Positions 1 through 64,000 of a stretch of 64,000 nt of DNA are shown one piece after another. The notes beneath the pieces are model-generated. The model made no database searches and was not told the origin of the DNA. It saw only the letters and a list, made by a program, of their open reading frames with translations. Within the stretch, counting starts at the first letter, position 1. The number at the start of each line of letters is the position of its first letter. Made by a program: the position numbers and the translations under genes. The DNA is from Candidatus Dactylopiibacterium carminicum (GTDB taxonomy: Bacteria; Pseudomonadota; Gammaproteobacteria; Burkholderiales; Rhodocyclaceae): contig NZ_MDUX01000012.1 of the NCBI RefSeq assembly GCF_014736495.1, forward strand, positions 1 through 64,000. Reading direction: 5' to 3'.

Positions 1-123
1 CGATCTTGAGCGTCTTGCTCTTGAGCACCCCGGACAATGCGTCCTGCGCTTGCGCGGCGACAGCGCCAGGGCAAGCGCCCCAAGACAGAGCGCGGAAAAG
101 AAATTGCGTTTCGAAAACTTCAT
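1..123 (-). CDS. ABC transporter substrate-binding protein, N-terminus only (frame break)
   Basis: Only the first 41 codons lie in the window; the gene continues past the left edge. The ATG at 123 opens a typical signal peptide (MKFSKRNFFSALCLGALALA). Near position 55 the frame that gives a sensible mature start, A-Q-A followed by QDALSGVLKSKTLKI, is shifted by one base from the start frame; one extra C in the CC at 56-57 would join them. The K-T-L-K-I opening is typical of periplasmic amino-acid-type binding proteins of ABC importers, which is a family inference from a short fragment. It lies downstream of the hydrolase gene on the same strand, so it may belong to the same operon and import its substrate. 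Confidence 0.5.
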   Translation of the reverse strand, partial: MKFSKRNFFSALCLGALALALSPRKRRTHCPGCSRARRSRS

Positions 124-291
124 GGTGCAGCCCTTTCAAAAACGGACAGGGGAGAGAAGAACGTTCCGAATGCCAGTCCCGGAACGAAGGTGAAGCCGGA
201 ACCGGCAGCGCCGGTCATGTCCAGACACGGTGCTCTGCAAGGACCTGAGCAGTTTCTGTGCCTGGATTGCATACAAAACCGCCAATCCGCC

Positions 292-1455
292 TCAAGCCGC
301 CAGCAGCGCGCGACACAGCAGGTCGACGCCATCGAGGAAGTCGGCACACTCCATGGCTTCATGCACGTTGTGCGAGCCATGGGCATTGCGTACGAAAACC
401 ATCGCCGCCGGAATGCCCGCATTGGCGAACACCGCGGCATCGTGCCCGGCCCCGCTGGGCAGGCGTTCCACGGGGGTACCACGTGTCTCGGCCGCCTGCT
501 CCAGACACCCGATCCAGGCCTCGTCCATGCGTGCCGGCGCCGAGCGGATGGATTTGTCGAATTCGAAGCGCACACCGCGCGCCTTTTCCACCGCACGGCA
601 CTCTTCCTGCATCAGCGCATGGAAGCGCTCCAGCGTGTCCGCATCCTGGCTGCGCACCTCGAAACTGAATTCGACTTCACCGGGGATCACCGAAACGGCA
701 TGGGAGCGCACCGGTGTGGTGCATATGCCCAAGGTCATCACCAGATCCATGCCCATCTGCAGCAACACGCGCCAGTGTTCGTCCATACGCGAGAGCAGGT
801 CTGCCGTGGCGAGCACCGCGTCGTGCCGCAGCCAGCGCGGCACGGCGCCGGAGTGGCCGGTTTCGCCCAGACAGCGCACGCGGGTGTGCCGGATGTTGCC
901 CCGGATCCCCGTGACCACCGTCGACGGCCAGCCACGCGCCACGGCATCGACATCGACACCGCTACGGGCCATGGCCTCGCCCAGCGTACCTTGCCCACTG
1001 CGGTGGCGCAGCGCCAGGGCACTGGCCGGCAGCTTACCCAGCAGTGCCAGCGAGCCGACGTAGGCCTTGCCATACCAGGCGCTTTCTTCGCCACGCAGCG
1101 CCAGCACGCGCACCGGTGGGGCGGCCTGCGGATCATCACGCAGGCGGTCGAGCACCAGCATGCCGGCCAGCACGCCGGCCAGGCCATCGTAGTTGCCCCC
1201 TTGCGGCACGGAATCCATGTGCGAGCCGATGACCACCGGTGGCTCGCTACGTGCATCGTTGGGCAGGCGCATCCACAGATTCTGGAAACGATCACGCTCA
1301 CAGGCAAAGCCAAGCGCGTGGGCATGGGCCTCGATGGCCTGCATGGCGCGCTCTTCGCCTTCGCCATAGCTTTCACGGGTGATGCCTTCGCCGTCGCGAC
1401 TGAGCGCGGCAATGTCCTCAAGAATGGTGAGGGCCAGGGTTTCCTGTGTCTTCAT
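292..1455 (-). CDS. M20-family Zn-dependent amidohydrolase (allantoate / N-carbamoyl-L-amino acid hydrolase type)
   Basis: This 387-residue protein belongs to the M20 peptidase-like amidohydrolases that remove a carbamoyl or ureido group (AllC, HyuC, beta-ureidopropionase). Visible metal-site signatures are GSHMDSVPQGGNYDG near residue 90, the RGEES acidic pair about 35 residues later, TGHSG in the lid-domain region, and a C-terminal GSHNVHE. The usual H-I-E-Q-G-P motif is altered to HRSGQGT, so the exact substrate cannot be read from the sequence. The start at 1455 is chosen because its ATGA overlaps the stop of the upstream phosphoribosyltransferase, implying translational coupling. The likely role is catabolism of a ureido compound such as an N-carbamoyl amino acid from pyrimidine or hydantoin breakdown. 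Confidence 0.85.
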   Translation of the reverse strand: MKTQETLALTILEDIAALSRDGEGITRESYGEGEERAMQAIEAHAHALGFACERDRFQNLWMRLPNDARSEPPVVIGSHMDSVPQGGNYDGLAGVLAGMLVLDRLRDDPQAAPPVRVLALRGEESAWYGKAYVGSLALLGKLPASALALRHRSGQGTLGEAMARSGVDVDAVARGWPSTVVTGIRGNIRHTRVRCLGETGHSGAVPRWLRHDAVLATADLLSRMDEHWRVLLQMGMDLVMTLGICTTPVRSHAVSVIPGEVEFSFEVRSQDADTLERFHALMQEECRAVEKARGVRFEFDKSIRSAPARMDEAWIGCLEQAAETRGTPVERLPSGAGHDAAVFANAGIPAAMVFVRNAHGSHNVHEAMECADFLDGVDLLCRALLAA

Positions 1456-2132
1456 GCGCCCACCCCGCCGTGTTCGATGGACCATTGCACGGGGTCCGCG
1501 CTGAAGGCGGCGAGGGTTCCGGCCTCTTCCGCATCGAGCTTGCCGGAAGCCAGCAGCGCCGCATGCAGGTGCGCCCAGCTCGTCAGCGCGTGCAGGGTCA
1601 GGTTGTGTTCGGCGAACAGTTCGCGGCTCTGCGGGTAGATCGCGTAGTCCACGAGCACCAGGCTGTCGGCGGTCCGTGCGCCGGTACCACGCAACGACTG
1701 GGCAGCGGCCACCTTGGAGCGGCCGTCGGTGGTCACGTCATCCACGTGAAGCAGACAGGCCTGGTCCGGCAGGCGACCCTCCAGGCGTGCCGAGTTTCCC
1801 CAGCCCATGGGGCGCTTGCGCAGATAGAGCAAGGGCAGCGCCAGACGCTCGGCCAGCCAGGCGGCCACGGCGATGCCGGAGCTTTCGGCACCGACGATGG
1901 CGTTGATGCCCTGGCGGGCCACGAGCGGGATGAGCCCTTCGGCAGCAATGTCCATGACCTCGCGGCGCAAGGCCACATCGGACATCAGCAACCGGGTATC
2001 GACATAGACCGGACTTGCCCAGCCGGAGGTGTAGATGAAGGGTTGCGCCGTGGTGATGCGCACCGCGCCGAGTGCAACCAGCACTTCGGCCACACGGGCG
2101 GACCGGGAAGGAGAAAGCAGAGAGGCTTGCAT
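1452..2132 (-). CDS. orotate phosphoribosyltransferase-like protein (PyrE family)
   Basis: 226 residues. It has the PRTase fold signature of orotate phosphoribosyltransferases: an early F-I-Y-T-S-G-W-A-S-P-V-Y segment matching the orotate-site loop, G-A-E-S-S-G-I-A, and a PRPP loop V-D-D-V-T-T-D-G-R-S (canonical V-D-D-V-x-T-x-G-x-S). Orotate phosphoribosyltransferase makes OMP from orotate and PRPP in pyrimidine synthesis. Here the gene overlaps a ureido-amidohydrolase by four bases and faces a LysR gene, which is not the usual housekeeping setting, so it may be a paralogue used in pyrimidine salvage or catabolism. The ATG at 2132 matches the family N-terminus; a GTG twelve codons upstream is an alternative. 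Whether another pyrE exists elsewhere cannot be seen. Confidence 0.8.
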   Translation of the reverse strand: MQASLLSPSRSARVAEVLVALGAVRITTAQPFIYTSGWASPVYVDTRLLMSDVALRREVMDIAAEGLIPLVARQGINAIVGAESSGIAVAAWLAERLALPLLYLRKRPMGWGNSARLEGRLPDQACLLHVDDVTTDGRSKVAAAQSLRGTGARTADSLVLVDYAIYPQSRELFAEHNLTLHALTSWAHLHAALLASGKLDAEEAGTLAAFSADPVQWSIEHGGVGA

Positions 2133-2421
2133 CGCAGCATCCGTTTCCGGAGTCGTCAAAGCCACATGCTGCACGCCGGGGCGGGCGCAGGAGAAGTTCA
2201 GAAATCTCCGGCCAGCCATGCCCGTTGACGATGGCTGACGCCCCGGAATGCTGCGCGGCACGCTTCCTGCTAGAAGAAACCGTGCAGTCAAGCACCAGGT
2301 ATCGAGAGCCTGTTCAAAGTCTGTCGCGAGAGTCCCTCAGCAGAGTGAAGAGCAGTACAGGAGTCCCTGATCAGGGCTCGCAGCCAGGCGATGAACAGGT
2401 TCTGAAAGGCAGGCAGAAACA
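2133..2421. promoter_or_regulatory. divergent promoter region between pyrE-like gene and LysR gene
   Basis: This 289-base spacer separates two divergently transcribed genes, the standard arrangement for a LysR regulator that controls its neighbour and itself. I could not pick a convincing T-N11-A operator or promoter boxes by eye. No RNA gene or further coding sequence is apparent. Confidence 0.45.
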
Positions 2422-3356
2422 ATGTCCTCTCTTCTTTCTTCACGCAGTTTCCTGCGGCAGCTGGATCTGGGAACCCTGGATCTCTTCGTCCTCATCTGCG
2501 AGAGCGGAAGCATCGCGCGCGCCGCCGAACGCGGCCAGCTCGCGGCCTCTGCACTGAGCAAGCGCATTTCGGAACTGGAGCACGTGATTGATGCGCCGTT
2601 GCTGGAGCGTCACGCACGTGGCGTGCGCCCCACTTTCGTCGGCGAGCAGCTCGCCCAGCACGATCACGGCATCCTCGATGGTGTGGAGCGGCTACGTGGT
2701 GACCTCACCGAGTTCTCGCACGGCGTACACGGGCGCGTGCGTCTGGTCTGAGTGCCAGCGCCTCGGCCGTGGAGCAGTTCCTGCCCTCCGACCTGGCGGT
2801 ATTCACCCACTCCAATCCCGATATCCGCATCGACCTGCATCAATGCAGCAGCCGTGACGTGGCCCATGCGGTGTTCCACCGCGAAGCCGAGCTGGGCATC
2901 TGCGGCCCCTGCGAAGAGGTGGCTCCGCTGCAATCACGCCCTTACCGCACCGAGCGCCTGGTGCTGGTGATGCCGGAGAGCCATCAGCTGGCACGGCTGA
3001 AAAAGCTCAGCTACGTGCAGTCGCTGGATTTCGAGCAGATCGCCATGCGCGGCAGCAGCACCGTGCAGGCCACGCTGGACCGTGTGGCACGCCAGCAGCG
3101 CCGCCGCCTGCGCCAGCGCATCGAGGTCGACAGCCTGTCGGCGATGTGTCGCATGATCGAATGCGGCATGGGTATCGGCGTAATGCCGCTGGGCGCCTTC
3201 CAGGCGCTCGGTGAGCGCCGCCTGCACGCAGCCGAACTCACCGACCCCTGGGCCCTGCGCGCGCTGAATCTCTACGCACTGGATTTCAAGGCACTCCCGG
3301 CGCCGGCACAGCGTTTCGTCGAACGGCTGACGGCCGTCGAGCGCGGCGGGGAATGA
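2422..3356 (+). CDS. LysR-family transcriptional regulator (apparent single-base frameshift)
   Basis: The first part (2422 to about 2748) encodes the winged helix-turn-helix of a LysR regulator: L-D-L-G-T-L-D-L-F-V, then S-I-A-R-A-A-E-R and S-A-L-S-K-R-I-S-E-L-E. The second part, one frame over, encodes the effector-binding domain from SASASAVEQFLPSDLAVF to the stop at 3356. The two join exactly as in other LysR proteins (G-R-V-R-L followed by x-L-S-A-S-A) if one base is restored, for example a third G in the GG at 2745-2746. The break is thus either a sequencing error or a recent inactivation. The protein is probably the regulator of the divergent pyrE-like/amidohydrolase operon. An AGGCAG element precedes the ATG at 2422. 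Confidence 0.75.
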
Positions 3357-3435
3357 CGCACGAGGAAGGTCAGCCGGAGACCGCATGTCGCATGGCCTCG
3401 GGCAGAATGGCGAGCATTCTCCGGCATTGCCTCCG

Positions 3436-3822
3436 ATGAACGATCCAGTACTTCTCCAACGCATCTCCCGCCTGAGCCGCGCAGGTTTCTGGCTCGCCAC
3501 CCTGGCATTCCTCATCCTGGCACTGCTGCCTGGCGAACGCTTGCCGCCCGGTCTTTTCGACTGGTGGGACAAAGCCCAGCACGCATTGGCCTTCCTTGTT
3601 CTCGGCACACTCGGCTTCACCGCCTACCCGGCACGCCACTGGCGGATCAGCCTGGGGCTCGGGTTGTTCGGCGCATTCGTCGAATTCGCCCAGGCCGCCA
3701 CCGGCTGGCGCTCGGGTGACGTGCAGGACTGGCTGGCAGATGCCACAGGCATTCTTCTCGCCCTCGCATTACGCGCTATCTGGCGGGCAAACTTCGCCTC
3801 CAGGCGCCCGGTGTCCGATTGA
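3436..3822 (+). CDS. VanZ-like family membrane protein
   Basis: A 128-residue integral membrane protein with about four hydrophobic segments. The pattern is that of VanZ-like proteins: D-K-x-x-H after the first segment (W-D-K-A-Q-H-A), a central F-G-A-F-V-E-F-A-Q segment, and a D-x-x-D-W-L-A-D-A-T-G motif before the last helix. The family is named for VanZ (teicoplanin resistance), but most members are uncharacterised, so no resistance role is claimed. The ATG at 3436 fits the family N-terminus; an in-frame start 51 bases upstream is possible. It follows the LysR gene by 79 bases and looks like an independent gene. Confidence 0.75.
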   Translation: MNDPVLLQRISRLSRAGFWLATLAFLILALLPGERLPPGLFDWWDKAQHALAFLVLGTLGFTAYPARHWRISLGLGLFGAFVEFAQAATGWRSGDVQDWLADATGILLALALRAIWRANFASRRPVSD

Positions 3823-3882
3823 TCTTCACAAATTCGTGGGCTACGGTCTGAAAGACATAGCCATCACACAGAAGGAGGCAGC

Positions 3883-4125
3883 ATGTCCCTGATCATCTTC
3901 CTGATCATCGGTGCCGTCGCGGGTTGGCTGGCCGGCCAGTTCACCAAGGGCGCCGGTTTCGGCATCCTTGGCAACATCATCGTCGGCATCGTCGGCTCTT
4001 TCATCGGCGGCTTCGCTTTCGGCTTGCTGGGTCTCTCTTCCCACGGCCTGATCGGCTCCATCGTCACCGCCACCGTCGGCGCGATCATCCTCCTGTACAT
4101 CGTGCGTCTGATCAAAAAAGCCTGA
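3883..4125 (+). CDS. GlsB/YeaQ/YmgE-type small membrane stress protein
   Basis: An 80-residue, very hydrophobic, glycine-rich protein with three predicted membrane segments: residues about 2-18 with G-A-V-A-G-W-L-A-G, then G-I-L-G-N-I-I-V-G-I-V-G, then a C-terminal helix ending in R-L-I-K-K-A. This is the pattern of the transglycosylase-associated/GlsB family, often induced by general or acid stress; molecular function is unknown. A strong ribosome site (AAGGAGG) sits five bases before the ATG, and a strong terminator follows, so it is a monocistronic unit that is probably well expressed. Confidence 0.85.
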   Translation: MSLIIFLIIGAVAGWLAGQFTKGAGFGILGNIIVGIVGSFIGGFAFGLLGLSSHGLIGSIVTATVGAIILLYIVRLIKKA

Positions 4126-4145
4126 GCCCTCCACTCGTACAAGAT

Positions 4146-4180
4146 AAAAGCCCGGCACCTCGCGGTGGCCGGGCTTTTTT
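4146..4180 (+). terminator. rho-independent terminator after the GlsB-like gene
   Basis: An 11-base stem (AAAAGCCCGGC paired with GCCGGGCTTTT) with an 11-base loop, followed by T's. The A-rich left side could also make it work for the convergent FMN reductase gene. Confidence 0.9.
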
Positions 4181-4271
4181 GCTATCGCCCCTCTCAAGGC
4201 CAAAATCCAGAGGAGAGCAGCGCCCCTGTGAAACGGGAGGGCATGGAGACCTATTTGCGTCGGAACCTGAT

Positions 4272-4817
4272 TCAGCGTGCCGCCTGCACCTTGGCGACCA
4301 ATGCCTGCATCTGCTCGCCGACCAGTTTGGCGAGTTTCTCGTCGGTCAGATTGCCATTGGCATCGAAGCCGCCGGCGAAGGCGTTGGCGAAGACTTCGGG
4401 CTTGTTCAGCGGTTGCAGATCGAGAAAGACGCAGACCTGCCGCAGGTGATACTGCGCACGCGAGGTACCCATGCCCCCGCCAGCCCCCATCAATGCCACG
4501 GGCTTGCCCGCAAGCAGCGCGTTGTTCGGTTCGCGCGACGCCCAGTCGAGGATGTTCTTGAGCGCGGGGGCCAGCGAGTAGTTGTACTCGGTGCTCGCCA
4601 GCACCAGGGCATCTGCCGCACCAATCTGTGCCAGCACGCGGCTTACCGCAGCGGGCCGCTCGACGATGTCCTGGTTGTAGAAAGGCACGTCCGCCAGTTC
4701 GGCGAACTCCAGGGTGGCGCCTCCGGGCAGATTGGCCTGTGCGGCACGCAGCAGGCCGCGGTTGGTGGATGCCTGGCGCAGGCTGCCCGCGATACCCAGC
4801 AGTTTGATTGAAGCCAT
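4272..4817 (-). CDS. NADPH-dependent FMN reductase family protein
   Basis: 181 residues with a flavodoxin-like fold. G-I-A-G-S-L-R-Q-A-S-T-N near the N-terminus is the FMN phosphate-binding loop, and E-Y-N-Y-S-L-A-P-A-L-K-N is the second FMN-binding signature typical of NAD(P)H:FMN/quinone reductases (ChrR, SsuE, YieF relatives). Such enzymes reduce free flavin, quinones or metals such as chromate in the cytoplasm. The start at 4817 is set by a clear AGGAGG a few bases upstream; an earlier in-frame ATG would place that ribosome site inside the gene. It stands alone, convergent with the preceding gene. The physiological substrate cannot be told. Confidence 0.88.
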   Translation of the reverse strand: MASIKLLGIAGSLRQASTNRGLLRAAQANLPGGATLEFAELADVPFYNQDIVERPAAVSRVLAQIGAADALVLASTEYNYSLAPALKNILDWASREPNNALLAGKPVALMGAGGGMGTSRAQYHLRQVCVFLDLQPLNKPEVFANAFAGGFDANGNLTDEKLAKLVGEQMQALVAKVQAAR

Positions 4818-4885
4818 GAAACCTCCTTGCATGTCAGTTACACGGAATCCGCATGCGCCGGATGGCTGCATGCGGGAAGAAACGC

Positions 4886-6457
4886 TCAGAGCCCGTCGAT
4901 GATCGCCTCTCGCGGCCAGCTGATGCGGTACTCGGTACTGATGCGTGTGCTCGCACCGGCAGCCAACGGCAGCTCCCAGGCCTGCACGCCACGGCGGCTT
5001 TGCCAGTCTTGCTGCGTGGGCTGCGGCGTGAAGCGGCTTTCCACACGGATGCGGTTGTCACCGGCCAGTGGCGTGGCTTCCAGCAACAGCAGGGTGACCG
5101 GCTGGCCGTGGCGGTTGCTGATCACGTAGTCATTACCGAGCTGGCGTTCGCGGCGGGCCTCGATGAAGCCGCCCTCTCCGGCCTGATCCTTGCGCGCGAT
5201 GACTTCCACGCGGACCAGATCGTCACGCCCGAAAGGCAGCTCCAGGCGCTCGCCTTCGTCGGCCTGCCACTGGGTGGCCCCCACGTAGGCACCATCACAA
5301 TAGAGCTGTACCTGCCCCGGCAGCCACACGCCCTGAGGCCGCGCTGCGCTGGCCACCAGATACGCGGTGGCATCGCTGCGTGGGGTGACCTGCACACGCA
5401 GATCCGCCGGCAGGCGCTGGTTGCCCAGCGCCACGGTGAGCTTGCGGCCGTCGCCGGGCAGCGAAACCTTCACCGGCACCACGAACTCGGTGGCGAACAT
5501 GCCCTGCAGCTCACCGATCTCGAACAGCGGGGCCTCCGGCATGGCACTGTCGGCCTCTGCCGACTTGGCCATCAGGGGGGCTGCGGGCAATGCCATGGTC
5601 GCGGCCCGGGCCTGGGGACGCGGCTCGCGCAGCGAGAGCTGCCAGGGCCAGGGTTGCGGCCCTTGCGGCGCGGTACGCGGCTGGCCGGTGGACAGGCGCA
5701 GGTCCACATCGCTCCAGTCCTCGCCGCTGGCCTGTGCGATCAGTGCCTGGCGCTCGATCAGCAGCTGCCCGCTGGCCGAATCCAGGCTGGCGCGATACAC
5801 CGGCTGCCAGCCCGGACCAGGCAACTGATAGCTCACGCGGATCTCGCCGGCACGCTCCGCAGCCAGGCTCAGACGCAAGCTGCGGGTATCCCGGCTCTTG
5901 CCGGCGATCTGGTCCAGCTCACGCTGTACGGCCGCGAGCTGACGCTCGAGCTCGCGCTTCTGCACCGCCACTTTCTGGATCCTCGTGTAGGCATCGCCGC
6001 CGCCCTGGCGGATGGCATCCAGCGTGGAGCCCAGGGTCTTCGCATCCGGGCGCGGGGTGTCATTGGCCTGCCCCAGCCCTTGCAGGTAATTCGTCACCAG
6101 CTCGGCCGACTGGCGTTCCACGTCCAGCACCGCGATGCGGTCCGACAGCGCTTCGCGGCGGGTTTCCAGCTCGGCCTGGCGCGGGCTCGCGGCCTCGGCC
6201 GAGGGCACGTCACGCACCGAGAACTCACCCAGGCGCACGCCATCGTCGGCCTGGATGTTGAGCGTGCGCACGTCGAAACCGGCGGGCAGCCCCCCGATCT
6301 CCAGTGTGCGTGCGCCGGCCGCCACGCGCACGCTGCGCTCCACGGTGGCCAGCCCCGGATACAGGGTGACGGCGCTCACGCGGGCAGTCTGCTGCGCGAG
6401 TACCGGTGCAGTGACACAAAACAGGGAAAGCGCGATCACGCGCAGGCTTGGGGGCAT
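4886..6457 (-). CDS. DUF4139/DUF4140 domain protein (mucoidy inhibitor MuiA-like), exported
   Basis: 523 residues with a signal peptide (SLFCVTAPVLAQQ, cleavage after A-L-A). The N-terminal part (T-L-Y-P-G-L-A-T-V-E-R, then R-T-L-E-I-G-G-L-P) matches DUF4140; a central charged heptad-like stretch (about residues 95-190) is probably a coiled coil. The C-terminal part, with V-S-Y-Q-L-P-G-P-G-W-Q-P-V-Y and later S-N-R-H-G-Q-P-V-T, matches DUF4139. These proteins are periplasmic or surface proteins of unknown biochemical function; the name comes from an enteric mucoidy phenotype. GGAG six bases before the ATG at 6457 supports this start. It is transcribed toward the FMN reductase gene, 68 bases away. 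Confidence 0.82.
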   Translation of the reverse strand: MPPSLRVIALSLFCVTAPVLAQQTARVSAVTLYPGLATVERSVRVAAGARTLEIGGLPAGFDVRTLNIQADDGVRLGEFSVRDVPSAEAASPRQAELETRREALSDRIAVLDVERQSAELVTNYLQGLGQANDTPRPDAKTLGSTLDAIRQGGGDAYTRIQKVAVQKRELERQLAAVQRELDQIAGKSRDTRSLRLSLAAERAGEIRVSYQLPGPGWQPVYRASLDSASGQLLIERQALIAQASGEDWSDVDLRLSTGQPRTAPQGPQPWPWQLSLREPRPQARAATMALPAAPLMAKSAEADSAMPEAPLFEIGELQGMFATEFVVPVKVSLPGDGRKLTVALGNQRLPADLRVQVTPRSDATAYLVASAARPQGVWLPGQVQLYCDGAYVGATQWQADEGERLELPFGRDDLVRVEVIARKDQAGEGGFIEARRERQLGNDYVISNRHGQPVTLLLLEATPLAGDNRIRVESRFTPQPTQQDWQSRRGVQAWELPLAAGASTRISTEYRISWPREAIIDGL

Positions 6458-6606
6458 CTCGTTCTCCATTCTGGCTTGCCGTATGGCCCGGACAGGCTCA
6501 CATTATCGGCCCGTTGGTCTGTGGCTGCCGTCATATACCCCACGCGGGCAATGACGGACCACCGCATGGACCGTCGCCCCCTTTCTTCGTTCAGTCAGCC
6601 GCCACC

Positions 6607-7290
6607 ATGAGTCGCATCGCCGAACCCCTGGAAGACGCCATCCGCAGCCGCCATTCCATCCGCCGCTTCCTGCCCACGCCCGTGCCCCGCGAACAGATCC
6701 TCCACTTGCTGGATCTCGCCGCCTGTGCGCCCAGTGGCGTGAATACCCAACCCTGGCACGTCTACGTCCTCACCGGGGAATCCAGGCAGAAGCTCACGGA
6801 TGCGCTGCTGGCCGAATTCGCCAACCCGAGTTTCGAACGCCGCGGCGAGTATGACTACTACCCCGCGCAATGGACCGAACCTTACCGCGCCCGCCGCCGC
6901 GACACCGGCCAGCGCCTGTACTCGCTGCTCGGCATCGAGAAAGGTGACAACGCCCGCATGCAGGAACAATGGGCGCGCAACTACGCCTTCTTCGACGCCC
7001 CCGTGGGCCTGATCTTCACGCTGGACCGCGTACTGGGCCAGGGCAGCCTGATCGACTATGGCGCCTTCCTGCAAACGCTGATGATCGCCGCGCGCGGCGC
7101 CGGGCTGGACACCTGCGTGCAGGCCGCCTTCACCGAATACCATCCGGTGATCCGCGCCCAATTGCAGATCCCCGAGGCGCAGATGGTGCTGTGCGGCATG
7201 TCGCTGGGCCATGCCGACCCCGATGCGCCGGAAAACCGGCTCGTGCTGCCGCGCATACCGGCGAGCGGATTCACGCAATTCCGCGATTGA
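6607..7290 (+). CDS. nitroreductase family protein
   Basis: 227 residues of the FMN-dependent nitroreductase fold. R-S-R-H-S-I-R-R-F is the phosphate-binding loop seen at the start of these enzymes, A-P-S-G-V-N-T-Q-P-W-H is the second FMN contact, and the C-terminal C-G-M-S-L-G-H-A-D-P is the closing FMN motif. They reduce nitroaromatics, quinones or flavins with NAD(P)H; some act in dehalogenation or cofactor synthesis. The ATG at 6607 is about 150 bases from, and divergent to, the DUF4139 gene. The substrate cannot be predicted. Confidence 0.88.
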   Translation: MSRIAEPLEDAIRSRHSIRRFLPTPVPREQILHLLDLAACAPSGVNTQPWHVYVLTGESRQKLTDALLAEFANPSFERRGEYDYYPAQWTEPYRARRRDTGQRLYSLLGIEKGDNARMQEQWARNYAFFDAPVGLIFTLDRVLGQGSLIDYGAFLQTLMIAARGAGLDTCVQAAFTEYHPVIRAQLQIPEAQMVLCGMSLGHADPDAPENRLVLPRIPASGFTQFRD

Positions 7291-7375
7291 AGCCTCCGGC
7301 GGGTTTCCCGCACTGGCCGGCAGCGCCGGCTTCTGCCGCAATACGCCATCCTTCTCGCAATCGATCGCCTTCGCC

Positions 7376-9612
7376 ATGCGCCGCCTGTTGATCCTCCTGT
7401 GCATCAGCCTGAGCGTATTCAGCGCCCGGGCCGACGATGACCATCAGCTCGTCGCCCGCCGCGCGAGCGCCCTTGTGGCCAGCCTTGCCGACGAGCACCC
7501 CCGCCTGCTGTTGCGCCCGATCGATCTGCCCGCGCTACGCGAGTTCGTGCGCGAAGCGCTGCCGGCGGATGCCGAAGGACGCAAGCTCGCCGGCTTGCTG
7601 CTGCCGCCCACGACGCCCCGCGCGCTGATCCCGCAGCCCGAGGCCGTCAGGAATGGCAGCCCGGAGGGCAGTCAGCGCTGGCGCGCCGGCTACCAGGCAG
7701 CCAACGAGGTCGGCACCTGGGCGCAGCGTTACGCGCTGGCCTGGCTGATCAGTGAAGACCCGGCCTACGCGCGCGAAGCCCCGCACGCTGGCTGCTGCAT
7801 CTGGCGAGCTGGAAGATCGATCGCGACACCTACCGCGCCAACGACGAGCTGTTCATCCAGCATCTGCGGCCGATGATCTTCGCCTACGACTGGGTATGGC
7901 CTGCGCTCAGCAGCGACGAGCGTGCCACCATTTCCGCCGCACTCGCCAGTCGCCTCACTCTGCTCGCATCCCAGATCCAGCCGAAGTTCAGCCTCACCCA
8001 GCCCACGCCGGCCGATAACTCGCTGAGCCACCCGATGCGTTTCATCTCCACGCTGGGCCAGGGTGGGCTGGCGCTGCTGCATGAGAACAAGGCTGCGCCC
8101 GGCTGGCTGGCCTGGAGCTACGAGTATTACCTGCGCCAGTTCCCGGTATGGGGCGGCCCCGCTGGCGGCTGGGCCGAAGGGCTCAACTACTGGGGCACCG
8201 GCCTCACCCAGCACCTGCGCTTCCTCGAAGGCCTGGCCCTGCTCGGCCACGGTGAGCCGCTGGCCCGCCCCTTCTGGCGCAACACCGCCTACTACGCCGT
8301 CTACAACCAGATGCCCTATGCCGGCAGCTCCTTCGGCGATCTCAACAATCTGGTGCGTCCAAACTCCAGCGTGGCCCTGCTGCTCGCCAAGCTTGGCCTG
8401 CTTGACGACGATCCCCGACCGGTCGCCTTCGCACAGGCCATGGCGCAGAAGCTGCCCGGCGACTTCGGCTATTACAACTTCAACGCCTTCGATACCCTGC
8501 TTCATCGTTTCCGCAGCACCCAAACCAGATTGCCCGCCGGCTCGCTCGCCGATCTGCCGCAAGGCCGGCTTTTCGACGACATCGGTATCGCCACCCTGCA
8601 CTCCGCACTGGGCAACGCCGGCCAGGACATCATGTTTGCCCTGCGTGCCAGCCCGCTGGGCACGGCCTCGCACGCCTTCTCGGACCAGAACAGCTTCGTC
8701 CTCAACGCCTTCGGCGAGCCACTGGCCATCAGCTCCGGCTACCGCGAGTTCTACGGCAGCGCGCACCACACCGGCTGGACGCGCCAGACCCGCGCCAAGA
8801 ACGCCATCCTCTTCGGCGGCGAAGGTCAGCGCTTGCGTGACGCCAGCGCCACCGGCCGCATCCTGCGCTTCGTCGACCTGCCGCGCACCGGCTTCATCAG
8901 CGCTGACGCACTGGAGGCCTACAAGCCACATGCCACACGTGCGCTGCGCCATGTGCTGTTCGTCGACCGGCGCTACTTCGTGATCCTCGACGAAGTGGCC
9001 GCGCCCTCGCCCGTCAGCTACCAGTGGCTGCTGCACGCGCGCCGCGAGATGCAGCTCGATCCGGCCAACGGCCAGGTGCGCGTGAGCATGCCGAATGCCC
9101 GCCTGGATCTGAGCTTCCTGCACCCTGCCGCCGATGCACTCGCCTTCAGCCAGACAGACGCCTTCGATCCCCCCGTGTTACCGGCCTACGAGAAACAGAT
9201 GCCACGCGAATGGCATTTCACCGCCGTGACCCGCACCCCTGCCGCCAGACAGGAATTCCTCACCGTGCTGCAACCCGGGCAGGCGCAGCAGCCCGCGCCG
9301 GCACGCGCGCAGGCCATCGCCGCAGAAACAGGCCACGCGCTGCGTCTGCAGGCCGGCGAGCATGAAGAGATCGTACTCATCTCACGTCAGGACGAACTGC
9401 GCGTCAGCGCCGCCGGCTGGCAGCTGCAAGGCCAGGCCGCAAGCTTCATCCGCGACGGCAGGCAACTGCGCTTTGCCCTGATCGGCGCCACTCGCCTGAC
9501 CCTGCCCGCCGGATTCAACACCGTGCAACCCGCCGAACGTCTCACCGATGGCCGCCTGCGCGTGCAACTACCGGCAGGGCGCAGCCAGATCGTGGCGCAA
9601 CAAGGCCGATAG
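7376..9612 (+). CDS. heparinase II/III-like protein, secreted (apparent single-base frameshift)
   Basis: A signal peptide (MRRLLILLCISLSVFSARA) is followed by an alpha/alpha toroid and a beta-sandwich region typical of DUF4962/heparinase II-III proteins, enzymes that cleave acidic polysaccharides. Recognisable segments are H-P-R-L-L-L near the mature start, G-W-A-E-G-L-N-Y-W, a long N-N-L-V-R-P-N-S-S stretch and, in the sandwich, F-S-D-Q-N-S-F and R-A-K-N-A-I-L-F. The start frame runs to E-D-P-A-Y-A-R-E-A-P and then breaks near 7780; the following frame resumes with A-R-W-L-L-H-L-A-S-W. One extra C in the CCCC at 7781-7784 restores a single protein of about 745 residues. The substrate is not known. 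It follows the nitroreductase by 85 bases. Confidence 0.75.
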
Positions 9613-9690
9613 CACTGTCGTGGCCTGCCGGCATCAGGGCCACGACACGCACGCCGTACAATGCCGGCGTCCCCCAGCCACCTTCCCGCC

Positions 9691-11397
9691 ATGCTTGCCC
9701 GCCTCAACCGCCTGCGCCTGCTGTTGCTCGAACGCCTGCCTGCCGGCGATCTGCCGGCCACCTTGCTGGCGGCGGCACTGGTGGGCCTGCTCGGCGCACT
9801 GGCCACGGTGGCTTTCCGCGAACTACTGCATGGCCTGGGCATGCTCTGGTTTGGCCGTGCGGACGGGCTGGTGGCCACGGCGCGCGGGCTGGAATGGTGG
9901 CATCGGCTGTGGATTCCGGCGGCCGGGGGTGTGGCCGCCGGGCTGGTACTGCGCTGGGCGCAACGCTTCGACGCTCCGGGTGACAAACGCGACTACATGG
10001 AGGCGATCACGCTGGGTGACGGGCACATCGGCGCGCGTGCCTCGCTGGTGAGAGCGCTGTCCTCGGCGCTGTCGGTCGCTTCCGGCGCTTCCATCGGCCG
10101 AGAGGCGCCGATGGTGCAACTGGCTGCGCTCACCGGTTCGCTGATCGGCCGCTGGCGCCGCATGCCACGGCAACGGCTGCGCCTGCTGGTGGCCTGTGGT
10201 GCGGCGGCGGGTCTCAGTGCAGCCTATAACGCGCCGATCGCCGGGGCGCTGTTCGTCGCCGAAATCGTGCTCGGCTCCTTCGCCATCGAGGCACTGGGGC
10301 CGCTGATTGTTGCTTCGGTGGTGGCCAATCTCACCGTCCACCAGTTTCTCGGCTTCGCTCCGCTGTACAAGATGCCGGTCTTTGAACTGGTGCTTGGGCT
10401 CAACGCCCTGCCCTTCCTGGGCCTGGCTCTGGTGGCCGGCCTGTGTGCGCCGGTCTATCTGCAATTGCTGGCGCTGGCCAGACGGCCTTTCGCCCGGCTC
10501 GGCGGCCCCTTGTGGCTACGCCTGGGCGCGGGCGGCCTGATCGTCGGAATCGTCTCCACCGTCGAGCCCGGCGTCTGGGGCAATGGCTACAGCGTGGTGA
10601 ACGCCATCCTGCAAGGCGGCTGGCTATGGCCGGCATTGCTCGCCATCCTGGCCTTCAAGTTTGCGGCCACGGGGGCGGCCACCGGCTCTGGTGCCGTGGG
10701 TGGCGTGTTTACGCCCACGCTGTTCGTCGGCGCCGCGCTGGGGGGGCTGTTCGGCATCGGCATGGAACAACTGTGGCCCGGCGCCGTGCCGATGCCGGCC
10801 TGGGTGGCCGCCGGCATGGGCGCCTTTCTTGCCGCTGCGAGCCATGCGCCGTTGATGTCCGCGGTGATGATCTTCGAGATGACGGGCAACGCACAGATTA
10901 TCCTGCCGCTGCTGCTGGTCTGCGTATGCGCCTCGGCCCTGAAGCAACTGCTGCGCGCCGAATCGCTGTATTCGCATTCCCTGCCCGTCGCGGTGCCGGA
11001 GCCAGACGCCGCCAGCCTGTTGCGCGCGGCGCCACCGATGATCCCGGAGACCGCCACGCCCGCCGAGGCCGAGGCTGCCTTCCTCGCCAGCCGCTGGCAG
11101 CATCTTTATGTGCATGACCCCCGTGGCCGCTTCATCGGCGCCCTGTCGCTGCACGACTTCGGCCCCTTCCAGCGCGAGCACGGCGCCAGTGCCGTCGCCA
11201 TTCCGCCCGGGCTGTTGCGCCGCGACTATCCGCGCGTCAGCCTGGATGCCGGCCTCGGCGAGATCCTCGCCACCTTCGCCCAGCACAGCGGCGAACGCCT
11301 GCCGGTGCTGGACCTCGATGGCCGACTGCGCGGCTACGTTTCCAAGACCGATGTGATGCTGGCTCTGCAGGAACGGGCGCCGGGCGGACGGGGATAG
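9691..11397 (+). CDS. ClC-family chloride channel/transporter with C-terminal CBS domains
   Basis: About 568 residues with 10 or more membrane helices and the ClC selectivity-filter signatures: G-S-x-G-R-E-x-P appears as S-I-G-R-E-A-P-M-V-Q, and G-x-F-x-P as G-G-V-F-T-P-T-L-F-V-G. The C-terminal 150 residues hold two CBS-like regions (ending R-G-Y-V-S-K-T-D-V), which usually bind nucleotides and gate transport. It would move chloride across the inner membrane, possibly exchanging it for protons. I prefer the ATG at 9691: the earlier ATG at 9661 is embedded in a TACAAT that looks like a -10 box at 9657-9662. Confidence 0.88.
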   Translation: MLARLNRLRLLLLERLPAGDLPATLLAAALVGLLGALATVAFRELLHGLGMLWFGRADGLVATARGLEWWHRLWIPAAGGVAAGLVLRWAQRFDAPGDKRDYMEAITLGDGHIGARASLVRALSSALSVASGASIGREAPMVQLAALTGSLIGRWRRMPRQRLRLLVACGAAAGLSAAYNAPIAGALFVAEIVLGSFAIEALGPLIVASVVANLTVHQFLGFAPLYKMPVFELVLGLNALPFLGLALVAGLCAPVYLQLLALARRPFARLGGPLWLRLGAGGLIVGIVSTVEPGVWGNGYSVVNAILQGGWLWPALLAILAFKFAATGAATGSGAVGGVFTPTLFVGAALGGLFGIGMEQLWPGAVPMPAWVAAGMGAFLAAASHAPLMSAVMIFEMTGNAQIILPLLLVCVCASALKQLLRAESLYSHSLPVAVPEPDAASLLRAAPPMIPETATPAEAEAAFLASRWQHLYVHDPRGRFIGALSLHDFGPFQREHGASAVAIPPGLLRRDYPRVSLDAGLGEILATFAQHSGERLPVLDLDGRLRGYVSKTDVMLALQERAPGGRG

Positions 11398-11415
11398 GCG
11401 TGGCCCCCGGTCCCC

Positions 11416-13923
11416 TCACCCGGTGGCGTCGACATCTTCCTCACCCGCCTGATGGTCTGCCAGCCAGCGTGCGAACGCTTCGGCGGGCAACGGCGGCGAG
11501 TAATGAAAGCCCTGTGCCACGTCATACCCCTGGGCTTTCAGCATCTGCCGCTGGAACGCGTTTTCCACGCCTTCCGCGATAACCGTCAGGCGCAGGCTCT
11601 CGCCGATGCGGATGACGGCTTCACTCAGCGTGCGTGCGGTGTCGTCGTGTTCGAGGTCGGCGACGAAGCTCTGATCGAGCTTGATCTCGCTGACGGGCAA
11701 ACGGCGCAGATAGCTCAGGCTGGAGTAGCCGGTGCCGAAATCGTCCATGGAGAGCCGGAACCCCAGCGCGTGGATTTCATGGATCGTCTTGAACGTGGTG
11801 GGATTGGTATCCAGCAGCACGCTCTCGGTGATCTCCAGCGTCAGGTCGGCAGGTGCGAGCTGATAGCGGGCAAGCGTCTCGATGATCATGCGTGGCAGAT
11901 CGAGGTTGTGAAAGCTGGTGGGTGAGAGGTTCACGGAAACGGCCGGGATCTCCAGGCCTTGCGCGCGCCATTGCGAGAGCTGGCGGCAGGCTTCGTCGAG
12001 TGCCCAGCGCCCGAACTCGGAGATCAGCCCGCATTCCTCCGCCAGCGGAATGAAGTTGCGCGGCGAGATATCCCCCAGCTCGGCATGCTTCCAGCGCGCC
12101 AGGGCTTCGGCGCCGTAGATCTTTCCGTTCTTCAGATTGATCTGGGGCTGGTACTGGAGCTGCAGGCCGCGGCCGTCGCGTAGCGCTTCGCGCAGGGCGC
12201 TTTCCAGCCTGAGGCGTTCCTGCGCAAGCTTGTTCATCTCGTGGCTGAAAAAGCGGAAGCAGCCACGGCCGCTGGTCTTGGCCTCATACATGGCCATGTC
12301 GGCATGCTGGATCAGCGTTTCCATGTCACGCCCGTCGGCAGGGAACATGGCGATGCCGATGCTGGCCGTCGGCGCGATCAGCACGGCGACGAACTCATCG
12401 CCCGAGAGGCGCCCGACGACATCCGATGCCCGGAATTCCTGCTTGAAGCAATTGGCGATACTGCACAGCAGTTCGTCGCCGGCGTTGTGTCCGAGGGAGT
12501 CATTGACCTGCTTGAAACGGTCGAGGTCGATGAACAGCACGCTCAATGAACGCTTCTCGCGCTGGGCGATGGCGATCACCTGATCCGCCTTGGCCAGCAG
12601 CAGGCTGCGGTTTGGCAACCCGGTAAGGCTGTCATAGAAGGCCAAGTGGCGGATCCTGGCCCGCGCCTGCTCGCGCTCCATGGCGATCGCACACAGATGG
12701 CTGCAGGTATCCAGGAGCTTCTCGTGAAAGGAGGTCGGCTGCATCTTTTCCTTGAAATACAGCGCAAAGGTTCCCAGCACATGCCCCTCGGGCGCGCGGA
12801 TCGGTGACGACCAGCAGGCGCGATAGCCCAGCGGCAGGATCAATTGCTTGTAGTCTGCCCACAACGGGTCGCGCTCGATGTCGTCGCCCATGACCGGCTC
12901 GTTGCGATAGGCGGCAGTGCCGCAAGAGCCGGCGAAGGCACCGATCTCCAGCCCGTCCAGAGCCTCGCCATAGGATTTCGGCAGATGGGGCGCGGCCAAC
13001 GGATGCAGGTGCCCGGTCTCGTCTAGGCCAAGGATGGAAGTTGCAACATCAGTAGCGATCCGTTCGACTTCACGGCACACGAGGTCCAGCACATCGACCA
13101 GGGGCTGATCGTGCGCCATGGCCTCCAGCACCCGCTGCTGCAACACTTCGTGGAGCTTGGGGCGGGTGATGTCACTGATCAGGGAAACCGTCTGTTGCAG
13201 GCTTCCCCGGGAGTCCAGCACTGGCTGGGTGGCAATGCTGACCCAATAGCGCTGGTCATCCCGGCCGTGGACGATCTCCTCACGGTGTACGGTCTGGCCG
13301 CGCAGTAGTCCGGTGACCGCATCCTCGCCCCCTTCGGTGAAAAGATGGGCTCCGAGCAGGGCAACCGGCTCGCGGCCAATCACATCTTCCTGGCTCCAGC
13401 CGAACATCCGCGTGAAGCCGGCGTTCACATACACGATCCGCCACGCCTGATCGCACATGACGATGGAGGCATCCGCAGCATCCGTGGCCATTGCCAGACG
13501 CTGGTTGCGCTCGTGCAGGCCCGCTTCCAGTGCCGCGCGGATCGTGATGTCCGTCGCGATCTTGATCACGCCGACGATCTGCTGGTCCGGATTCCGGATG
13601 GCCGAGTAGGTTGCCTCCAGCCACCGGCTGCTGCCATCGGCGTGACGCCGCTCACAGAGATTGGAGAAGACCTGCCCGTGCAACAGCCGTTGCCAGAACA
13701 ATGGATAGGCTGCGCTGTAGACTTCGTGCGGCTGGCAGAAGAGGCGGTGGTGGCGCCCCAGCGCGGTTTCCTCCGAGTATCCCAATGCCTCCAGGAAATT
13801 CCGGTTGGCCCTGCGCAGGATGCCCTCGACATCGAACTCAGCGATCAGCATCGCCCGGTCCAGTGCGATCAATAGCGCCTGATCTGCGGCGGAAGCGGAT
13901 ACATCAAAGGAAAACGCTGCCAT
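11416..13923 (-). CDS. PAS-PAS-GAF-GGDEF-EAL cyclic-di-GMP signalling protein with a shortened GGDEF domain
   Basis: 835 residues, no membrane segment. Order: PAS (about 20-125), PAS (about 140-255), GAF (about 265-415), GGDEF (about 430-545), EAL (about 570-820). The EAL domain has the catalytic set for c-di-GMP hydrolysis: E-A-L-A-R-W, S-V-N-L-S, E-I-T-E-S, D-D-F-G-T-G, K-L-D and E-G-V-E-N. The GGDEF motif is S-G-D-E-F near residue 507, preceded by an R-A-S-D inhibitory-site motif. The stretch normally separating GGDEF from the A-S-I-G-I-A strand (about 40 residues) is reduced to eight codons, so cyclase activity is doubtful. It is most likely a sensor-regulated phosphodiesterase. GGAG lies ten bases before the ATG at 13923. 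Confidence 0.9.
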   Translation of the reverse strand: MAAFSFDVSASAADQALLIALDRAMLIAEFDVEGILRRANRNFLEALGYSEETALGRHHRLFCQPHEVYSAAYPLFWQRLLHGQVFSNLCERRHADGSSRWLEATYSAIRNPDQQIVGVIKIATDITIRAALEAGLHERNQRLAMATDAADASIVMCDQAWRIVYVNAGFTRMFGWSQEDVIGREPVALLGAHLFTEGGEDAVTGLLRGQTVHREEIVHGRDDQRYWVSIATQPVLDSRGSLQQTVSLISDITRPKLHEVLQQRVLEAMAHDQPLVDVLDLVCREVERIATDVATSILGLDETGHLHPLAAPHLPKSYGEALDGLEIGAFAGSCGTAAYRNEPVMGDDIERDPLWADYKQLILPLGYRACWSSPIRAPEGHVLGTFALYFKEKMQPTSFHEKLLDTCSHLCAIAMEREQARARIRHLAFYDSLTGLPNRSLLLAKADQVIAIAQREKRSLSVLFIDLDRFKQVNDSLGHNAGDELLCSIANCFKQEFRASDVVGRLSGDEFVAVLIAPTASIGIAMFPADGRDMETLIQHADMAMYEAKTSGRGCFRFFSHEMNKLAQERLRLESALREALRDGRGLQLQYQPQINLKNGKIYGAEALARWKHAELGDISPRNFIPLAEECGLISEFGRWALDEACRQLSQWRAQGLEIPAVSVNLSPTSFHNLDLPRMIIETLARYQLAPADLTLEITESVLLDTNPTTFKTIHEIHALGFRLSMDDFGTGYSSLSYLRRLPVSEIKLDQSFVADLEHDDTARTLSEAVIRIGESLRLTVIAEGVENAFQRQMLKAQGYDVAQGFHYSPPLPAEAFARWLADHQAGEEDVDATG

Positions 13924-14136
13924 AGGAAGAGAGCTCCACCTCGATCCGCACACGTGGCTGATGCCACGCTTTCAATCACGCAACATAGTCCACCCGAGCA
14001 TCCTCCGGCAGGCGTTTTTGGTGACTAGAACGCTGCTATGGACTTTCAGCCACGGCCGAAAGGGTAGGCCCCATGACGCCCGGCTGTGGCCGGGGCAACC
14101 GCCGCCGCCGGCCCCGCTGGCTATACTGCCGCACAC

Positions 14137-14622
14137 ATGACGATCACCCTCATCCCCTCACAGAAAGCCGACATCCCCTTCGTGCTGGATTGCGAAGCAC
14201 AGGCCGATGCCGCGCCCTTCATCTTCCCGTGGTCCGCCGATCAGCATCTGCAGGCGCTGCAGAACGCCGACTGCGTACATCGCATCGCGGTCGATGCCGC
14301 CGGCGTACGCCTGGGGTTCAGCATGCTGTTCGGTCGGAAATCAGAGCATCGCTCACTGGAGCTGCGCCGCATCGTGGTGGCGGACAAGCACCGAGGCACG
14401 GGAAGACGGATGCTGGCCCGCCTCCAGCAACTTGCCTTTCTGGAACTTGGCGCCCATCGCCTTTGGCTGGATGTGAAGCAGCAGAACACGCATGCACGGC
14501 AGCTCTATCGCAGCATGGGTTTCGTGGAGGAAGGCGTGCTGCGTGAATGCCTCACCGGTCCGGGCGACACACGCGAATCGCTGGTGCTGATGGCGATGCT
14601 GCGCCACGAATACGCGGGCTGA
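14137..14622 (+). CDS. GNAT-family N-acetyltransferase (RimJ/RimL-like)
   Basis: 161 residues. The acetyl-CoA binding motif A is visible as R-R-I-V-V-A-D-K-H-R-G-T-G-R-R-M-L, followed by the motif B helix (L-W-L-D-V-K-Q-Q-N-x-x-A-R-x-L-Y) and Y-R-S-M-G-F-V-E-E-G. These enzymes acetylate amines of small molecules or protein N-termini; the substrate is unknown. The start at 14137 lies 10 bases after a TATACT sequence that could be a -10 box, so the mRNA may be nearly leaderless. It is convergent with the downstream chemoreceptor gene. Confidence 0.82.
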   Translation: MTITLIPSQKADIPFVLDCEAQADAAPFIFPWSADQHLQALQNADCVHRIAVDAAGVRLGFSMLFGRKSEHRSLELRRIVVADKHRGTGRRMLARLQQLAFLELGAHRLWLDVKQQNTHARQLYRSMGFVEEGVLRECLTGPGDTRESLVLMAMLRHEYAG

Positions 14623-14644
14623 CGACGAACCGGGCCGCGACAGT

Positions 14645-16250
14645 TCAGACCTTGTAGGTTGCGATGATCTGTTCCATGTCACGCGCCAGGGTGTTGAGCT
14701 CCCCGGCTGTCCGCGCGCTGCTGCCGGCCGCGGCGCTGCTTTCCTCGGCCATCTGGGCGACCCGTTCGACGTGGCTGGCGATGTTGTTGCTGGCCATGCC
14801 CTGTTCGCGGATGGCATCGGCAATCTCTTCCACTCTCTGCAAGGTATCGAGGCTGCCGGTCTCGATCCGCTGGATCGCGCTGCTGGCCGAGCCGGCACGC
14901 TCCACGCCCGCGCGGACCATGGCGACCGCTTCCGCCATGCTGCGCGAGGCTTCCCTGGAGACTTCACGAATGGCCTCGACCATGCCGGTGATTTCGGTAG
15001 TGGAGCCCGCAGTGCGCTCCGCCAGCTTGCGCACCTCATCCGCGACCACCGCGAAACCCCGCCCCTGCTCGCCGGCACGGGCTGCTTCGATGGCCGCGTT
15101 GAGTGCCAGCAGGTTGGTCTGATCGGCCACGTCACGGATCACCGAAACGATGGAAGAGATGCTGTCTCCATGGGCCTCCAGTTCGCTGATGCGCCCGGAT
15201 ACATCGGCTACCGAACGCGCGATGGCATTGATATCTTCCACAGTCTCCGCGATGGTCCGCGCACCATCGCTGGCGAGTTGCCCGGACTGCTGGGAGAGCT
15301 GGCGTGCTTCGGCGGAACGGTCGCCGACATGATTGATGCTGACCGTCATTTCCTCGACGTTGGCTGCCATGCCGGCAGCCGCATCGCTTTGCTGCGCCGC
15401 AGCCCCGGCAACCTGCTCGGCGCTGGTGGCCATCTGCGCGGAGGCGCCGGCAAGCCGGGCGGTATGCTGGGCAATCCTGGCAAAGCTGCCGGAGAGCTTC
15501 TCCAGCAGACTGTTGAGCGCACCGGATACGGTAGCGATCTCGTCGCGCCCCAGCACCCTGGCACGCAGACGGAAATCCAGCTCGCGCTCGATGCGCGTCA
15601 TGGTGCGCTGGATGTCGCCGAGCGCACCTCGAATGCCCCGGATGATCGCAAAGCTGACCGCGCCGATGAGCAACAAGGAAAGCACGACGATACCGATGAC
15701 GGTGCCGAAGCTGCGCTCGGCCCCTGCAACGGCAGCATTGGCTTCCTGCGAAGACGTCGTGATATTCAGTGCAAGATGCTCGTCGAACACCTTCGCGAGC
15801 TCCGCGCGCTTGGCGCCCATCGGGCCGGAGAGATCGGTCGCCGCACTGCCGGACCGCAAAGCCGCCAGATATTGCGCAAGCATGCCCAGATATTCCTCCA
15901 GCAAAGCCTGCTCCTTCATGTACAGCTCGCGGCCGCGCGGCGTACGGATCATGCCGTCGTAGGCACCGAGGTTTTTGCGCAGACTCTGTGCGATATCCTC
16001 AAGCTCGCGCTCGATCTGGGCGCGGACCGCCGGATCGGTAGCCACCAGATGGCGGAAGAGGTTGATCGAGGCCTGCTGCAGATCCGAGCGCATCGAATGC
16101 ATCAGGTGCAGGCCGGGGATGGAGCGCTGGTCCAGCGTGCGCCAGGGCTTGCGCCTCCTGGCGGGAACTGTAGGCCCCCATGCCACCGACGACGAGGATG
16201 GCAAGAATGGCGGTGGACGCCAGAAGCAGGAGTTTCTGTGTGATGGACAT
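14645..16250 (-). CDS. methyl-accepting chemotaxis protein (apparent frameshift near 16140)
   Basis: The ATG at 16250, preceded by GGGAGGAAAA, starts a membrane anchor ([14 protein letters not shown]). After E-A-Q-A-L-A near 16140 the frame shifts and continues as [10 protein letters not shown] to the stop at 14645. Restored, the protein is about 534 residues: TM1, a four-helix-bundle type ligand region (about 35-190), TM2 ([13 protein letters not shown]), a HAMP domain, and the signalling hairpin with [16 protein letters not shown]. It has no C-terminal CheR-tethering pentapeptide. The break sits in the repetitive GGCGCACGC, consistent with a one-base insertion or two-base loss. The ligand is unknown. 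Confidence 0.8.
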
Positions 16251-16381
16251 TTTTCCTCCCCATGGAAGCGGTTGATGATTCAAATATCATTCTTGCCATA
16301 ATACGGCAGCAACGACTCCCCCGGCGCCGTCTTCGTCCGTCCTGCAGCGCCGCGCTACGGCTTGCAGCGCGCGGTCCGACG

Positions 16382-16418
16382 AAAAAAAGGCTCCGCATCC
16401 CTCACGGGACGCGGAGCC
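16382..16418 (-). terminator. rho-independent terminator for the TonB receptor gene
   Basis: On the minus strand a GGCTCCGC-GTCCC stem, with one mismatch, folds back around GTGA and is followed by seven T's. It lies about 50 bases after the receptor stop codon. Confidence 0.88.
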
Positions 16419-16466
16419 TGCCGCAAGCGAAGCTTCAGATGAAAAGGCGGGGCCCTGGCCTCTGGC

Positions 16467-18905
16467 TCAGAAATCCACCGTCGCCGAGAGCTTGAAGGTG
16501 CGCGGAGCCCCCAGCGTGGCGTAGCCATCGCCAAAGCGGCCGGACCAGTAATGCGCGTCGGTCACGTTCTCCACGTTGGCGCGGAACACCGTCGGCCGGC
16601 CTGCGATGCGGGTGCTGTAGCGAGCGCCAAAATCCCAGCGATTCCAGGCGGGGATTTCAAGCTTGTTGGCTTCATCCAGGTACTGCGCACCGGTATGGGT
16701 GAGGCGGGTGTTCAGTGTCAGACCGGCCACCCAGGGGGTATCCCATTCGGTGCCGAGATTGGCCGTCCAGACCGGCACACCGGGCACGTCCTTGCCTTCG
16801 TTGGTCGCCGTCGAGGCATGTTCCTGCCGGGCCTTGGTATAGGCGGCGCCGCCGAGCACCCGAAGGCTGGGCGTGATCTGGCCGAAGACGTTCCACTCCA
16901 CGCCCTGATTGCGCTGATCGCCATCCAGTACCAGCGTCGACTTGCCTCCGCTGCTGCTGGCCACCGACACCGTGAACGGCTTCTTGATACGGAACAGACT
17001 GAGGGTATTGGTGAAGCTGCCGTACTCCCACTTGACCCCCACTTCGGCCTGCTTGGTCTTGTATGGCGCCAGCACCTCGCCCTCATTGGCGTAGGTGGAG
17101 CCGACCGTAACCCCCGGGCTCAGCCCTTCGATGTAATTCCCGTAAAAGGCAAGAGAGGGGCCCCAGGGTTTGACGACGATGCCTGCCAGCGGCGTGATGG
17201 CCTTCTTGTCATAGGCAGGGGAAGACATCTTCTGCTGCACACGCTGATGTCGCGCACCCAGCGTGACCAGCAGGCGATCCTGCAACATGGCCAGCGTATC
17301 CACGGCCGCCAGGCTGCTGAAGGAGTTGTCGGCCGAGCGGTTCGCCGTACCGTAGGGCCCGGCCAGTTGCGGCGTGATCGGATCGTAGATATTAGTGGTG
17401 TAGCTGCTGCTGGTGACAGCGGACGCCAGGCCGCTGCGCGTCTTGAGCAGCAAAGTGCTGAGCGTAAGCTTGTGCGCGACCTCGCCGGTGACGAAGCTGC
17501 CACGCACGCCCGTTTCGGCCGAGATGCTCTCGGTGAAGCCCTTCTGGTGATAGGTCTGGCCGCGCGCATCGCCAGCGTCGTTGAGTACCACCACGCGCGT
17601 GCCATTGAGGTAACCCTTGTAGTCGTAGCTGGCCGTGCCGGCAGCGGCGTATGCCGTCCACTGATCAGTCAGATCGATCTCGCCACGCGTGCTCACACCG
17701 TTGGTTTCCTGAGTCGCGTAAGTGCCGCGCAAGGCATTCTTGGTTGGATCGGGCGCATCGAGCACATGGCCGAGCGTGCCGAACCCAACCATCAGCGGGC
17801 TGCCATCGGTCTGCTTCTGGCGCGAGGTGTAGGCATCCAGTTCGGCACGCCAGCGCTCCCCCCGCCAATCCAGGCCGAGGGAGAAGAAATGCTCGCGCTT
17901 GGTCTGATCCTCCAGCGTGGTATTGCCATCGCTGACGGAAGCATTCATGCGGACACCAAAGCGCTGCTCCTCGCCGAGGCGGCGGCCGACGTCCAGCGCC
18001 AGACCGAGGCGGGAATCGGAGAGGTAGCTGGTGGTCACGCGGGTGATCGGCGTATCACCGGCACGCTTGGGCACCAGATTGATCACACCACCGACCGAAC
18101 CACTGGGCGAGATACCCGAGAGCATGGCGGCCGGGCCCTTGAACACCTCGACCCGTTCCAGGAATCCGGTGGGGACGTGCGCCCCCGGCAGCATTCCATA
18201 CATGCCGTTGAAGGCAAGTTCCGTGGAGTTCACGTCAAAACCGCGGATGGTGAAGTTCTCGGCGTTGTGCCCATCGCTGGTGGTGAAACGCACGGAAGGA
18301 TCGTTGCTCAGCACTTCGGCCACCGTGCCGCTCTGCTGATCGACGATGGTCTGTTCGGTGTAGGCCGTAACATTGAACGGCGCATCCATCACGTCAACGT
18401 TGCCCAGCGTGCCCAGACGCGCACCGCGCGCCACCTGGCCACCGGCATAGGCCGCAGGCAGCTCGCTGGCGCGTTCGACGCCGGCCGTCACCACCACCTT
18501 GCCCAGTTGCGTCTCACCGCCCACGGGTGCCGCACGTTTGCGCAGCGAATACACGCCACCGCCCACGGCATCCAGTTCCAGGCCGCTGTCGGCAAGCAGG
18601 CGTGTGAAGCCTTCATCGACGGAGAATTCGCCCTGCAAGCCTCTGCTCTGGCGCCCCGCCACCAGGGCCGGATCGAAGGAGAGCCTGACACCGGCCCTGG
18701 CAGCGAAGGTAGCCAGCACGTCGCCCAGGGCGCCGCCAGCAATATTGAAAGGCCGGCGTGCCGCCGTACTCTGCTCGGCAGCCTGCGCGCTGCCCGGCGG
18801 GAGCATGCCGGCGGCAATACCCGCAAGCATCAGGTGGATGGAAAGCGCGATGGCACGGGGCCGCCCGATGCGGCTGCGGGCGGAGTGCGCGGGTTGCGGG
18901 GTCAT
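16467..18905 (-). CDS. TonB-dependent siderophore receptor with N-terminal STN signalling domain
   Basis: 812 residues. Signal peptide, then an STN domain (about 50-100; F-N-I-A-G-G-A-L-G-D-V-L) of the kind that contacts a FecR protein, then a plug with L-G-K-V-V-V-T-A and V-F-K-G-P-A-A-M-L-S-G, and a 22-strand barrel ending in the expected aromatic residue (final F). It resembles FpvA/FoxA/FhuE-type receptors for hydroxamate or mixed siderophores. FecR and FecI homologues lie immediately upstream on the same strand, so binding of the ferric siderophore probably signals across the envelope to induce this gene. The particular siderophore cannot be determined. A terminator follows. Confidence 0.92.
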   Translation of the reverse strand: MTPQPAHSARSRIGRPRAIALSIHLMLAGIAAGMLPPGSAQAAEQSTAARRPFNIAGGALGDVLATFAARAGVRLSFDPALVAGRQSRGLQGEFSVDEGFTRLLADSGLELDAVGGGVYSLRKRAAPVGGETQLGKVVVTAGVERASELPAAYAGGQVARGARLGTLGNVDVMDAPFNVTAYTEQTIVDQQSGTVAEVLSNDPSVRFTTSDGHNAENFTIRGFDVNSTELAFNGMYGMLPGAHVPTGFLERVEVFKGPAAMLSGISPSGSVGGVINLVPKRAGDTPITRVTTSYLSDSRLGLALDVGRRLGEEQRFGVRMNASVSDGNTTLEDQTKREHFFSLGLDWRGERWRAELDAYTSRQKQTDGSPLMVGFGTLGHVLDAPDPTKNALRGTYATQETNGVSTRGEIDLTDQWTAYAAAGTASYDYKGYLNGTRVVVLNDAGDARGQTYHQKGFTESISAETGVRGSFVTGEVAHKLTLSTLLLKTRSGLASAVTSSSYTTNIYDPITPQLAGPYGTANRSADNSFSSLAAVDTLAMLQDRLLVTLGARHQRVQQKMSSPAYDKKAITPLAGIVVKPWGPSLAFYGNYIEGLSPGVTVGSTYANEGEVLAPYKTKQAEVGVKWEYGSFTNTLSLFRIKKPFTVSVASSSGGKSTLVLDGDQRNQGVEWNVFGQITPSLRVLGGAAYTKARQEHASTATNEGKDVPGVPVWTANLGTEWDTPWVAGLTLNTRLTHTGAQYLDEANKLEIPAWNRWDFGARYSTRIAGRPTVFRANVENVTDAHYWSGRFGDGYATLGAPRTFKLSATVDF

Positions 18906-19022
18906 GCGGTATTCCTTTCTGCAAGCGTTGGACGATCAGCGCGGAGGCACGCTGTCATCCGGTACACCGCACGACCCGGAAAAAGGTATCAGCCTCCTTG
19001 CAAAATCCTTGGCGCGCGAGCC

Positions 19023-19988
19023 TCAGCTTCGCGCTGGCAGCAGACGGGTCCAGTAACGTGTGAGGCGTTGCAGCTGCAACGGCCGGGTACGTACCAGCAT
19101 GTCCAGACTGGCCTCGGTGTCATCCAGCGGAAAAGCGCCAGAGACACGCAGTTCCGCCACGGCGGGATCACAACGCAGCACACCGGCGTGATAACGCGAG
19201 AGTTCGGCCACCCAGTCGGCCAGGCGCATGTCACGCGCAATCAGCATGCCGTCCGTCCATAAGTCGTCCCCGGGCGCCAGTGCGCCCACCCTGCCGGAGG
19301 CCATCGCGCCGAAGCTGGCCTGTTCGCCAGCCCGCACCAGATGGCGTGCTCCGCTGCCGGTCGTGACCTCCACGGCCCCTTCGAAAACCGCCAGATGGCT
19401 GCTGCCCGGCTGTTGCCATACGGAAAAACGCGTTCCCACGGGGCGGAACAAGGCCTGCTCGGTCTCGACAACGAAGGGGCGTGACGGCGCTTGCAGATCG
19501 GGTGCCGTGGTGAGCATCAGCTTGCCGCGATGCAAACGCAAGCGACGTTCCTGTGCGGTAAACAGCACATCGACCGCGCTCGCGGTGTCCAGGACCAGCA
19601 GGCTGCCGTCGGCCAGCCGGTGGTGCTGACGCTCGCCGGTGGCGGTCCTCAGATCGGCCTGCCATGCCTGCCAGGGCAGGCTTGCACGCAACGCCAGCGC
19701 TCCCGATGTGCCCAACGCGCACAGTCCGAGCACACGCAGGGCGCGACGACGCCCCGGATGCGGCAGGCCACCCAGCGTCTGCCGTGTAACGCCTGCCGGC
19801 ACCCTGCCGAAACAGCCGAGCACGGCCTCGGCGCGTTGCCAGGCGGCCGCGTGGCCGGGGCTGCGTGCGCGCCAGCGTTCGAATTCGGCTTGCAAGGACT
19901 CCGACCGCTCGCCGGATTGAAAACGCAGCAGCCATTCCGCCGCTTCGGCGTACAGGAGCTTGTCTGCAACAGGCAGGGATTCCGGCAT
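19023..19988 (-). CDS. FecR-type anti-sigma regulator
   Basis: 321 residues. The N-terminal cytoplasmic part holds the FecR anti-sigma pattern (A-A-E-W-L-L-R-F-Q-S-G, then W-R-A-R-S-P-x-H-x-x-A-W); one membrane segment follows (R-R-R-A-L-R-V-L-G-L-C-A-L-G), then a periplasmic domain with the family pattern R-L-A-D-G-S-x-L-x-L-D-T-x-S-A and the C-terminal region that meets the receptor STN domain. It should hold the neighbouring sigma factor until the TonB receptor signals. Its ATG at 19988 overlaps the sigma-factor stop in TGATG, implying coupled translation. Confidence 0.9.
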   Translation of the reverse strand: MPESLPVADKLLYAEAAEWLLRFQSGERSESLQAEFERWRARSPGHAAAWQRAEAVLGCFGRVPAGVTRQTLGGLPHPGRRRALRVLGLCALGTSGALALRASLPWQAWQADLRTATGERQHHRLADGSLLVLDTASAVDVLFTAQERRLRLHRGKLMLTTAPDLQAPSRPFVVETEQALFRPVGTRFSVWQQPGSSHLAVFEGAVEVTTGSGARHLVRAGEQASFGAMASGRVGALAPGDDLWTDGMLIARDMRLADWVAELSRYHAGVLRCDPAVAELRVSGAFPLDDTEASLDMLVRTRPLQLQRLTRYWTRLLPARS

Positions 19989-20530
19989 CACAGCGCCGTC
20001 ATGCAGGCCACGAAGCCCGCCTTCATGTGCCGTTTCACGGTGATCAACGAAACCCCCAGCCGGGTGGCGATCTGCGGATAGGTCATGCCATCGAGCTGCG
20101 AGAGCAGGAAGATCTCGCGAGTCTTGTCCGGCATCTCGCGCAGCATGCGTTCGATGCTGTACAGGGCTTCCAGGATTAGATAGCGCGTCTCGGGCGACGG
20201 GCATTCCGCCTCGGGCAGATGCGCGACGCTTTCCAGATAGGCGCGCTCCACCGCCTGGCGCCGCCAGTGATCGATCAGCAACCCCTTGGCGATATGCGCA
20301 AGCAGCGCGCGCGGCTCGCTGAGATCGGCTGGACCCGGCTGGCCGAGCAGACGCAGGAAAGTATCCTGCGCCAGATCCGCCGCCCGCTCATGACAACCCA
20401 GCTTCCGGCGCAGCCAGCCCTGCAGCCAGCCGTGGTGCCCGGTGTAGAGATCGGAAAGAACATCGGGTGGGCAGGTTGCTGCGGTAGACAACGATGGGCT
20501 CCGGTGGATCTGGTTGCAAGGCGATGCCAT
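19988..20530 (-). CDS. FecI-type ECF RNA polymerase sigma factor
   Basis: 180 residues. Region 2 is visible as L-A-Q-D-T-F-L-R-L-L with A-L-L-A-H-I-A-K-G-L-L-I-D-H-W-R-R, and region 4 as the helix-turn-helix D-G-M-T-Y-P-Q-I-A-T-R-L-G-V-S-L-I-T-V-K-R-H-M. It would direct transcription of the downstream TonB receptor when released by FecR. The ATG at 20530 matches the family length; other in-frame starts upstream are not ATG. A Fur-like palindrome lies 20 bases upstream, fitting iron repression of the system. Confidence 0.92.
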   Translation of the reverse strand: MASPCNQIHRSPSLSTAATCPPDVLSDLYTGHHGWLQGWLRRKLGCHERAADLAQDTFLRLLGQPGPADLSEPRALLAHIAKGLLIDHWRRQAVERAYLESVAHLPEAECPSPETRYLILEALYSIERMLREMPDKTREIFLLSQLDGMTYPQIATRLGVSLITVKRHMKAGFVACMTAL

Positions 20531-20550
20531 ATCCACGGCACCACACAATC

Positions 20551-20569
20551 AAGAATGGTTCTCATTCTT
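20551..20569. promoter_or_regulatory. putative Fur box upstream of fecI-like gene
   Basis: AAGAATGGTTCTCATTCTT is an inverted repeat that resembles the Fur consensus (GATAATGATAATCATTATC). Its place just before an iron-starvation sigma gene supports the call, which is by eye. Confidence 0.6.
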
Positions 20570-20670
20570 TACCTGTCGCGATCCCACGTCAATCGGCCAG
20601 CGTCTGCCGCATGTCTGCCCTGCGCACAGCCTGCGGCGCCTCATTCCAGAGACGTGCCGCACTTGACACA

Positions 20671-20692
20671 TTTGTTGCGATTTCGCAACAAA
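20671..20692. promoter_or_regulatory. perfect 10-2-10 inverted repeat in the fecI-fepA intergenic region
   Basis: TTTGTTGCGA and TCGCAACAAA are exact reverse complements separated by TT. It lies just after a TTGACA hexamer (20663-20668) and about 100 bases before the FepA-like start. It could be an operator for an additional regulator; it has no following T run, so it is not a terminator. Confidence 0.5.
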
Positions 20693-20719
20693 ACCGCACT
20701 CAAAGATGTAAATGGGTCG

Positions 20720-20742
20720 TTAATGAGAATTGTTTTAATTAA
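20720..20742. promoter_or_regulatory. putative Fur box upstream of the FepA-like receptor
   Basis: TTAATGAGAATTGTTTTAATTAA in an AT-rich stretch about 50 bases before the receptor start resembles Fur sites (AATGAGAATT core). Iron repression is expected for this gene class. Confidence 0.55.
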
Positions 20743-20790
20743 CATATTCAACTGGATAGTTTCCCATCGAACCATCAAGAGGGGTTTTCC

Positions 20791-23085
20791 ATGATGTACA
20801 GCAGCATCCGTCTGCCTCAGCTAAGCAGCATCACACTGGCCATCTGCGCCCTGGCTGCCCAGGCACAAGCCCAGGCTCAACAGGCACAAGACAAGGTCAC
20901 GCAACTCGAAACCGTCGTGGTGAAAGCCACCGCTGAAGAGGAGGTCAAGCGCTCCCTTGGTGTTTCGGTCATCACTGCACAGGATCTGGAAAAGAATCCC
21001 CCGGCAGCAGATCTGTCCGAAGTGCTGCGTCGCGAGCCGGGTGTTAACCTGACAGGCAGCGCGGCCTCCGGCATGCGCGGCAACCGCCGCCAGCTGGACA
21101 TCCGCGGCATGGGCCCGGACAACACGCTGGTGCTCATCGATGGCCGCCCGGCCACCTCGCGCAACGCTTCGCGCCAGGGCTGGACCGGCGAGCGTGACAC
21201 CGACGGCGATACCAACTGGGTGCCCGCGGAAGCCATCGACAAGGTCGAGATCCTGCGTGGCCCGGCTGCGGCGCGCTACGGCTCCGGCGCGATGGGCGGT
21301 GTGGTCAACATCATCACCAAGCGCCCCACCGACAAGTACACCGGTTCGGTGACCTATTACGGCAACTTCCAGCAGGATTCCAAGGAAGGGGACACCAACC
21401 GCATGACCTTCAACCTGGCCGGCCCGCTGAGCCAGCGTCTGGGTTTCCGTCTGTACGGCGGTGTCGCGGAAACCGACCCGGACGCCATCGACATCAACAA
21501 GGGACACGCCTATGAAGCCAATGGCATCGTCGCCGCGGCCGGCAAGACCGATAGCCGCGACCGGAATGTCAATGGCGTGCTGACGCTGGATGTCGACCCG
21601 CAACAGAAGATGGAACTGAACCTGGGCTTCAGCCGCAAGAGCGATCTGTATTCCGGCGACACCCAGAATCTGAACTCCTACAGCACGGGCAGTGGCGGCA
21701 ACTTCATCCCGGTGACCGACCTCTACGGCTCGGAAACCACCGTCGTCAAACGTAGCGATATTGGCCTGACGCACAAAGGCAGCTGGGGCTGGGGCAGCTC
21801 CCGCACAGGCTTCAGCTACACGGAAACTCGCAACTCGCGCGCCACCGAAGGCCTGTTCGGCGGCCCGGAAGGCGCCTTCCTGTCAGATAGCGCAACCTCC
21901 CTCCAGCAGTCGCGCTACACCACGAAACTGCAGGAAACCCGCCTGGACGGCGAGGTCAACCTGCCGTTGCGCTGGTTTGGCGCCAGCCAGATGCTCACGC
22001 TGGGCGCGGAAACAAAGTATGAATCGCTGAACGATCCGGGCAGCACTCGTACCCTGCGTCTGGGCTCCAGCAGCAGCACCAACTATGAGCCGGTTTCGCT
22101 GGGCGGCCGCAGCGATGCAGGCAAGCTTTCCTACAGCAGCTTCGCGGTTTATGCGGAAGACAACATCGGCGTCGGTGAAGACCTGATCCTCACCCCCGCG
22201 ATGCGCGTGAACCAGCACGAAAAGTTCGGCAACAACCTCAGCCCCGGCGTGACGGCGTCCTACTCCATCACCCCGGACTGGACACTCAAGGGCGGTGTTG
22301 CCCGTGCCTACAAGACGCCGAACCTCTACCAGGCCAATCCCAACTACCTGCTCTACAGTGCTGGCAACGGCTGCCGCTCCACCTCCGCCCCCTGCTATCT
22401 GCAAGGCAACGACGATCTCAAGGCCGAGACCAGCGTGAACAAGGAACTCGGCATCGCCTACGATGCCGGCAGCCTGCGCGCCAGCCTGGCCTACTTCCAC
22501 AACAGCTACAAGAACAAGATCACGGCTGGCGTCGACTCCTACGGTACGGTAGCCATGGCCAACGGCAGCACGGCCTATCTGCTCAAGTGGGAGAACACCC
22601 CCAAGGCAGTGGTCTCCGGTCTGGAAGGCAACCTGTTCGTACCGCTGACGACCACGGTGGACTGGAATACCAATTTCACCTACATGATCGAGTCCGAGGA
22701 CAAGACCTATCACCAGCCGCTGAGCATCATCCCGGAGTACACCCTGAACAGCTCGCTGGACTGGGCCGCCAACGACAAGCTGTCGGTACAAAGCACCGTA
22801 ACCTGGTACGGCCAGCAGAAGCCGGCCACCTACGACATCCGTCGTGGCGCGTCCGTGACTTCCGCTCCGAGCCTGAGCCCCTACGCTCTGCTGGGCATCA
22901 GCAGCGGCTACAAGATCAGCAAGCACTACAGCGTCCGCGCGGGGATCAACAACCTGCTCGACAAGAAACTGTATCGCACGGGTCTGAACTACGGCACCAA
23001 CAACGCCCTCGTCCTGGGCGCAGGTGCCAGCACCTACAACGAGCATGGCCGCTCGTTCTTCGTCAGTCTGACCGGTTCGTTCTGA
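20791..23085 (+). CDS. fepA: TonB-dependent catecholate siderophore (enterobactin-type) receptor, FepA/PfeA-like
   Basis: 764 residues with a signal peptide (ending A-L-A-A-Q-A-Q-A) and no STN domain. The TonB box region is L-E-T-V-V-V-K-A-T-A. The plug contains the FepA-specific run G-M-G-P-D-N-T-L-V-L-I-D-G-R-P and then S-R-N-A-S-R-Q-G-W-T-G-E-R-D-T, closely matching known enterobactin receptors, and I-L-R-G-P-A-A-A-R-Y-G. The barrel ends with a terminal phenylalanine. It should import ferric enterobactin or a related catecholate through the outer membrane. AGAGGGG precedes the ATG. It is divergent from the FecIR-receptor operon and followed by a terminator. The symbol reflects family similarity, not a tested ligand. 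Confidence 0.9.
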   Translation: MMYSSIRLPQLSSITLAICALAAQAQAQAQQAQDKVTQLETVVVKATAEEEVKRSLGVSVITAQDLEKNPPAADLSEVLRREPGVNLTGSAASGMRGNRRQLDIRGMGPDNTLVLIDGRPATSRNASRQGWTGERDTDGDTNWVPAEAIDKVEILRGPAAARYGSGAMGGVVNIITKRPTDKYTGSVTYYGNFQQDSKEGDTNRMTFNLAGPLSQRLGFRLYGGVAETDPDAIDINKGHAYEANGIVAAAGKTDSRDRNVNGVLTLDVDPQQKMELNLGFSRKSDLYSGDTQNLNSYSTGSGGNFIPVTDLYGSETTVVKRSDIGLTHKGSWGWGSSRTGFSYTETRNSRATEGLFGGPEGAFLSDSATSLQQSRYTTKLQETRLDGEVNLPLRWFGASQMLTLGAETKYESLNDPGSTRTLRLGSSSSTNYEPVSLGGRSDAGKLSYSSFAVYAEDNIGVGEDLILTPAMRVNQHEKFGNNLSPGVTASYSITPDWTLKGGVARAYKTPNLYQANPNYLLYSAGNGCRSTSAPCYLQGNDDLKAETSVNKELGIAYDAGSLRASLAYFHNSYKNKITAGVDSYGTVAMANGSTAYLLKWENTPKAVVSGLEGNLFVPLTTTVDWNTNFTYMIESEDKTYHQPLSIIPEYTLNSSLDWAANDKLSVQSTVTWYGQQKPATYDIRRGASVTSAPSLSPYALLGISSGYKISKHYSVRAGINNLLDKKLYRTGLNYGTNNALVLGAGASTYNEHGRSFFVSLTGSF

Positions 23086-23106
23086 ACGAATCGCCTGTGT
23101 GCAGAC

Positions 23107-23129
23107 AAGGGGCCGTAAGGCCCCTTTTT
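23107..23129 (+). terminator. rho-independent terminator after the FepA-like gene
   Basis: AAGGGGCC-GTAA-GGCCCCTT stem-loop followed by T's, 21 bases after the stop codon. The remaining bases up to 23371 hold no gene that I can see. Confidence 0.93.
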
Positions 23130-23371
23130 CATTGCCGGACCACTCCGGGATGAAAAAGCGCTCCCTTGGGGGCCGGGCCATCGGATCGCGATGGAGCGAG
23201 GGGCCATTTTTTCATTACTGGCCCTCTGCCCGAAAGCACCACGCCACTCTACGGAAAGCTGCAACAGCGGGCAGCCGATCAGTGAAAGTACGTAACACAT
23301 GACCACGCGGCTATATAGATGCCCGCCAGGTGACCGTTAATACGCCACGCTTACGCCTTCTGGAGATCATC

Positions 23372-24985
23372 ATGCGCATGTCCCAACGGCTGCTGGCCCT
23401 CATCGGCCTGGCCACAGCCGGTCTGCTCTTCCTTGCTGTGATCAACGTCGCCCAGATCAGGACGGTGCATGAGAAGACCGGTTACGCCAACGTCAATGTG
23501 GTGCCCAGCATCCTCCTGCTGAACAAGGCCATGGAGGAATTCAGCCACATCCGCGTACGTGCTTACCGCCACGCGCTGAGTGATGACGTCGAAGTCAAAC
23601 AAGGGCTGGAAAAAGCCCTGGATGAGGCTGAAGACAATCTTGAAAAGGCGCTGACGGATTACGCCCCGCTGGCCTCGGACGACCAGGATAAACGCCTGCT
23701 GGAAACGGATCACGAGCTGCTCAAGCGCTACATGACCACCACGCGCCAGGTGATCTCCGTCTCGAATTCCGGTTACCGCGAAGAAGCGCTGTCACTGCTG
23801 ACGCAGAATGCCAAGCCCGCCGAGGCGCTCAACGACGCCTTCGTGGCGCATATGGCCTACAACCGGCAGTTGGGGCAGGAGCACGAACGCGAGGCTGCCG
23901 CCACCGAGCGCTCAGCCACCTATACCGCCATCGCGCTGGTACTGGCCGTGATCCTGGCGGTCTGTACACTGGGTTTCTTCACTTACCGCCACACCGTGCG
24001 CAGCCTCGGCCTGGCCAACACCATCGCCGATCGCGTCGCCTCCGGCGATCTGCGCCCCTCGGCACAGCGGAACCTGCCGAATGACGAGATCGGTCATCTG
24101 CTGCGCCGCCTGGAAGGCATGCGTGCCAGCCTGCAAGAAACCGTGCGCGCGCTGGGTGACAACGCCAACCACCTGCATGGTTCCGCCGAACAGCTGACCG
24201 GCGTGGCGGGCCAGGTATCACAGGCATCGGAACACCAATCGAGCTCGACGGCATCTGCGGCGGCGGCCGTCGAAGAACTCACCGTCAGCATCGACGTGGT
24301 CGGTGGCGGTGCGGAAGACGCCAGCCATCGCGCCGCCCAGGCGGGCGAGCTTGCGCGCCAGAGCAACAGCGAGGTCAGCGGCGCAGTGGAGGGCATCCGC
24401 AAGGTTTCAAGTCAGATCGGGCTCACAGCGGAACGTCTGACGGCGCTCTCGGCCCAGGTCGCACAGATCGGCTCGATCTCCGTGGTGATCCGCGAACTGG
24501 CCGAGCAGACCAATCTGCTGGCGCTCAATGCTGCGATCGAAGCGGCGCGCGCCGGCGAACACGGCCGGGGCTTTGCCGTAGTGGCCGATGAAGTACGCAA
24601 GCTGGCCGAGCGCACCACCACCTCGGTGCAGGAGATCAACCAGGTCATCGACGCAATCCAGCATGGCGCGCAGGACGCGGTCGACAGCATGCAGACCAGC
24701 CGCGATTCCGTCACCGGCGTGCTCGGCGCGGCAGACTCCGCCAGCCGTTCGATGGAAGAGATCTGTCAGGCCACCGACACCGTGCAGCAGGCTATCGCGG
24801 ACATCTCGCTGGCACTCAAGGAACAACGCGTCACCTCCTCCGAGCTCGCACGCAGCGTGGAAACCATCGCCCAGATGTCCGACGAGAATGCCCGCGCGGT
24901 CGCTTCGCTGTCCGACGCCTCGAACGAACTGCTGGGTATTTCCCGCTCGCTCACCGACACCACGGCCCGCTTTACGGTGAACTGA
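23372..24985 (+). CDS. methyl-accepting chemotaxis protein with four-helix-bundle sensor
   Basis: 537 residues. TM1 ([15 protein letters not shown]), a periplasmic four-helix-bundle domain of about 155 residues (4HB_MCP type, with repeated E-x-x-L patterns), TM2 ([11 protein letters not shown]), HAMP, then the signalling hairpin with [19 protein letters not shown] and [12 protein letters not shown]. No C-terminal pentapeptide for CheR/CheB is present. A GGAG lies seven bases before the ATG. It is a stand-alone chemoreceptor; 4HB receptors often sense small organic acids or aromatics, but the ligand here is unknown. Confidence 0.92.
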
Positions 24986-25065
24986 CGCTTCAACCCTGTT
25001 CGTACCGAGGCATCGAAGCATGAACGGGCGCCCGAACCGTATCGGAAGAGATCGGGAACAGCCCT

Positions 25066-25428
25066 TTAGAACTGCCCGCTGCGCAACAGCACCAGCGTGC
25101 AGGCCTCCTCGTGATCGATCCCGGCGGCGTCCAGCCGCGCATAAGCCTCCGGATTCTCGGTGCCGGGGTTGAAGATCACGCGGCGCGGCGCCAGGGCCAC
25201 GATGCCATCGAGCAGCGCCGCCTGGCGTGCCGGGCCGATGTACATCGTCACCGTGTCCACCGGGCCGGGCACCGCGTCCGGCACGGCATAGGCGGGCTCG
25301 CCCAGCACCTCGGCCACTGCCGGTGCGACCGGGATGGGCTGATGCCCATACTCGCGCAGCATCAGCATGGCCTTTTGGGAATAGCGCTCGGGATTGTTGC
25401 TGGCGCCGATGACGACGACTCTTTCCAT
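25066..25428 (-). CDS. CoA-binding domain protein (YccU-like)
   Basis: 120 residues forming a single Rossmann-like CoA-binding domain: V-V-I-G-A-S-N-N-P-E-R-Y-S at the N-terminus, a conserved P-V-x-P near residue 35, and N-P-G-T-E-N in the second half. Homologues are found in most proteobacteria and are annotated as CoA-binding; no reaction is established. The ATG at 25428 is preceded by GAGG at seven bases. It sits between the chemoreceptor and the catabolic operon and is probably independent of both. Confidence 0.85.
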   Translation of the reverse strand: MERVVVIGASNNPERYSQKAMLMLREYGHQPIPVAPAVAEVLGEPAYAVPDAVPGPVDTVTMYIGPARQAALLDGIVALAPRRVIFNPGTENPEAYARLDAAGIDHEEACTLVLLRSGQF

Positions 25429-25493
25429 GATGCGACCTCGCATGCCCGCAAACGCGGTAATGCCGCACAGGCTACACCAGCCGCCGGCCGCGG

Positions 25494-26249
25494 CTACAGC
25501 CGCATCTCCACGCTGCCGAATTCATCCAGCTCGACGCGCACCCGCGCGCCCGGTTGCGCCCAATGGATGCCGGACCAGGAGCCGGTAGCGATCAGATCGC
25601 CTGCACGCAGCCCATCCCAATGCTCGGCGGCGTGACGCGCCAGCCAGGGCAGCGAATGCAGCGGATTGCCATAGGGGTGGCAGCCCTCGCCGCGGAAGAT
25701 CTCGTGCCCGTCGTCCTGCACCGCCAGACGCAGCGCGGACCAGTCCGGCCGTGCCAGCACGCGCAGCGCCGGGCCGAGGATCAGCGCACGGTTGAACTGC
25801 TGATCGGCGCGCTGCACGCTGGCCGGCAAGGGCTGCTGCGCGTCCAGCCGGATGTCGCACAGCTCGATGCAAGGGTACAGGCAGTCGATGGCCGCCCAGA
25901 CGGCCGCCATGTCGGCATCCGGCGCCAAATCGCAGCGCAGGCGCACCGCTACCTCGGCCTCGATGCCCAGTTGCACGGCAAAGCCGGCGGGCAACTGCCA
26001 GGGGGATTCGAAAATCGCATCGGCCGGCACCGGCGCGCAGGCCGGCCCGCTGGCCGGGCTTCCGCCCAGCTTCCAGGCCGGCGGATGCCCATCCTGAAAC
26101 CAGCCCATCGCCCGCGCCACGGCTTGCTGCACGCGGTAGCCGGCAGCAAGGTCGAACGCCGCCCAGTCCGCGGCGGGCAACGGCAGTTGGCGGTTGCCAC
26201 GCCGCGCTGCCAGCAGCGTCTCGCACAGCACCCGTTCGGCGCCGCTCAC
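25494..26249 (-). CDS. 2-keto-4-pentenoate hydratase / fumarylacetoacetase-fold protein
   Basis: 251 residues of the FAH superfamily, MhpD/hydratase branch: an N-terminal helical part (A-G-Y-R-V-Q-Q-A-V-A-R) and the catalytic domain with E-A-E-V-A-V-R-L, A-I-D-C-L-Y-P-C-I-E-L-C-D-I-R and a late A-T-G-S-W-S-G. Members hydrate or decarboxylate 2-oxo acids using a divalent metal held by acidic residues such as the E-x-E seen here. Translation starts at a GTG (26249) whose GTGA overlaps the hydantoinase stop, with AGGAGG ten bases upstream. It is the last gene of a seven-gene operon; in that setting it probably processes a ring-opened acid, but the substrate is unknown. Confidence 0.8.
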   Translation of the reverse strand: MSGAERVLCETLLAARRGNRQLPLPAADWAAFDLAAGYRVQQAVARAMGWFQDGHPPAWKLGGSPASGPACAPVPADAIFESPWQLPAGFAVQLGIEAEVAVRLRCDLAPDADMAAVWAAIDCLYPCIELCDIRLDAQQPLPASVQRADQQFNRALILGPALRVLARPDWSALRLAVQDDGHEIFRGEGCHPYGNPLHSLPWLARHAAEHWDGLRAGDLIATGSWSGIHWAQPGARVRVELDEFGSVEMRL

Positions 26250-27682
26250 AGCGCCAGTTCCTCCTGACGACGGCGCCGCAGCGCCGGACGCGGCCGCTCG
26301 CAAGCGAGGAATTCGCCGCGCCCAGCGCCAGCCAGCGGCGTCTGGCCATCCCACACCACTTCGCCGCGCGACAGCGTGAGCGCCAGCCAGGCGCGCAGGC
26401 GCATGCCTTCGTAGGGGGTGTAATCGACGTTGTGATGCAGCGCAGCGTTGCTGACCACGTGATCGCCTTCCTGCCAGATCACCAGATCGGCGTCGGCGCC
26501 GATGGCGATGCTGCCCTTGCGCGGATACAGACCATAGATCTTGGCCGGGTTGGTGGCGGTGAGTTCGACGAAGGTCTGCGGCTCGATGCGCCCGGCCAGC
26601 ACGCCTTCGGACCACAGCAACGCCAGCCGCGTCTCCACACCGGGGATGCCGTTGGCGATCTTGTCGAAGGAGGCGTTCTCACCGTGGACGCGCTTGCCGT
26701 CCGGGCCGTCGAAGCGGAACGGCGCGTGGTCCGAGGAGAACACCTGGAACACGCCGTTTTCCAGCCCTTCCCAGATCAGCGTCTGATTGGCCTTGTCGCG
26801 TGGCGGCGGACTGCAGATGCACTTGGCGCCGTGGAAATCGTCGTCGCAGCCGAGATCCTCAGCGCTGAGGAAGAGGTATTGCGGACAGGTCTCGGCATAT
26901 ACGCGCAGGCCGTTGCCCTGTGCCCAGCGGATCTGCTCCATGGCCTCGCGACCGGAGACGTGCACGATCAGCACCGGCACGTCGACCAGCTCGGCCAGCG
27001 AGATGGCGCGGTGGGTGGCCTCGCGCTCGACCAGCATCGGCCGCGAGCTGGCATGAAAGCGCGGCGCGGTGTGGCCGGCAGCGATCAGCTTGCTGGTAAG
27101 CCAGGAGATGCAGTCCGCGTTCTCGGCGTGGATCATCGCCATTGCACCCTCGCGGCGGGCCACCGCCAGGGTTTCCAGCATCTGGCGGTCGTCGAGCTTG
27201 AGCGCGTCGTAGGTCATGTAGATCTTGAAGGAACTGAGCCCCTCAGCGATCAGCGCCGGCAATTCCTCTTCCAGCACCTGCGGCGTCGGATCGGTGACGA
27301 TCATGTGGAAGGCGTAGTCGATCAGCGCCTTGCCGGCAGCCCGGCGGTGATAATCCTCCACCGCCGCGCGCAACGACTGACCCTTCTGCTGACAGGCGAA
27401 GGGGATCACCGTGGTGGTGCCGCCGCAGGCTGCCGAGCGGGTGCCGGAGACGAAGTCGTCGGCCATCACGCTGCCGTCGCCGGTGGGCTGGTCGAAGTGG
27501 CAATGGGCATCGATGCCGCCCGGCGTCACGTAGCGGCCGGCAGCGTCGATCTCCTGGCTGCCGGCGGCAAGCTGGCGCCCGAGGGCGACGATGCGGCCGC
27601 CGCTGATGCCGATGTCGGTGTCGAACTGGTCGGCAGCGGTGACCGCGCGGGCATTGCGGATAACGAGGTCGAAAGCGCTCAT
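26246..27682 (-). CDS. hydA: dihydropyrimidinase / hydantoinase
   Basis: 478 residues of the cyclic amidohydrolase family. Visible binuclear metal-site residues are D-A-H-C-H-F (first His pair), S-F-K-I-Y-M-T-Y (the Lys that is carboxylated), I-H-A-E-N, I-V-H-V-S-G and S-S-D-H-A-P-F (catalytic Asp). These enzymes open hydantoin or dihydropyrimidine rings to N-carbamoyl amino acids in the cytoplasm. The ATG at 27682 has GGAG six bases upstream and begins one base after the stop of the preceding gene. The operon has its own ABC importer. The N-carbamoyl product could be taken on by the M20 hydrolase at 292-1455, although that gene is 25 kb away. Confidence 0.9.
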   Translation of the reverse strand: MSAFDLVIRNARAVTAADQFDTDIGISGGRIVALGRQLAAGSQEIDAAGRYVTPGGIDAHCHFDQPTGDGSVMADDFVSGTRSAACGGTTTVIPFACQQKGQSLRAAVEDYHRRAAGKALIDYAFHMIVTDPTPQVLEEELPALIAEGLSSFKIYMTYDALKLDDRQMLETLAVARREGAMAMIHAENADCISWLTSKLIAAGHTAPRFHASSRPMLVEREATHRAISLAELVDVPVLIVHVSGREAMEQIRWAQGNGLRVYAETCPQYLFLSAEDLGCDDDFHGAKCICSPPPRDKANQTLIWEGLENGVFQVFSSDHAPFRFDGPDGKRVHGENASFDKIANGIPGVETRLALLWSEGVLAGRIEPQTFVELTATNPAKIYGLYPRKGSIAIGADADLVIWQEGDHVVSNAALHHNVDYTPYEGMRLRAWLALTLSRGEVVWDGQTPLAGAGRGEFLACERPRPALRRRRQEELAL

Positions 27683-27683
27683 C

Positions 27684-28409
27684 TCAGGCTCCTTCACGCA
27701 TCAGCGAGCCCCAGCCCTCGATCCTTGCGGTGTCGACACCGCAGGCGCGCAGCATCTTCCACACCACGGTGCTGGTGGTGTCGTACACCGCGCAGCCGTA
27801 CTGCTTTTCCCAACGCTGCGCGAAGTGGGCGGAATACAGATTGGTGCAGTAGGGCACCACCACCTGCGGCGCGGCCCGGGCCACCTGCGCCACCTGGGCG
27901 TCGAGCGTGGCTTCGTCCACTTCGGCGAAGGCGAAGTTCTCGCTGATGGAAAGATGCGATTCGGCCACCACCCCGATGCCGGCCGCTGCGTAGTTGGCGG
28001 CGATGCGCCGCTGCACGTCCTCCAGATAGGGAGAAACGATGGCCATGCGCGTGAAGCCGCGCAGCGCCAGCAATTCATTGAGCGCCAGGATGGAGCTGGT
28101 GGCCGGGATGCCGGTGGCTTCGGTGATGCGCGCGCGCAGCAGGCGGTCGCTGTCGAAACCCAGCCAGCCGGCGGCGGTGCCACTCCAGCCGATCATGTCG
28201 ACGCGTGCATCGGCCAGCAGGCGGGCGGCGGCGAGGATCTTGCCGTCGTCGAACTGGCCCAGCGCGCCGTCGTCCAGCGCGATGCGGGTGACGGTGAAGC
28301 GCGAGAAATGCGCGCTCACGCCCGGCAGCTGCTGCAGCATGCCGCAGGTGAGCGGCTCCAGGGAGGTGTTCGAGGAGGGCGTGAGGATGCCCAGGCGGAT
28401 GCGTTTCAT
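27684..28409 (-). CDS. maleate isomerase / arylmalonate decarboxylase-fold protein (Asp/Glu racemase superfamily)
   Basis: 241 residues. P-S-S-N-T near residue 11, the A-I-V-S-P-Y strand near 123 and V-V-P-Y-C-T-N near 184 place it in the maleate cis-trans isomerase/arylmalonate decarboxylase branch. The C-terminal catalytic cysteine is present (Cys188), but the N-terminal position, normally a second cysteine in racemases and isomerases, reads G-W-S-G-T-A (residues 74-79). Single-cysteine members include arylmalonate decarboxylase, so decarboxylation is as plausible as isomerisation. It overlaps the upstream deaminase-like gene by ATGA and precedes the hydantoinase by one base, so it acts in the same pathway. 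Confidence 0.8.
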   Translation of the reverse strand: MKRIRLGILTPSSNTSLEPLTCGMLQQLPGVSAHFSRFTVTRIALDDGALGQFDDGKILAAARLLADARVDMIGWSGTAAGWLGFDSDRLLRARITEATGIPATSSILALNELLALRGFTRMAIVSPYLEDVQRRIAANYAAAGIGVVAESHLSISENFAFAEVDEATLDAQVAQVARAAPQVVVPYCTNLYSAHFAQRWEKQYGCAVYDTTSTVVWKMLRACGVDTARIEGWGSLMREGA

Positions 28410-29785
28410 GCCGTGATTTCCGTTCTCTTCGGGGGATAGGTGCGCAGGGGGCGCTCGCAGCGGCTCCAGGCCGCGCGGCAGGCTTCTTCTGCACGGGCGA
28501 TGGCTTCGGCCTCGTCGACCAGCACGCAGCGGCGGTTCTCGACCACCAGCCGGCCATCGACGATGACGTGTTCCACGTCGTGCCCGGCAGCGTTATGCAC
28601 CAGGGTGCCGACCGGATCGATGCAGGGCGTGAGATGCGCGGCGCGGGCATCGATGACAACCAGATCCGCCAAGCGGCCCGGCTCGATGCAGCCCAGCGCT
28701 TCGCCCTGGCCGAGCGCGGTGGCGCCTTGCAAGGTGGCCATGGCCAGCACGTCGCGCGGCTGCCAACGCTCGCTGACGTGCCCCTGCTGGATGCGGCCGA
28801 CCGCCAGTGCCCAGCGCATGGCTTCGATCATGTCGCCATGCATGGTGTCGGTGGCCAGGCTGAGCCGGGCGCCGGCCTGACGCAGCGCATGCGTCGGCGC
28901 GAAGCGGCCGGACACCGCATTGCCCAGCGGGATGTGCACCACCTGCTCGCCCGAGTCGGCCAGCAGCGCGATGTCCTCGTCGCTGACGTGAATGCAGTGG
29001 CCAGCGAGCAGATCCGGCGCCAGCAGGCCCAGGCGTTGCAGCAGTTCGACCGGCGAGCAGCCGTGACTGGCCTGGATCCAGTCCACCTCCTCCTGGCTCT
29101 GCGCCAGATGGGTGCTGATCACCAGCCCATGGCGACGCGCCAGCGCGGCCACGGCCTTGAGGAAATCCGGCGAACAGGTATCCGGCGCGTGCGCGGTGAG
29201 GTGCGCCTGCACACGGCCGCCGGCACAGCCATGCCAGCGGGTGACGAAATCCTCGGCTTCACGCAGCACGCGCTGCGCCCGCACAGGGTCGAAACGCCGT
29301 GCACCGGCCAGCACGGAGGCGAAATCCACGTCGTTCAGGCGCGGGCTGGCGAACAAGCGCACGCCGGTGTCGGCCATGCCGGGCACGATGTGGTCGGCGT
29401 GCACGAAGGAATCCACCAGCGTGGTGCAGCCGGACTTCAGCGCTTCGATGGCGCCGAGCCGCGAGAGCGCCGCGGCTTCGTCCGGCGTCAGTTGCGAAGC
29501 CTGCGGCAAGCCAGGTGTGTAGGACGGTGCAAAGCCCAGATCCGGCGCCACGCCACGCACGAAATTCAGCCCGGCGTGATAGTGCATGTTGATGAAGCCG
29601 GGGCTGACGATGCGCCCGGCAAGATCCAGCTCGCGGCGCGCGGGCATCGGCGCGCGCGTGCGGGAGAGCCACGCGATGCGCCCCCCGCGGATGCCGATCC
29701 AGGCCTGCGGCCAGCTCTCCAGCGCCGGGCCGACGCCGATGAGCTGCGCGCCGCCAAGCAGCAGGTCCAGTGTTTCGTCCTGCAT
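28406..29785 (-). CDS. amidohydrolase-superfamily deaminase (TRZ/ATZ, 8-oxoguanine/cytosine deaminase-like)
   Basis: 459 residues. The mononuclear-metal deaminase signature is visible: N-M-H-Y-H-A (first two His), I-S-T-H-L-A-Q-S (third His with the following E-E), A-G-H-C-I-H-V (fourth region) and A-T-D-T-M-H-G-D-M (metal Asp). The closest functional types are guanine/8-oxoguanine, cytosine or triazine aminohydrolases, which replace a ring amino group by oxygen. In this operon it would act before the hydantoinase, on an imported N-heterocycle. GAGGAG precedes the ATG at 29785. The exact substrate cannot be assigned. Confidence 0.86.
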   Translation of the reverse strand: MQDETLDLLLGGAQLIGVGPALESWPQAWIGIRGGRIAWLSRTRAPMPARRELDLAGRIVSPGFINMHYHAGLNFVRGVAPDLGFAPSYTPGLPQASQLTPDEAAALSRLGAIEALKSGCTTLVDSFVHADHIVPGMADTGVRLFASPRLNDVDFASVLAGARRFDPVRAQRVLREAEDFVTRWHGCAGGRVQAHLTAHAPDTCSPDFLKAVAALARRHGLVISTHLAQSQEEVDWIQASHGCSPVELLQRLGLLAPDLLAGHCIHVSDEDIALLADSGEQVVHIPLGNAVSGRFAPTHALRQAGARLSLATDTMHGDMIEAMRWALAVGRIQQGHVSERWQPRDVLAMATLQGATALGQGEALGCIEPGRLADLVVIDARAAHLTPCIDPVGTLVHNAAGHDVEHVIVDGRLVVENRRCVLVDEAEAIARAEEACRAAWSRCERPLRTYPPKRTEITA

Positions 29786-29795
29786 CGCAAGCTCC

Positions 29796-30581
29796 TCAGA
29801 CAGTGGCCGCGTCGGCGCGGGCCAGCGCGGATTCCTCACGGATCAACGCCAGGATGTGCCGCTTGTATTCGTTGAATTCGGCCGAAGTGGAGTCGCGCGG
29901 GCGCGGCAGGTCGAGCTTGATCAGCTCGCGGATGCGGCCCGGGCGGTGCGTCATCACCGCGATCTGCGAGCCCAGCACCAGGGCTTCGTCCACGCTGTGG
30001 GTGACGAACACCACGGTGCCCTGATGGCGCTGCCAGATGGCGACCAGCTCTTCCTGCATCTCCAGCTTGGTCTGCGCATCCAGCGCCGCGAAGGGCTCGT
30101 CCATCAGGATGACGGAGAAGTTGAGCAGCAGGGCGCGGGCGATGCCCACGCGCTGCGCCATGCCGCCGGAAAGCTCGGCGGGGTAGTGGTTCTCGAAGCC
30201 GGTGAGCTTGACCATGTCGATGAAGGGCTGGGCTGCTGCGCGCCGCTCCTCGGCCCCCTTGCCGGCGAGCTTGAGCGAGAAGGCGATGTTTTCCCACACC
30301 GGCAGCCAGGGCATCAGCGTGGCCTGCTGGAACACCATGCCGCGATCCGCGCCCGGGCCCAGCACCGGCTTGCCGCCGACGCTGACCGTGCCGCTGGTGG
30401 CCGACTCGAAGCCGGCGATCATGTTCAGCAGCGTGGATTTGCCGCAGCCGCTGGGGCCGAGCAGGCAGAGGAATTCATTGCTGTCGACGCTGAAACTCAC
30501 GTTGTCGATGCTCAGCAGTTCGGTGCCGCGCTTGCGGTCCTTGTAGATCTTGACGATGTCCTTGAGTTCGATGGACGCCAT
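29796..30581 (-). CDS. ABC transporter ATP-binding protein (TauB/SsuB/NrtD type)
   Basis: 261 residues. Walker A G-P-S-G-C-G-K-S-T, Q-loop F-Q-Q-A-T-L-M-P-W, signature L-S-G-G-M, Walker B V-I-L-M-D-E-P-F and the switch H in V-T-H-S-V. The L-M-P-W after the Q-loop is characteristic of the nitrate/sulfonate/taurine class of importer ATPases. It pairs with the permease and binding protein directly upstream and lies 10 bases before the deaminase gene, so the whole set probably imports the compound that the operon degrades. Confidence 0.93.
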   Translation of the reverse strand: MASIELKDIVKIYKDRKRGTELLSIDNVSFSVDSNEFLCLLGPSGCGKSTLLNMIAGFESATSGTVSVGGKPVLGPGADRGMVFQQATLMPWLPVWENIAFSLKLAGKGAEERRAAAQPFIDMVKLTGFENHYPAELSGGMAQRVGIARALLLNFSVILMDEPFAALDAQTKLEMQEELVAIWQRHQGTVVFVTHSVDEALVLGSQIAVMTHRPGRIRELIKLDLPRPRDSTSAEFNEYKRHILALIREESALARADAATV

Positions 30582-30592
30582 GTGCGCCTCCT

Positions 30593-31408
30593 TCAGTGAT
30601 TGCGGCCTTGCACGGTCTGCCCGTGCTGCCAGTGCAGGATGCGCGACATGAGCAGCTTGATCAGCCAGTCGGTGAGGAAACCGAGCAGGCCGATACTGAT
30701 CATCGCGGCGATGACCAGGTCATAGCGCAGGAAGTAGTAGGAATCCCACAGCACGTAGCCCAGACCGCTCTTCACGGCGACCATCTCGGCCGTCACGGTG
30801 AGCATCCAGGCCGAGCCGATGGCGATGCGCAGGCCGGCGAAGATGGATGGCAGCGCGGCCGGCAGCACCACGTAGCGCAGGATCTGCGCTTCACGCCCAC
30901 CCATCATGGCGGCGGCGCGGATCAGGTTGCGATCCACCGTCTTCACGCCATGGATGGCGTTCATCAGCACCGGGAAGAAGGCGCCGAGGAAGACCAGGAA
31001 GATGGCCGGCTTGTTGGCGATGCCGAACCAGATGATGGCCAACGGAATCCAGGAGACCGGCGGCACCGGGCGCAGCATCTGGATGGTGGGCTCGATGGTT
31101 TTCTCCACCCAGCGCCACCAGCCGATGGCCACGCCCAGCAGCACACCGCTCACCACCGCGATCGCATAACCCACGAAGACGCGCACACTGCTGGCCAAAG
31201 CGTCATGGATCCAGCGACCGGCATTGGCTTGCGAGGATTCATCGATGGAGAACACCCAGTCCGCCCAGGTACGGCAGACCGTCGAAGGCGCGGGCAACAG
31301 GGAGGGCGGCAGCCAGCCGGAGCGCGAGAAAATTTCCCACGCCACGATCAACAGCACCGGCACCCACAGACGATCGCGTTGCTCACGCAAGCTTGCAAGC
31401 CAATTCAT
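30593..31408 (-). CDS. ABC transporter permease (TauC/SsuC type)
   Basis: 271 residues with six predicted membrane helices. The EAA loop that contacts the ATPase is visible in the second half as R-A-A-A-M-M-G-G-R-E-A-Q-I-L-R-Y-V-V-L-P-A-A-L-P. The N-terminal W-L-P-P-S-L-L-P-A-P is typical of taurine/sulfonate permeases. It lies 11 bases before the ATPase gene and 20 bases after the binding-protein gene. Confidence 0.93.
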   Translation of the reverse strand: MNWLASLREQRDRLWVPVLLIVAWEIFSRSGWLPPSLLPAPSTVCRTWADWVFSIDESSQANAGRWIHDALASSVRVFVGYAIAVVSGVLLGVAIGWWRWVEKTIEPTIQMLRPVPPVSWIPLAIIWFGIANKPAIFLVFLGAFFPVLMNAIHGVKTVDRNLIRAAAMMGGREAQILRYVVLPAALPSIFAGLRIAIGSAWMLTVTAEMVAVKSGLGYVLWDSYYFLRYDLVIAAMISIGLLGFLTDWLIKLLMSRILHWQHGQTVQGRNH

Positions 31409-31428
31409 GGTCGTGATCCTCTCCTGCC

Positions 31429-32430
31429 TCAGTAACCGAGCTCGGTCTTGGGCTTGCCGGTCACGGCAGACAGGAAGCTGTAGTCCATGGCCTTGTCGAC
31501 CCCGGCCGACACGTCATTCGCCACATACTTCAGGTCCTTCATCATCACGGCGATGGCCTGGGCCGACTTGCGGTGCATGAAGTAGTCGGGATAGGCGTTC
31601 TTCAGCGCCTCGTTGGCCACGTTGGCATCCATCGCGGTGTACTTGTTGATCACCTCCACCCAGGCCTGGCGATCGCTCTTGAGCTTGTCCACCAGCTGCA
31701 CCACGGCGCCAACGGTGTCACGCACGGCCTGCGGCTTCTCCTTGATCACGTCGGAACGGGTGACGATCAGGTTGGTCAGGTTGCCGGCGGCCTGGTTGTA
31801 GGGCAGCGAGAAATGCTTGCCGACGCCGGACATGCGGATCTGCGAAGCAAAAGGCTCCACGGTACAGATCAGCTCGACCTCGCCACGCTGCAGCGCGGCC
31901 GCGTGATCGGAAGGGTTGGGAATGTTGATGAACTGCACATCCTTGTTCGGGTTGATGCCATGCAGCATCAGCTCACCGCGCATGTGGATGTCTTGCGCGT
32001 TGCCACGCGAGGCGGCCACGCGGAAAGGCTTGCCCTGCGCCTTGTAAATGGCGATCAGCTTCTTCAGCGCATCCCAGTCGTCCGCCTTCAGATCCACGCC
32101 CTTGGCGGTAAGGATCTCGGAGCCGCCATTGACCTGGCCGGAGATGGCGACCACGTCGAAGCCCTTGTCGAGCGCGGTGATGAAATGCAGGTAGGTGACC
32201 TGGGCAACGTCGATGCTCTTGGAGACCAGCGCGGTCAGCACGTCGTTGCCGGAATTGAAGTTGATCGCCTCGATCTTGGTGTTGCTGGAATACTCAGGCG
32301 TCAGTGCCATGGGCAGGCAGTGAGCGCACTTGGCGAAACCCAGCTTGACTTCGGACTTGCCCTGGGCGGCTGCGAGCCCCGGGGCGATCAGCGCCACCGA
32401 GAGGAGGAGGGGTGCGAATTTCTTGAACAT
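31429..32430 (-). CDS. NMT1/TauA-like periplasmic substrate-binding protein
   Basis: 333 residues with a signal peptide (L-L-S-V-A-L-I-A-P-G-L-A-A-A). The mature part begins V-K-L-G-F-A-K-C-A-H-C-L-P and then shows G-N-D-V-L-T-A-L and D-V-A-Q-V-T-Y, the pattern of NMT1/SsuA-type binding proteins for sulfonates, nitrate, pyrimidine precursors and similar organic compounds. A C-x-x-C pair near the mature N-terminus is unusual in this class and may form a disulfide. It is the first gene of the operon and is divergent from the GntR gene across an operator-rich spacer. Confidence 0.9.
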   Translation of the reverse strand: MFKKFAPLLLSVALIAPGLAAAQGKSEVKLGFAKCAHCLPMALTPEYSSNTKIEAINFNSGNDVLTALVSKSIDVAQVTYLHFITALDKGFDVVAISGQVNGGSEILTAKGVDLKADDWDALKKLIAIYKAQGKPFRVAASRGNAQDIHMRGELMLHGINPNKDVQFINIPNPSDHAAALQRGEVELICTVEPFASQIRMSGVGKHFSLPYNQAAGNLTNLIVTRSDVIKEKPQAVRDTVGAVVQLVDKLKSDRQAWVEVINKYTAMDANVANEALKNAYPDYFMHRKSAQAIAVMMKDLKYVANDVSAGVDKAMDYSFLSAVTGKPKTELGY

Positions 32431-32496
32431 GGCTACTCCGGTTCAAACAACAGGATTGCAAGGGGAGGAACAATCCGCCGATCAGCTCGCCACAGC

Positions 32497-32529
32497 TTTG
32501 TCACAAACATCAAAGCAGATTGTGACAAC
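32497..32529. promoter_or_regulatory. paired GntR-type operators on the operon side
   Basis: TTTGTCACAAA (32497-32507) and ATTGTGACAAC (32519-32529) have centres 22 bases apart, about two helical turns, so two dimers could bind the same face of DNA. The GT-n-AC core is similar to FadR-subfamily GntR sites. Confidence 0.6.
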
Positions 32530-32652
32530 GCATAGGCAAAAGATGTGCCAATCCTGTCAATCCCCGATTTCCGGGCATTCCGCCCCTTCCGGCAAACAAC
32601 ATGGCGCACGTCACTGGTGCATGACGCACCACACTGTCGCAAACAAACTGGT

Positions 32653-32665
32653 TTTTGTGACAAAA
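32653..32665. promoter_or_regulatory. perfect TTTTGTGACAAAA palindrome near the GntR gene
   Basis: A 13-base perfect palindrome about 85 bases before the GntR start, with the same core as the two sites on the operon side. Likely autoregulatory operator. Confidence 0.6.
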
Positions 32666-32749
32666 CAAATTGCGATGCGTGACAATCTTCCCCGCATACC
32701 CCTAGAATCCCTCCGCAACAAGGATCGTCCTGCCCTCACGCCCATCACC

Positions 32750-33478
32750 ATGTCCGAGAAAGCCCTCGCCCGCACCAGCCGGCGCTCCCCCCTGCCCTCC
32801 ACCGAAGCCGACGTCGGCGCCAGCGTCGATACGGTCTATGACCGCGTCGTTCAGGCGGTGATGGAGCATCGCCTGCCGCCGGGCACCAAGCTGGTCGAGG
32901 AAAAACTGGCGACGGTCTTCAGCATCACGCGCACCCGCGTACGCGAAGTGCTGCAGCGGCTGGCGCACGAAGGCCTGGTCAACGCCATCCCCAACCGGGG
33001 CTCCTTCATCGCCAGCCCCACCGTGGAAGAAGCGCGCCAGATCTTCGACGCGCGCCGCATCCTGGAGCCGGCGCTGGTGCGCCGCCTGGTGGCCGACGCC
33101 GACGCCGAGGACATCCAGCGCCTGCGCGCGCACGTAGCCGCCGAACGCCAGGCACGCGCCGAGGACGACCGCCGCGCGATCATCCGGCTCTCGGGCGAAT
33201 TCCACCTGCTGATGGCGGAAATGGTGGGCAACCCGCAGCTCACCCAGGTGATGCGCGAACTGGCCTCGCTGACCTGCCTGATCATCCTGCTCTACGACTC
33301 GCCGAACATGCCGGCCTGCCCCAACCATGAGCACAGCGAACTCATCGATGCCATCGAGACGCGCGACGAGGCACAGGCCGTGCGCTGCATCGTCGAGCAC
33401 CTGCAGCACATCGAGGAGACCCTGGACCTTTCCGGCGACGAAGGCCCCGAGATCGACCTCGAATCGATCTTCGCCTGA
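32750..33478 (+). CDS. GntR-family transcriptional regulator (FadR/FCD subfamily)
   Basis: 242 residues. The winged helix is seen as V-Y-D-R-V-V-Q-A-V-M-E-H-R-L-P-P-G-T-K-L, E-E-K-L-A-T-V-F-S-I-T-R-T-R-V-R-E-V-L and G-L-V-N-A-I-P-N-R-G-S-F-I; the C-terminal FCD effector domain carries F-H-L-L-M-A-E-M-V-G-N and N-H-E-H with a late H-L-Q-H-I-E, which supply the metal ligands usual in this domain. The ATG at 32750 gives the family length. It is divergent from the catabolic operon and most likely represses both directions from the shared palindromes until a pathway intermediate binds. Confidence 0.9.
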   Translation: MSEKALARTSRRSPLPSTEADVGASVDTVYDRVVQAVMEHRLPPGTKLVEEKLATVFSITRTRVREVLQRLAHEGLVNAIPNRGSFIASPTVEEARQIFDARRILEPALVRRLVADADAEDIQRLRAHVAAERQARAEDDRRAIIRLSGEFHLLMAEMVGNPQLTQVMRELASLTCLIILLYDSPNMPACPNHEHSELIDAIETRDEAQAVRCIVEHLQHIEETLDLSGDEGPEIDLESIFA

Positions 33479-33542
33479 GCGGCCGCACATGATTTCCTCT
33501 GCGTCATGCCGCCCCCTGATGCAGTTCAGTCAAAACATGGGG

Positions 33543-33575
33543 GTCATTCCGACGCAAGCCGGAATCCAGTGCTTC
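33543..33575. repeat. REP-like intergenic repeat
   Basis: GTCATTCCGACGCAAGCCGGAATCCAGTGCTTC-type sequence: ATTCC and GGAAT flank a short GC-rich centre. Sequences of this form (CATTCCCG...CGGGAATCCAG) recur in many betaproteobacterial genomes. It lies between the GntR and amidase genes. Confidence 0.65.
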
Positions 33576-33622
33576 CATACGCCTAATGTCAGCAGAAATT
33601 TGAGCAGACCCTGAAAAATCTC

Positions 33623-34986
33623 ATGCTCCACACCCTGCCCGCCACACGCATCGCCGCACTCTGCCGCAGCGGCGGACTGCGCGTACCCGACCTTGCCGAA
33701 GCGCTGTGCGCGCGCATCGCCGCGCTCGATCCCGTACTGAATGCCTTCGCCGATTTCGAGGCGGACTTCGTGCGCGCGCAGGCACAACACATCCAGTACC
33801 GCCTCGAGGCCGGCGAAGCGCTGCCGCTGGCCGGCGTGCCGGTGAGCGTGAAGGACAACCTGTGGGTGGGCGGCCGCCCGGCCAGCTGCGGCTCACACGT
33901 GTTCGCCGACTTCATCGCACCGCGCGACAGCTGGAGCGTGGCGCGCCTGCGCGAGGCCGGCGCACTGATCCTGGGGCTGACCAACTGCTCCGAATTCGCC
34001 TGCAAGGGCGTGACCAGCAGCCCGCTGCATGGCGACACCCGCAATCCCTGGAACACCGCGCTGACGCCCGGTGGCTCCTCCGGCGGCGCGCTGGCACACT
34101 GGCCACCGACTCCGGCGGCTCCACGCGGCGCCCGGCCGCACACACCGGGCTGGTTGGCTTCAAACCCACCACCGGCCGCATCCCGCACCCCTGGGGATTT
34201 GCCGACCCCACCCAGCCGCTCAACGCCATCGGCCAGATCGGCCGCAATGTGGCTGACGTACGCCTGATGTTCACCACCCTGGCCGGCCATCACGGCGGCT
34301 ATCCACTCGCCTCGCCCGCGCCATTGATAGAAGAAGCGCCCGCCCTGCGCATCGCCTGGTCACCCGACCTGGGCCTGGGCCATCCGCTGGACGCGGAAGT
34401 ACGTGCCTGCCTGGAAGGCGTCATCGCCCGCCTGCGTGACGCCGGCTGGCAGGTCGCCGATGCGGCCCCCGCCTGGCCGGCCCAGCTCGCCGACACCAAT
34501 CTGATGGCGCTGCAGCACGCCGGGCTGTACGAACTTTTCGGCGAGCGCCATCGCCATGACCCGCAATGCTTCGATCCGGCCATCGCCGCGCAGATCGAAG
34601 CCGGCGCCGACATCAGCGGCGCTGCCGTGGTGCGGCTGCAACTGCTGCGCGAACGCATCGTCGCGACCATGGCGGAATTCTTCGAGACGCACGACCTGCT
34701 GCTCTGCCCCACCGTACCCTGCGAACCCTGGCCGCTGGAACAGCTCGGCCCCGCGCACATCGGCGGCCTGCCCGCCGGCCCGCGCGGCCACGCCGTGTTC
34801 ACGCCGCTCTTCAATCACGCCGGCACTCCGGCGCTGTCGCTACCCTGCGGGCTCGGCACGCGGGGCCTGCCGCTGGGGCTGCAACTGGTCGGCCCGCGCT
34901 TCGCCGACCTGCGCGTGCTGGAGGCTGCCAGCCGTATCGAAGCCCTGCTGGGGCCTCTGCCCGCCTGCCCGCTGCTCACCCCCTGA
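33623..34986 (+). pseudogene. amidase-signature family hydrolase, disrupted in the catalytic signature
   Basis: The first frame (33623 to about 34090) encodes an amidase N-terminus with the catalytic Lys in V-S-V-K-D-N and the G-G-S-S-G-G-A signature. The second frame resumes as T-L-A-T-D-S-G-G-S-T, carrying the nucleophilic Ser, then G-L-V-G-F-K-P-T-T-G, and runs to 34986. Between the two, family members have about fourteen residues; here only about six remain and the frame changes, so roughly 25 bases appear lost. A CTGGC repeat at the junction (GCTGGCACACTGGCC) could have mediated the deletion. Unlike the other breaks in this window, one added base does not restore a normal protein. The intact enzyme would have hydrolysed an amide or carbamate, possibly a carbamoyl product of the neighbouring operon. 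Confidence 0.75.
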
Positions 34987-35000
34987 CGCCAGGAGCCGCC

Positions 35001-35744
35001 ATGAGACTGCTGATCATCAACCCCAACATCTCGCAGAGCGTGACCGAGCTGATCGAAGCCGAAGCCCGCCGCACGGCGGCAGCCGGCACCGAAATCACGA
35101 TGGCCACCGCCGCAGCCGGCGTGGCTTACATCGAGACACGTTTCGAAGCCCTGCTCGGCGCGCATGCCGCTGCCTGCATCGCCGGCGAGCGTGCCGGCAG
35201 CTATGACGCGCTGATCGTCGCCGCCTTCGGCGATCCGGGGCTGGCGGCACTGAAGGAAGCCCTGCCGGTGCCTGTGGTGGGCATGACGGAAGCCGCACTG
35301 ATGAGCGCCTGCCTGCTCGGCCAGCGATTCTCCATCGTCGCCATCTCGGCGCGCATCACCGCCTGGTATCGGGAAACGGTAGCCGCCAACGGCCTGCTGG
35401 ACCGCCTGGCCAGCATCCGCCACCTCGACCGCCCGCTGCGCGACGCCGGCAGCGTGCAGGAAGACCACGCCGCACGCCTGCTTGAACTATGCGAAGCCGC
35501 TGTGCGCGAAGACGGCGCCGACGTGATCATCCTCGCCGGCGCGCCGCTGGCCGGGCTCGCCCGCAGCGTGGCGGAGCGCCTGCCGGTACCGGTGGTGGAT
35601 GGCGTCTCCAGCGCCGTGCGCCATGCCGAGACACTGGTCGCGCTGGGGGTGCGCAAGGCCCGCGAAGGCAGCTTCGCACCACCGCCGGAAAAGCCCCGCG
35701 CCGGCCTGCCGGCCGGCATCGAGCGGCTGTTCCAAAGAGATTAA
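35001..35744 (+). CDS. hydantoin racemase-fold protein (Asp/Glu racemase superfamily) lacking both cysteines
   Basis: 247 residues. R-L-L-I-I-N-P-N-I-S at the N-terminus and A-A-F-G-D-P-G-L near residue 74 are typical of hydantoin/Asp racemases. In working racemases the first site reads A-C-F-G-D and the second I-L-G-C-A-G; here these are A75 and G180 (V-A-A-F-G-D and I-L-A-G-A-P), so both acid/base cysteines are absent. The rest of the fold, including P-V-V-G-M-T-E-A-A, is intact and in frame. It may bind rather than racemise its ligand, or catalyse a different step. It starts 14 bases after the amidase, with AGGAG before the ATG. Confidence 0.82.
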   Translation: MRLLIINPNISQSVTELIEAEARRTAAAGTEITMATAAAGVAYIETRFEALLGAHAAACIAGERAGSYDALIVAAFGDPGLAALKEALPVPVVGMTEAALMSACLLGQRFSIVAISARITAWYRETVAANGLLDRLASIRHLDRPLRDAGSVQEDHAARLLELCEAAVREDGADVIILAGAPLAGLARSVAERLPVPVVDGVSSAVRHAETLVALGVRKAREGSFAPPPEKPRAGLPAGIERLFQRD

Positions 35745-35748
35745 CGAC

Positions 35749-37146
35749 TCACCGGGGCGGCGCCGCCGGCTGGCCGCGTAGCGAAGCGATCCACGCGCCG
35801 AGGAAACTCAGCGCGGCGGCGACCCAATAGACCGTGCGCGCACTGGCCAGGTAGGCCTGCGCATCGGCAAGGTCGTGCCCGGCCATCAGCAGCGAGAAAG
35901 CCAGGGTGGAAAAGGCGATGCCCATCACCATGCCGAGATTCTTGGTCAGCTGTACGAGGCTGGTGCCCGCGCCCAGCTTCTCGCGCGGCACGTTACCCAT
36001 CGCCGCGCTGCTGTTCGGCGACTGGAACATGCCGAGACCGACTCCCATCGCGAACAGCGGCAACAGGATCGTCCACTGCGGCATCGCCGGCGTCAGCAGG
36101 CCGAAGGCGATCAGCGCCAGCCCGTTGAGCACCAGCGCGGCCACCGCCAGCGGGCGGGAGCCAATGCGATCCGAGAGCCGGCCGCTCAGCGGCGACAGCA
36201 ATGCCATCGCCACTGGGAAGGACAGCAGGTACAGGCCTGCAGCCTGCGGTGACAGACCCAGCGTACCCTGCAGGTAGAAGGGCAGCAGGATGGTGGGCGA
36301 ATACATGGTGGCGTAGGAAATCACCGAAGCGCCGATCGCGGAACTGAACACGCGGTTGCGGAACAGGCCGATATCGAGCACCGGCCAGGGCGCGCGGCGC
36401 TCGACCCACAGCAGCAACGGAAAGGCCACGGCACAGACCAGCAATGCGGCATGGGCGGCGCCCGCATGTGCCCCCTGCCCACCCAGCCCGCTCACGCCAT
36501 AGATGAAGGCGAAGATCGAGAGGGCGAAAAGCACCGCGCCGGCGTGATCAAAATGCTTCAGGCCGGCATCGCTGCGGCGTTTCCTGGGAATCGCGAAGAA
36601 GGTGACCGCGAAAGCAGCGAAGGAAACGACGAAGGTCAGATAGAAAGCCACGCGCCAGCCGAACATGCCGATCACCACGCCTCCGATCGAGGGGCCGGCG
36701 ATGCTGCCTACCGCCACCATGGAAGCCAGCAGCCCCAGATTGCGGCCGCGCTCCGATGCCGGATAGCTCTCGGTCGCAATCGCCATGCCGTTGGCCATCA
36801 CCATCGCACCGCCCACGGCCTGCAGCACGCGGCACAGGATCAGCAGCGGCAGGTTCGGCGCGAAACCGCACAGCAGTGTGAAGATGGAGATGGTGAAGAA
36901 CCCGAGGTTGTAGATGCGGCCACGGCCGATCCGGTCCGACAGCGTGCCGAAGATCGGCATCAGGGCGGAGATGGCCAGCAGATACACCGAGGTCACCCAC
37001 TGCGCATCGATCATCTCAGCGCCGAACTCGCGCGCGATCACCGGCAGGCCAACATTGATCAGGCCGGCGTCGAACATCGCAAAGAAAGGCCCGAACATCA
37101 GGGCGTAAAGGATCGCGCGGGAAGGCGCTTTTGCTTCGGTGCTCAT
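35749..37146 (-). CDS. MFS transporter, DHA2 (EmrB/QacA-like) family
   Basis: 465 residues with about 14 hydrophobic segments. The motif A region appears as G-T-L-S-D-R-I-G-R-G-R-I-Y after TM2, and the first helix holds F-F-A-M-F-D-A-G-L-I-N-V-G-L-P, as in DHA2 drug:H+ antiporters; V-T-S-V-Y-L-L-A follows. Such proteins export cationic or amphipathic compounds using the proton gradient. It is convergent with the racemase-fold gene, only four bases between stops, so it may or may not serve the catabolic island. The substrate is unknown. Confidence 0.88.
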   Translation of the reverse strand: MSTEAKAPSRAILYALMFGPFFAMFDAGLINVGLPVIAREFGAEMIDAQWVTSVYLLAISALMPIFGTLSDRIGRGRIYNLGFFTISIFTLLCGFAPNLPLLILCRVLQAVGGAMVMANGMAIATESYPASERGRNLGLLASMVAVGSIAGPSIGGVVIGMFGWRVAFYLTFVVSFAAFAVTFFAIPRKRRSDAGLKHFDHAGAVLFALSIFAFIYGVSGLGGQGAHAGAAHAALLVCAVAFPLLLWVERRAPWPVLDIGLFRNRVFSSAIGASVISYATMYSPTILLPFYLQGTLGLSPQAAGLYLLSFPVAMALLSPLSGRLSDRIGSRPLAVAALVLNGLALIAFGLLTPAMPQWTILLPLFAMGVGLGMFQSPNSSAAMGNVPREKLGAGTSLVQLTKNLGMVMGIAFSTLAFSLLMAGHDLADAQAYLASARTVYWVAAALSFLGAWIASLRGQPAAPPR

Positions 37147-37182
37147 GCAATCACCCGGAAGGCTGCCACTGAGGGCACGGTT

Positions 37183-37602
37183 TCAATAGGCAAGCTTCAA
37201 GGTGATCACCGAGCCGCTGGCGGGCAGATCGAAGGCACTGTCGGCGAAAGCAGGCGGACCGAACACCTTGGGGTTGTTGGAGAGCCCGTAACCTTCCAGC
37301 GGAAACATGCCCAGGCGCAGATCCAGTTTGTCGTTGGCGTTCTCGTCGTGATAGCCCATCACGGCATAACGGCTTGGCGGCAGGGCCGCGAAATCCAGCG
37401 TGACGTCCCCCTCACGTGCCGGCACGGATTGCACGCGGAAAGCCTGGGCCTCCTTGCGGAAGGAATCCTGCTCCCGGTACACGCTCACCCGCAGGTTGCC
37501 GGTGGCGCTGCGCACGCCACTGAGCGTGACGCCCAGCGTGGCATCCGCCCAGGCGCCCATCGGAAGCGTCAGGAGAAACAGGAGGGGGAGCAGTCTTTTC
37601 AT
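37183..37602 (-). CDS. DUF2141 domain protein, exported
   Basis: 139 residues with a signal peptide (L-L-P-L-L-F-L-L-T-L-P-M-G-A-W-A). The mature protein matches DUF2141: L-R-V-S-V-Y-R near the start, Y-A-V-M-G-Y-H-D-E-N-A-N-D-K-L-D in the middle and E-G-Y-G-L-S-N-N-P near the end. The D-x-N-x-N-x-x-L-D pattern could bind calcium. Function is unknown; members are periplasmic or outer-surface beta-rich proteins. The ATG at 37602 fits the signal peptide. Confidence 0.85.
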   Translation of the reverse strand: MKRLLPLLFLLTLPMGAWADATLGVTLSGVRSATGNLRVSVYREQDSFRKEAQAFRVQSVPAREGDVTLDFAALPPSRYAVMGYHDENANDKLDLRLGMFPLEGYGLSNNPKVFGPPAFADSAFDLPASGSVITLKLAY

Positions 37603-37823
37603 GTCCGGAATCCACAACAAAACGGGGGAGAAGGCGGGAAACCGCCGCGCCCGCAACGGCATTTCTTCATGATCCAGCCCAGGGAGTGCAACGCTCATCC
37701 GTCGCCGGGGTGAAATGAAACGGTATGTGAAAACAAGGCGTTCGGGCGCCTCTCCGGCTTCAGATCCAGGGGCTGGAGGCCGTAGGCAGCACACCACCCC
37801 CAAACAGATCGCAAGGTACCGCC

Positions 37824-39923
37824 ATGAAGTCCCTGCGCAAACTTTTCCTCGCCCAACAGTTCGTTGGCGCGTCGGTCGCGCTCGCGTCATTGATCATTCT
37901 GCTGCTGGCAGGCTTCGTCGCCACCCGCAGCAGCGACATCCTGCTGCAACGCATGCAGCAGAACCTGCAATCCCAGCTCGGAGGCGCCACGGCGCTGGTC
38001 GAATCGGCCTACGAGCTGAGCCGCACCCAGACCGAACAGGTCTCCGAGCGCCTGCTGGCAAACTTTCCCCAGCCCCTGAGCCTGTCCACCAGCGAGCGCA
38101 TGACCGTCGGCACCGGCGAGGCGCCGGTATTGCGCCACGGCGACACGGTGCTGAACCTCAGCTTCGGCACCATCGAGCCCTTCGGCCAGGCCACCGGCAG
38201 CGTGGTGACGCTTTTCGCGCGCGACGGCGAGGATTTCGTGCGCATCGCCACCACGCTGCTGGACCAGAACGGGCAGCGGGCCGTCGGCACCAAGCTGGCG
38301 CGTGAGCATCCCGCCTGGCAGGCCATATCCAAGGGGGAATCCTATCTGGGCGCGGCCACCCTGTTCGGCCGCCAGTACATGACCCGCTACATTCCCGCCC
38401 GCGATGCCAGCGGGCAAGTCGTCGGCCTGTTCTTCGTCGGTTACGACCTCGCCGCAGTGATCGCCAACCTCGACGCCTCGCTGGCCGGGCTTTCCTTCGG
38501 TGACGCCGGCTTCGCCTTCGTGATGCATGCCGATCCGAAACAGACCGGGCAGGCCATGTTCCACCCGCTGCACCGTGGGCAAGATCTCGCCGCCATCAAG
38601 GCCGCCGACGGCAGCGCACCCTACGCCGACGCCCTGAAGGCCGATCACGGCATCATCCGCTTCGAACGCAGCCAGGCCGAGCAGGACGCCCATGCCGGGT
38701 TTGGCAGCACTTACGGCGGCCGCACGCTGCAGGCCGGCTCGCCCGAACGCATGTTCGCCTTCCAGCGCAGCTCCGTGTGGGACGGCGTGGTGGTGCTTGG
38801 CGAAGCCGATGTAGAAGCCTTCACGCAGGCTGCCACCGAGTTGCGCACGCAGATCCTGCTCGCCTGTGCGCTGGCCGCCCTGCTGATGGGCAGTGCGCTG
38901 TGGTGGCTGTTCAGCGCGCGCCTGCGACCGGTGGCCGACGTGGTGCGCAGCCTGGAGCGCATCGGCGCGGGCGACCTGCGCGTCGGCACGGACCGGACCG
39001 ACCCGGACAGCCGCAACGAACTGGATCTCATCAACCGCAGCGTGGCCCACACCGCGCACGGTGTCGGCCAGCTCATCGCCAGCCTGCGTGCCAATGCCAC
39101 GGAGCTGCAGCACAGCGCCCACGGCCTGTCGGCCACCGCGTCGGCCATGGCCAGCTCCGCCAACACCCAGCATGCTGCCTCCAGCGCCATGGCCGCTGGC
39201 GTCGAGGAAATGGCGGTGAGCGTCAATCACGTCAGCGACAACGCCCGTCACACCAACGAAATCACCAGCCACAACCGGGAACTCTCGCGCCAGGGACGTG
39301 CCGCCACCGACGAAGCGCTCGCCCAGATGACCCGCATCGAGCAGAGCGTGCATGGCGCCAGCAATCATCTCGAAACCCTGGATAACCAGACACAGCAGAT
39401 CGGTGCCGTGGTCGCACTGATCCGCGAGGTCTCCGAGCAGACCAACCTGCTCGCGCTCAACGCCGCCATCGAAGCCGCGCGTGCCGGTGAAGCCGGGCGC
39501 GGTTTCGCCGTGGTGGCCGACGAAGTGCGCAAACTTGCGGAGCGCACCAGCACCGCCACCGGCCAGATCGGCGACATGATCGGCCAGGTGCAGCACGGCG
39601 CGCAGGATGCCGTGCAGGGTATGCGCGAAGCTGTGGCACGCGTGCGCGACGGCGTCGAGGCCGTACACAGCGCAGCCAGCCTCATCAACCAGATCGAGAC
39701 TGGCTCGGGCCAGATCACCGAAGCCGCCGGTGAGATCGCCAACGCCCTGGCCGAGCAGGCGCAGGCCGCCAACAGCCTGGGGCAGGACGTGGAACGCATC
39801 AGCCTGCTCGTCGACGAGAGCACGCGCGCTGCCAGCGAATCCGAAACCATGGTGCGGCGCCTGGAAGACATGGCCGAACGCATGAGCGCAGAGATCGCGC
39901 GCTTCCGCACCGACGAGGGCTGA
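37824..39923 (+). CDS. methyl-accepting chemotaxis protein with Cache (Cache_3-Cache_2) sensor
   Basis: 699 residues. TM1 ([14 protein letters not shown]), a periplasmic Cache region of about 290 residues with [28 protein letters not shown] and F-V-G-Y-D-L, TM2 ([13 protein letters not shown]), HAMP, and the signalling hairpin [16 protein letters not shown]. The Cache_3-Cache_2 type is common in betaproteobacteria and often binds organic acids. No CheR-binding pentapeptide is seen. It is the third chemoreceptor in this window and stands alone. Confidence 0.92.
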
Positions 39924-39946
39924 AACAGCGCCACATTCAGACCCAT

Positions 39947-40020
39947 GGTGCGCATGGCGCACCACGCGCGGTATGGATATTGATCCGGCCAAGGTGCGCG
40001 TAGGGTGCGCCACGCGCACC
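39947..40020. repeat. GGTGCGC-type palindromic intergenic repeats
   Basis: GGTGCGC-ATG-GCGCACC (39947-39963) and GGTGCGCG-N12-CGCGCACC (39993-40020) are two related hairpins 29 bases apart. Such GGTGCGC...GCGCACC units recur between genes in many proteobacterial genomes. The rest of the 287-base spacer up to 40210 holds no gene that I can see apart from the operator-like repeat at 40174. Confidence 0.65.
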
Positions 40021-40173
40021 GATTACGCGCGACGGGAAACGGCGTGCGCGGGGGCTACAGCACACCGCCCCCTGCCCCATCCCCTCGTTCCCAGTCAGCC
40101 CCTCGCTTGAGAATTCTCAAACAGAGGGGAAATAGCCAGCCGAACCAGGGCTTCGGGGGTATGCCTGCGACGA

Positions 40174-40192
40174 GCGAATATTTAGCATTCGC
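40174..40192. promoter_or_regulatory. GCGAAT-N7-ATTCGC inverted repeat before the DUF134 gene
   Basis: A 6-7-6 inverted repeat, GCGAATATTTAGCATTCGC, ends 18 bases before the ATG of a helix-turn-helix protein. Placement suggests an operator, possibly for autoregulation. Confidence 0.55.
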
Positions 40193-40210
40193 CAATAACA
40201 GGAGAACCCC

Positions 40211-40540
40211 ATGGCTCGCCCCCCGAAGCAACGCTGCGTCCATTGCCTGCCTGCCGCCAGCTATTTCAAGCCACGCGGCATCCCCATGACGGCGCTGGCC
40301 GAGATCGAACTCGGCCTCGACGAACTCGAAGCCCTCCGCCTGGCCGACCTCGAAGGTCTCTACCAGGCCGATGTGGCCGTGCAGATGGGGGTTTCACGGC
40401 AGACCGTGGGCAACATCCTGGCGCGCGCGCATCGCAAGATCGCCGACGCACTGCTCAACGGCAAGGCCTTGCGCATCGCCACCCCGGTGGCTGCCCGGCC
40501 GCCTGCAACCGCATCCGCTCAAGAGGAAAGCATCGCATGA
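40211..40540 (+). CDS. DUF134 (UPF0251) DNA-binding protein
   Basis: 109 residues. R-C-V-H-C-L-P-x-x-x-Y-F-K-P-R-G near the N-terminus (the typical R-x-V-x-x-x-P-x-x-x-x-F-x-P-x-G pattern with two cysteines) and a sigma-70 region-4-like helix-turn-helix (D-L-E-G-L-Y-Q-A-D-V-A-V-Q-M-G-V-S-R-Q-T) identify the UPF0251 family. These small regulators are regularly encoded beside NifX/NifB-type proteins, as here. The stop overlaps the next start in ATGA. CAGGAG precedes the ATG. The target is not known; the inverted repeat just upstream is a candidate. Confidence 0.88.
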   Translation: MARPPKQRCVHCLPAASYFKPRGIPMTALAEIELGLDELEALRLADLEGLYQADVAVQMGVSRQTVGNILARAHRKIADALLNGKALRIATPVAARPPATASAQEESIA

Positions 40541-41058
40541 AACTCTGTATCCCCATCGCCTCGCCGGACGGCCTGGAAGCCAGCCTGCACGCCGATTTCG
40601 GTGCCGCCCAGTACCTGCTGGTGATCGACAGCGACACCCGTGAATTTACGGCCATCGACCGCGCCCGGCCCGAAACCATCGCCGAGGAAACCGTCAGCGG
40701 CATCCAGGGCATCCTGTGCAGCGAGATCCATCCCCGCCTGCTGTTCGAGCTCCAGCACAACGGCATCCAGGTCTTCGGCTGCGAGGCGGACACCGCCGGT
40801 GCCGCGCTGGCACTGTTCTGCGCCGGGGAACTCGAAGCCGCGCCGCCTTTCGATCCGCATACCCTGCAGGGCGGTGAAGGCCACGCCTGTGGCGACCATG
40901 GCGACGACCATGAATGCTGCGGTGGCGCAGGCCACGCCGATCCCGATCACGAATGCTGTGGCGGCAAGGGCCATGGAGAAGGACGCGGCGGCGGCGGCTG
41001 TGGCGGCGGCGGGCACGGTCATGGCCGCCAGGGCGGGGGTTGCGGCTGCGGCGGCTAG
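40537..41058 (+). CDS. dinitrogenase iron-molybdenum cofactor (NifX/NifB-type) domain protein with Cys/His-rich tail
   Basis: 173 residues. Residues 1-100 form the ribonuclease-H-like cofactor-binding domain shared by NifX, NafY and the C-terminus of NifB (M-K-L-C-I-P-I-A-S, H-A-D-F-G-A-A-Q-Y, G-I-Q-V-F-G-C). Residues 113-173 are a low-complexity tail with eight Cys and eight His in a Gly-rich setting, including two copies of D-H-E-C-C-G-G-x-G-H. Such a tail very likely binds metal, perhaps storing iron, nickel or molybdenum, but this is inference. It is translationally coupled to the DUF134 regulator. Its stop overlaps the convergent flavin reductase stop in CTAG. Confidence 0.85.
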   Translation: MKLCIPIASPDGLEASLHADFGAAQYLLVIDSDTREFTAIDRARPETIAEETVSGIQGILCSEIHPRLLFELQHNGIQVFGCEADTAGAALALFCAGELEAAPPFDPHTLQGGEGHACGDHGDDHECCGGAGHADPDHECCGGKGHGEGRGGGGCGGGGHGHGRQGGGCGCGG

Positions 41059-41597
41059 ACGCCTTCCGGCAGCTTGGTCGCCATCGGCACCCGCCGGTCC
41101 AGATGGCGACCATCCACGATGAAGGAGCCATCGCCCACCGCATGCAGCATGCGCCGCTCCCGCCGGGCCGGGTTTCCATGCGCGGCCACGGCCTCCAGCA
41201 CCACGATGCCATGTTGGGTGACGAAATCGATCACCCGGCACTCGATGCTGGCCAGGCATTCCCGGATCAGGGGCGGTGCCACTTGCGTGGCCGGCAAGGG
41301 GGTGAGCCTGAAGCGCCGGAACTTGTCGGTATCCACCCCCGAGCAAGTCCCGATGCCCACTACCTTGTCCAGCAGATCCGCTCCCGGAATGGCGATCACG
41401 CACTCCCGTGTGTGCTGCAAGGCCAGGAAGGAGTGATTCCATGCCCCGGTCGTGATGGCGAAGCGCGGGCTGAAGTCCAGCACCATCGTCCACGAAATAG
41501 TCATGATGTTGCTGCGATCGCCCTCCCGCGTCACCACCAGCACCACGGGCCCCGGTTCGATCAGCGTGAACGCCCTGTTCAAAGGCAAAGCCTGCAT
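41055..41597 (-). CDS. flavin reductase-like (FMN-binding split-barrel) family protein
   Basis: 180 residues. P-G-P-V-V-L-V-V-T, then R-S-N-I-M-T-I-S-W-T-M and F-A-I-T-T-G are the FMN-binding split-barrel pattern of the flavin reductase-like/DIM6-NTAB family, which includes flavin reductases and uncharacterised flavoproteins. N-H-S-F-L-A-L and a T-C-S-G pattern follow. The ATG at 41597 is chosen over an upstream in-frame start because the family begins just before the first strand. Partner and substrate are unknown. Confidence 0.82.
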   Translation of the reverse strand: MQALPLNRAFTLIEPGPVVLVVTREGDRSNIMTISWTMVLDFSPRFAITTGAWNHSFLALQHTRECVIAIPGADLLDKVVGIGTCSGVDTDKFRRFRLTPLPATQVAPPLIRECLASIECRVIDFVTQHGIVVLEAVAAHGNPARRERRMLHAVGDGSFIVDGRHLDRRVPMATKLPEGV

Positions 41598-41676
41598 CGC
41601 GGACCTCCCTGTCGTACGCGCTGCATTCAAGCGTAGAACACCCGGGCCATTCCCACGCAGGGCACGGCCCTGCCGC

Positions 41677-42504
41677 TCACGCGCCCGCCTGCTCCCGCGC
41701 GATCAGCGCCAGCTTGCGCTCGGACTGCCAGCGGTATTCGCCGATCTCGCCACTTTCGCGGATCACGCGATGGCAGGGGATCAGCAAGGCGATGCGGTTG
41801 GCGGCCACGGCCGAACCGACGGCGCGCGCGGCCCTGGGCTGGCCGATGCCGCGCGCCAGCTCGGCATAGCTCACCACGCTGCCGGCAGGAATGCGCAGCA
41901 GCGCCTCCCAGACCTTGAGCTGGAAATTGGTGCCGCGCAGCAGCAGGCGCAGTGGCACCTTGCCGACGGCCAGCAGCTGCAGCTGCGGCGCGATCTCCGC
42001 CGCGACGCGCCCGTCCGGCAGCAGTACCGCCGCTGGCCATTCGGCACGCAGTGCGGCCACGGCCATGGCATCGCTCATGTCGTCGACATGGAAAGCCAGG
42101 TGGCAGATGCCGCGATCCGTGCTGCCGACCAGAAAGCGGCCGAAGACCGAATCGGCGCAAGCGTGGCGGATCGTCACGCCACCGCCCTGGGCGCGCACCT
42201 CGCCCGGCGACAGCGCCTCGCAGCTCACCATCAGATCGTGCAGCCGGCCGGCGCCGGACAGCCCGCTCTCCAGCGCCGTGGCGAACACATCAGCATTGGC
42301 GCGCAGCAGTTCGCGCGCATGCTGTTTGGTGAGGTATTGCAGGAAACGTTTGGGCGACACGCCGGCCCAGTCGGCAAACACGCGCTGCAGATGCGCACCG
42401 CTCAGGCCCAGCTGGGTGGCCAGCTCCTCCAGCCCCGGCTGGCGCAGGCGATGCGCCTGCAGATAGCGGATGGCCGCCGCGATGGTGGCGTATTGCGCAT
42501 TCAT
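41677..42504 (-). CDS. AraC-type DNA-binding domain fused to O6-methylguanine-DNA methyltransferase (Ada-like)
   Basis: 275 residues. The first 100 residues are an AraC helix-turn-helix region (L-E-E-L-A-T-Q-L-G-L-S-G-A-H-L-Q-R-V-F and the second helix S-P-K-R-F-L-Q-Y); the C-terminal half is an MGMT domain with the acceptor cysteine in P-C-H-R-V (Cys244). It repairs O6-alkylguanine by irreversible transfer to this cysteine. The zinc-binding N-terminal Ada domain that senses methyl-phosphotriesters is missing, so it cannot act as a full Ada switch. Its ATG overlaps the stop of the EamA gene in ATGA. Confidence 0.9.
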   Translation of the reverse strand: MNAQYATIAAAIRYLQAHRLRQPGLEELATQLGLSGAHLQRVFADWAGVSPKRFLQYLTKQHARELLRANADVFATALESGLSGAGRLHDLMVSCEALSPGEVRAQGGGVTIRHACADSVFGRFLVGSTDRGICHLAFHVDDMSDAMAVAALRAEWPAAVLLPDGRVAAEIAPQLQLLAVGKVPLRLLLRGTNFQLKVWEALLRIPAGSVVSYAELARGIGQPRAARAVGSAVAANRIALLIPCHRVIRESGEIGEYRWQSERKLALIAREQAGA

Positions 42505-43373
42505 CTGCCGCGCGGCCCGATCAGGCCGTTGGCCAGCGCCGTGCCGAGCAGCACGATGGCGCCGCCGGCAAGCATGCTCAGGGTGACGGGCTCCGCGAGG
42601 AACAGATGCCCCCACAGCACGCCGAACACCGGAATCAGGAAAGTCACCGTGAGTGTGCGCGCAGGCCCGATCTCGGTGATCAGGCGGAAGTAGATCAGGT
42701 AGGCCCAGCCAGTGCAGACCACCGCCAGCGCGAGGATCGCCAGCCAGTCGCCCACCTGCGGCGCGGCGCCTGCAGGTGCCGCCAGGGCCAGCGGCAGAGC
42801 GACCAGTGCCGCCATCCACATGCTGCCATGCGCCTGCGCGAACGCCGGGATGTGGCTGGCGTGCTTGCGGGTGTAGCTGGTCGCCAGCGCGTAACACAGC
42901 GGCGCGCAGAGCGCGGCCAGCGTGGCGATCCAGCCCTGATTGCCATGCACACCGGCATTGCCGCCGACGATCAGCAGCACACCGGCGAAGCCGAGCCCCA
43001 ACCCCAGCATGGCCGCCGACCGGAGCGGCACGCGCAGCCAGATCGCCACCACCAGTGCCCCGAAAATCGGCGTGGCGGCGTTGATGATGGAAAGCAGTGA
43101 GGCGTTCAGTGTCTGTGCCGCGAAGGCATAGAGCAGAAAAGGGATGCCCGAGTTGAACGCACCGATGAACAGCAGGTGGCGCAGGTTGCCTCGCCAGGCG
43201 AGATCGCGCTTGAGCCACAGCGCCACACCGAGCAGGAACAGTGCCGCCAGCCCGACGCGCAGCACGATCAGCTTGCCTGGCCCGAAGACCGGCACACCGA
43301 TGCGGATGAAGAGGAAGGAAGCGCCCCAGATGGCGGCGAGCAGGATCAGCTGGAACAGGTTGCTGCGGGACAT
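42501..43373 (-). CDS. EamA/DMT-family transporter
   Basis: 290 residues in ten hydrophobic segments forming two EamA repeats. It opens with F-Q-L-I-L-L-A-A-I-W-G-A-S-F-L-F-I-R, the family start, and the second repeat ends with F-L-I-P-V-F-G-V-L-W-G. DMT proteins export metabolites or amino acids; none can be specified. It is translated just before the AraC-MGMT gene with a four-base overlap, so the two are one transcript, an association seen elsewhere without a known reason. Confidence 0.9.
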   Translation of the reverse strand: MSRSNLFQLILLAAIWGASFLFIRIGVPVFGPGKLIVLRVGLAALFLLGVALWLKRDLAWRGNLRHLLFIGAFNSGIPFLLYAFAAQTLNASLLSIINAATPIFGALVVAIWLRVPLRSAAMLGLGLGFAGVLLIVGGNAGVHGNQGWIATLAALCAPLCYALATSYTRKHASHIPAFAQAHGSMWMAALVALPLALAAPAGAAPQVGDWLAILALAVVCTGWAYLIYFRLITEIGPARTLTVTFLIPVFGVLWGHLFLAEPVTLSMLAGGAIVLLGTALANGLIGPRGR

Positions 43374-43500
43374 GGCGGGACAGTGGCTGACGGGGGGTGC
43401 ATTGTGGCGCCGGCGCCCGCCGGCCGCCACCCGATTCTTGCGATCCGCAGCGCCGCTGCCCGCAAGCCACACCCGCCGATGTCCGCCTGCGGACGCCGGC

Positions 43501-43806
43501 TCAGCAGCACTCTTCCTCGATCTTTTCCAGCAAGGCCTGCGCTTCGCGATCCTCGTGGGTCTCGAAGAATTCGCGCAGCTGGTTGAGATGGCAATGGACC
43601 ATGAACAGATCGTCCGGCTGCGGCCCGGTTTCGCCGGCAGCCTTCTTCTTGAAATATTCCCAGAAGGCATTGGTCTTGGCCGGATCTTCCAGATGGCGAT
43701 ACAGCATCTCCATCAGGAGACGGGCGTTGCCGTCGCAATCGATGTCGGAAAAGCTCACATAGCGGTCTGGCGCGCCGCCGCCGGGTTTCTGGCAGGAACA
43801 GGACAT
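43501..43806 (-). CDS. cowN: CowN, CO-protective protein for nitrogenase
   Basis: 101 residues. D-R-Y-V-S-F-S-D-I-D-C-D-G-N-A-R-L-L, then D-D-L-F-M-V-H-C-H-L-N-Q-L-R-E, F-F-E-T-H-E-D-R-E-A and the terminal I-E-E-E-C-C are the CowN family pattern as I recall it. CowN sustains nitrogen fixation in the presence of carbon monoxide, a strong nitrogenase inhibitor, as shown in Rhodospirillum rubrum. The gene lies 59 bases downstream of a CooA-type CO sensor on the same strand, and that gap plus the end of the sensor gene holds a CooA-type site with a plausible -10. This implies that the host carries nitrogenase, although no nif structural genes are in the window. Confidence 0.88.
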   Translation of the reverse strand: MSCSCQKPGGGAPDRYVSFSDIDCDGNARLLMEMLYRHLEDPAKTNAFWEYFKKKAAGETGPQPDDLFMVHCHLNQLREFFETHEDREAQALLEKIEEECC

Positions 43807-43836
43807 GGCATGGGATCCTCGGATTGGATGGGCTCC

Positions 43837-43879
43837 ATGCTATGCAAGCCCTCGCGCCCGCGCTGTCAGCCAGCCGACA
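43837..43879 (-). promoter_or_regulatory. putative CooA-dependent promoter of cowN
   Basis: TGTCAGCCAGCCGACA at 43864-43879 matches the described CooA site TGTCA-N6-CGACA exactly; it overlaps the last codons of the CooA-like gene. On the minus strand a TAGCAT hexamer (43842-43837, four of six bases of TATAAT) is placed so that the predicted transcription start (about 43830) puts the site centre at -41.5, the class II activator position. No -35 box is needed there. cowN begins about 24 bases after the predicted start. Confidence 0.7.
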
Positions 43880-44540
43880 CTTTGTGCATATTGCCGACGG
43901 GGCGCCCGCGCGCCAGCCAATCCTGCAGCAGCCCGGGACGCAACAGCAGCAGCCGGCCACGCGCCGGACGGGCGATCACCGCCTCGCGCTCCAGCTGGTT
44001 GAGCAGGCTGGATACCGTCTGCCGTGAAGTGCCCAGCATCAGTGCCATTTCCTGCGTGGAGAGCGCCAGCGTCACCTGCGCGCCCGGCGCCACCGCACTG
44101 CCCTGCTGACGCGCGGCGAGCAACAGGAAACGCGCCAGTCGGCCAGCGACGTCACGGAAGGCCAGGTCCTCGATGATGGCGATGCTGTTGTCGAGGATGC
44201 GCCCCAGCACCGGCATCACCATCGCCAGCATGCCCGGCTCGTTGGCCATGGTGCGCACGAACTCGCGCGTGGGCAGCGCCAGCAGCTCGCAGGCGCTCTC
44301 GGCACGCAGGAATGCGCGGGTGTGGGTGCTGAAGAGTTCTCCCGGCGAGAGATACGCCAGTGTCAGCTCGCGTTCCTCGGAAGCCACGAAGACGCGGATC
44401 CGCCCCTGGCGCAGCAGCAGGATGCGATCGTTGGGATCATGCGGTGTGCTCACCAGGCTGCCACGCGCCAGCCGCCGGCTCACGAAATTCGTCAGCAGGG
44501 TTTCGGGCAGCGGCGCGGCGGAATGCTGGGGAGGATTCAT
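43866..44540 (-). CDS. cooA: CooA-like CO-sensing Crp/Fnr-family regulator
   Basis: 224 residues: a cyclic-nucleotide-binding-fold sensor domain, the long C-helix (R-I-L-D-N-S-I-A-I-I-E-D-L) and a C-terminal helix-turn-helix L-M-L-G-T-S-R-Q-T-V-S-S-L-L-N. The haem loop reads G-E-L-F-S-T-H-T-R-A-F, very like the F-C-T-H-T-R-A-F of the Carboxydothermus CooA; His73 aligns with the axial haem histidine, while Ser71 replaces the cysteine that ligates ferric haem in R. rubrum CooA. The S-R-Q-T recognition helix is conserved. It should bind CO at haem and activate cowN next door. The ATG at 44540 is chosen from family length; no strong ribosome site is evident. Confidence 0.85.
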   Translation of the reverse strand: MNPPQHSAAPLPETLLTNFVSRRLARGSLVSTPHDPNDRILLLRQGRIRVFVASEERELTLAYLSPGELFSTHTRAFLRAESACELLALPTREFVRTMANEPGMLAMVMPVLGRILDNSIAIIEDLAFRDVAGRLARFLLLAARQQGSAVAPGAQVTLALSTQEMALMLGTSRQTVSSLLNQLEREAVIARPARGRLLLLRPGLLQDWLARGRPVGNMHKVSAG

Positions 44541-44967
44541 GGCATGCGATGCGCGGACGGATGACCGATGACAGCGCAAGTTGCATGCCGGAAGGCGAAA
44601 GCCGCGGGCGGCTGGCCAGACGCGATCACGCGGGCCGCCTTTTCGTGCGGGAAACGGACGATCTTGCGGCATACACGACAAAGAAGCCCCCCACGCTCTA
44701 CCGCTTCGCGGAGTCGCTGCCCCCCAAGGGGGCTTTTTGCCTTGGGGCGGCCCGGCGGGGAGAAAAGCCCCCACGCTCTCCCGCTCCGCGGGTCGCTGCC
44801 CCCCAAGGGGGCTTTTTTGCCTTGGGGCGGCCCGGCGGCAAAATAACAGCGCCGCACGCTGCGTTTCGGGCATAAACAAAGAGGAATTGCGTTGTTCGGC
44901 GGGCCGCCGGGCCGCTGTTAAGCTGGCCCTTTATTGACTGCGCCCCGCCGCCGGGCCCGGCGACGCG
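44541..44967. other. 427-base spacer between cooA and the EAL gene
   Basis: No convincing gene. The middle is occupied by the two tandem copies of a GC-rich repeat described separately (44683-44840). The part next to cooA (44541-44680) presumably holds its promoter, which I could not pin down. Confidence 0.6.
44683..44840. repeat. two tandem copies of a ~77-base GC-rich intergenic repeat
   Basis: Two near-identical units (about 44683-44759 and 44764-44840), each with CCCCCACGCTCT, CGCGG, GTCGCTGCC, a CCCCCAAGGGGG hairpin with a following T run, and GCCTTGGGGCGGCCCGGCGG. The unit resembles intergenic repeats common in betaproteobacteria. The hairpin plus T's may act as a terminator reading rightward. 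Confidence 0.8.
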
Positions 44968-45864
44968 ATGAGGATCGACTCCATTCTTGCTTTCTTCGAG
45001 CACTGGGCCGGACGCCATTGCCTGAGCCAGCACAGCCTGCGCTTCGACGACCGCGGCGCAGTGGGCTGCTTCGGCGAGTACGAACTGCACAGCGTCTTCC
45101 AGCCCCTGTTCGGCGCCCAGGATCCGGCGCGTGCATTGGCCTTCGAAGCACTCGCCCGCGTGCGCAACCAGACGGGGCTCCAGATCCCGCCTCAGATCGC
45201 GTTCGATCTGCCGCAGAATCCCGCCGAGATCATCTTCTTCGACCGCCTGTGCCGCATGGTGCATGTGGTGAACTTCGTCACCCAGCCGGCGCACGAGCAC
45301 TGCCGCCTGTTCCTCAACGTGAATGGGCGCCATCTTTCCAGCATCCGCAGCGGCACGCACGGCGAAGCCTTCGAGGGGCTGCTGCGTCAGGCAGGCCTGA
45401 TGCCGCAGCGCGTGGTGCTGGAGATCCTGGAATCCAGCGTGGATGACCTGGACCTGCTGATCGCGGCCGTCAATGCCTATCAGCAACGCGGCTTCCAGGT
45501 CGCCATCGATGACTTCGGCGCACGCCACTCGAATTTCGACCGGCTCTGGCAGCTCTCGCCAGACATCGTCAAGCTGGATCGCCAGCTGATCCGGCAGGCC
45601 CAGCACGACTCACGCGCCGCGCGCATCCTGCCAAAACTGGTGGAAATCATCCACGATCTGGAAGCGCAGGTTGTCTGCGAAGGCATCGAAACCCATACGC
45701 AATGGCAGATTGCGCGGGATGCCGGCGTCGATCTGGTGCAGGGTTTCCTGTTCGCCCGACCGCAGGCAGACCTGCAGTTTGCCGGGCGGCCAGTGCCCAC
45801 GGCGCAACCCGGGCGTGCCCGGACAACGGCGGGCTCACCGCTGGGAGCCCTGGGCGCGGCCTGA
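44968..45864 (+). CDS. EAL-domain cyclic-di-GMP phosphodiesterase
   Basis: 298 residues, essentially a lone EAL domain with a short N-terminal extension. Catalytic positions look complete: F-E-A-L-A-R, L-N-V-N, E-I-L-E-S, D-D-F-G, K-L-D, C-E-G-I-E-T and Q-G-F-L-F-A-R-P. It should hydrolyse c-di-GMP in the cytoplasm. There is no obvious sensor domain. It is divergent from cooA across the repeat-containing spacer; no functional link is evident. Confidence 0.88.
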   Translation: MRIDSILAFFEHWAGRHCLSQHSLRFDDRGAVGCFGEYELHSVFQPLFGAQDPARALAFEALARVRNQTGLQIPPQIAFDLPQNPAEIIFFDRLCRMVHVVNFVTQPAHEHCRLFLNVNGRHLSSIRSGTHGEAFEGLLRQAGLMPQRVVLEILESSVDDLDLLIAAVNAYQQRGFQVAIDDFGARHSNFDRLWQLSPDIVKLDRQLIRQAQHDSRAARILPKLVEIIHDLEAQVVCEGIETHTQWQIARDAGVDLVQGFLFARPQADLQFAGRPVPTAQPGRARTTAGSPLGALGAA

Positions 45865-45893
45865 ATGCCTTCGGTGCGAAACGGGCACGAGGC

Positions 45894-46574
45894 TCAGGCG
45901 CGTCGGGGACGGCGGTTCAGCAGATACACCAGCAGGTCCAACCCGCCGCAGAACACGAAGTAGATCGCGCCGATGAACAGGAATATCTCGGCCGGATGCA
46001 CCATCACCCGGGCATTGACCTGGGTGGCGAGGAAGGACAGCTCCGGCACGCCCACGATGTAGGCCAGCGAGCTGTCCTTGATCAGTGTCACCCACTGGTT
46101 GATGAAGGAGGGCAGCATCATCCGCAACGCCTGCGGCAGCACCAGATGGCGCAACGCCCCCCAGCGTGTGAAGCCCAGCGCCAGCCCCGCCTGCCACTGC
46201 CCTGCCCCCACGCCACGGATGCCGGCGGCCACGCCGTGGCCGAGGTAGGCGCCCCCCACCAGCGCCAGCGCGGCCATCACCGAGAGCACGCCCGGCACGT
46301 CCACGCCGAACAGGATGGGCAACAGGAAATAGGTCCAGAAGATCAGCATCAGCACCGGAATGGCGCGCAGGAAGCCGAGCGCCGTGGTCAGCGCGGCCAG
46401 GGCCGGGCCGCGCAGCATCACCAGCAGCACGCCGAACGCCAGCCCGAGCAGCGCCGAGGCCAGCCCGGAACCGGCAGAAAGCAGCAGCGTGAGCAGCGCG
46501 CCGCCGGGTGGGCCCTCTGGGAAGGTGCCCCAGAGCAGGTAGGTCAGGTCGTCCTGAAGAAAGGAGAAATCCAT
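45894..46574 (-). CDS. polar amino-acid ABC transporter permease
   Basis: 226 residues of the HisMQ/GlnP permease family, with about five membrane helices and the EAA loop A-L-G-F-T-R-W-G-A-L-R-H-L-V-L-P-Q-A-L-R. It begins four bases after the first permease's stop. With that permease it would form a heterodimeric membrane channel fed by the binding protein at 47598-48407. Confidence 0.9.
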   Translation of the reverse strand: MDFSFLQDDLTYLLWGTFPEGPPGGALLTLLLSAGSGLASALLGLAFGVLLVMLRGPALAALTTALGFLRAIPVLMLIFWTYFLLPILFGVDVPGVLSVMAALALVGGAYLGHGVAAGIRGVGAGQWQAGLALGFTRWGALRHLVLPQALRMMLPSFINQWVTLIKDSSLAYIVGVPELSFLATQVNARVMVHPAEIFLFIGAIYFVFCGGLDLLVYLLNRRPRRA

Positions 46575-46580
46575 GGTGCG

Positions 46581-47333
46581 TCAGCGGGAGCGGCGGGCAT
46601 TGCGGCGCTGCAGGCCATGGGCCAGCACCTCCAGCGCGGCGATCGCCACGATGTAGAGCAGCGTGGCCACGCCGTAGACCTGGAAAGTCTTCCAGGTTTC
46701 GGCCTCGGCCTGCCGCGCGCGGTAGGAAAGCTCCATCAGCCCGATGGCCATGCCCAGCGAGGTGTTCTTGAGGATATTCATGTACTGCCCGAGCAGCGGC
46801 GGCATGGCGATGCGCAGCGCCTGCGGTAACACCACGTACCGCAGCGCCTGCAGCGGCGTGAAGCCCAGCGCCGTGGCGGCGATACGCTGGCTGGCTGGCA
46901 CGCCGCGCAGGCCCGAGCGGATGTCCTCGCCCACGTAGGCCGTCGAATAGGCCACCAGGCCGACGATGGCGGAAAGGAATTCGAAGGAAGGCCAGCGCAG
47001 CAGCTCCGTGCTGCCCACAGCCAGGGCATGCGTGCCGTTGAGCCAGGCGAGCACGCCCTCCGGCAGCAGCGCAGGCACGCCGAAGTACCAGAAGAAAAGC
47101 TGCACCAGCAGCGGCGTGTTGCGAAACAGCGCGACATAGACACCGGCGGCATGCGCCAGCGGCGCGCGGCCACTCTCGCGTGCAGCGGCGAACGCCATGC
47201 CCAGCAAGGTCGAGGCGAGCACCACGAGCAGCGAGGCCCACAGCGTCATGAGCCAGCCGTCGAGCAGCCAGCCCAGATACTTGGGGGCGAGGAAGCCGTC
47301 CGCGAGAAAAGTGGATATCAAGGAAGAGTCCAT
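46581..47333 (-). CDS. polar amino-acid ABC transporter permease
   Basis: 250 residues, HisMQ family. The EAA loop is A-L-G-F-T-P-L-Q-A-L-R-Y-V-V-L-P-Q-A-L-R, and the N-terminal part holds L-F-R-N-T-P-L-L-V-Q-L-F-F-W-Y, the family hallmark. It partners the second permease that follows. No ATP-binding gene is present in this cluster, so the ATPase must be supplied from elsewhere. Confidence 0.9.
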   Translation of the reverse strand: MDSSLISTFLADGFLAPKYLGWLLDGWLMTLWASLLVVLASTLLGMAFAAARESGRAPLAHAAGVYVALFRNTPLLVQLFFWYFGVPALLPEGVLAWLNGTHALAVGSTELLRWPSFEFLSAIVGLVAYSTAYVGEDIRSGLRGVPASQRIAATALGFTPLQALRYVVLPQALRIAMPPLLGQYMNILKNTSLGMAIGLMELSYRARQAEAETWKTFQVYGVATLLYIVAIAALEVLAHGLQRRNARRSR

Positions 47334-47534
47334 CGGAACATCGGGGGCGGGAGCTTACCTGCGGCATCCAGTGTCGTGGGGGGCTGGCAGGCATTTCGGT
47401 GCATGCCGGAATACGCGCCAGGCCAGGCGGATGACAAAGGTCAGCAGCGAAATCCGCCCGCACTTCGATACCTCAGTGCGAACGGATTCCGGAACGGCTA
47501 CGCCCATTGCCCGCACTCCCCATCCCTTCAACAC

Positions 47535-47559
47535 AAAGGCCTCCGCATGAACGGAGGCC
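47535..47559 (-). terminator. hairpin downstream of the amino-acid-binding protein gene
   Basis: On the minus strand GGCCTCCG-TTCATG-CGGAGGCC followed by TTTGTGTT. It would reduce read-through from the binding-protein gene into the permease genes, which would keep binding protein in excess. Confidence 0.6.
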
Positions 47560-47597
47560 GAGGGGGCATGCCCCTGCTCAAGCAAAGGCGCGGCGGC

Positions 47598-48407
47598 TCA
47601 GGTCTTGTCGCCGATCTTGAAGATGCGCTTGAGCGGCGTCTTCGTCGTCGGGCCGAACCAGGCGTCGTAGATCTTCTGCGCACGGCCGTCGGCTTCCAGC
47701 TCGCGCAACGTGGTGTTGACCAACTCGGTCAGCGCCGTCTCGCCCTTGGGGGCGCCCACGCCGATGTAGTCCTGCGAGATCGCGAACGGCGGAATCTCGT
47801 ACTTGTCGCGGTCGGGCACGTTGGCCAGCAGGCCGATGAGCTTGGGGCCGTCCTGCGAGATAGCCTGCACGTTGCCGTTGCGCAGCGCGGTGAAGGCGAA
47901 GGGAGTGTCGTCATAGGCCACCAGTGTGGCTTTGGGGAACTGCTCGCGTAGCTGGATCTCGTTGGTCGTGCCCTTGTCCACGCCGATGCGTAGCCCGCTG
48001 AGCTGCTCGGGCGAGGTGAGCGTGCCCTTCTTGGCGATGAACTGCGTGCCCGAAGCGAAATAGGGGATGCTGAAATTCACCACCTTGGCGCGCTCTTCGG
48101 TGATGGTGAAGTTGGCGAATACCAGGTCCACTTTGCCCGCGCTCAGCAGCGGAATGCGGTTGGCCGGATTGGTCGGCACGATTTCGAGCTTGACGCCGAG
48201 CTTCTTCGCCAGCGCATCCGCGTAGTCCACATCCAGACCGACGATCTTTTTCGACTTTGCGTCGACGAAACCGAACGGCGGGTTGGCGTCAAAAGCCGCA
48301 ACGCGCAGCACGCCAGCCTTCTTGATATCGGCCAGCCGGTCGGCATGGGCCAGCGGAACCAGGCCGACGAGCCCGAAAACGAGGGTGAGCAAAGTCAGTT
48401 TCTTCAT
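47598..48407 (-). CDS. amino-acid ABC transporter periplasmic binding protein
   Basis: 269 residues with a signal peptide (L-T-L-L-T-L-V-F-G-L-V-G-L-V-P-L-A-H-A). The mature part has the SBP_bac_3 pattern: L-R-V-A-A-F-D-A-N-P-P-F-G-F-V-D, G-L-D-V-D-Y-A-D-A-L-A-K-K-L-G and I-T-E-E-R-A-K-V-V-N-F-S-I-P-Y-F. It captures a polar amino acid, species unknown. AAGGAAAAG lies just before the ATG at 48407. A hairpin separates it from the two permease genes downstream. Confidence 0.92.
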   Translation of the reverse strand: MKKLTLLTLVFGLVGLVPLAHADRLADIKKAGVLRVAAFDANPPFGFVDAKSKKIVGLDVDYADALAKKLGVKLEIVPTNPANRIPLLSAGKVDLVFANFTITEERAKVVNFSIPYFASGTQFIAKKGTLTSPEQLSGLRIGVDKGTTNEIQLREQFPKATLVAYDDTPFAFTALRNGNVQAISQDGPKLIGLLANVPDRDKYEIPPFAISQDYIGVGAPKGETALTELVNTTLRELEADGRAQKIYDAWFGPTTKTPLKRIFKIGDKT

Positions 48408-48598
48408 CGTCTTTTCCTTGGAATCACGGGGCCGCATAGCGGCCGGGGAACGAAGCCTACGCCCCGGTTTCCAGGCATCCAACGATGTTATTCACATACC
48501 TATATTCGATTTTGCACTAAAGCGGTGCATTCGCAAAACAGGCGACGCGCACCATTGTGGATTCCAGATGCTGCGCCAGAACACGAGGCGGAAGTGTC

Positions 48599-49213
48599 TC
48601 ACCGCTCGCTCATCGCCAGGCGCGCGCCAAGCGCCGCGAACGCCGCCGCGAAACCATAGCGGAGCGCCCGCTGAACGCCGGCGGACTCAATGACGAGGCG
48701 GCGGAAAGCGTGCGCCAGCAGCCCATAGCCCAGAAAAACCACGAAGGTCATGACCATGAACACCGCACTGAGCAGCAACAGGCCGGGCAAGGGCCGCGCG
48801 GCAGCCGGATCCACGAACTGCGGCAGGAAGGCTAGGAAGAAGATCGTCAGCTTCGGGTTGAGCAGATTGAGCAGGATCGCCTTCACCACCAGCCCGAGCG
48901 GCGAAACCGGCGCCTGCCCGCCTTCCAGCGCGAATGCCGCGCGATCGCGCCAGGTCATGAAGGCCAGATAGAAGAGATAAGCCACGCCCGCGTACTTGAG
49001 GAGCTGGAAGGCCAGCGCACTGGTGTGCATGACAGCTGCCAGCCCCAGCACCGTGGCCAGCAGATGCGGAATGATCCCAGCGGTGCAACCCAGCGCGGCA
49101 TACGCACAAGCACGGCGCCCCTGCCCCAGGCCGGTGGAAATGGTGAACAAGGCGCCCGTGCCCGGCATCAGCACGACGACAAAGGAAGTGACGAGGAATT
49201 CGAGCGTGATCAT
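48599..49213 (-). CDS. LysE/RhtB-family amino-acid exporter
   Basis: 204 residues with six hydrophobic segments. M-P-G-T-G-A-L-F-T-I-S-T-G-L-G-Q-G-R-R-A near the N-terminus and N-L-L-N-P-K-L-T-I-F-F-L-A-F-L-P-Q-F in the middle are diagnostic of the LysE/RhtB superfamily, which exports amino acids such as lysine, threonine or homoserine lactones. It is on the same strand as the amino-acid importer but 190 bases away, with no clear link. Confidence 0.92.
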   Translation of the reverse strand: MITLEFLVTSFVVVLMPGTGALFTISTGLGQGRRACAYAALGCTAGIIPHLLATVLGLAAVMHTSALAFQLLKYAGVAYLFYLAFMTWRDRAAFALEGGQAPVSPLGLVVKAILLNLLNPKLTIFFLAFLPQFVDPAAARPLPGLLLLSAVFMVMTFVVFLGYGLLAHAFRRLVIESAGVQRALRYGFAAAFAALGARLAMSER

Positions 49214-49443
49214 GAGCCAAGACCCTGAAAGAGACGGAAGATGTTGAGCCTGGGTAGGCTAGGCCTGTTACCGCCAACAGCAATACTTATTACAAGGAAA
49301 TCGAGTTTCTGATCGCACTCAAACGACATTTAACAAAATTAACACCTTTGAAAATTCCTCTCTAGAATCCGCCCGCGCTGAAAGTGCGTAAAGGGAACGC
49401 CTGCAGCGGCAAGCCCGATAAACGATCCCGGGGGAAAAACAGA

Positions 49444-51831
49444 GTGAACTTAGGAAAACTACTGGTCGCCGTGTCATGCCTGATCCTTACCATCGCGCTT
49501 GGCGCATGCGGAGGTGGTGGTGGTGGTGGAGGTGGTGGCGACGACTCTGGTATGCGGATATCAACCGACAAGGACAACATCTCCCTTCAGTTCCGACAGG
49601 GATCGGCAGGCGGTGTAAGCAGCTCAGTCACCGCCACGATTCACGGCAGCCTACCCAAATCACTCACCCAGCTCTATATCAAGATCTTCGTCGAGGGAGA
49701 GGCAATCCTCCCGAATATCACGACAACGATACTGTCCAACACGCAGGCCCGTTTCGACGTTTTCCCACGTTCGACGCTGGCTGCTGGCACCTATACAGGC
49801 AAGATCACGTTCTATGCTTGTTCGGACGCGGCCTGTACTGCCCCTCTTGGCGGAACCCCCATCACACTCCCGTATTCAGTCAACGTCATTGGCACGATGC
49901 AGGTGCAGCCAGGCAGCTTGGATTTCGATACAACAGAAGGAAGTAGCGCCGCGGCCCAAGTCCTGAACGTCATTTTCCCGGACCCGAACGCCAAGCGCGA
50001 TATCCGCATCACAACGCAGTACGCACAAGGACAAGGCTGGCTCAGCGTTAACCAGACCGTGGATAGTGTCAGCGTGGTGGCTTCCGCAGCCGCCCTCGCT
50101 CAAGGCGACTACAGCGCCAACCTCACCGTCACACCACTGGCCGACACCAGCCCAGCCGTTACAATTCCAGTCCGATTTCATGTGGCTGGCAGCCTTGCCG
50201 AACTGGATGACATCAATCTCGTAGTCAACGCGCAGACCACTGATGCCGAGCTCTCCGCTCATACCCCGGTTCGCAGCAATATTGACGGCGTTACTTGGAC
50301 GGCCAGCAGCGATGCGAACTGGCTGGTGGTGACGCGTGCAGCGGGCAATACCGATGATGCCGTCGAGTATTCCATATCCAAAACAGCCCTAAACAGTTGG
50401 GAGAATTTCAGTACCCACACGGCGACCATCACCATCACACCGAGCCAGAGTGCACAAAGCCCGCAGTCGTTTACCGTGTCGGTCCGCAAAGAATTGCCAG
50501 AGATTGATGTCCTCGGTCCTCACGCGCTGATGAAAGACCGGGAAGCAATGCTCTATATACGCGGGCGCGGCTTCGCAAAAGTAAGCGGGTTGGTTTCGCG
50601 CCTGTCGCTGGGCAATCTGACGCCGATCAGCATCACTCCCACGGGAGACACACAGATAACCGTACGTCTCAGGGCCGATGTTGCGGGACAACATGTCGTC
50701 GGAATCAGCAACGCCTTAAATTTCACGCCGCCGTCAAAAGTCCTGCACGTCATCGACACGGAAAACTACACGACAGCCGTCGTTCCCGTACCTGGTAAAA
50801 AAAGATCTGTCGTATTTGATCCCGTCCGCAAGGCGTTATACGCAGCCAACACCGAAATGGGGACGCTCACCCGCGCTCGCTTCACAGGCTCGGGCTGGGC
50901 CACAGATGCGGTCTCCATTCCCGCCATACTGGACGTGGGTCTAGGGCCGAACGGCTCAGAAATCATCGTAACTACCTCCAGTGGCACCCTTAGCCTTCTG
51001 GACCCTGAGACGCTAGGAACAATCTTCTCTCTGTCCCACCCTTCCGGATTTGCCTCCGTTCCAGAAACGGGGCTCGGCATTTCCACGACCAACGATGGGC
51101 GGTCCTGGCTTACAACAGATAAAAGCAGCTCATGGAATACGCTGTCCTATTTCGACTATCGGACACGCACGATCCAACTGCTCTCAATACAGCCCGAGCT
51201 ACGGACCATGTTCTATAACGGGCCATGGACCGCTATGTCGCGCAATGGAGAACGACTATTGGTCTTTCAATCATCAAGCATCTCTCCAAGGCCCCCCATG
51301 CTTTATATGGACGCCAGCACTTCCGTCCTGAAAGAAAATTCATCGAACATCGAGTTCGTATATTCAATGTCCCTTTCGGATGACGGCAATCGGGCCCTGT
51401 TGGAGCAAAAAGTCTACGATGCAGATTTCAAATTGATCGGTGAGGCCGTCATCCCTGACGCGGACTATTCCGCAGTGACGGGAGTCTTATCGCCGGACGG
51501 TTCGCACGTCTATCTACTTGCATCGCCTGTGTCGGCAAGCAGTACGGAGAAAAAACTCCGTCTCTATGTTTTTGATGCCGGTATCGCAGCAGGGACACAA
51601 GCAACACTTCCACTCAGCGACAGCGAAATCTTGCCCAGCGTGGTGGATTGCCCGATGAGTTATGGCGCTCGTAACTGCTCGTCACTGAAAGCCACGATCA
51701 GTCTGGATGGTAAAACCCTGTTCTTTACCGACAGCGCCAACCTCACCGTCGTACCAATCCCAGCCTTTTCAAACCTAAACATTCAGGCCAATAAGGCATC
51801 ACCTCCCCAAGTCTGGCCTCAGCGACATTAA
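49444..51831 (+). CDS. large lipoprotein with poly-glycine linker and beta-rich repeats, function unknown
   Basis: 795 residues starting at a GTG with GGGGGA upstream. A lipoprotein signal ends in A-L-G-A-C (Cys22), directly followed by ten glycines from a GGT-rich simple repeat. Residues about 50-400 contain at least three Ig-like/BACON-type segments (for example N-W-L-V-V-T-R-A-A-G, typical of BACON W-L domains); residues about 440-790 look like a beta-propeller or YncE-like region with repeated S-x-D-G-x-x motifs. Base composition is visibly lower in GC than neighbouring genes, and codon use is mixed, which suggests later acquisition. It probably sits in the outer membrane facing the periplasm or exterior. 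I do not recognise a function. Confidence 0.7.
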   Translation: MNLGKLLVAVSCLILTIALGACGGGGGGGGGGDDSGMRISTDKDNISLQFRQGSAGGVSSSVTATIHGSLPKSLTQLYIKIFVEGEAILPNITTTILSNTQARFDVFPRSTLAAGTYTGKITFYACSDAACTAPLGGTPITLPYSVNVIGTMQVQPGSLDFDTTEGSSAAAQVLNVIFPDPNAKRDIRITTQYAQGQGWLSVNQTVDSVSVVASAAALAQGDYSANLTVTPLADTSPAVTIPVRFHVAGSLAELDDINLVVNAQTTDAELSAHTPVRSNIDGVTWTASSDANWLVVTRAAGNTDDAVEYSISKTALNSWENFSTHTATITITPSQSAQSPQSFTVSVRKELPEIDVLGPHALMKDREAMLYIRGRGFAKVSGLVSRLSLGNLTPISITPTGDTQITVRLRADVAGQHVVGISNALNFTPPSKVLHVIDTENYTTAVVPVPGKKRSVVFDPVRKALYAANTEMGTLTRARFTGSGWATDAVSIPAILDVGLGPNGSEIIVTTSSGTLSLLDPETLGTIFSLSHPSGFASVPETGLGISTTNDGRSWLTTDKSSSWNTLSYFDYRTRTIQLLSIQPELRTMFYNGPWTAMSRNGERLLVFQSSSISPRPPMLYMDASTSVLKENSSNIEFVYSMSLSDDGNRALLEQKVYDADFKLIGEAVIPDADYSAVTGVLSPDGSHVYLLASPVSASSTEKKLRLYVFDAGIAAGTQATLPLSDSEILPSVVDCPMSYGARNCSSLKATISLDGKTLFFTDSANLTVVPIPAFSNLNIQANKASPPQVWPQRH

Positions 51832-51845
51832 GACGATCGGGCCCA

Positions 51846-51884
51846 AGATTTGCCGCAGGAGCGCCATCGCCCTGCGGCAAATCT
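51846..51884 (+). terminator. rho-independent terminator after the lipoprotein gene
   Basis: AGATTTGCCGCAGG paired with CCTGCGGCAAATCT, followed by TTCTTGTCT. It begins 15 bases after the stop codon. Confidence 0.88.
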
Positions 51885-51894
51885 TTCTTGTCTC

Positions 51895-53181
51895 CTAAGG
51901 CGCAGCCCGTACCTTCGGCGGCAGGCGGCGCAGCAACGCGAGGCGCTGGCGGAAATCGCGCATCGCCTGTGCCAGCAGCACGATCTGCAGGAATTTGGCG
52001 GCGGCATACAGCAGCGCGGCCGGCTGGGTGAGGCCGGGTTGGAAGATCGCGCCGAGCAACAGCAGCACGGCCGCGAGCTCCAGCATCAGTTGCACGCGCT
52101 GATCGCGCTCGGGCACGATCTGGTGCAGCAGCGGCAGACGCACGCGGGCCTTGTTGGCGCGCTGCCAGTGCAGCCAGATGAGAAAGGGCACGATGCGGTA
52201 GAGCATCACGCTGACCGTGCCGCCCCCCAGCCCGGCGAGCGCCAGCAGGCCGAAGACCATGCCCCAGTGCGCATCGTCGAGCAGCGTTGCGAGGCCACCC
52301 GCCACAGCCAGCGCCAGGCACAGCACGCCGACGCCGCACCAGCCCCAATGGAAGGCATCACGCTCGCCACGCCGTGCGGCCAGCACGCGGCGCAAGGTGA
52401 GCCCGCCGAAGACCGCACCTGCCAGCGCCAGCAGCAGCCAGGCAATCCGGGCGACAACCGGCCAGCCGCCCCAAAGCGCCAGGCTGCCCACCAGCAACGG
52501 CAGGGGCAGCAGACGCGCCACGCGCGCCCAGCGTGCTGGATAGGCATCCGTGACGTGGAACATCGGCACCACCACGGTGGCGACACTGACGATCAGCCCG
52601 CCCACCCAGCCGGCCAATGCCCACAGCGCATGGGCATCGACGAGCGGCACCAGCGGCAAGGGCCAGCCGAACGCCAGCACGCCCACCAGCAGCAGCCCCA
52701 GGATCAGCGTGACCACCAGCGCCAGACCATTGGCGCGCAGCAGGCCGACCAGCACGCCGCTGGCCGCCGGCGTCCACAACGCACGCAGCAGGCGCGCCGC
52801 CGCCGTGGCGAGGCTGACCGCCAGCAGGCTGCCGGCCCACAGGAAGCCGTCGGCATACAGGCCGAGGAACGCCATCGCCAGCAAGGCCGCACCGGCCATC
52901 AGCCCGGCCAGGATCAAGTAATCGAAACCACCCCGGCGCGGCAGCGACAAGCCGCTCGCTACCGGCACGAACTGGTAGAGCGCGCCCAACATCACCGGCA
53001 TCAGGCCGCCGAGGGCAAACAGATGCACCGCCGCCAGCGTGGCCGGATGCCAGCGCGTGAGCAGCGCCATCGGCTCGTGCAGCAGCAGGAGCGCTGCGGC
53101 AAGCATGCCGGCCAGCCCGCAGAGCATGTGGATAAAGCTGATGCCGGGCGCCGGCGAGGCATCCGTGGAGGCGATGACCAT
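51895..53181 (-). CDS. 12-helix membrane protein of the denitrification-associated NnrS/heme-copper-like type
   Basis: 428 residues with about 12 hydrophobic segments and several membrane-embedded histidines (for example W-H-P-A-T-L-A-A-V-H-L-F-A-L-G and an early F-I-H-M-L-C-G). The spacing resembles NnrS or cytochrome-oxidase-subunit-I-like proteins that are found beside DUF2249 and hemerythrin proteins in denitrifiers. Functions of such proteins are not established; a haem/copper or nitric-oxide related role is inferred from context only. It begins two bases after the DUF2249 stop and is the last gene of the three-gene operon. Confidence 0.65.
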   Translation of the reverse strand: MVIASTDASPAPGISFIHMLCGLAGMLAAALLLLHEPMALLTRWHPATLAAVHLFALGGLMPVMLGALYQFVPVASGLSLPRRGGFDYLILAGLMAGAALLAMAFLGLYADGFLWAGSLLAVSLATAAARLLRALWTPAASGVLVGLLRANGLALVVTLILGLLLVGVLAFGWPLPLVPLVDAHALWALAGWVGGLIVSVATVVVPMFHVTDAYPARWARVARLLPLPLLVGSLALWGGWPVVARIAWLLLALAGAVFGGLTLRRVLAARRGERDAFHWGWCGVGVLCLALAVAGGLATLLDDAHWGMVFGLLALAGLGGGTVSVMLYRIVPFLIWLHWQRANKARVRLPLLHQIVPERDQRVQLMLELAAVLLLLGAIFQPGLTQPAALLYAAAKFLQIVLLAQAMRDFRQRLALLRRLPPKVRAAP

Positions 53182-53183
53182 GC

Positions 53184-53414
53184 TCAGCCTTCCTGCACCG
53201 GCGCCTGGATCTGCAAGGTGAAATGCGTCTGCCCGGTTTCTGGCGGCAGCGTCGTCCAGCGAAAGCCGTGTTCGCGCAGCCAGTCGTAGAGCGGAAACGG
53301 CTCACGGCTTATGAGCAGCGTCAGGCGCTCGCCCGACGCCAGCGCATCGAGCGCCTCCAGCGCACGTTCGAAAGGCTCGCAGGGCACCAGCCCACGCACA
53401 TCCAGCGTGCGCAT
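53184..53414 (-). CDS. DUF2249 domain protein (SirA/TusA-like fold)
   Basis: 76 residues. L-D-V-R-G-L-V-P-C-E-P near the start matches the C-P-x-P-like sulfur-transfer site region of the TusA/DUF2249 superfamily with cysteine retained, and the C-terminal F-R-W-T-T-L-P-P-E is the DUF2249 end. These proteins are repeatedly linked to denitrification and anaerobic gene clusters but lack a defined reaction. The start overlaps the hemerythrin stop in TGATG. Confidence 0.82.
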   Translation of the reverse strand: MRTLDVRGLVPCEPFERALEALDALASGERLTLLISREPFPLYDWLREHGFRWTTLPPETGQTHFTLQIQAPVQEG

Positions 53415-53863
53415 CAGTGCTGGCGCCGTCCGGCGATGCGTGCCCCCAGCTCGCCCGCATTCGCGCCGGCCACGTTGTACGCCATCGGATAGAGGATGTT
53501 CTCCTCCTTCATGTTGTGTTGCTGCAGCAGGATCAGCAGCGCTTCGCCATGGCCGCGCACGCCATCGACATCCTGGCCGGACACTGCCTCGGCCAGATCG
53601 GCGAGCAGCTCGCGCGCCTCGGCATGCTCCATGCGCATGACCTGGGTGGGCCCGCAGCTCATGCCGGTAGCGCTTTCGAAGGCAGGAAACAGCACCTCTT
53701 CCTCGGCGGCGAAGTGCGCCAGCACATCATGGTTCAGAGCCTCGAAGGTCTGGGCCGCAGTGGCCGAGTCGGCCGCCAGAGCGAGCTTGCGCAAGGCGCC
53801 GAGCTGTTCGTCGCAGTGGCGATGGTCGGCGGTGAGGTAGGCAGGGAAATCAGCGTATGACAT
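53414..53863 (-). CDS. hemerythrin-like domain protein
   Basis: 149 residues of the hemerythrin HHE fold. Iron-ligand patterns are T-A-D-H-R-H-C-D, H-F-A-A-E-E-E-V-L-F-P and H-N-M-K-E-E-N-I-L-Y-P, giving the paired H-x-x-x-E sets of a di-iron centre. Bacterial relatives bind O2 or NO, or help repair iron-sulfur centres. It is the first gene of an operon with DUF2249 and the NnrS-like protein, consistent with a nitric-oxide or low-oxygen response. AGGAAAG precedes the ATG. Confidence 0.88.
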   Translation of the reverse strand: MSYADFPAYLTADHRHCDEQLGALRKLALAADSATAAQTFEALNHDVLAHFAAEEEVLFPAFESATGMSCGPTQVMRMEHAEARELLADLAEAVSGQDVDGVRGHGEALLILLQQHNMKEENILYPMAYNVAGANAGELGARIAGRRQH

Positions 53864-53974
53864 GGGGGGCTTTCCTGTTGTGCAAAGGGATGGCCCAGTC
53901 TAGGAAGCCCTCTTCTGCCCCGCCCTTGATTCGCCTCAAGTTTCGCCAACCGCGCGGCAGCGGCCTGATGCAGC

Positions 53975-54376
53975 TCAAGCCGCCAGCAGGTGCTCACGGC
54001 ACAGCTGCTGCACAGCGGGTGCGAATTGCGCCAGCGCGGTGACGGGCAGCCAGTCGACCGCGCTGATTTCCTGCTGCGCGCGGATACCGCCCTGCCAACG
54101 CGCCGAGAAGCAGACCAGCTCGACCTCGCCCGGCTGGCCGTAGGCCGGCCCGGTCACCGTATATAGCGGACGGATGCTCTCAGGCAGCAAGGCAATACCC
54201 AGTTCCTCGGCCAGCTCGCGCTGCAAGGCCTGCACCGGCGACTCCCCGGCTTCGATCTTGCCGCCCGGCAGACACCAGTGCGCGTTCTGGCGTACGCGCA
54301 CCAACAGCAGCCGGCCACCCTCCACGGCGACCAGGCAGGCGCAGCGCAACGCCGGCGCGTTTCCTGTCGTGTTCAT
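53975..54376 (-). CDS. Nudix hydrolase
   Basis: 133 residues with an intact Nudix box G-K-I-E-A-G-E-S-P-V-Q-A-L-Q-R-E-L-A-E-E (G-x5-E-x7-R-E-x-x-E-E pattern satisfied). Such enzymes hydrolyse nucleoside diphosphate derivatives with Mg2+; this length is typical of MutT-like or ADP-ribose types. Its ATG overlaps the priA stop in ATGA, so it is co-translated with priA. Confidence 0.9.
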   Translation of the reverse strand: MNTTGNAPALRCACLVAVEGGRLLLVRVRQNAHWCLPGGKIEAGESPVQALQRELAEELGIALLPESIRPLYTVTGPAYGQPGEVELVCFSARWQGGIRAQQEISAVDWLPVTALAQFAPAVQQLCREHLLAA

Positions 54377-56547
54377 AGTTCTCCAGGGTCCACATCCACA
54401 TGCCAGCGCAATTCGCGCGGCGTCTTCAGTGCATAGAGCAGCGGCATCAGCGCCACCAGCAGCGCCTGCAGGGCCGGGCGCGAATCGGATTCGAGCACCA
54501 GCTGCGCGCGCTCCAGCCGTGCACGCCGCACCAGACGCATCGGCACCACATCGTAGAGGCGCACCGGGCTCTGCTGCGCCTCGGCAAGTTCGCGCGCCCT
54601 TGCCAGAAAGGCCACCGCCTCGTCCAGCACCAGCGCCTCGGCGCGCAGCACCGCATGATGTCCCCAGGGCGGAAAGCCGGCCAGGCGGCGGTCGCCCAGC
54701 TCGCGCCTGGCAAAGCCGGGATAGTCGCGGCGCGCCAGATGCTCGTAGAGCGGATGCTCGGGGAATTCGGTCTGCACCAGCACCTCGCCGGGCAGCTCAC
54801 CGCGCCCGCTGCGCCCCGCCACCTGCATCAACTGCTGGAACAGGCGCTCGGGCGCGCGGTAATCGGCCGCGTACAGACCAGCATCCGCACCGACGATGCC
54901 GACCAATGTCAGCATCGGGAAGTCGTGCCCCTTGGCAAGCATCTGCGTGCCGACCAGTACGTCGATCTCGCAGGCTTCGATGCGGGATCGCACTTCTTCC
55001 CACTGCGTCGGCGTGCGCACCGCGTCGCGATCCACGCGTTCGATGCGCGCGTCGGGGAAATATTCGCGCAGACGCTCTTCCAGCCGCTGGGTGCCGCGGC
55101 CGAAGGCGTGCAGATCCTGGTTGCCGCAATCGGGGCAGGCGCGTGGCGCCTTCGTCTCGTGGCCGCAATGATGGCAACGCAGCAGACCATCGGCGGCGTG
55201 GAAAACCAGGTTCGCCGAGCAGTGCGGACAGGCGCTGACCCAGTTGCACTGCGCGCAGGCCACCACCGGCGCGTAACCGCGCCGGTTGAGAAAGACCAGG
55301 CTTTGCTCGCCACGCGTCAGGCGTTCGCCGATGGCCTTCACCAGTGCCGGCGACAGGCCGTTGTCCAGCTTCACGCGGCGGGTGTCGATGCGCTTGAGCG
55401 CCGGCGGGCGCTCGGCCACGGCCGGCACGGGCAGATCCAGCCGCGTGTAGCGCCCGGCCTCGGCCTGCTGCCAGGTTTCCAGAGAGGGCGTGGCCGAGCC
55501 CAGCACCACCGGCAGGCTTTCGTGATGGGCGCGCCATACGGCCAGATCGCGCGCCGAGTAGCGCAGGCCATCCTGCTGCTTGAAAGAGGCATCGTGTTCC
55601 TCGTCGACCACGATCAGCCCCAGACGCGGCAATGGCACGAAAACGGAAAGCCGGGTGCCGAGCACGATGTCCGCCTCACCCTTGAGCGCCTGCACGAAAC
55701 CCAGCGAGCGGGCGCCATCGGCCATGCCGCTATGCAGCGAGACCAGATTCGCACCGGGAAAGCGGCTGGCGACTCGCTCCATCAATTGCGGCGTCAGCCC
55801 GATCTCGGGCACCAGCATCAGCGCTTGCTTGCCGGCAGCCAGCGTATGGGCGATCTGGTGCAGGTAGACCTCGGTCTTGCCCGAACCGGTGACACCGAAC
55901 AGCAGGAAGGGTTTGAAGCTGCCAGTGGCTGCATTCACTGCAGCCACAGCCGCCGCCTGGGCCTCGTTCAGCGCCAACGCGCCGATGGGATCACGCTCGC
56001 CTGCGCGGGCGACGACCTCCAGCCAGCCACGCTTGCGCGCTTCACGGATGGCGGCCGAAGCATCGCCTTCCAGATCGCCCAGCAACTGGCTGCGGCGCCG
56101 CGCGCCGGCCGACTGCACCGCCAGCACGGCAGCCAGCGCGCGCGTGAGTTTCACCGCCTGCCCCAGCGTCGCACGCCCCTCCGGCGTGGTCGCCAGCCAG
56201 GGGTCGTCATCGCGCGGCAGGCTCACTGCACGGCGGATGCCTGGCGGCAGCGCGGCCGAGACTACCTCGCCCAGCGGATGCTGGTAGTAACGCGCGGCAA
56301 AGGCGGTCAGCGCCAGCCATTGCGCCGGCAGTGGCGGCAACTCGCGCAGGACTTCCAGCACGGGTTTGAGTTTTTCCGGCGGAGGGGAGTCGGACGGGTC
56401 CAGCGCGACGATGACGCCGGTCTTCTCCCCGGCCCTGAAGGGCAGACGCACGCACTGACCGATCTGCGGACATATTTCGCCCGTAACGCTGTAATCGAAC
56501 AGGCGTGGCAAGGGAAGCGGCAGGGCGACTCGGACGATGCGCTGCAA
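54373..56547 (-). CDS. priA: primosomal replication protein N' (PriA helicase)
   Basis: 724 residues. N-terminal 3'-end-binding domain, Walker A G-V-T-G-S-G-K-T-E, D-E-E-H-D (Walker B), and the zinc-binding insertion with C-A-Q-C, C-P-H-C, C-H-H-C and C-P-D-C pairs (eight cysteines for two zinc ions). PriA restarts stalled replication forks by loading the helicase. Translation starts at TTG (56547) with AAGGAAAA just upstream. It is followed by the Nudix gene with a four-base overlap. Confidence 0.95.
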   Translation of the reverse strand: MQRIVRVALPLPLPRLFDYSVTGEICPQIGQCVRLPFRAGEKTGVIVALDPSDSPPPEKLKPVLEVLRELPPLPAQWLALTAFAARYYQHPLGEVVSAALPPGIRRAVSLPRDDDPWLATTPEGRATLGQAVKLTRALAAVLAVQSAGARRRSQLLGDLEGDASAAIREARKRGWLEVVARAGERDPIGALALNEAQAAAVAAVNAATGSFKPFLLFGVTGSGKTEVYLHQIAHTLAAGKQALMLVPEIGLTPQLMERVASRFPGANLVSLHSGMADGARSLGFVQALKGEADIVLGTRLSVFVPLPRLGLIVVDEEHDASFKQQDGLRYSARDLAVWRAHHESLPVVLGSATPSLETWQQAEAGRYTRLDLPVPAVAERPPALKRIDTRRVKLDNGLSPALVKAIGERLTRGEQSLVFLNRRGYAPVVACAQCNWVSACPHCSANLVFHAADGLLRCHHCGHETKAPRACPDCGNQDLHAFGRGTQRLEERLREYFPDARIERVDRDAVRTPTQWEEVRSRIEACEIDVLVGTQMLAKGHDFPMLTLVGIVGADAGLYAADYRAPERLFQQLMQVAGRSGRGELPGEVLVQTEFPEHPLYEHLARRDYPGFARRELGDRRLAGFPPWGHHAVLRAEALVLDEAVAFLARARELAEAQQSPVRLYDVVPMRLVRRARLERAQLVLESDSRPALQALLVALMPLLYALKTPRELRWHVDVDPGEL

Positions 56548-56926
56548 AGATTTTCCTTATACGTCCATCAATGTCATTTCGCGTCAATTACTTGTCGCAT
56601 TCTTGTAAAGTGCTTTGTGCGTTTAGCGACGCAAGATATTGCGGAGATATTACGTTTCTGGTTTCCCCACAAGCCCTGTGGATAAAAATGTGGGAATCGG
56701 CTGTGGATGACATTACGGACCAAGGCTTGCGGAGCGCTTCGATTTCATGCTATGGCGCCGATAGCAACATCAATTCATAAGTAAATCAGCAACTTGCTAC
56801 ACAAACCCTGGAGATTTCACGGTTTGCAGGGCGCGTGGGGAAATCCGTGGAAAACAGGCGCCGAAACTGTGCATAAGTCAGCACCTGGTTGGTTCCTAAA
56901 GCCCTGAAACCACGCCTTGGGCAGGC
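56548..56926. other. AT-richer priA-hemE spacer with a DnaA-box cluster
   Basis: This 379-base spacer has no gene but several matches to the DnaA box TTATCCACA: an exact one as TGTGGATAA at 56677-56685, TGTGGATGA at 56702-56710 (8 of 9), TGTGCATAA at 56868-56876 (8 of 9), CGTGGAAAA at 56846-56854 (7 of 9) and TTCCCCACA at 56663-56671 (7 of 9). It could be a DnaA-responsive promoter or part of a replication origin. Confidence 0.55.
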
Positions 56927-58000
56927 TCAGGCAGGCGCGTTGGCGTGCAGCACGTGGCTGTAGTGATGTACGGTTTCCACCAACACTCGCACGTTATCGT
57001 GCGGCGTGTACTGCGAGATGCCGTGACCGAGGTTGAAGACGTGACCCGGCGCGGGGCCAAAGGCATCGAGCACCCGACGCGCTTCACGGGCGACCTCGGC
57101 CGGCGTACCCATCAACACGCCAGGGTCCAGATTGCCCTGCAGGGCCACACGGTGGCCGACACGCGCACGAGCGGCGGCGGGATCGACGGTCCAGTCCAGC
57201 CCCAGCGCATCGCAACCGGTATCAGCCATGCCTTCCAGCCACTGCCCGCCGCCCTTGGTGAACAGCACCACGGGAATGCGCTGGCCGTCCTGCTCACGCT
57301 TCAGGCCCGCAACGATGCGCCGCATGTATTCCAGCGAGAAAGCCTCATAGGCAGCACTGGTGAGGATGCCGCCCCAGGTATCGAACACCATCACGGCCTG
57401 CGCGCCGTGCGCGATCTGCTGGTTGAGGTATTCGGTGACGGTGCGGGCATTGACGTCCAGGATGTGGTGCAGCAGCTCGGGGCGGCTGTACATCAACGCC
57501 TTCACGCGACGAAAATCGTCGGAACCACCGCCTTCGATCATGTAACAAGCCAGCGTAAACGGGCTGCCGGAGAAACCGATCAGGGGCACACGGTTGTCCA
57601 GCGCGCGGGAAATGGAGGTCACGGCCTCGAAGACGTAGGCGAGCTTCTCCATTGGTGGCGGCGTCAGCGCGAGGATCTCCGCCTCTTCGCGCAAGGGTTT
57701 GGCGAAGCGCGGCCCCTCGCCCTCGGCGAAGGAAAGCTCCAGCCCCATGGCGTCCGGCACCGTGAGGATGTCGGAGAACAGGATGGCGGCGTCCAGCGGG
57801 AAGCGGGACAGGGGCTGCAGCGTGACCTCGGTGGCGAAGTTCGCATTGCGGCACAGATCCATGAAACTGCCCGCATGTGCCCGCGTGGCGCGGTATTCGG
57901 GTAGATAACGGCCTGCCTGACGCATCAGCCAGACCGGCGTGGTATCAACAGGCTGGCGCAACAAGGCGCGCAACAGAAGATCGTTGTCGGGACGGGTCAT
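56927..58000 (-). CDS. hemE: uroporphyrinogen decarboxylase
   Basis: 357 residues. [12 protein letters not shown] at the start is the family signature with the substrate-binding arginine; [12 protein letters not shown] and [12 protein letters not shown] follow, and W-T-V-D-P marks the second half. It removes four carboxyl groups from uroporphyrinogen III to give coproporphyrinogen III in haem synthesis. The ATG at 58000 matches the family N-terminus. It lies next to priA on the same strand, an order common in betaproteobacteria. Confidence 0.96.
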
Positions 58001-58088
58001 GTTGCAGTGCCGCAAGACAGAAAACGGACGGCGATTGTAGCTGCTTACCGACGAATGGTGGCAGCTTTGCCGCACACGCAAACGACAA

Positions 58089-58106
58089 GGCCGCCCACAG
58101 GCGGCC
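58089..58106 (-). terminator. hairpin downstream of the second hemerythrin gene
   Basis: GGCCGCC-CACA-GGCGGCC perfect stem. On the minus strand it is followed by TTGTCGTTTG, only a weak T run, so termination is possible but not certain. Confidence 0.55.
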
Positions 58107-58130
58107 CTGAAGACCGGCACCTCGGCAGGC

Positions 58131-58541
58131 TCAATGCTGCGCGCGTGCTTCCTCGGGTTCGAGCAAGGTTTCCAGCACTTCCCACACCTCGCCTTCCTCG
58201 AACTCTACGTGCTGCTCCAGCAGATGCACGAACTCCACGACCAGCGCAGCACTCGGCGCCGACTCGAGCGTGCGGTTGATCGCACGCATGCGGTCGTGCT
58301 GGGTCTGCACTTCATCCGCCAACGCGGTGTGGCCATGCTGGCGCAGCAGGGGCAGCACGTGCGCTTCCTCTTCCTGGAAATGCGGCTCCAGATCGCTGGA
58401 AAACACCTGCAACATGCGCCGGACAACTTCGGGCAGGTCTTCATCGTTCTCCGGGCGGACGGCGCGCATCACCGACGTGAAATGCATCACTGCCTGGTGC
58501 TCCTGCGCCAGGTGCTTGAGTCGAAGATTGGGCTTTCTCAT
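58131..58541 (-). CDS. hemerythrin domain protein
   Basis: 136 residues. H-x-x-x-E sets of the HHE fold: [18 protein letters not shown] and [10 protein letters not shown], with the first His in L-A-Q-E-H-Q-A-V. It should hold a di-iron centre. It differs clearly from the first hemerythrin at 53414 and is separate from the DUF2249 operon. The ATG at 58541 is chosen because the upstream in-frame extension has no family resemblance. Role unknown; oxygen or NO binding or iron-centre repair are possible. Confidence 0.8.
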
Positions 58542-58701
58542 GTGGGTCTCGCAAAATGTTGGTGTGATGAGAGCGGGCCTGAGGGCTTCTTGTGGCGCAC
58601 AGAGGAACACACTCATCCGGCGTGCCGCTTGATGGGTGTCAAGGCGTCTGCGCCTGCGGGCCTCGGGTAAACTGCCGGTTCGACTTGCCGGACACCCGAA
58701 C

Positions 58702-61452
58702 ATGAGCCAAACGCCCCGCAGCATCTTCCTCAAGGACTACACCCCGCCGGCCTGGCTGGTGGAGCGGGTCCATCTGGACATCGCCCTACATGCCGGCTTC
58801 GCCCGCGTCTCGGCGAAGCTGGACATCCGCCGCAACCCCGTGGGCGATGGCGGTGCGCTGCAGCTGGACGGCGAGGAGCTGCAACTCGAATCGCTGCACC
58901 TCGATGGCCGCGCGCTGGCGCCAGCCGAATACCGGTACGCCGACGACTGCCTGAGCATCCCCGACGTACCCGAAGCCTTCACGCTGGAGACCGTGGTACG
59001 CATCGAACCGGACCGCAACACCCAGCTCTCGGGCCTCTACCGCTCCAAGGACGGCTACTTCACGCAGTGCGAAGCGCAGGGCTTCCGCCGCATCACCTTC
59101 TATCCGGACCGTCCGGACGTGATGGCGAAATTCACCTGCACCCTGCATGCCGACAAGGCCGCCTTCCCGGTGCTGCTCGCCAACGGCAACCCGGTCGCCA
59201 GCGAAGACGAAGAAAACGGCCGCCACTGGGCCACCTGGGAAGATCCCTTCGCCAAGCCGGCTTACCTCTTCGCCTGCGTGGCCGCCAGGCTTGACGTGCT
59301 GGAAGACCACTATGTCACCACCTCGGGGCGCCGCGTACGCTGCGCGGTGTACGTGGAGCCCGGCAAACTCGACCAGTGCGACCACGCCATGGCCGCGATC
59401 AAGAAGAGCATGAAGTGGGACGAGGACACGTTCGGCCTGGAGATGGACCTCGACCACTACATGATCGTGGCGGTCGGCGACTTCAACATGGGCGCCATGG
59501 AGAACAAGGGCCTCAACATCTTCAACACCAAGTACGTGCTGGCCCGTCCGGACACCGCCACCGACACCGACTATCAGAACATCGACCGCGTGGTCGCGCA
59601 CGAGTATTTCCATAACTGGACCGGCAACCGCGTGACCTGCCGCGACTGGTTCCAGCTCTCGCTCAAGGAAGGGCTCACCGTCTTCCGCGACCAGCAGTTC
59701 GGCATGGACGTGCATTCGCGCGGCGTCACGCGCATCCAGGAGGTGCTCGGCCTGCGCGCCGCGCAGTTCCCCGAGGATGCCGGCCCCATGGCCCACCCGA
59801 TCCGCCCGGCAAGCTACGCCGAAATCAACAACTTCTACACCGCCACGGTGTACGAGAAGGGCGCGGAGATCATCCGCATGATCCACACCCTGATCGGCGC
59901 GGCAGCTTTCCGCAAGGGCATGGACCTCTACTTCCAGCGCCATGACGGCCAGGCCGTGACCTGCGAGGATTTCGTGGCCGCCATGCAGGACGCCTCGGGC
60001 AAGGATCTGGCGCAATTCCAGCGCTGGTACAACCAGGCCGGCACGCCGCGTCTGATCGTGCGCAGCCACTTCGACGCCACGACCAGACGCTACGCGCTGG
60101 ACGTCGAACAGCAGTTCCCGCCCACCCCCTACGAAGCGCGCATGGCCGCCGAAGGGCTGGATCTTCCGCGTGGCCCCTATCACCTGCCCATCGTCATCGG
60201 TCTGCTGGATGCCGAGGGCCGCGAACTGCCGCTGAAACTGGCAGGGGAAACCGCCCCCCTCTCCCCCATCCCCTCTCCCTCGGAGGGGAGAGGGGCGCTT
60301 CGAGCGGCTGCGCCGATTGCAAGCCCGGGTACGCAACGTGTGCTGGAGCTGCGCGAAGCACGTCAGCAGTTCGTGTTCGAAGACATCGACGCCGAACCTG
60401 TGCCCTCGCTGCTGCGCGGCTTTTCCGCCCCGGTCGTGCTGGACCACCCCTACTCCACCGAACAGCTGGTGCACCTGATGGCTTTCGACAGTGACGAGGT
60501 GAATCGCTGGGAAGCCGGCCAGCGCCTGGCCACCGACATCCTGCTGGCCGGCGTGACAGCCTTCCAGCGCGGCGAGGGCGACAGGCTCGCCTGGATTCCG
60601 GATGCCTACATCGTCGCCGTGGCCCGTCTGCTCGGCTCGGCCTTCATCGAAGGAGGCGATCCGGCCTTCGTCGCAGAGGCCCTGATCCTGCCCTCGGAAA
60701 CCGTGCTCGGCGAACAGATGGAAACCGTCGATCCCGACGCCATCCATGCCGCACGCCTGGCCTTGCGCCGTCACCTGGCGCGCGAGCTGCGCGAAGCCCT
60801 GCTTTCGGCCTATCTCGAGCTCCAGGCAGATGGCCCGTATTCGCCGGAGGGGCCGCAGGCCGGACGCCGCGCACTGCGCAATTCCTGCCTCTCTTACCTC
60901 GCGGAACTGGACGAGGGCGGCGCCCAGGCGCTGGTGGTCGGCCACTTCGAACAAGCCGGCAACATGACCGACACCATGGCCGCACTCGCCGCGCTGGCGA
61001 ACCTGGACATCCCGGCGCGTCACGCCGCGCTCGACAGCTTCTATTCCAAGTGGCAACACGAAGCGCTGGTGGTCGACAAATGGCTGCAGGTGCAGGCCAC
61101 CTCGCGCCTGCCCGGCACCACGGCAGACGTGCGCGCGCTGATGGCACACGAGGCCTTCGACATCCGCAACCCGAACAAGGTGTACTCGCTGGTGCGCGCC
61201 TTCTGCGCTGCCAATCCGAAACACTTCCACGCCGCTGACGGCGCCGGCTACAAGCTCGCGGCCGACGTGATTCTGCAGCTCGACCCGATGAACCCGCAGG
61301 TGGCTTCACGCATTGCGCGAACCTTTGATCGCTGGAAGAAATTCAACCCCGCACGTCAGGCCCACGCCCGTGCCCAGCTCCAGCGCATCCAGGCACAGGC
61401 GGGGCTCTCCAGCGACGTGGCCGAAGTCATCGGCAAGGCCTTGGACGCCTAG
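58702..61452 (+). CDS. pepN: aminopeptidase N (M1 metallopeptidase)
   Basis: 916 residues, about 45 longer than E. coli PepN (870). G-A-M-E-N at 264-268 and H-E-x-x-H at 300-304 with the downstream E in S-L-K-E-G-L-T give a complete zinc site. It removes N-terminal residues from peptides in the cytoplasm. About 30 residues at about 517-545, between L-K-L-A-G-E and V-L-E-L-R-E, are encoded by a GC-rich hairpin repeat inserted in frame (60251-60310), which accounts for much of the extra length. A TAAACT sequence about 30 bases before the ATG may be its -10 box. Confidence 0.94.
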   Translation: MSQTPRSIFLKDYTPPAWLVERVHLDIALHAGFARVSAKLDIRRNPVGDGGALQLDGEELQLESLHLDGRALAPAEYRYADDCLSIPDVPEAFTLETVVRIEPDRNTQLSGLYRSKDGYFTQCEAQGFRRITFYPDRPDVMAKFTCTLHADKAAFPVLLANGNPVASEDEENGRHWATWEDPFAKPAYLFACVAARLDVLEDHYVTTSGRRVRCAVYVEPGKLDQCDHAMAAIKKSMKWDEDTFGLEMDLDHYMIVAVGDFNMGAMENKGLNIFNTKYVLARPDTATDTDYQNIDRVVAHEYFHNWTGNRVTCRDWFQLSLKEGLTVFRDQQFGMDVHSRGVTRIQEVLGLRAAQFPEDAGPMAHPIRPASYAEINNFYTATVYEKGAEIIRMIHTLIGAAAFRKGMDLYFQRHDGQAVTCEDFVAAMQDASGKDLAQFQRWYNQAGTPRLIVRSHFDATTRRYALDVEQQFPPTPYEARMAAEGLDLPRGPYHLPIVIGLLDAEGRELPLKLAGETAPLSPIPSPSEGRGALRAAAPIASPGTQRVLELREARQQFVFEDIDAEPVPSLLRGFSAPVVLDHPYSTEQLVHLMAFDSDEVNRWEAGQRLATDILLAGVTAFQRGEGDRLAWIPDAYIVAVARLLGSAFIEGGDPAFVAEALILPSETVLGEQMETVDPDAIHAARLALRRHLARELREALLSAYLELQADGPYSPEGPQAGRRALRNSCLSYLAELDEGGAQALVVGHFEQAGNMTDTMAALAALANLDIPARHAALDSFYSKWQHEALVVDKWLQVQATSRLPGTTADVRALMAHEAFDIRNPNKVYSLVRAFCAANPKHFHAADGAGYKLAADVILQLDPMNPQVASRIARTFDRWKKFNPARQAHARAQLQRIQAQAGLSSDVAEVIGKALDA
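60251..60310. repeat. REP-like hairpin repeat inserted within pepN
   Basis: CCCCTCTCC (60270-60278) and GGAGAGGGG (60287-60295) form a hairpin with the flanking CCCTCTCCCCC typical of betaproteobacterial REP-like repeats. It translates to a Pro/Ser/Gly-rich stretch (P-L-S-P-I-P-S-P-S-E-G-R-G) absent from other PepN proteins. Confidence 0.72.
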
Positions 61453-61506
61453 GCGACGCACCCGCATCAAGACCGTTTTCTCAAACCATTGAGCAGCGCA
61501 CAAACG

Positions 61507-61535
61507 AAAACCCCCGGCCTCGACCGGGAGTTTTT
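61507..61535. terminator. bidirectional terminator between pepN and mscL
   Basis: AAAACCCCCGG-CCTCGA-CCGGGAGTTTTT: an imperfect stem with an A run on one side and a T run on the other, placed between two convergent genes. Confidence 0.82.
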
Positions 61536-61588
61536 CATCGCCGGGCGACAGATCGAGGGGCCACTCCCGATATCTGCCCGAACGCACC

Positions 61589-62008
61589 TCACTTCTTCAG
61601 TGCATCGCGGATCTCGCGCAGCAGCTCGATATCCTCGGGGGTGGCTGCCGGAGCGTCCGGCTTCTCGCGCTTGAGGCGGTTGATCTGCTTGATCATCACG
61701 AAGATCACGAAAGCAAGGATGGTGAAGTTGATCGCCTCGGTGAGGAACACACCGTAGGCGAACACCGGCACCTGTGCCTTGCGCAAGGCATCCAGCGTCT
61801 CTGGCACGCCCTCGGGAATGCTTCCCAACGTGATGAACAGGCCCGAGAAATCCACTTTGCCGATCAGGGCGCCGACCAGCGGCATGATCACATCGTTGAC
61901 CATGGAACTGACGATCTTGCCGAAGGCGCCGCCGATGATCACACCGACAGCCAGATCGATGACGTTGCCTTTCAGGGCGAACTCGCGGAATTCGGAAATG
62001 AAGCTCAT
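61589..62008 (-). CDS. mscL: large-conductance mechanosensitive channel MscL
   Basis: 139 residues. [20 protein letters not shown] is the MscL signature on helix 1, with [11 protein letters not shown] following, then TM2 ([15 protein letters not shown]) and a C-terminal helix ending in L-R-E-I-R-D-A-L. The pentameric channel opens under hypo-osmotic stress to release solutes. The gene is convergent with pepN. GGGGAGG lies upstream of the ATG at 62008. Confidence 0.96.
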
Positions 62009-62185
62009 ACAGGATCCTCCCCGGTGAATGGACTGTGTTGAAAGCGGATGTGCGCGTCATGGCGCCGGTGCGAAGTGTGGCGCACCCCCCGGGGCGCGGC
62101 AAGCCGTTCGGGAGCCGATCTGCGTCATCCGACACAGCTTTGCCCTCGGGTATGATGCGACCTCCCTCTTCGCGGAGGTCCGGCC

Positions 62186-64000
62186 TTGTCCCGAACGAAC
62201 TCCATCTTGCTGCGCGTGCTGGGACTCGTGCTCGGCGGCATCTGTGCATTGTTGCTGGCGGCATCGCTGCTGGCCTGGGCGCGCTTCGACGGCGCCCAGG
62301 CGGCAGTTGAACTGGAACAGTATTTCAAGACCCACTACCAGCGCACGCTGGTGATGGCGAATGCACCACGCCTGTTGCCCTGGCCCAGCCCCACCCTGTA
62401 TCTGCAACGCCTGACGCTGTCCGAACCGCGCCGCGCCGATGTCGTCGCCCAGGTCCGCGAACTGCGCCTGCGCCTGGCCTGGCTGCCGCTGATGGCCGGC
62501 CGCGTCGAAATTCGCGCTGTCGAACTGGGCCCCTCCTCCGCCGCGCTGATCCGCGAACGGGACGGCCGCTGGAATTTCGCCGACCTGCTGGCCGACCCTC
62601 CCACCGACGACACCCTGCCCTGGCCGCTGAAGCTGGAACGCATCGCCCTCGACAAACTCGATCTGAACCTGCTCGACCGGGGTGACAACACCCAGACCCA
62701 ACTGCACGACCTCAGTCTCACGCTCGACCGCCCCCAGATCGGAAGCCCTGCGCGGCTGTGCTGGCAGGGGCGTTTCCTGCAGCCCCAGGACGCAGCGCTG
62801 AATCTGCAGGGCAATGCCCGCCTGACGCTGTCACCGGAGCTGAAGGCAGCGCAGCTCGAAGCCATGACCACCCGTTTTGACGGCGAGCTGGAAGGCTTCG
62901 CGGGTATCAGTGGCGAACTGCGCGCAGACACGCTGAGCTGGGACCGGGACAGCGCCGCCGGCGAACTGAGCGGCCTGCGTATGCATGCCAGCGGCGCACG
63001 CGGTGGCGAACGGCGTGAATGGCAGCTCACCCTGCCGAAGCTGCATTGGCAGGACAAACGCATCGGCGGCGAAGCACTCGCCGCGCGCATGGTGTCGCGC
63101 GACGGCTCGCGCAGCCTGCAGGTAGAGCTGCAACTGCCCACCCTGGCTCCCACCGAGCAAGGCTTCGATACCGCCAGCGCCCGCCTGCAGGCCCAATTCA
63201 CGCAAGGCGCGCTGAATGGCGACAGTACCCTGGGCTTCACGCTTTCCGCCAACCCTGCCGACGGCCAATGGCGGGTTTCCGCGCTGGACGGCAACTGCCG
63301 CCTGCAACACCCGGCACTGCGCAAGGCGATCACGCTCGGCCTCGGCGGCCAGGGCAGCTGGCAGCCGGCACGCGGTGGCGAACTGGCACTGCAACTGGCG
63401 CAGGGCGACCAACGGCTGACCGCCCAGGCCAGCCTGCCCAGACTGCGCCCATTGCAAGCCCGGCTGAGCCTGCAGGGAGATGCGCTGGACTTCGACAGCT
63501 TGCTAGACCCTGACGAACTGCCCGCGCTGCTGGCCCAGCCGCTGCCCCCCGAGGCAGCCCTGAGCGGCCGCCTGACACTGGCCGAGGCCCAGGCCGGCGG
63601 CGTGCATTGGCAGAACCTGCAGCTCCCCTTCGTGCTGGACAAAGGCCGCTTCAGCAGCAGCGGCTACACGGCCTCGGCGCACGGTGGCCGCTTCAAGGGA
63701 GACCTGCTGCTGGACACGACCGGCGGGCGGCTGGAATCCAGCGGCGAGTTCTCCACCATCGCACTGGAATCCCTGCGCGACGAAGCCCGCCTGCCCCTGC
63801 CGGCGGTCGGCAAGCTCTCGGGCTCCTATCGCATCGCAGCGCCACTGGCCGCCGGCCGCAATCCGCTGGCCCAGGCCAAGGGCGCCCTGCGCTGGCGCCT
63901 GGAACAAGCGCGTCTGGATGGGGTCGACTTCGCACGTAGCCTGCGCGAGCTGCGCCCGGACATCGAAGCCGGCACGCCGGGCGCGCGCCGGCCGGACACA
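62186..64000 (+). CDS. AsmA-family protein, N-terminal part (runs off the window)
   Basis: 605 codons are open to the right edge without a stop. The start is TTG at 62186, seven bases after a GGAGG; no ATG/GTG in frame gives a better start. One N-terminal membrane anchor (V-L-G-L-V-L-G-G-I-C-A-L-L-L-A) is followed by a periplasmic beta-rich region beginning L-P-W-P-S-P-T-L-Y-L-Q-R-L and continuing with R-D-G-R-W-N-F-A-D-L-L. This is the pattern of AsmA-type bridge proteins that help move lipids between the envelope membranes. It is divergent from mscL. Confidence 0.82.
   Translation, partial: MSRTNSILLRVLGLVLGGICALLLAASLLAWARFDGAQAAVELEQYFKTHYQRTLVMANAPRLLPWPSPTLYLQRLTLSEPRRADVVAQVRELRLRLAWLPLMAGRVEIRAVELGPSSAALIRERDGRWNFADLLADPPTDDTLPWPLKLERIALDKLDLNLLDRGDNTQTQLHDLSLTLDRPQIGSPARLCWQGRFLQPQDAALNLQGNARLTLSPELKAAQLEAMTTRFDGELEGFAGISGELRADTLSWDRDSAAGELSGLRMHASGARGGERREWQLTLPKLHWQDKRIGGEALAARMVSRDGSRSLQVELQLPTLAPTEQGFDTASARLQAQFTQGALNGDSTLGFTLSANPADGQWRVSALDGNCRLQHPALRKAITLGLGGQGSWQPARGGELALQLAQGDQRLTAQASLPRLRPLQARLSLQGDALDFDSLLDPDELPALLAQPLPPEAALSGRLTLAEAQAGGVHWQNLQLPFVLDKGRFSSSGYTASAHGGRFKGDLLLDTTGGRLESSGEFSTIALESLRDEARLPLPAVGKLSGSYRIAAPLAAGRNPLAQAKGALRWRLEQARLDGVDFARSLRELRPDIEAGTPGARRPDT

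Follow-up and report, generated by a model that had tools for sequence, protein, structure and literature searches.

A predicted CO-responsive circuit placing cowN under CooA control in Candidatus Dactylopiibacterium carminicum

We conclude that a 64,000-nucleotide stretch of the Candidatus Dactylopiibacterium carminicum genome (hereafter the window) very probably encodes a CO-responsive nitrogenase-protection circuit, in which cowN would be controlled by the CO-sensing regulator CooA specified by the adjacent gene. An earlier note on this DNA had proposed a CO-sensing circuit of this kind. That reading agrees with our sequence tests, which cover protein families, nif genes elsewhere in the genome, a CooA box recurring in 58 of 59 cooA-cowN loci, a phased −10 element and an invariant heme-ligand histidine.

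The cooA-cowN locus and its regulator

The two genes lie on the same strand with cowN downstream, and 59 nt separate the stop codon of the regulator from the cowN start codon.

43501..43806, minus strand: cowN, encoding the nitrogenase-protecting protein CowN, 101 aa (PF20543, E=1.6e-39; NF033689 equivalog)
43866..44540, minus strand: cooA, encoding a CO-sensing CRP-family regulator, 224 aa (PDB 2fmy, 1e-37; invariant residues)

In profile searches, CowN scored 134.8 bits against PF20543 (curated cut-off 27) and 133.4 bits against the NF033689 equivalog (cut-off 48), a family match that predicts a function in shielding nitrogenase from CO. The window is contig 64 of an assembly of 3.59 Mb (99.31% complete; order Rhodocyclales). 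The earlier note had suggested searching the rest of the genome for nitrogenase genes, and a profile search of the genome places nifH, nifD and nifK on contig 105, all over their cut-offs, and nifA exceeds its own cut-off on that contig as well. The same kind of search of the genome found no anaerobic CO dehydrogenase CooS (TIGR01702), and the best matches to the aerobic enzyme CoxL reached 108.9 bits, far below the cut-off of 991.

Among solved structures, the regulator is closest to 2fmy (1e-37) and 2hkx (1.4e-35), both of which we take to be Carboxydothermus CooA, and to 1ft9 (1.1e-29), presumably R. rubrum CooA. The next full-length relatives are of CRP type, the best of which reaches only 1.4e-14 as against 1e-37 for 2fmy, and the regulator is indeed CooA-type, as had been proposed. 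No CooA-specific model is among its Pfam and NCBIfam matches. Around the heme loop, where the alignment with 1ft9 has no gaps, Ser71 falls opposite Cys75 and His73 opposite His77, confirming that the heme-ligand histidine is kept. This histidine is invariant in 81 of 81 CooA relatives (the window plus the top 80 among 166 confirmed loci that two peptide patterns had picked out), as are the recognition-helix residues R173, Q174 and S177, whose R. rubrum counterparts presumably contact DNA.

Cys75 is the ferric heme ligand in R. rubrum CooA, a trait of that protein and not of the whole family. Its replacement by Ser71, which the earlier note had singled out, is real in the 1ft9 alignment but is not an oddity, as Ser or Thr occupies this position in 79 of the 81 relatives and Cys in one. 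One of the two peptide patterns demands S, T or C at this position, so these counts are no census of the residue; with cysteine in a single relative, we do not treat it as CooA-defining. A second feature concerns the N-terminal Pro2, which is the distal heme ligand in CooA. N-termini differ among CooA relatives, and because the present regulator begins MNPP, a free Pro2-like N-terminus is unlikely. Taken as a whole, the regulator resembles R. rubrum CooA (1ft9) as a CRP-family heme sensor that keeps the counterpart of His77 and the R-Q-x-x-S recognition helix, and differs from it in carrying Ser71 instead of Cys75, in its N-terminus and in belonging to a genome in which no CooS was found.

Lack of the redox-switch cysteine and of a Pro2-like N-terminus could also be taken to mean that a heme-based regulator of the CRP family acts here on cowN in response to redox, NO or heme instead of CO. 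The missing cysteine, however, is general, with Ser or Thr in 57 of the 59 cowN-linked CooAs (from the best 80 of 166 loci plus the window), and the target of the regulator is a CO-protection gene. We therefore give this alternative very little credence and keep to CO as the predicted signal. Elsewhere in the genome, the CooA profile has another, weaker match at C89:16927-17466 (L174; 79 bits).

The CooA box and the predicted cowN promoter

Two elements upstream of the cowN start codon make up the candidate promoter.

43864..43879, minus strand: CooA box TGTCGGCTGGCTGACA, which includes the TGA stop codon of cooA and whose centre falls at −41.5 relative to the predicted start
43837..43842, minus strand: TAGCAT, predicted −10 element of cowN, following the box by 21 nt, with the start predicted at ~43830

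Read on the cowN strand, the site at 43879-43864 matches the CooA consensus, as the earlier note claimed, and fits the form tGTCg-N6-tGACa quoted in the accessible part of PMC8047169. The proposed geometry stands as well, with TAGCAT (43842-43837) 21 nt past the site and a start near 43830 that puts the centre of the site at −41.5. By position and conservation, the site has the layout of a CooA-dependent class II promoter, the cowN start itself being a prediction. A generic sigma-70 scan of 43300-45000 found nothing; such a scan would miss an activator-dependent promoter that has no −35 element.

The motif taken by itself is at genome background. In the window, TGTC-N8-GACA occurs twice (the second match is at 24764-24779) against 0.82 expected, and at least two matches arose in 24 of 100 shuffles. 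Genome-wide, TGTCR-N6-YGACA has 11 matches versus 8 for a reversed control, and the box with TANNNT at 21 nt has one zero-mismatch match, the cowN site, versus 2 for the control and ~4 expected from the base composition of the window. Allowing up to one mismatch in the full pattern gives 36 genome matches versus 110 for the control, which is noise. We thus rejected motif significance as evidence, including the uniqueness of the box-plus-spacing match, and an exact match to the consensus carries little weight alone. As judged from sequence, what lifts the site above chance is where it lies and the conservation of box and spacing, not its motif. None of the ten other TGTCR-N6-YGACA sites, which include 24764-24779, has TANNNT at 21 nt on either strand. 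One of them (C103:3325) has TAGCAAT nearby and precedes an aroC-like frame, and a CooA regulon with differently spaced sites may exist in this genome.

Conservation was examined at the 81 CooA loci, of which 59 (from the best 80 of 166 plus the window) have cowN at most 260 nt downstream on the same strand. The box count does not cover the remaining 22, in 20 of which no cowN was found on the stretch, while the other two, L098 and L100, have cowN further off. The box is present at 58 of these 59 cooA-cowN loci, the exception being L055, where the best candidate scored 6 of 9 and was not accepted. L071 was removed manually from the detailed counts because its top match sat at the cowN start; a box of equal score, CGTCGGCCAGCCGACG, begins in this locus 10 nt downstream of the first cooA stop-codon base. 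Counts of offset, overlap and bases accordingly refer to 57 loci, from which L055 and L071 are excluded.

GTC-N8-GAC is kept in all 57 boxes, a count that leans towards conservation in that the score used to pick boxes rewards TGTC and GACA. The inner bases are conserved too, following the pattern YGTCGGCYRGCYGACR (G5 in 47, G6 in 51, C7 in 56, G10 in 52 and C11 in 54 of 57), which means that the six positions given as ‘N6’ in the consensus are constrained at these loci. Downstream, the distance from box to TANNNT is exactly 21 nt in 39 of the 57 loci and 22 nt in 11 more; TANNNT occurs at most once at any other offset from 0 to 30 and is missing from both preferred positions in 7. With the downstream sequence shuffled, TANNNT fell at 21 nt in 0.46 loci on average and never in more than 3 (1000 trials), where the shuffles, like those for GG-N8-TTGC below, are mononucleotide and keep base counts only, and the loci are related and not phylogenetically independent. 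A conserved box with a phased −10 element is the expected look of a class II CooA promoter and points to activation by CooA at these loci.

The earlier note had also called it unusual that the site overlaps the stop codon of the regulator. The overlap is present, with TGA inside the box, but 15 of the 57 loci share it, 12 through a TGA inside the box that ends the gene, as in the window, and three through TAG in another frame. In 33 of the 57 loci, the box starts somewhere from 15 nt before to 12 nt after the first stop-codon base. At three loci (L051, L056 and L082), the cooA frame continues into cowN without a stop, through fusion, frameshift or sequencing error.

Could the 16-mer instead be an upstream site for NifA, making cowN an ordinary NifA/sigma-54 gene and CooA a mere neighbour? 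TGTCGGCTGGCTGACA also fits TGT-N10-ACA. Moreover, the NifA-type site upstream of nifH, TGTCGCCATCCTGACA (L157:7080-7095), whose start precedes that of GGCACAGGCGTTGC by 115 nt, fits the CooA consensus too, so the consensus alone cannot separate NifA from CooA, and overlapping CooA and NifA sites are reported in the accessible part of PMC8047169. The comparison of loci does discriminate between them. TGT-N10-ACA is broken in 31 of the 57 boxes (it fits 26), whereas GTC-N8-GAC is kept in all, under a picking score that rewards TGTC and GACA. GG-N8-TTGC appears within 60 nt after the box at only 1 of 57 loci (shuffle mean, 0.59), and in place of a sigma-54 element the box is followed by a −10 element phased at 21 nt. 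Together, these observations favour CooA over NifA as the predicted regulator at cowN and leave the NifA alternative highly improbable.

A probable promoter of cooA and a second cowN among the nif genes

Upstream of cooA, the sequence has features of a nitrogen-fixation promoter.

44575..44590, minus strand: sigma-54-like −24/−12 element CGGCATGCAACTTGCG, whose end lies 34 nt upstream of the cooA start codon
44665..44680, minus strand: imperfect NifA-type upstream element TGTCGTGTATGCCGCA (TGT-N10-GCA), tentative

CGGCATGCAACTTGCG scores 13.5 of 15, the highest score from 50 shuffles being 12.5. From its GG to the cooA ATG is 49 nt, compared with 49 to 55 nt in the five closest relatives (L042-L046). 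GG-N8-TTGC occurs at most 130 nt from cooA in 37 of the 59 loci (best 80 of 166 plus the window) and is missing before cooA in the other 22; shuffles averaged 2.7 and reached 12 at most, and other GG/TTGC spacings, from N4 to N13, were found in 1 to 12 of the 59. No exact TGT-N10-ACA NifA upstream site lies within 350 nt of cooA in the window. Because a sigma-54-like promoter precedes cooA, NifA may gate its expression; in the available part of PMC8047169, cooA of Gluconacetobacter diazotrophicus is called likely RpoN-dependent. The region upstream of cooA also contains a 52-nt direct repeat (44713-44764 and 44792-44843; 77% identical, ungapped), each copy of which bears a terminator-like hairpin (GCCCCCCAAGGGGGC plus a T run).

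A further cowN gene lies outside the window.

C105:13222-13539 (L157): second cowN, 105 aa, downstream of nifHDK

A nifX-like frame, which at 94.8 bits falls short of its cut-off of 112, also lies upstream of it. The start of this cowN overlaps the preceding reading frame, and the gene probably shares one transcript with the nif genes. The two CowN proteins of the genome are 50% identical. In a CowN tree of 81 rows, built without identical copies (7 noted) and fragments under 70 aa, the eight nif-borne copies form one group (98/97), on few columns and with several long branches. Within the genus, a nif-borne cowN is found in seven of eight genomes, the same seven that have nifD, and the nifD-less genome has no cowN. 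Close CooA proteins (best E 8e-98 or below) with a cowN of their own occur in three of the eight genomes, and weaker relatives of the CooA profile (4e-25 to 5e-22) occur in three, the present genome included. With respect to the proteins themselves, Cys-Cys falls within the last five CowN residues in 65 of 81 proteins examined (for example, L020 and L040), and the two CowN proteins encoded by this genome each carry an N-terminal C-x-C.

A second intact cowN in the genome, and the lack of a close CooA in four of the seven nifD-bearing genus members, would fit a redundancy reading in which the cooA-linked cowN is a relic and the nif-borne copy gives protection. Against this, the cooA and cowN frames, the box and the −10 element are all intact and match those of relatives, and we consider a relic unlikely. 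The sequences suggest, instead, a basal cowN borne by the nif cluster plus a CO-induced cowN linked to CooA. For Uliginosibacterium, we tentatively extend this to a division of CO protection, at chances that we place slightly short of even, in which the nif-borne CowN would be made with nitrogenase and the CooA-linked CowN would need both N2 fixation and CO. If true, a feed-forward AND gate that elsewhere operates on one doubly controlled gene would be spread over two CowN paralogues. A title-level search found no publication on two cowN copies among the matches listed, which is no proof of absence.

Proposed circuit and relation to known systems

We propose that the circuit would operate as follows. 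Under N2-fixing conditions, cooA would be transcribed, probably by sigma-54 RNA polymerase with an activator such as NifA. By analogy with its family, CooA would hold heme via His73, and binding of CO would cause the dimer to adopt its DNA-binding form. CO-bound CooA could then bind TGTCGGCTGGCTGACA at −41.5 for class II activation of a sigma-70-type cowN promoter at the predicted start, and the CowN produced would keep nitrogenase working in CO. Basal CowN probably comes from the nif-borne gene, so that the CooA-linked copy would serve as a CO-induced reserve.

That CooA controls a cowN next to it has been put forward before, in the accessible parts of PMC4257681 and PMC8047169, and the present case is therefore a well-supported further example. 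In Rubrivivax gelatinosus and relatives, cooA adjoins cowN and CooA has been suggested as the cowN regulator, and strains IL144 and R. benzoatilyticus are described as having no anaerobic CODH genes (PMC4257681, as far as available). Gene adjacency, suggested CooA control and, in some strains, the lack of anaerobic CODH genes are thus shared with the present genome. Control in Rubrivivax was suggested from gene arrangement in the text available, whereas the box, the −10 spacing and the second cowN are features of the present genome.

In G. diazotrophicus, the order is algH-cooA-cowN, with tGTCg-N6-tGACa 60 bp upstream of cowN (PMC8047169, accessible part). A CooA sequence upstream of cowN and a likely RpoN-dependent cooA are common to both systems. 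There, however, a NifA site overlaps the CooA sequence and cowN is also NifA-dependent according to the same excerpts, whereas here the interval from box to cowN shows no sigma-54 element, and the nif genes are accompanied by a cowN of their own. In Rhodobacter capsulatus, NifA and CooA are reported to act jointly on cowN expression (Hoffmann et al. 2014, as cited in the accessible part of PMC8047169). CooA dependence of cowN is predicted here as well, but the two controls, which act together in R. capsulatus, look split over two cowN genes. The main additions over the known cases are likely to be the second cowN among the nif genes and the likely nitrogen-fixation promoter before cooA.

There are several implications. 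First, this locus offers a testable CooA for which the box-plus-spacing pattern identified a single target, a nitrogenase-protection gene, in a genome in which no CooS was detected. Second, with another cowN among the nif genes, it becomes of interest why certain diazotrophs retain a pair. More generally, the conserved layout of box, 21 nt and −10 element lets a CooA-controlled cowN beside cooA be recognised in other diazotrophs.
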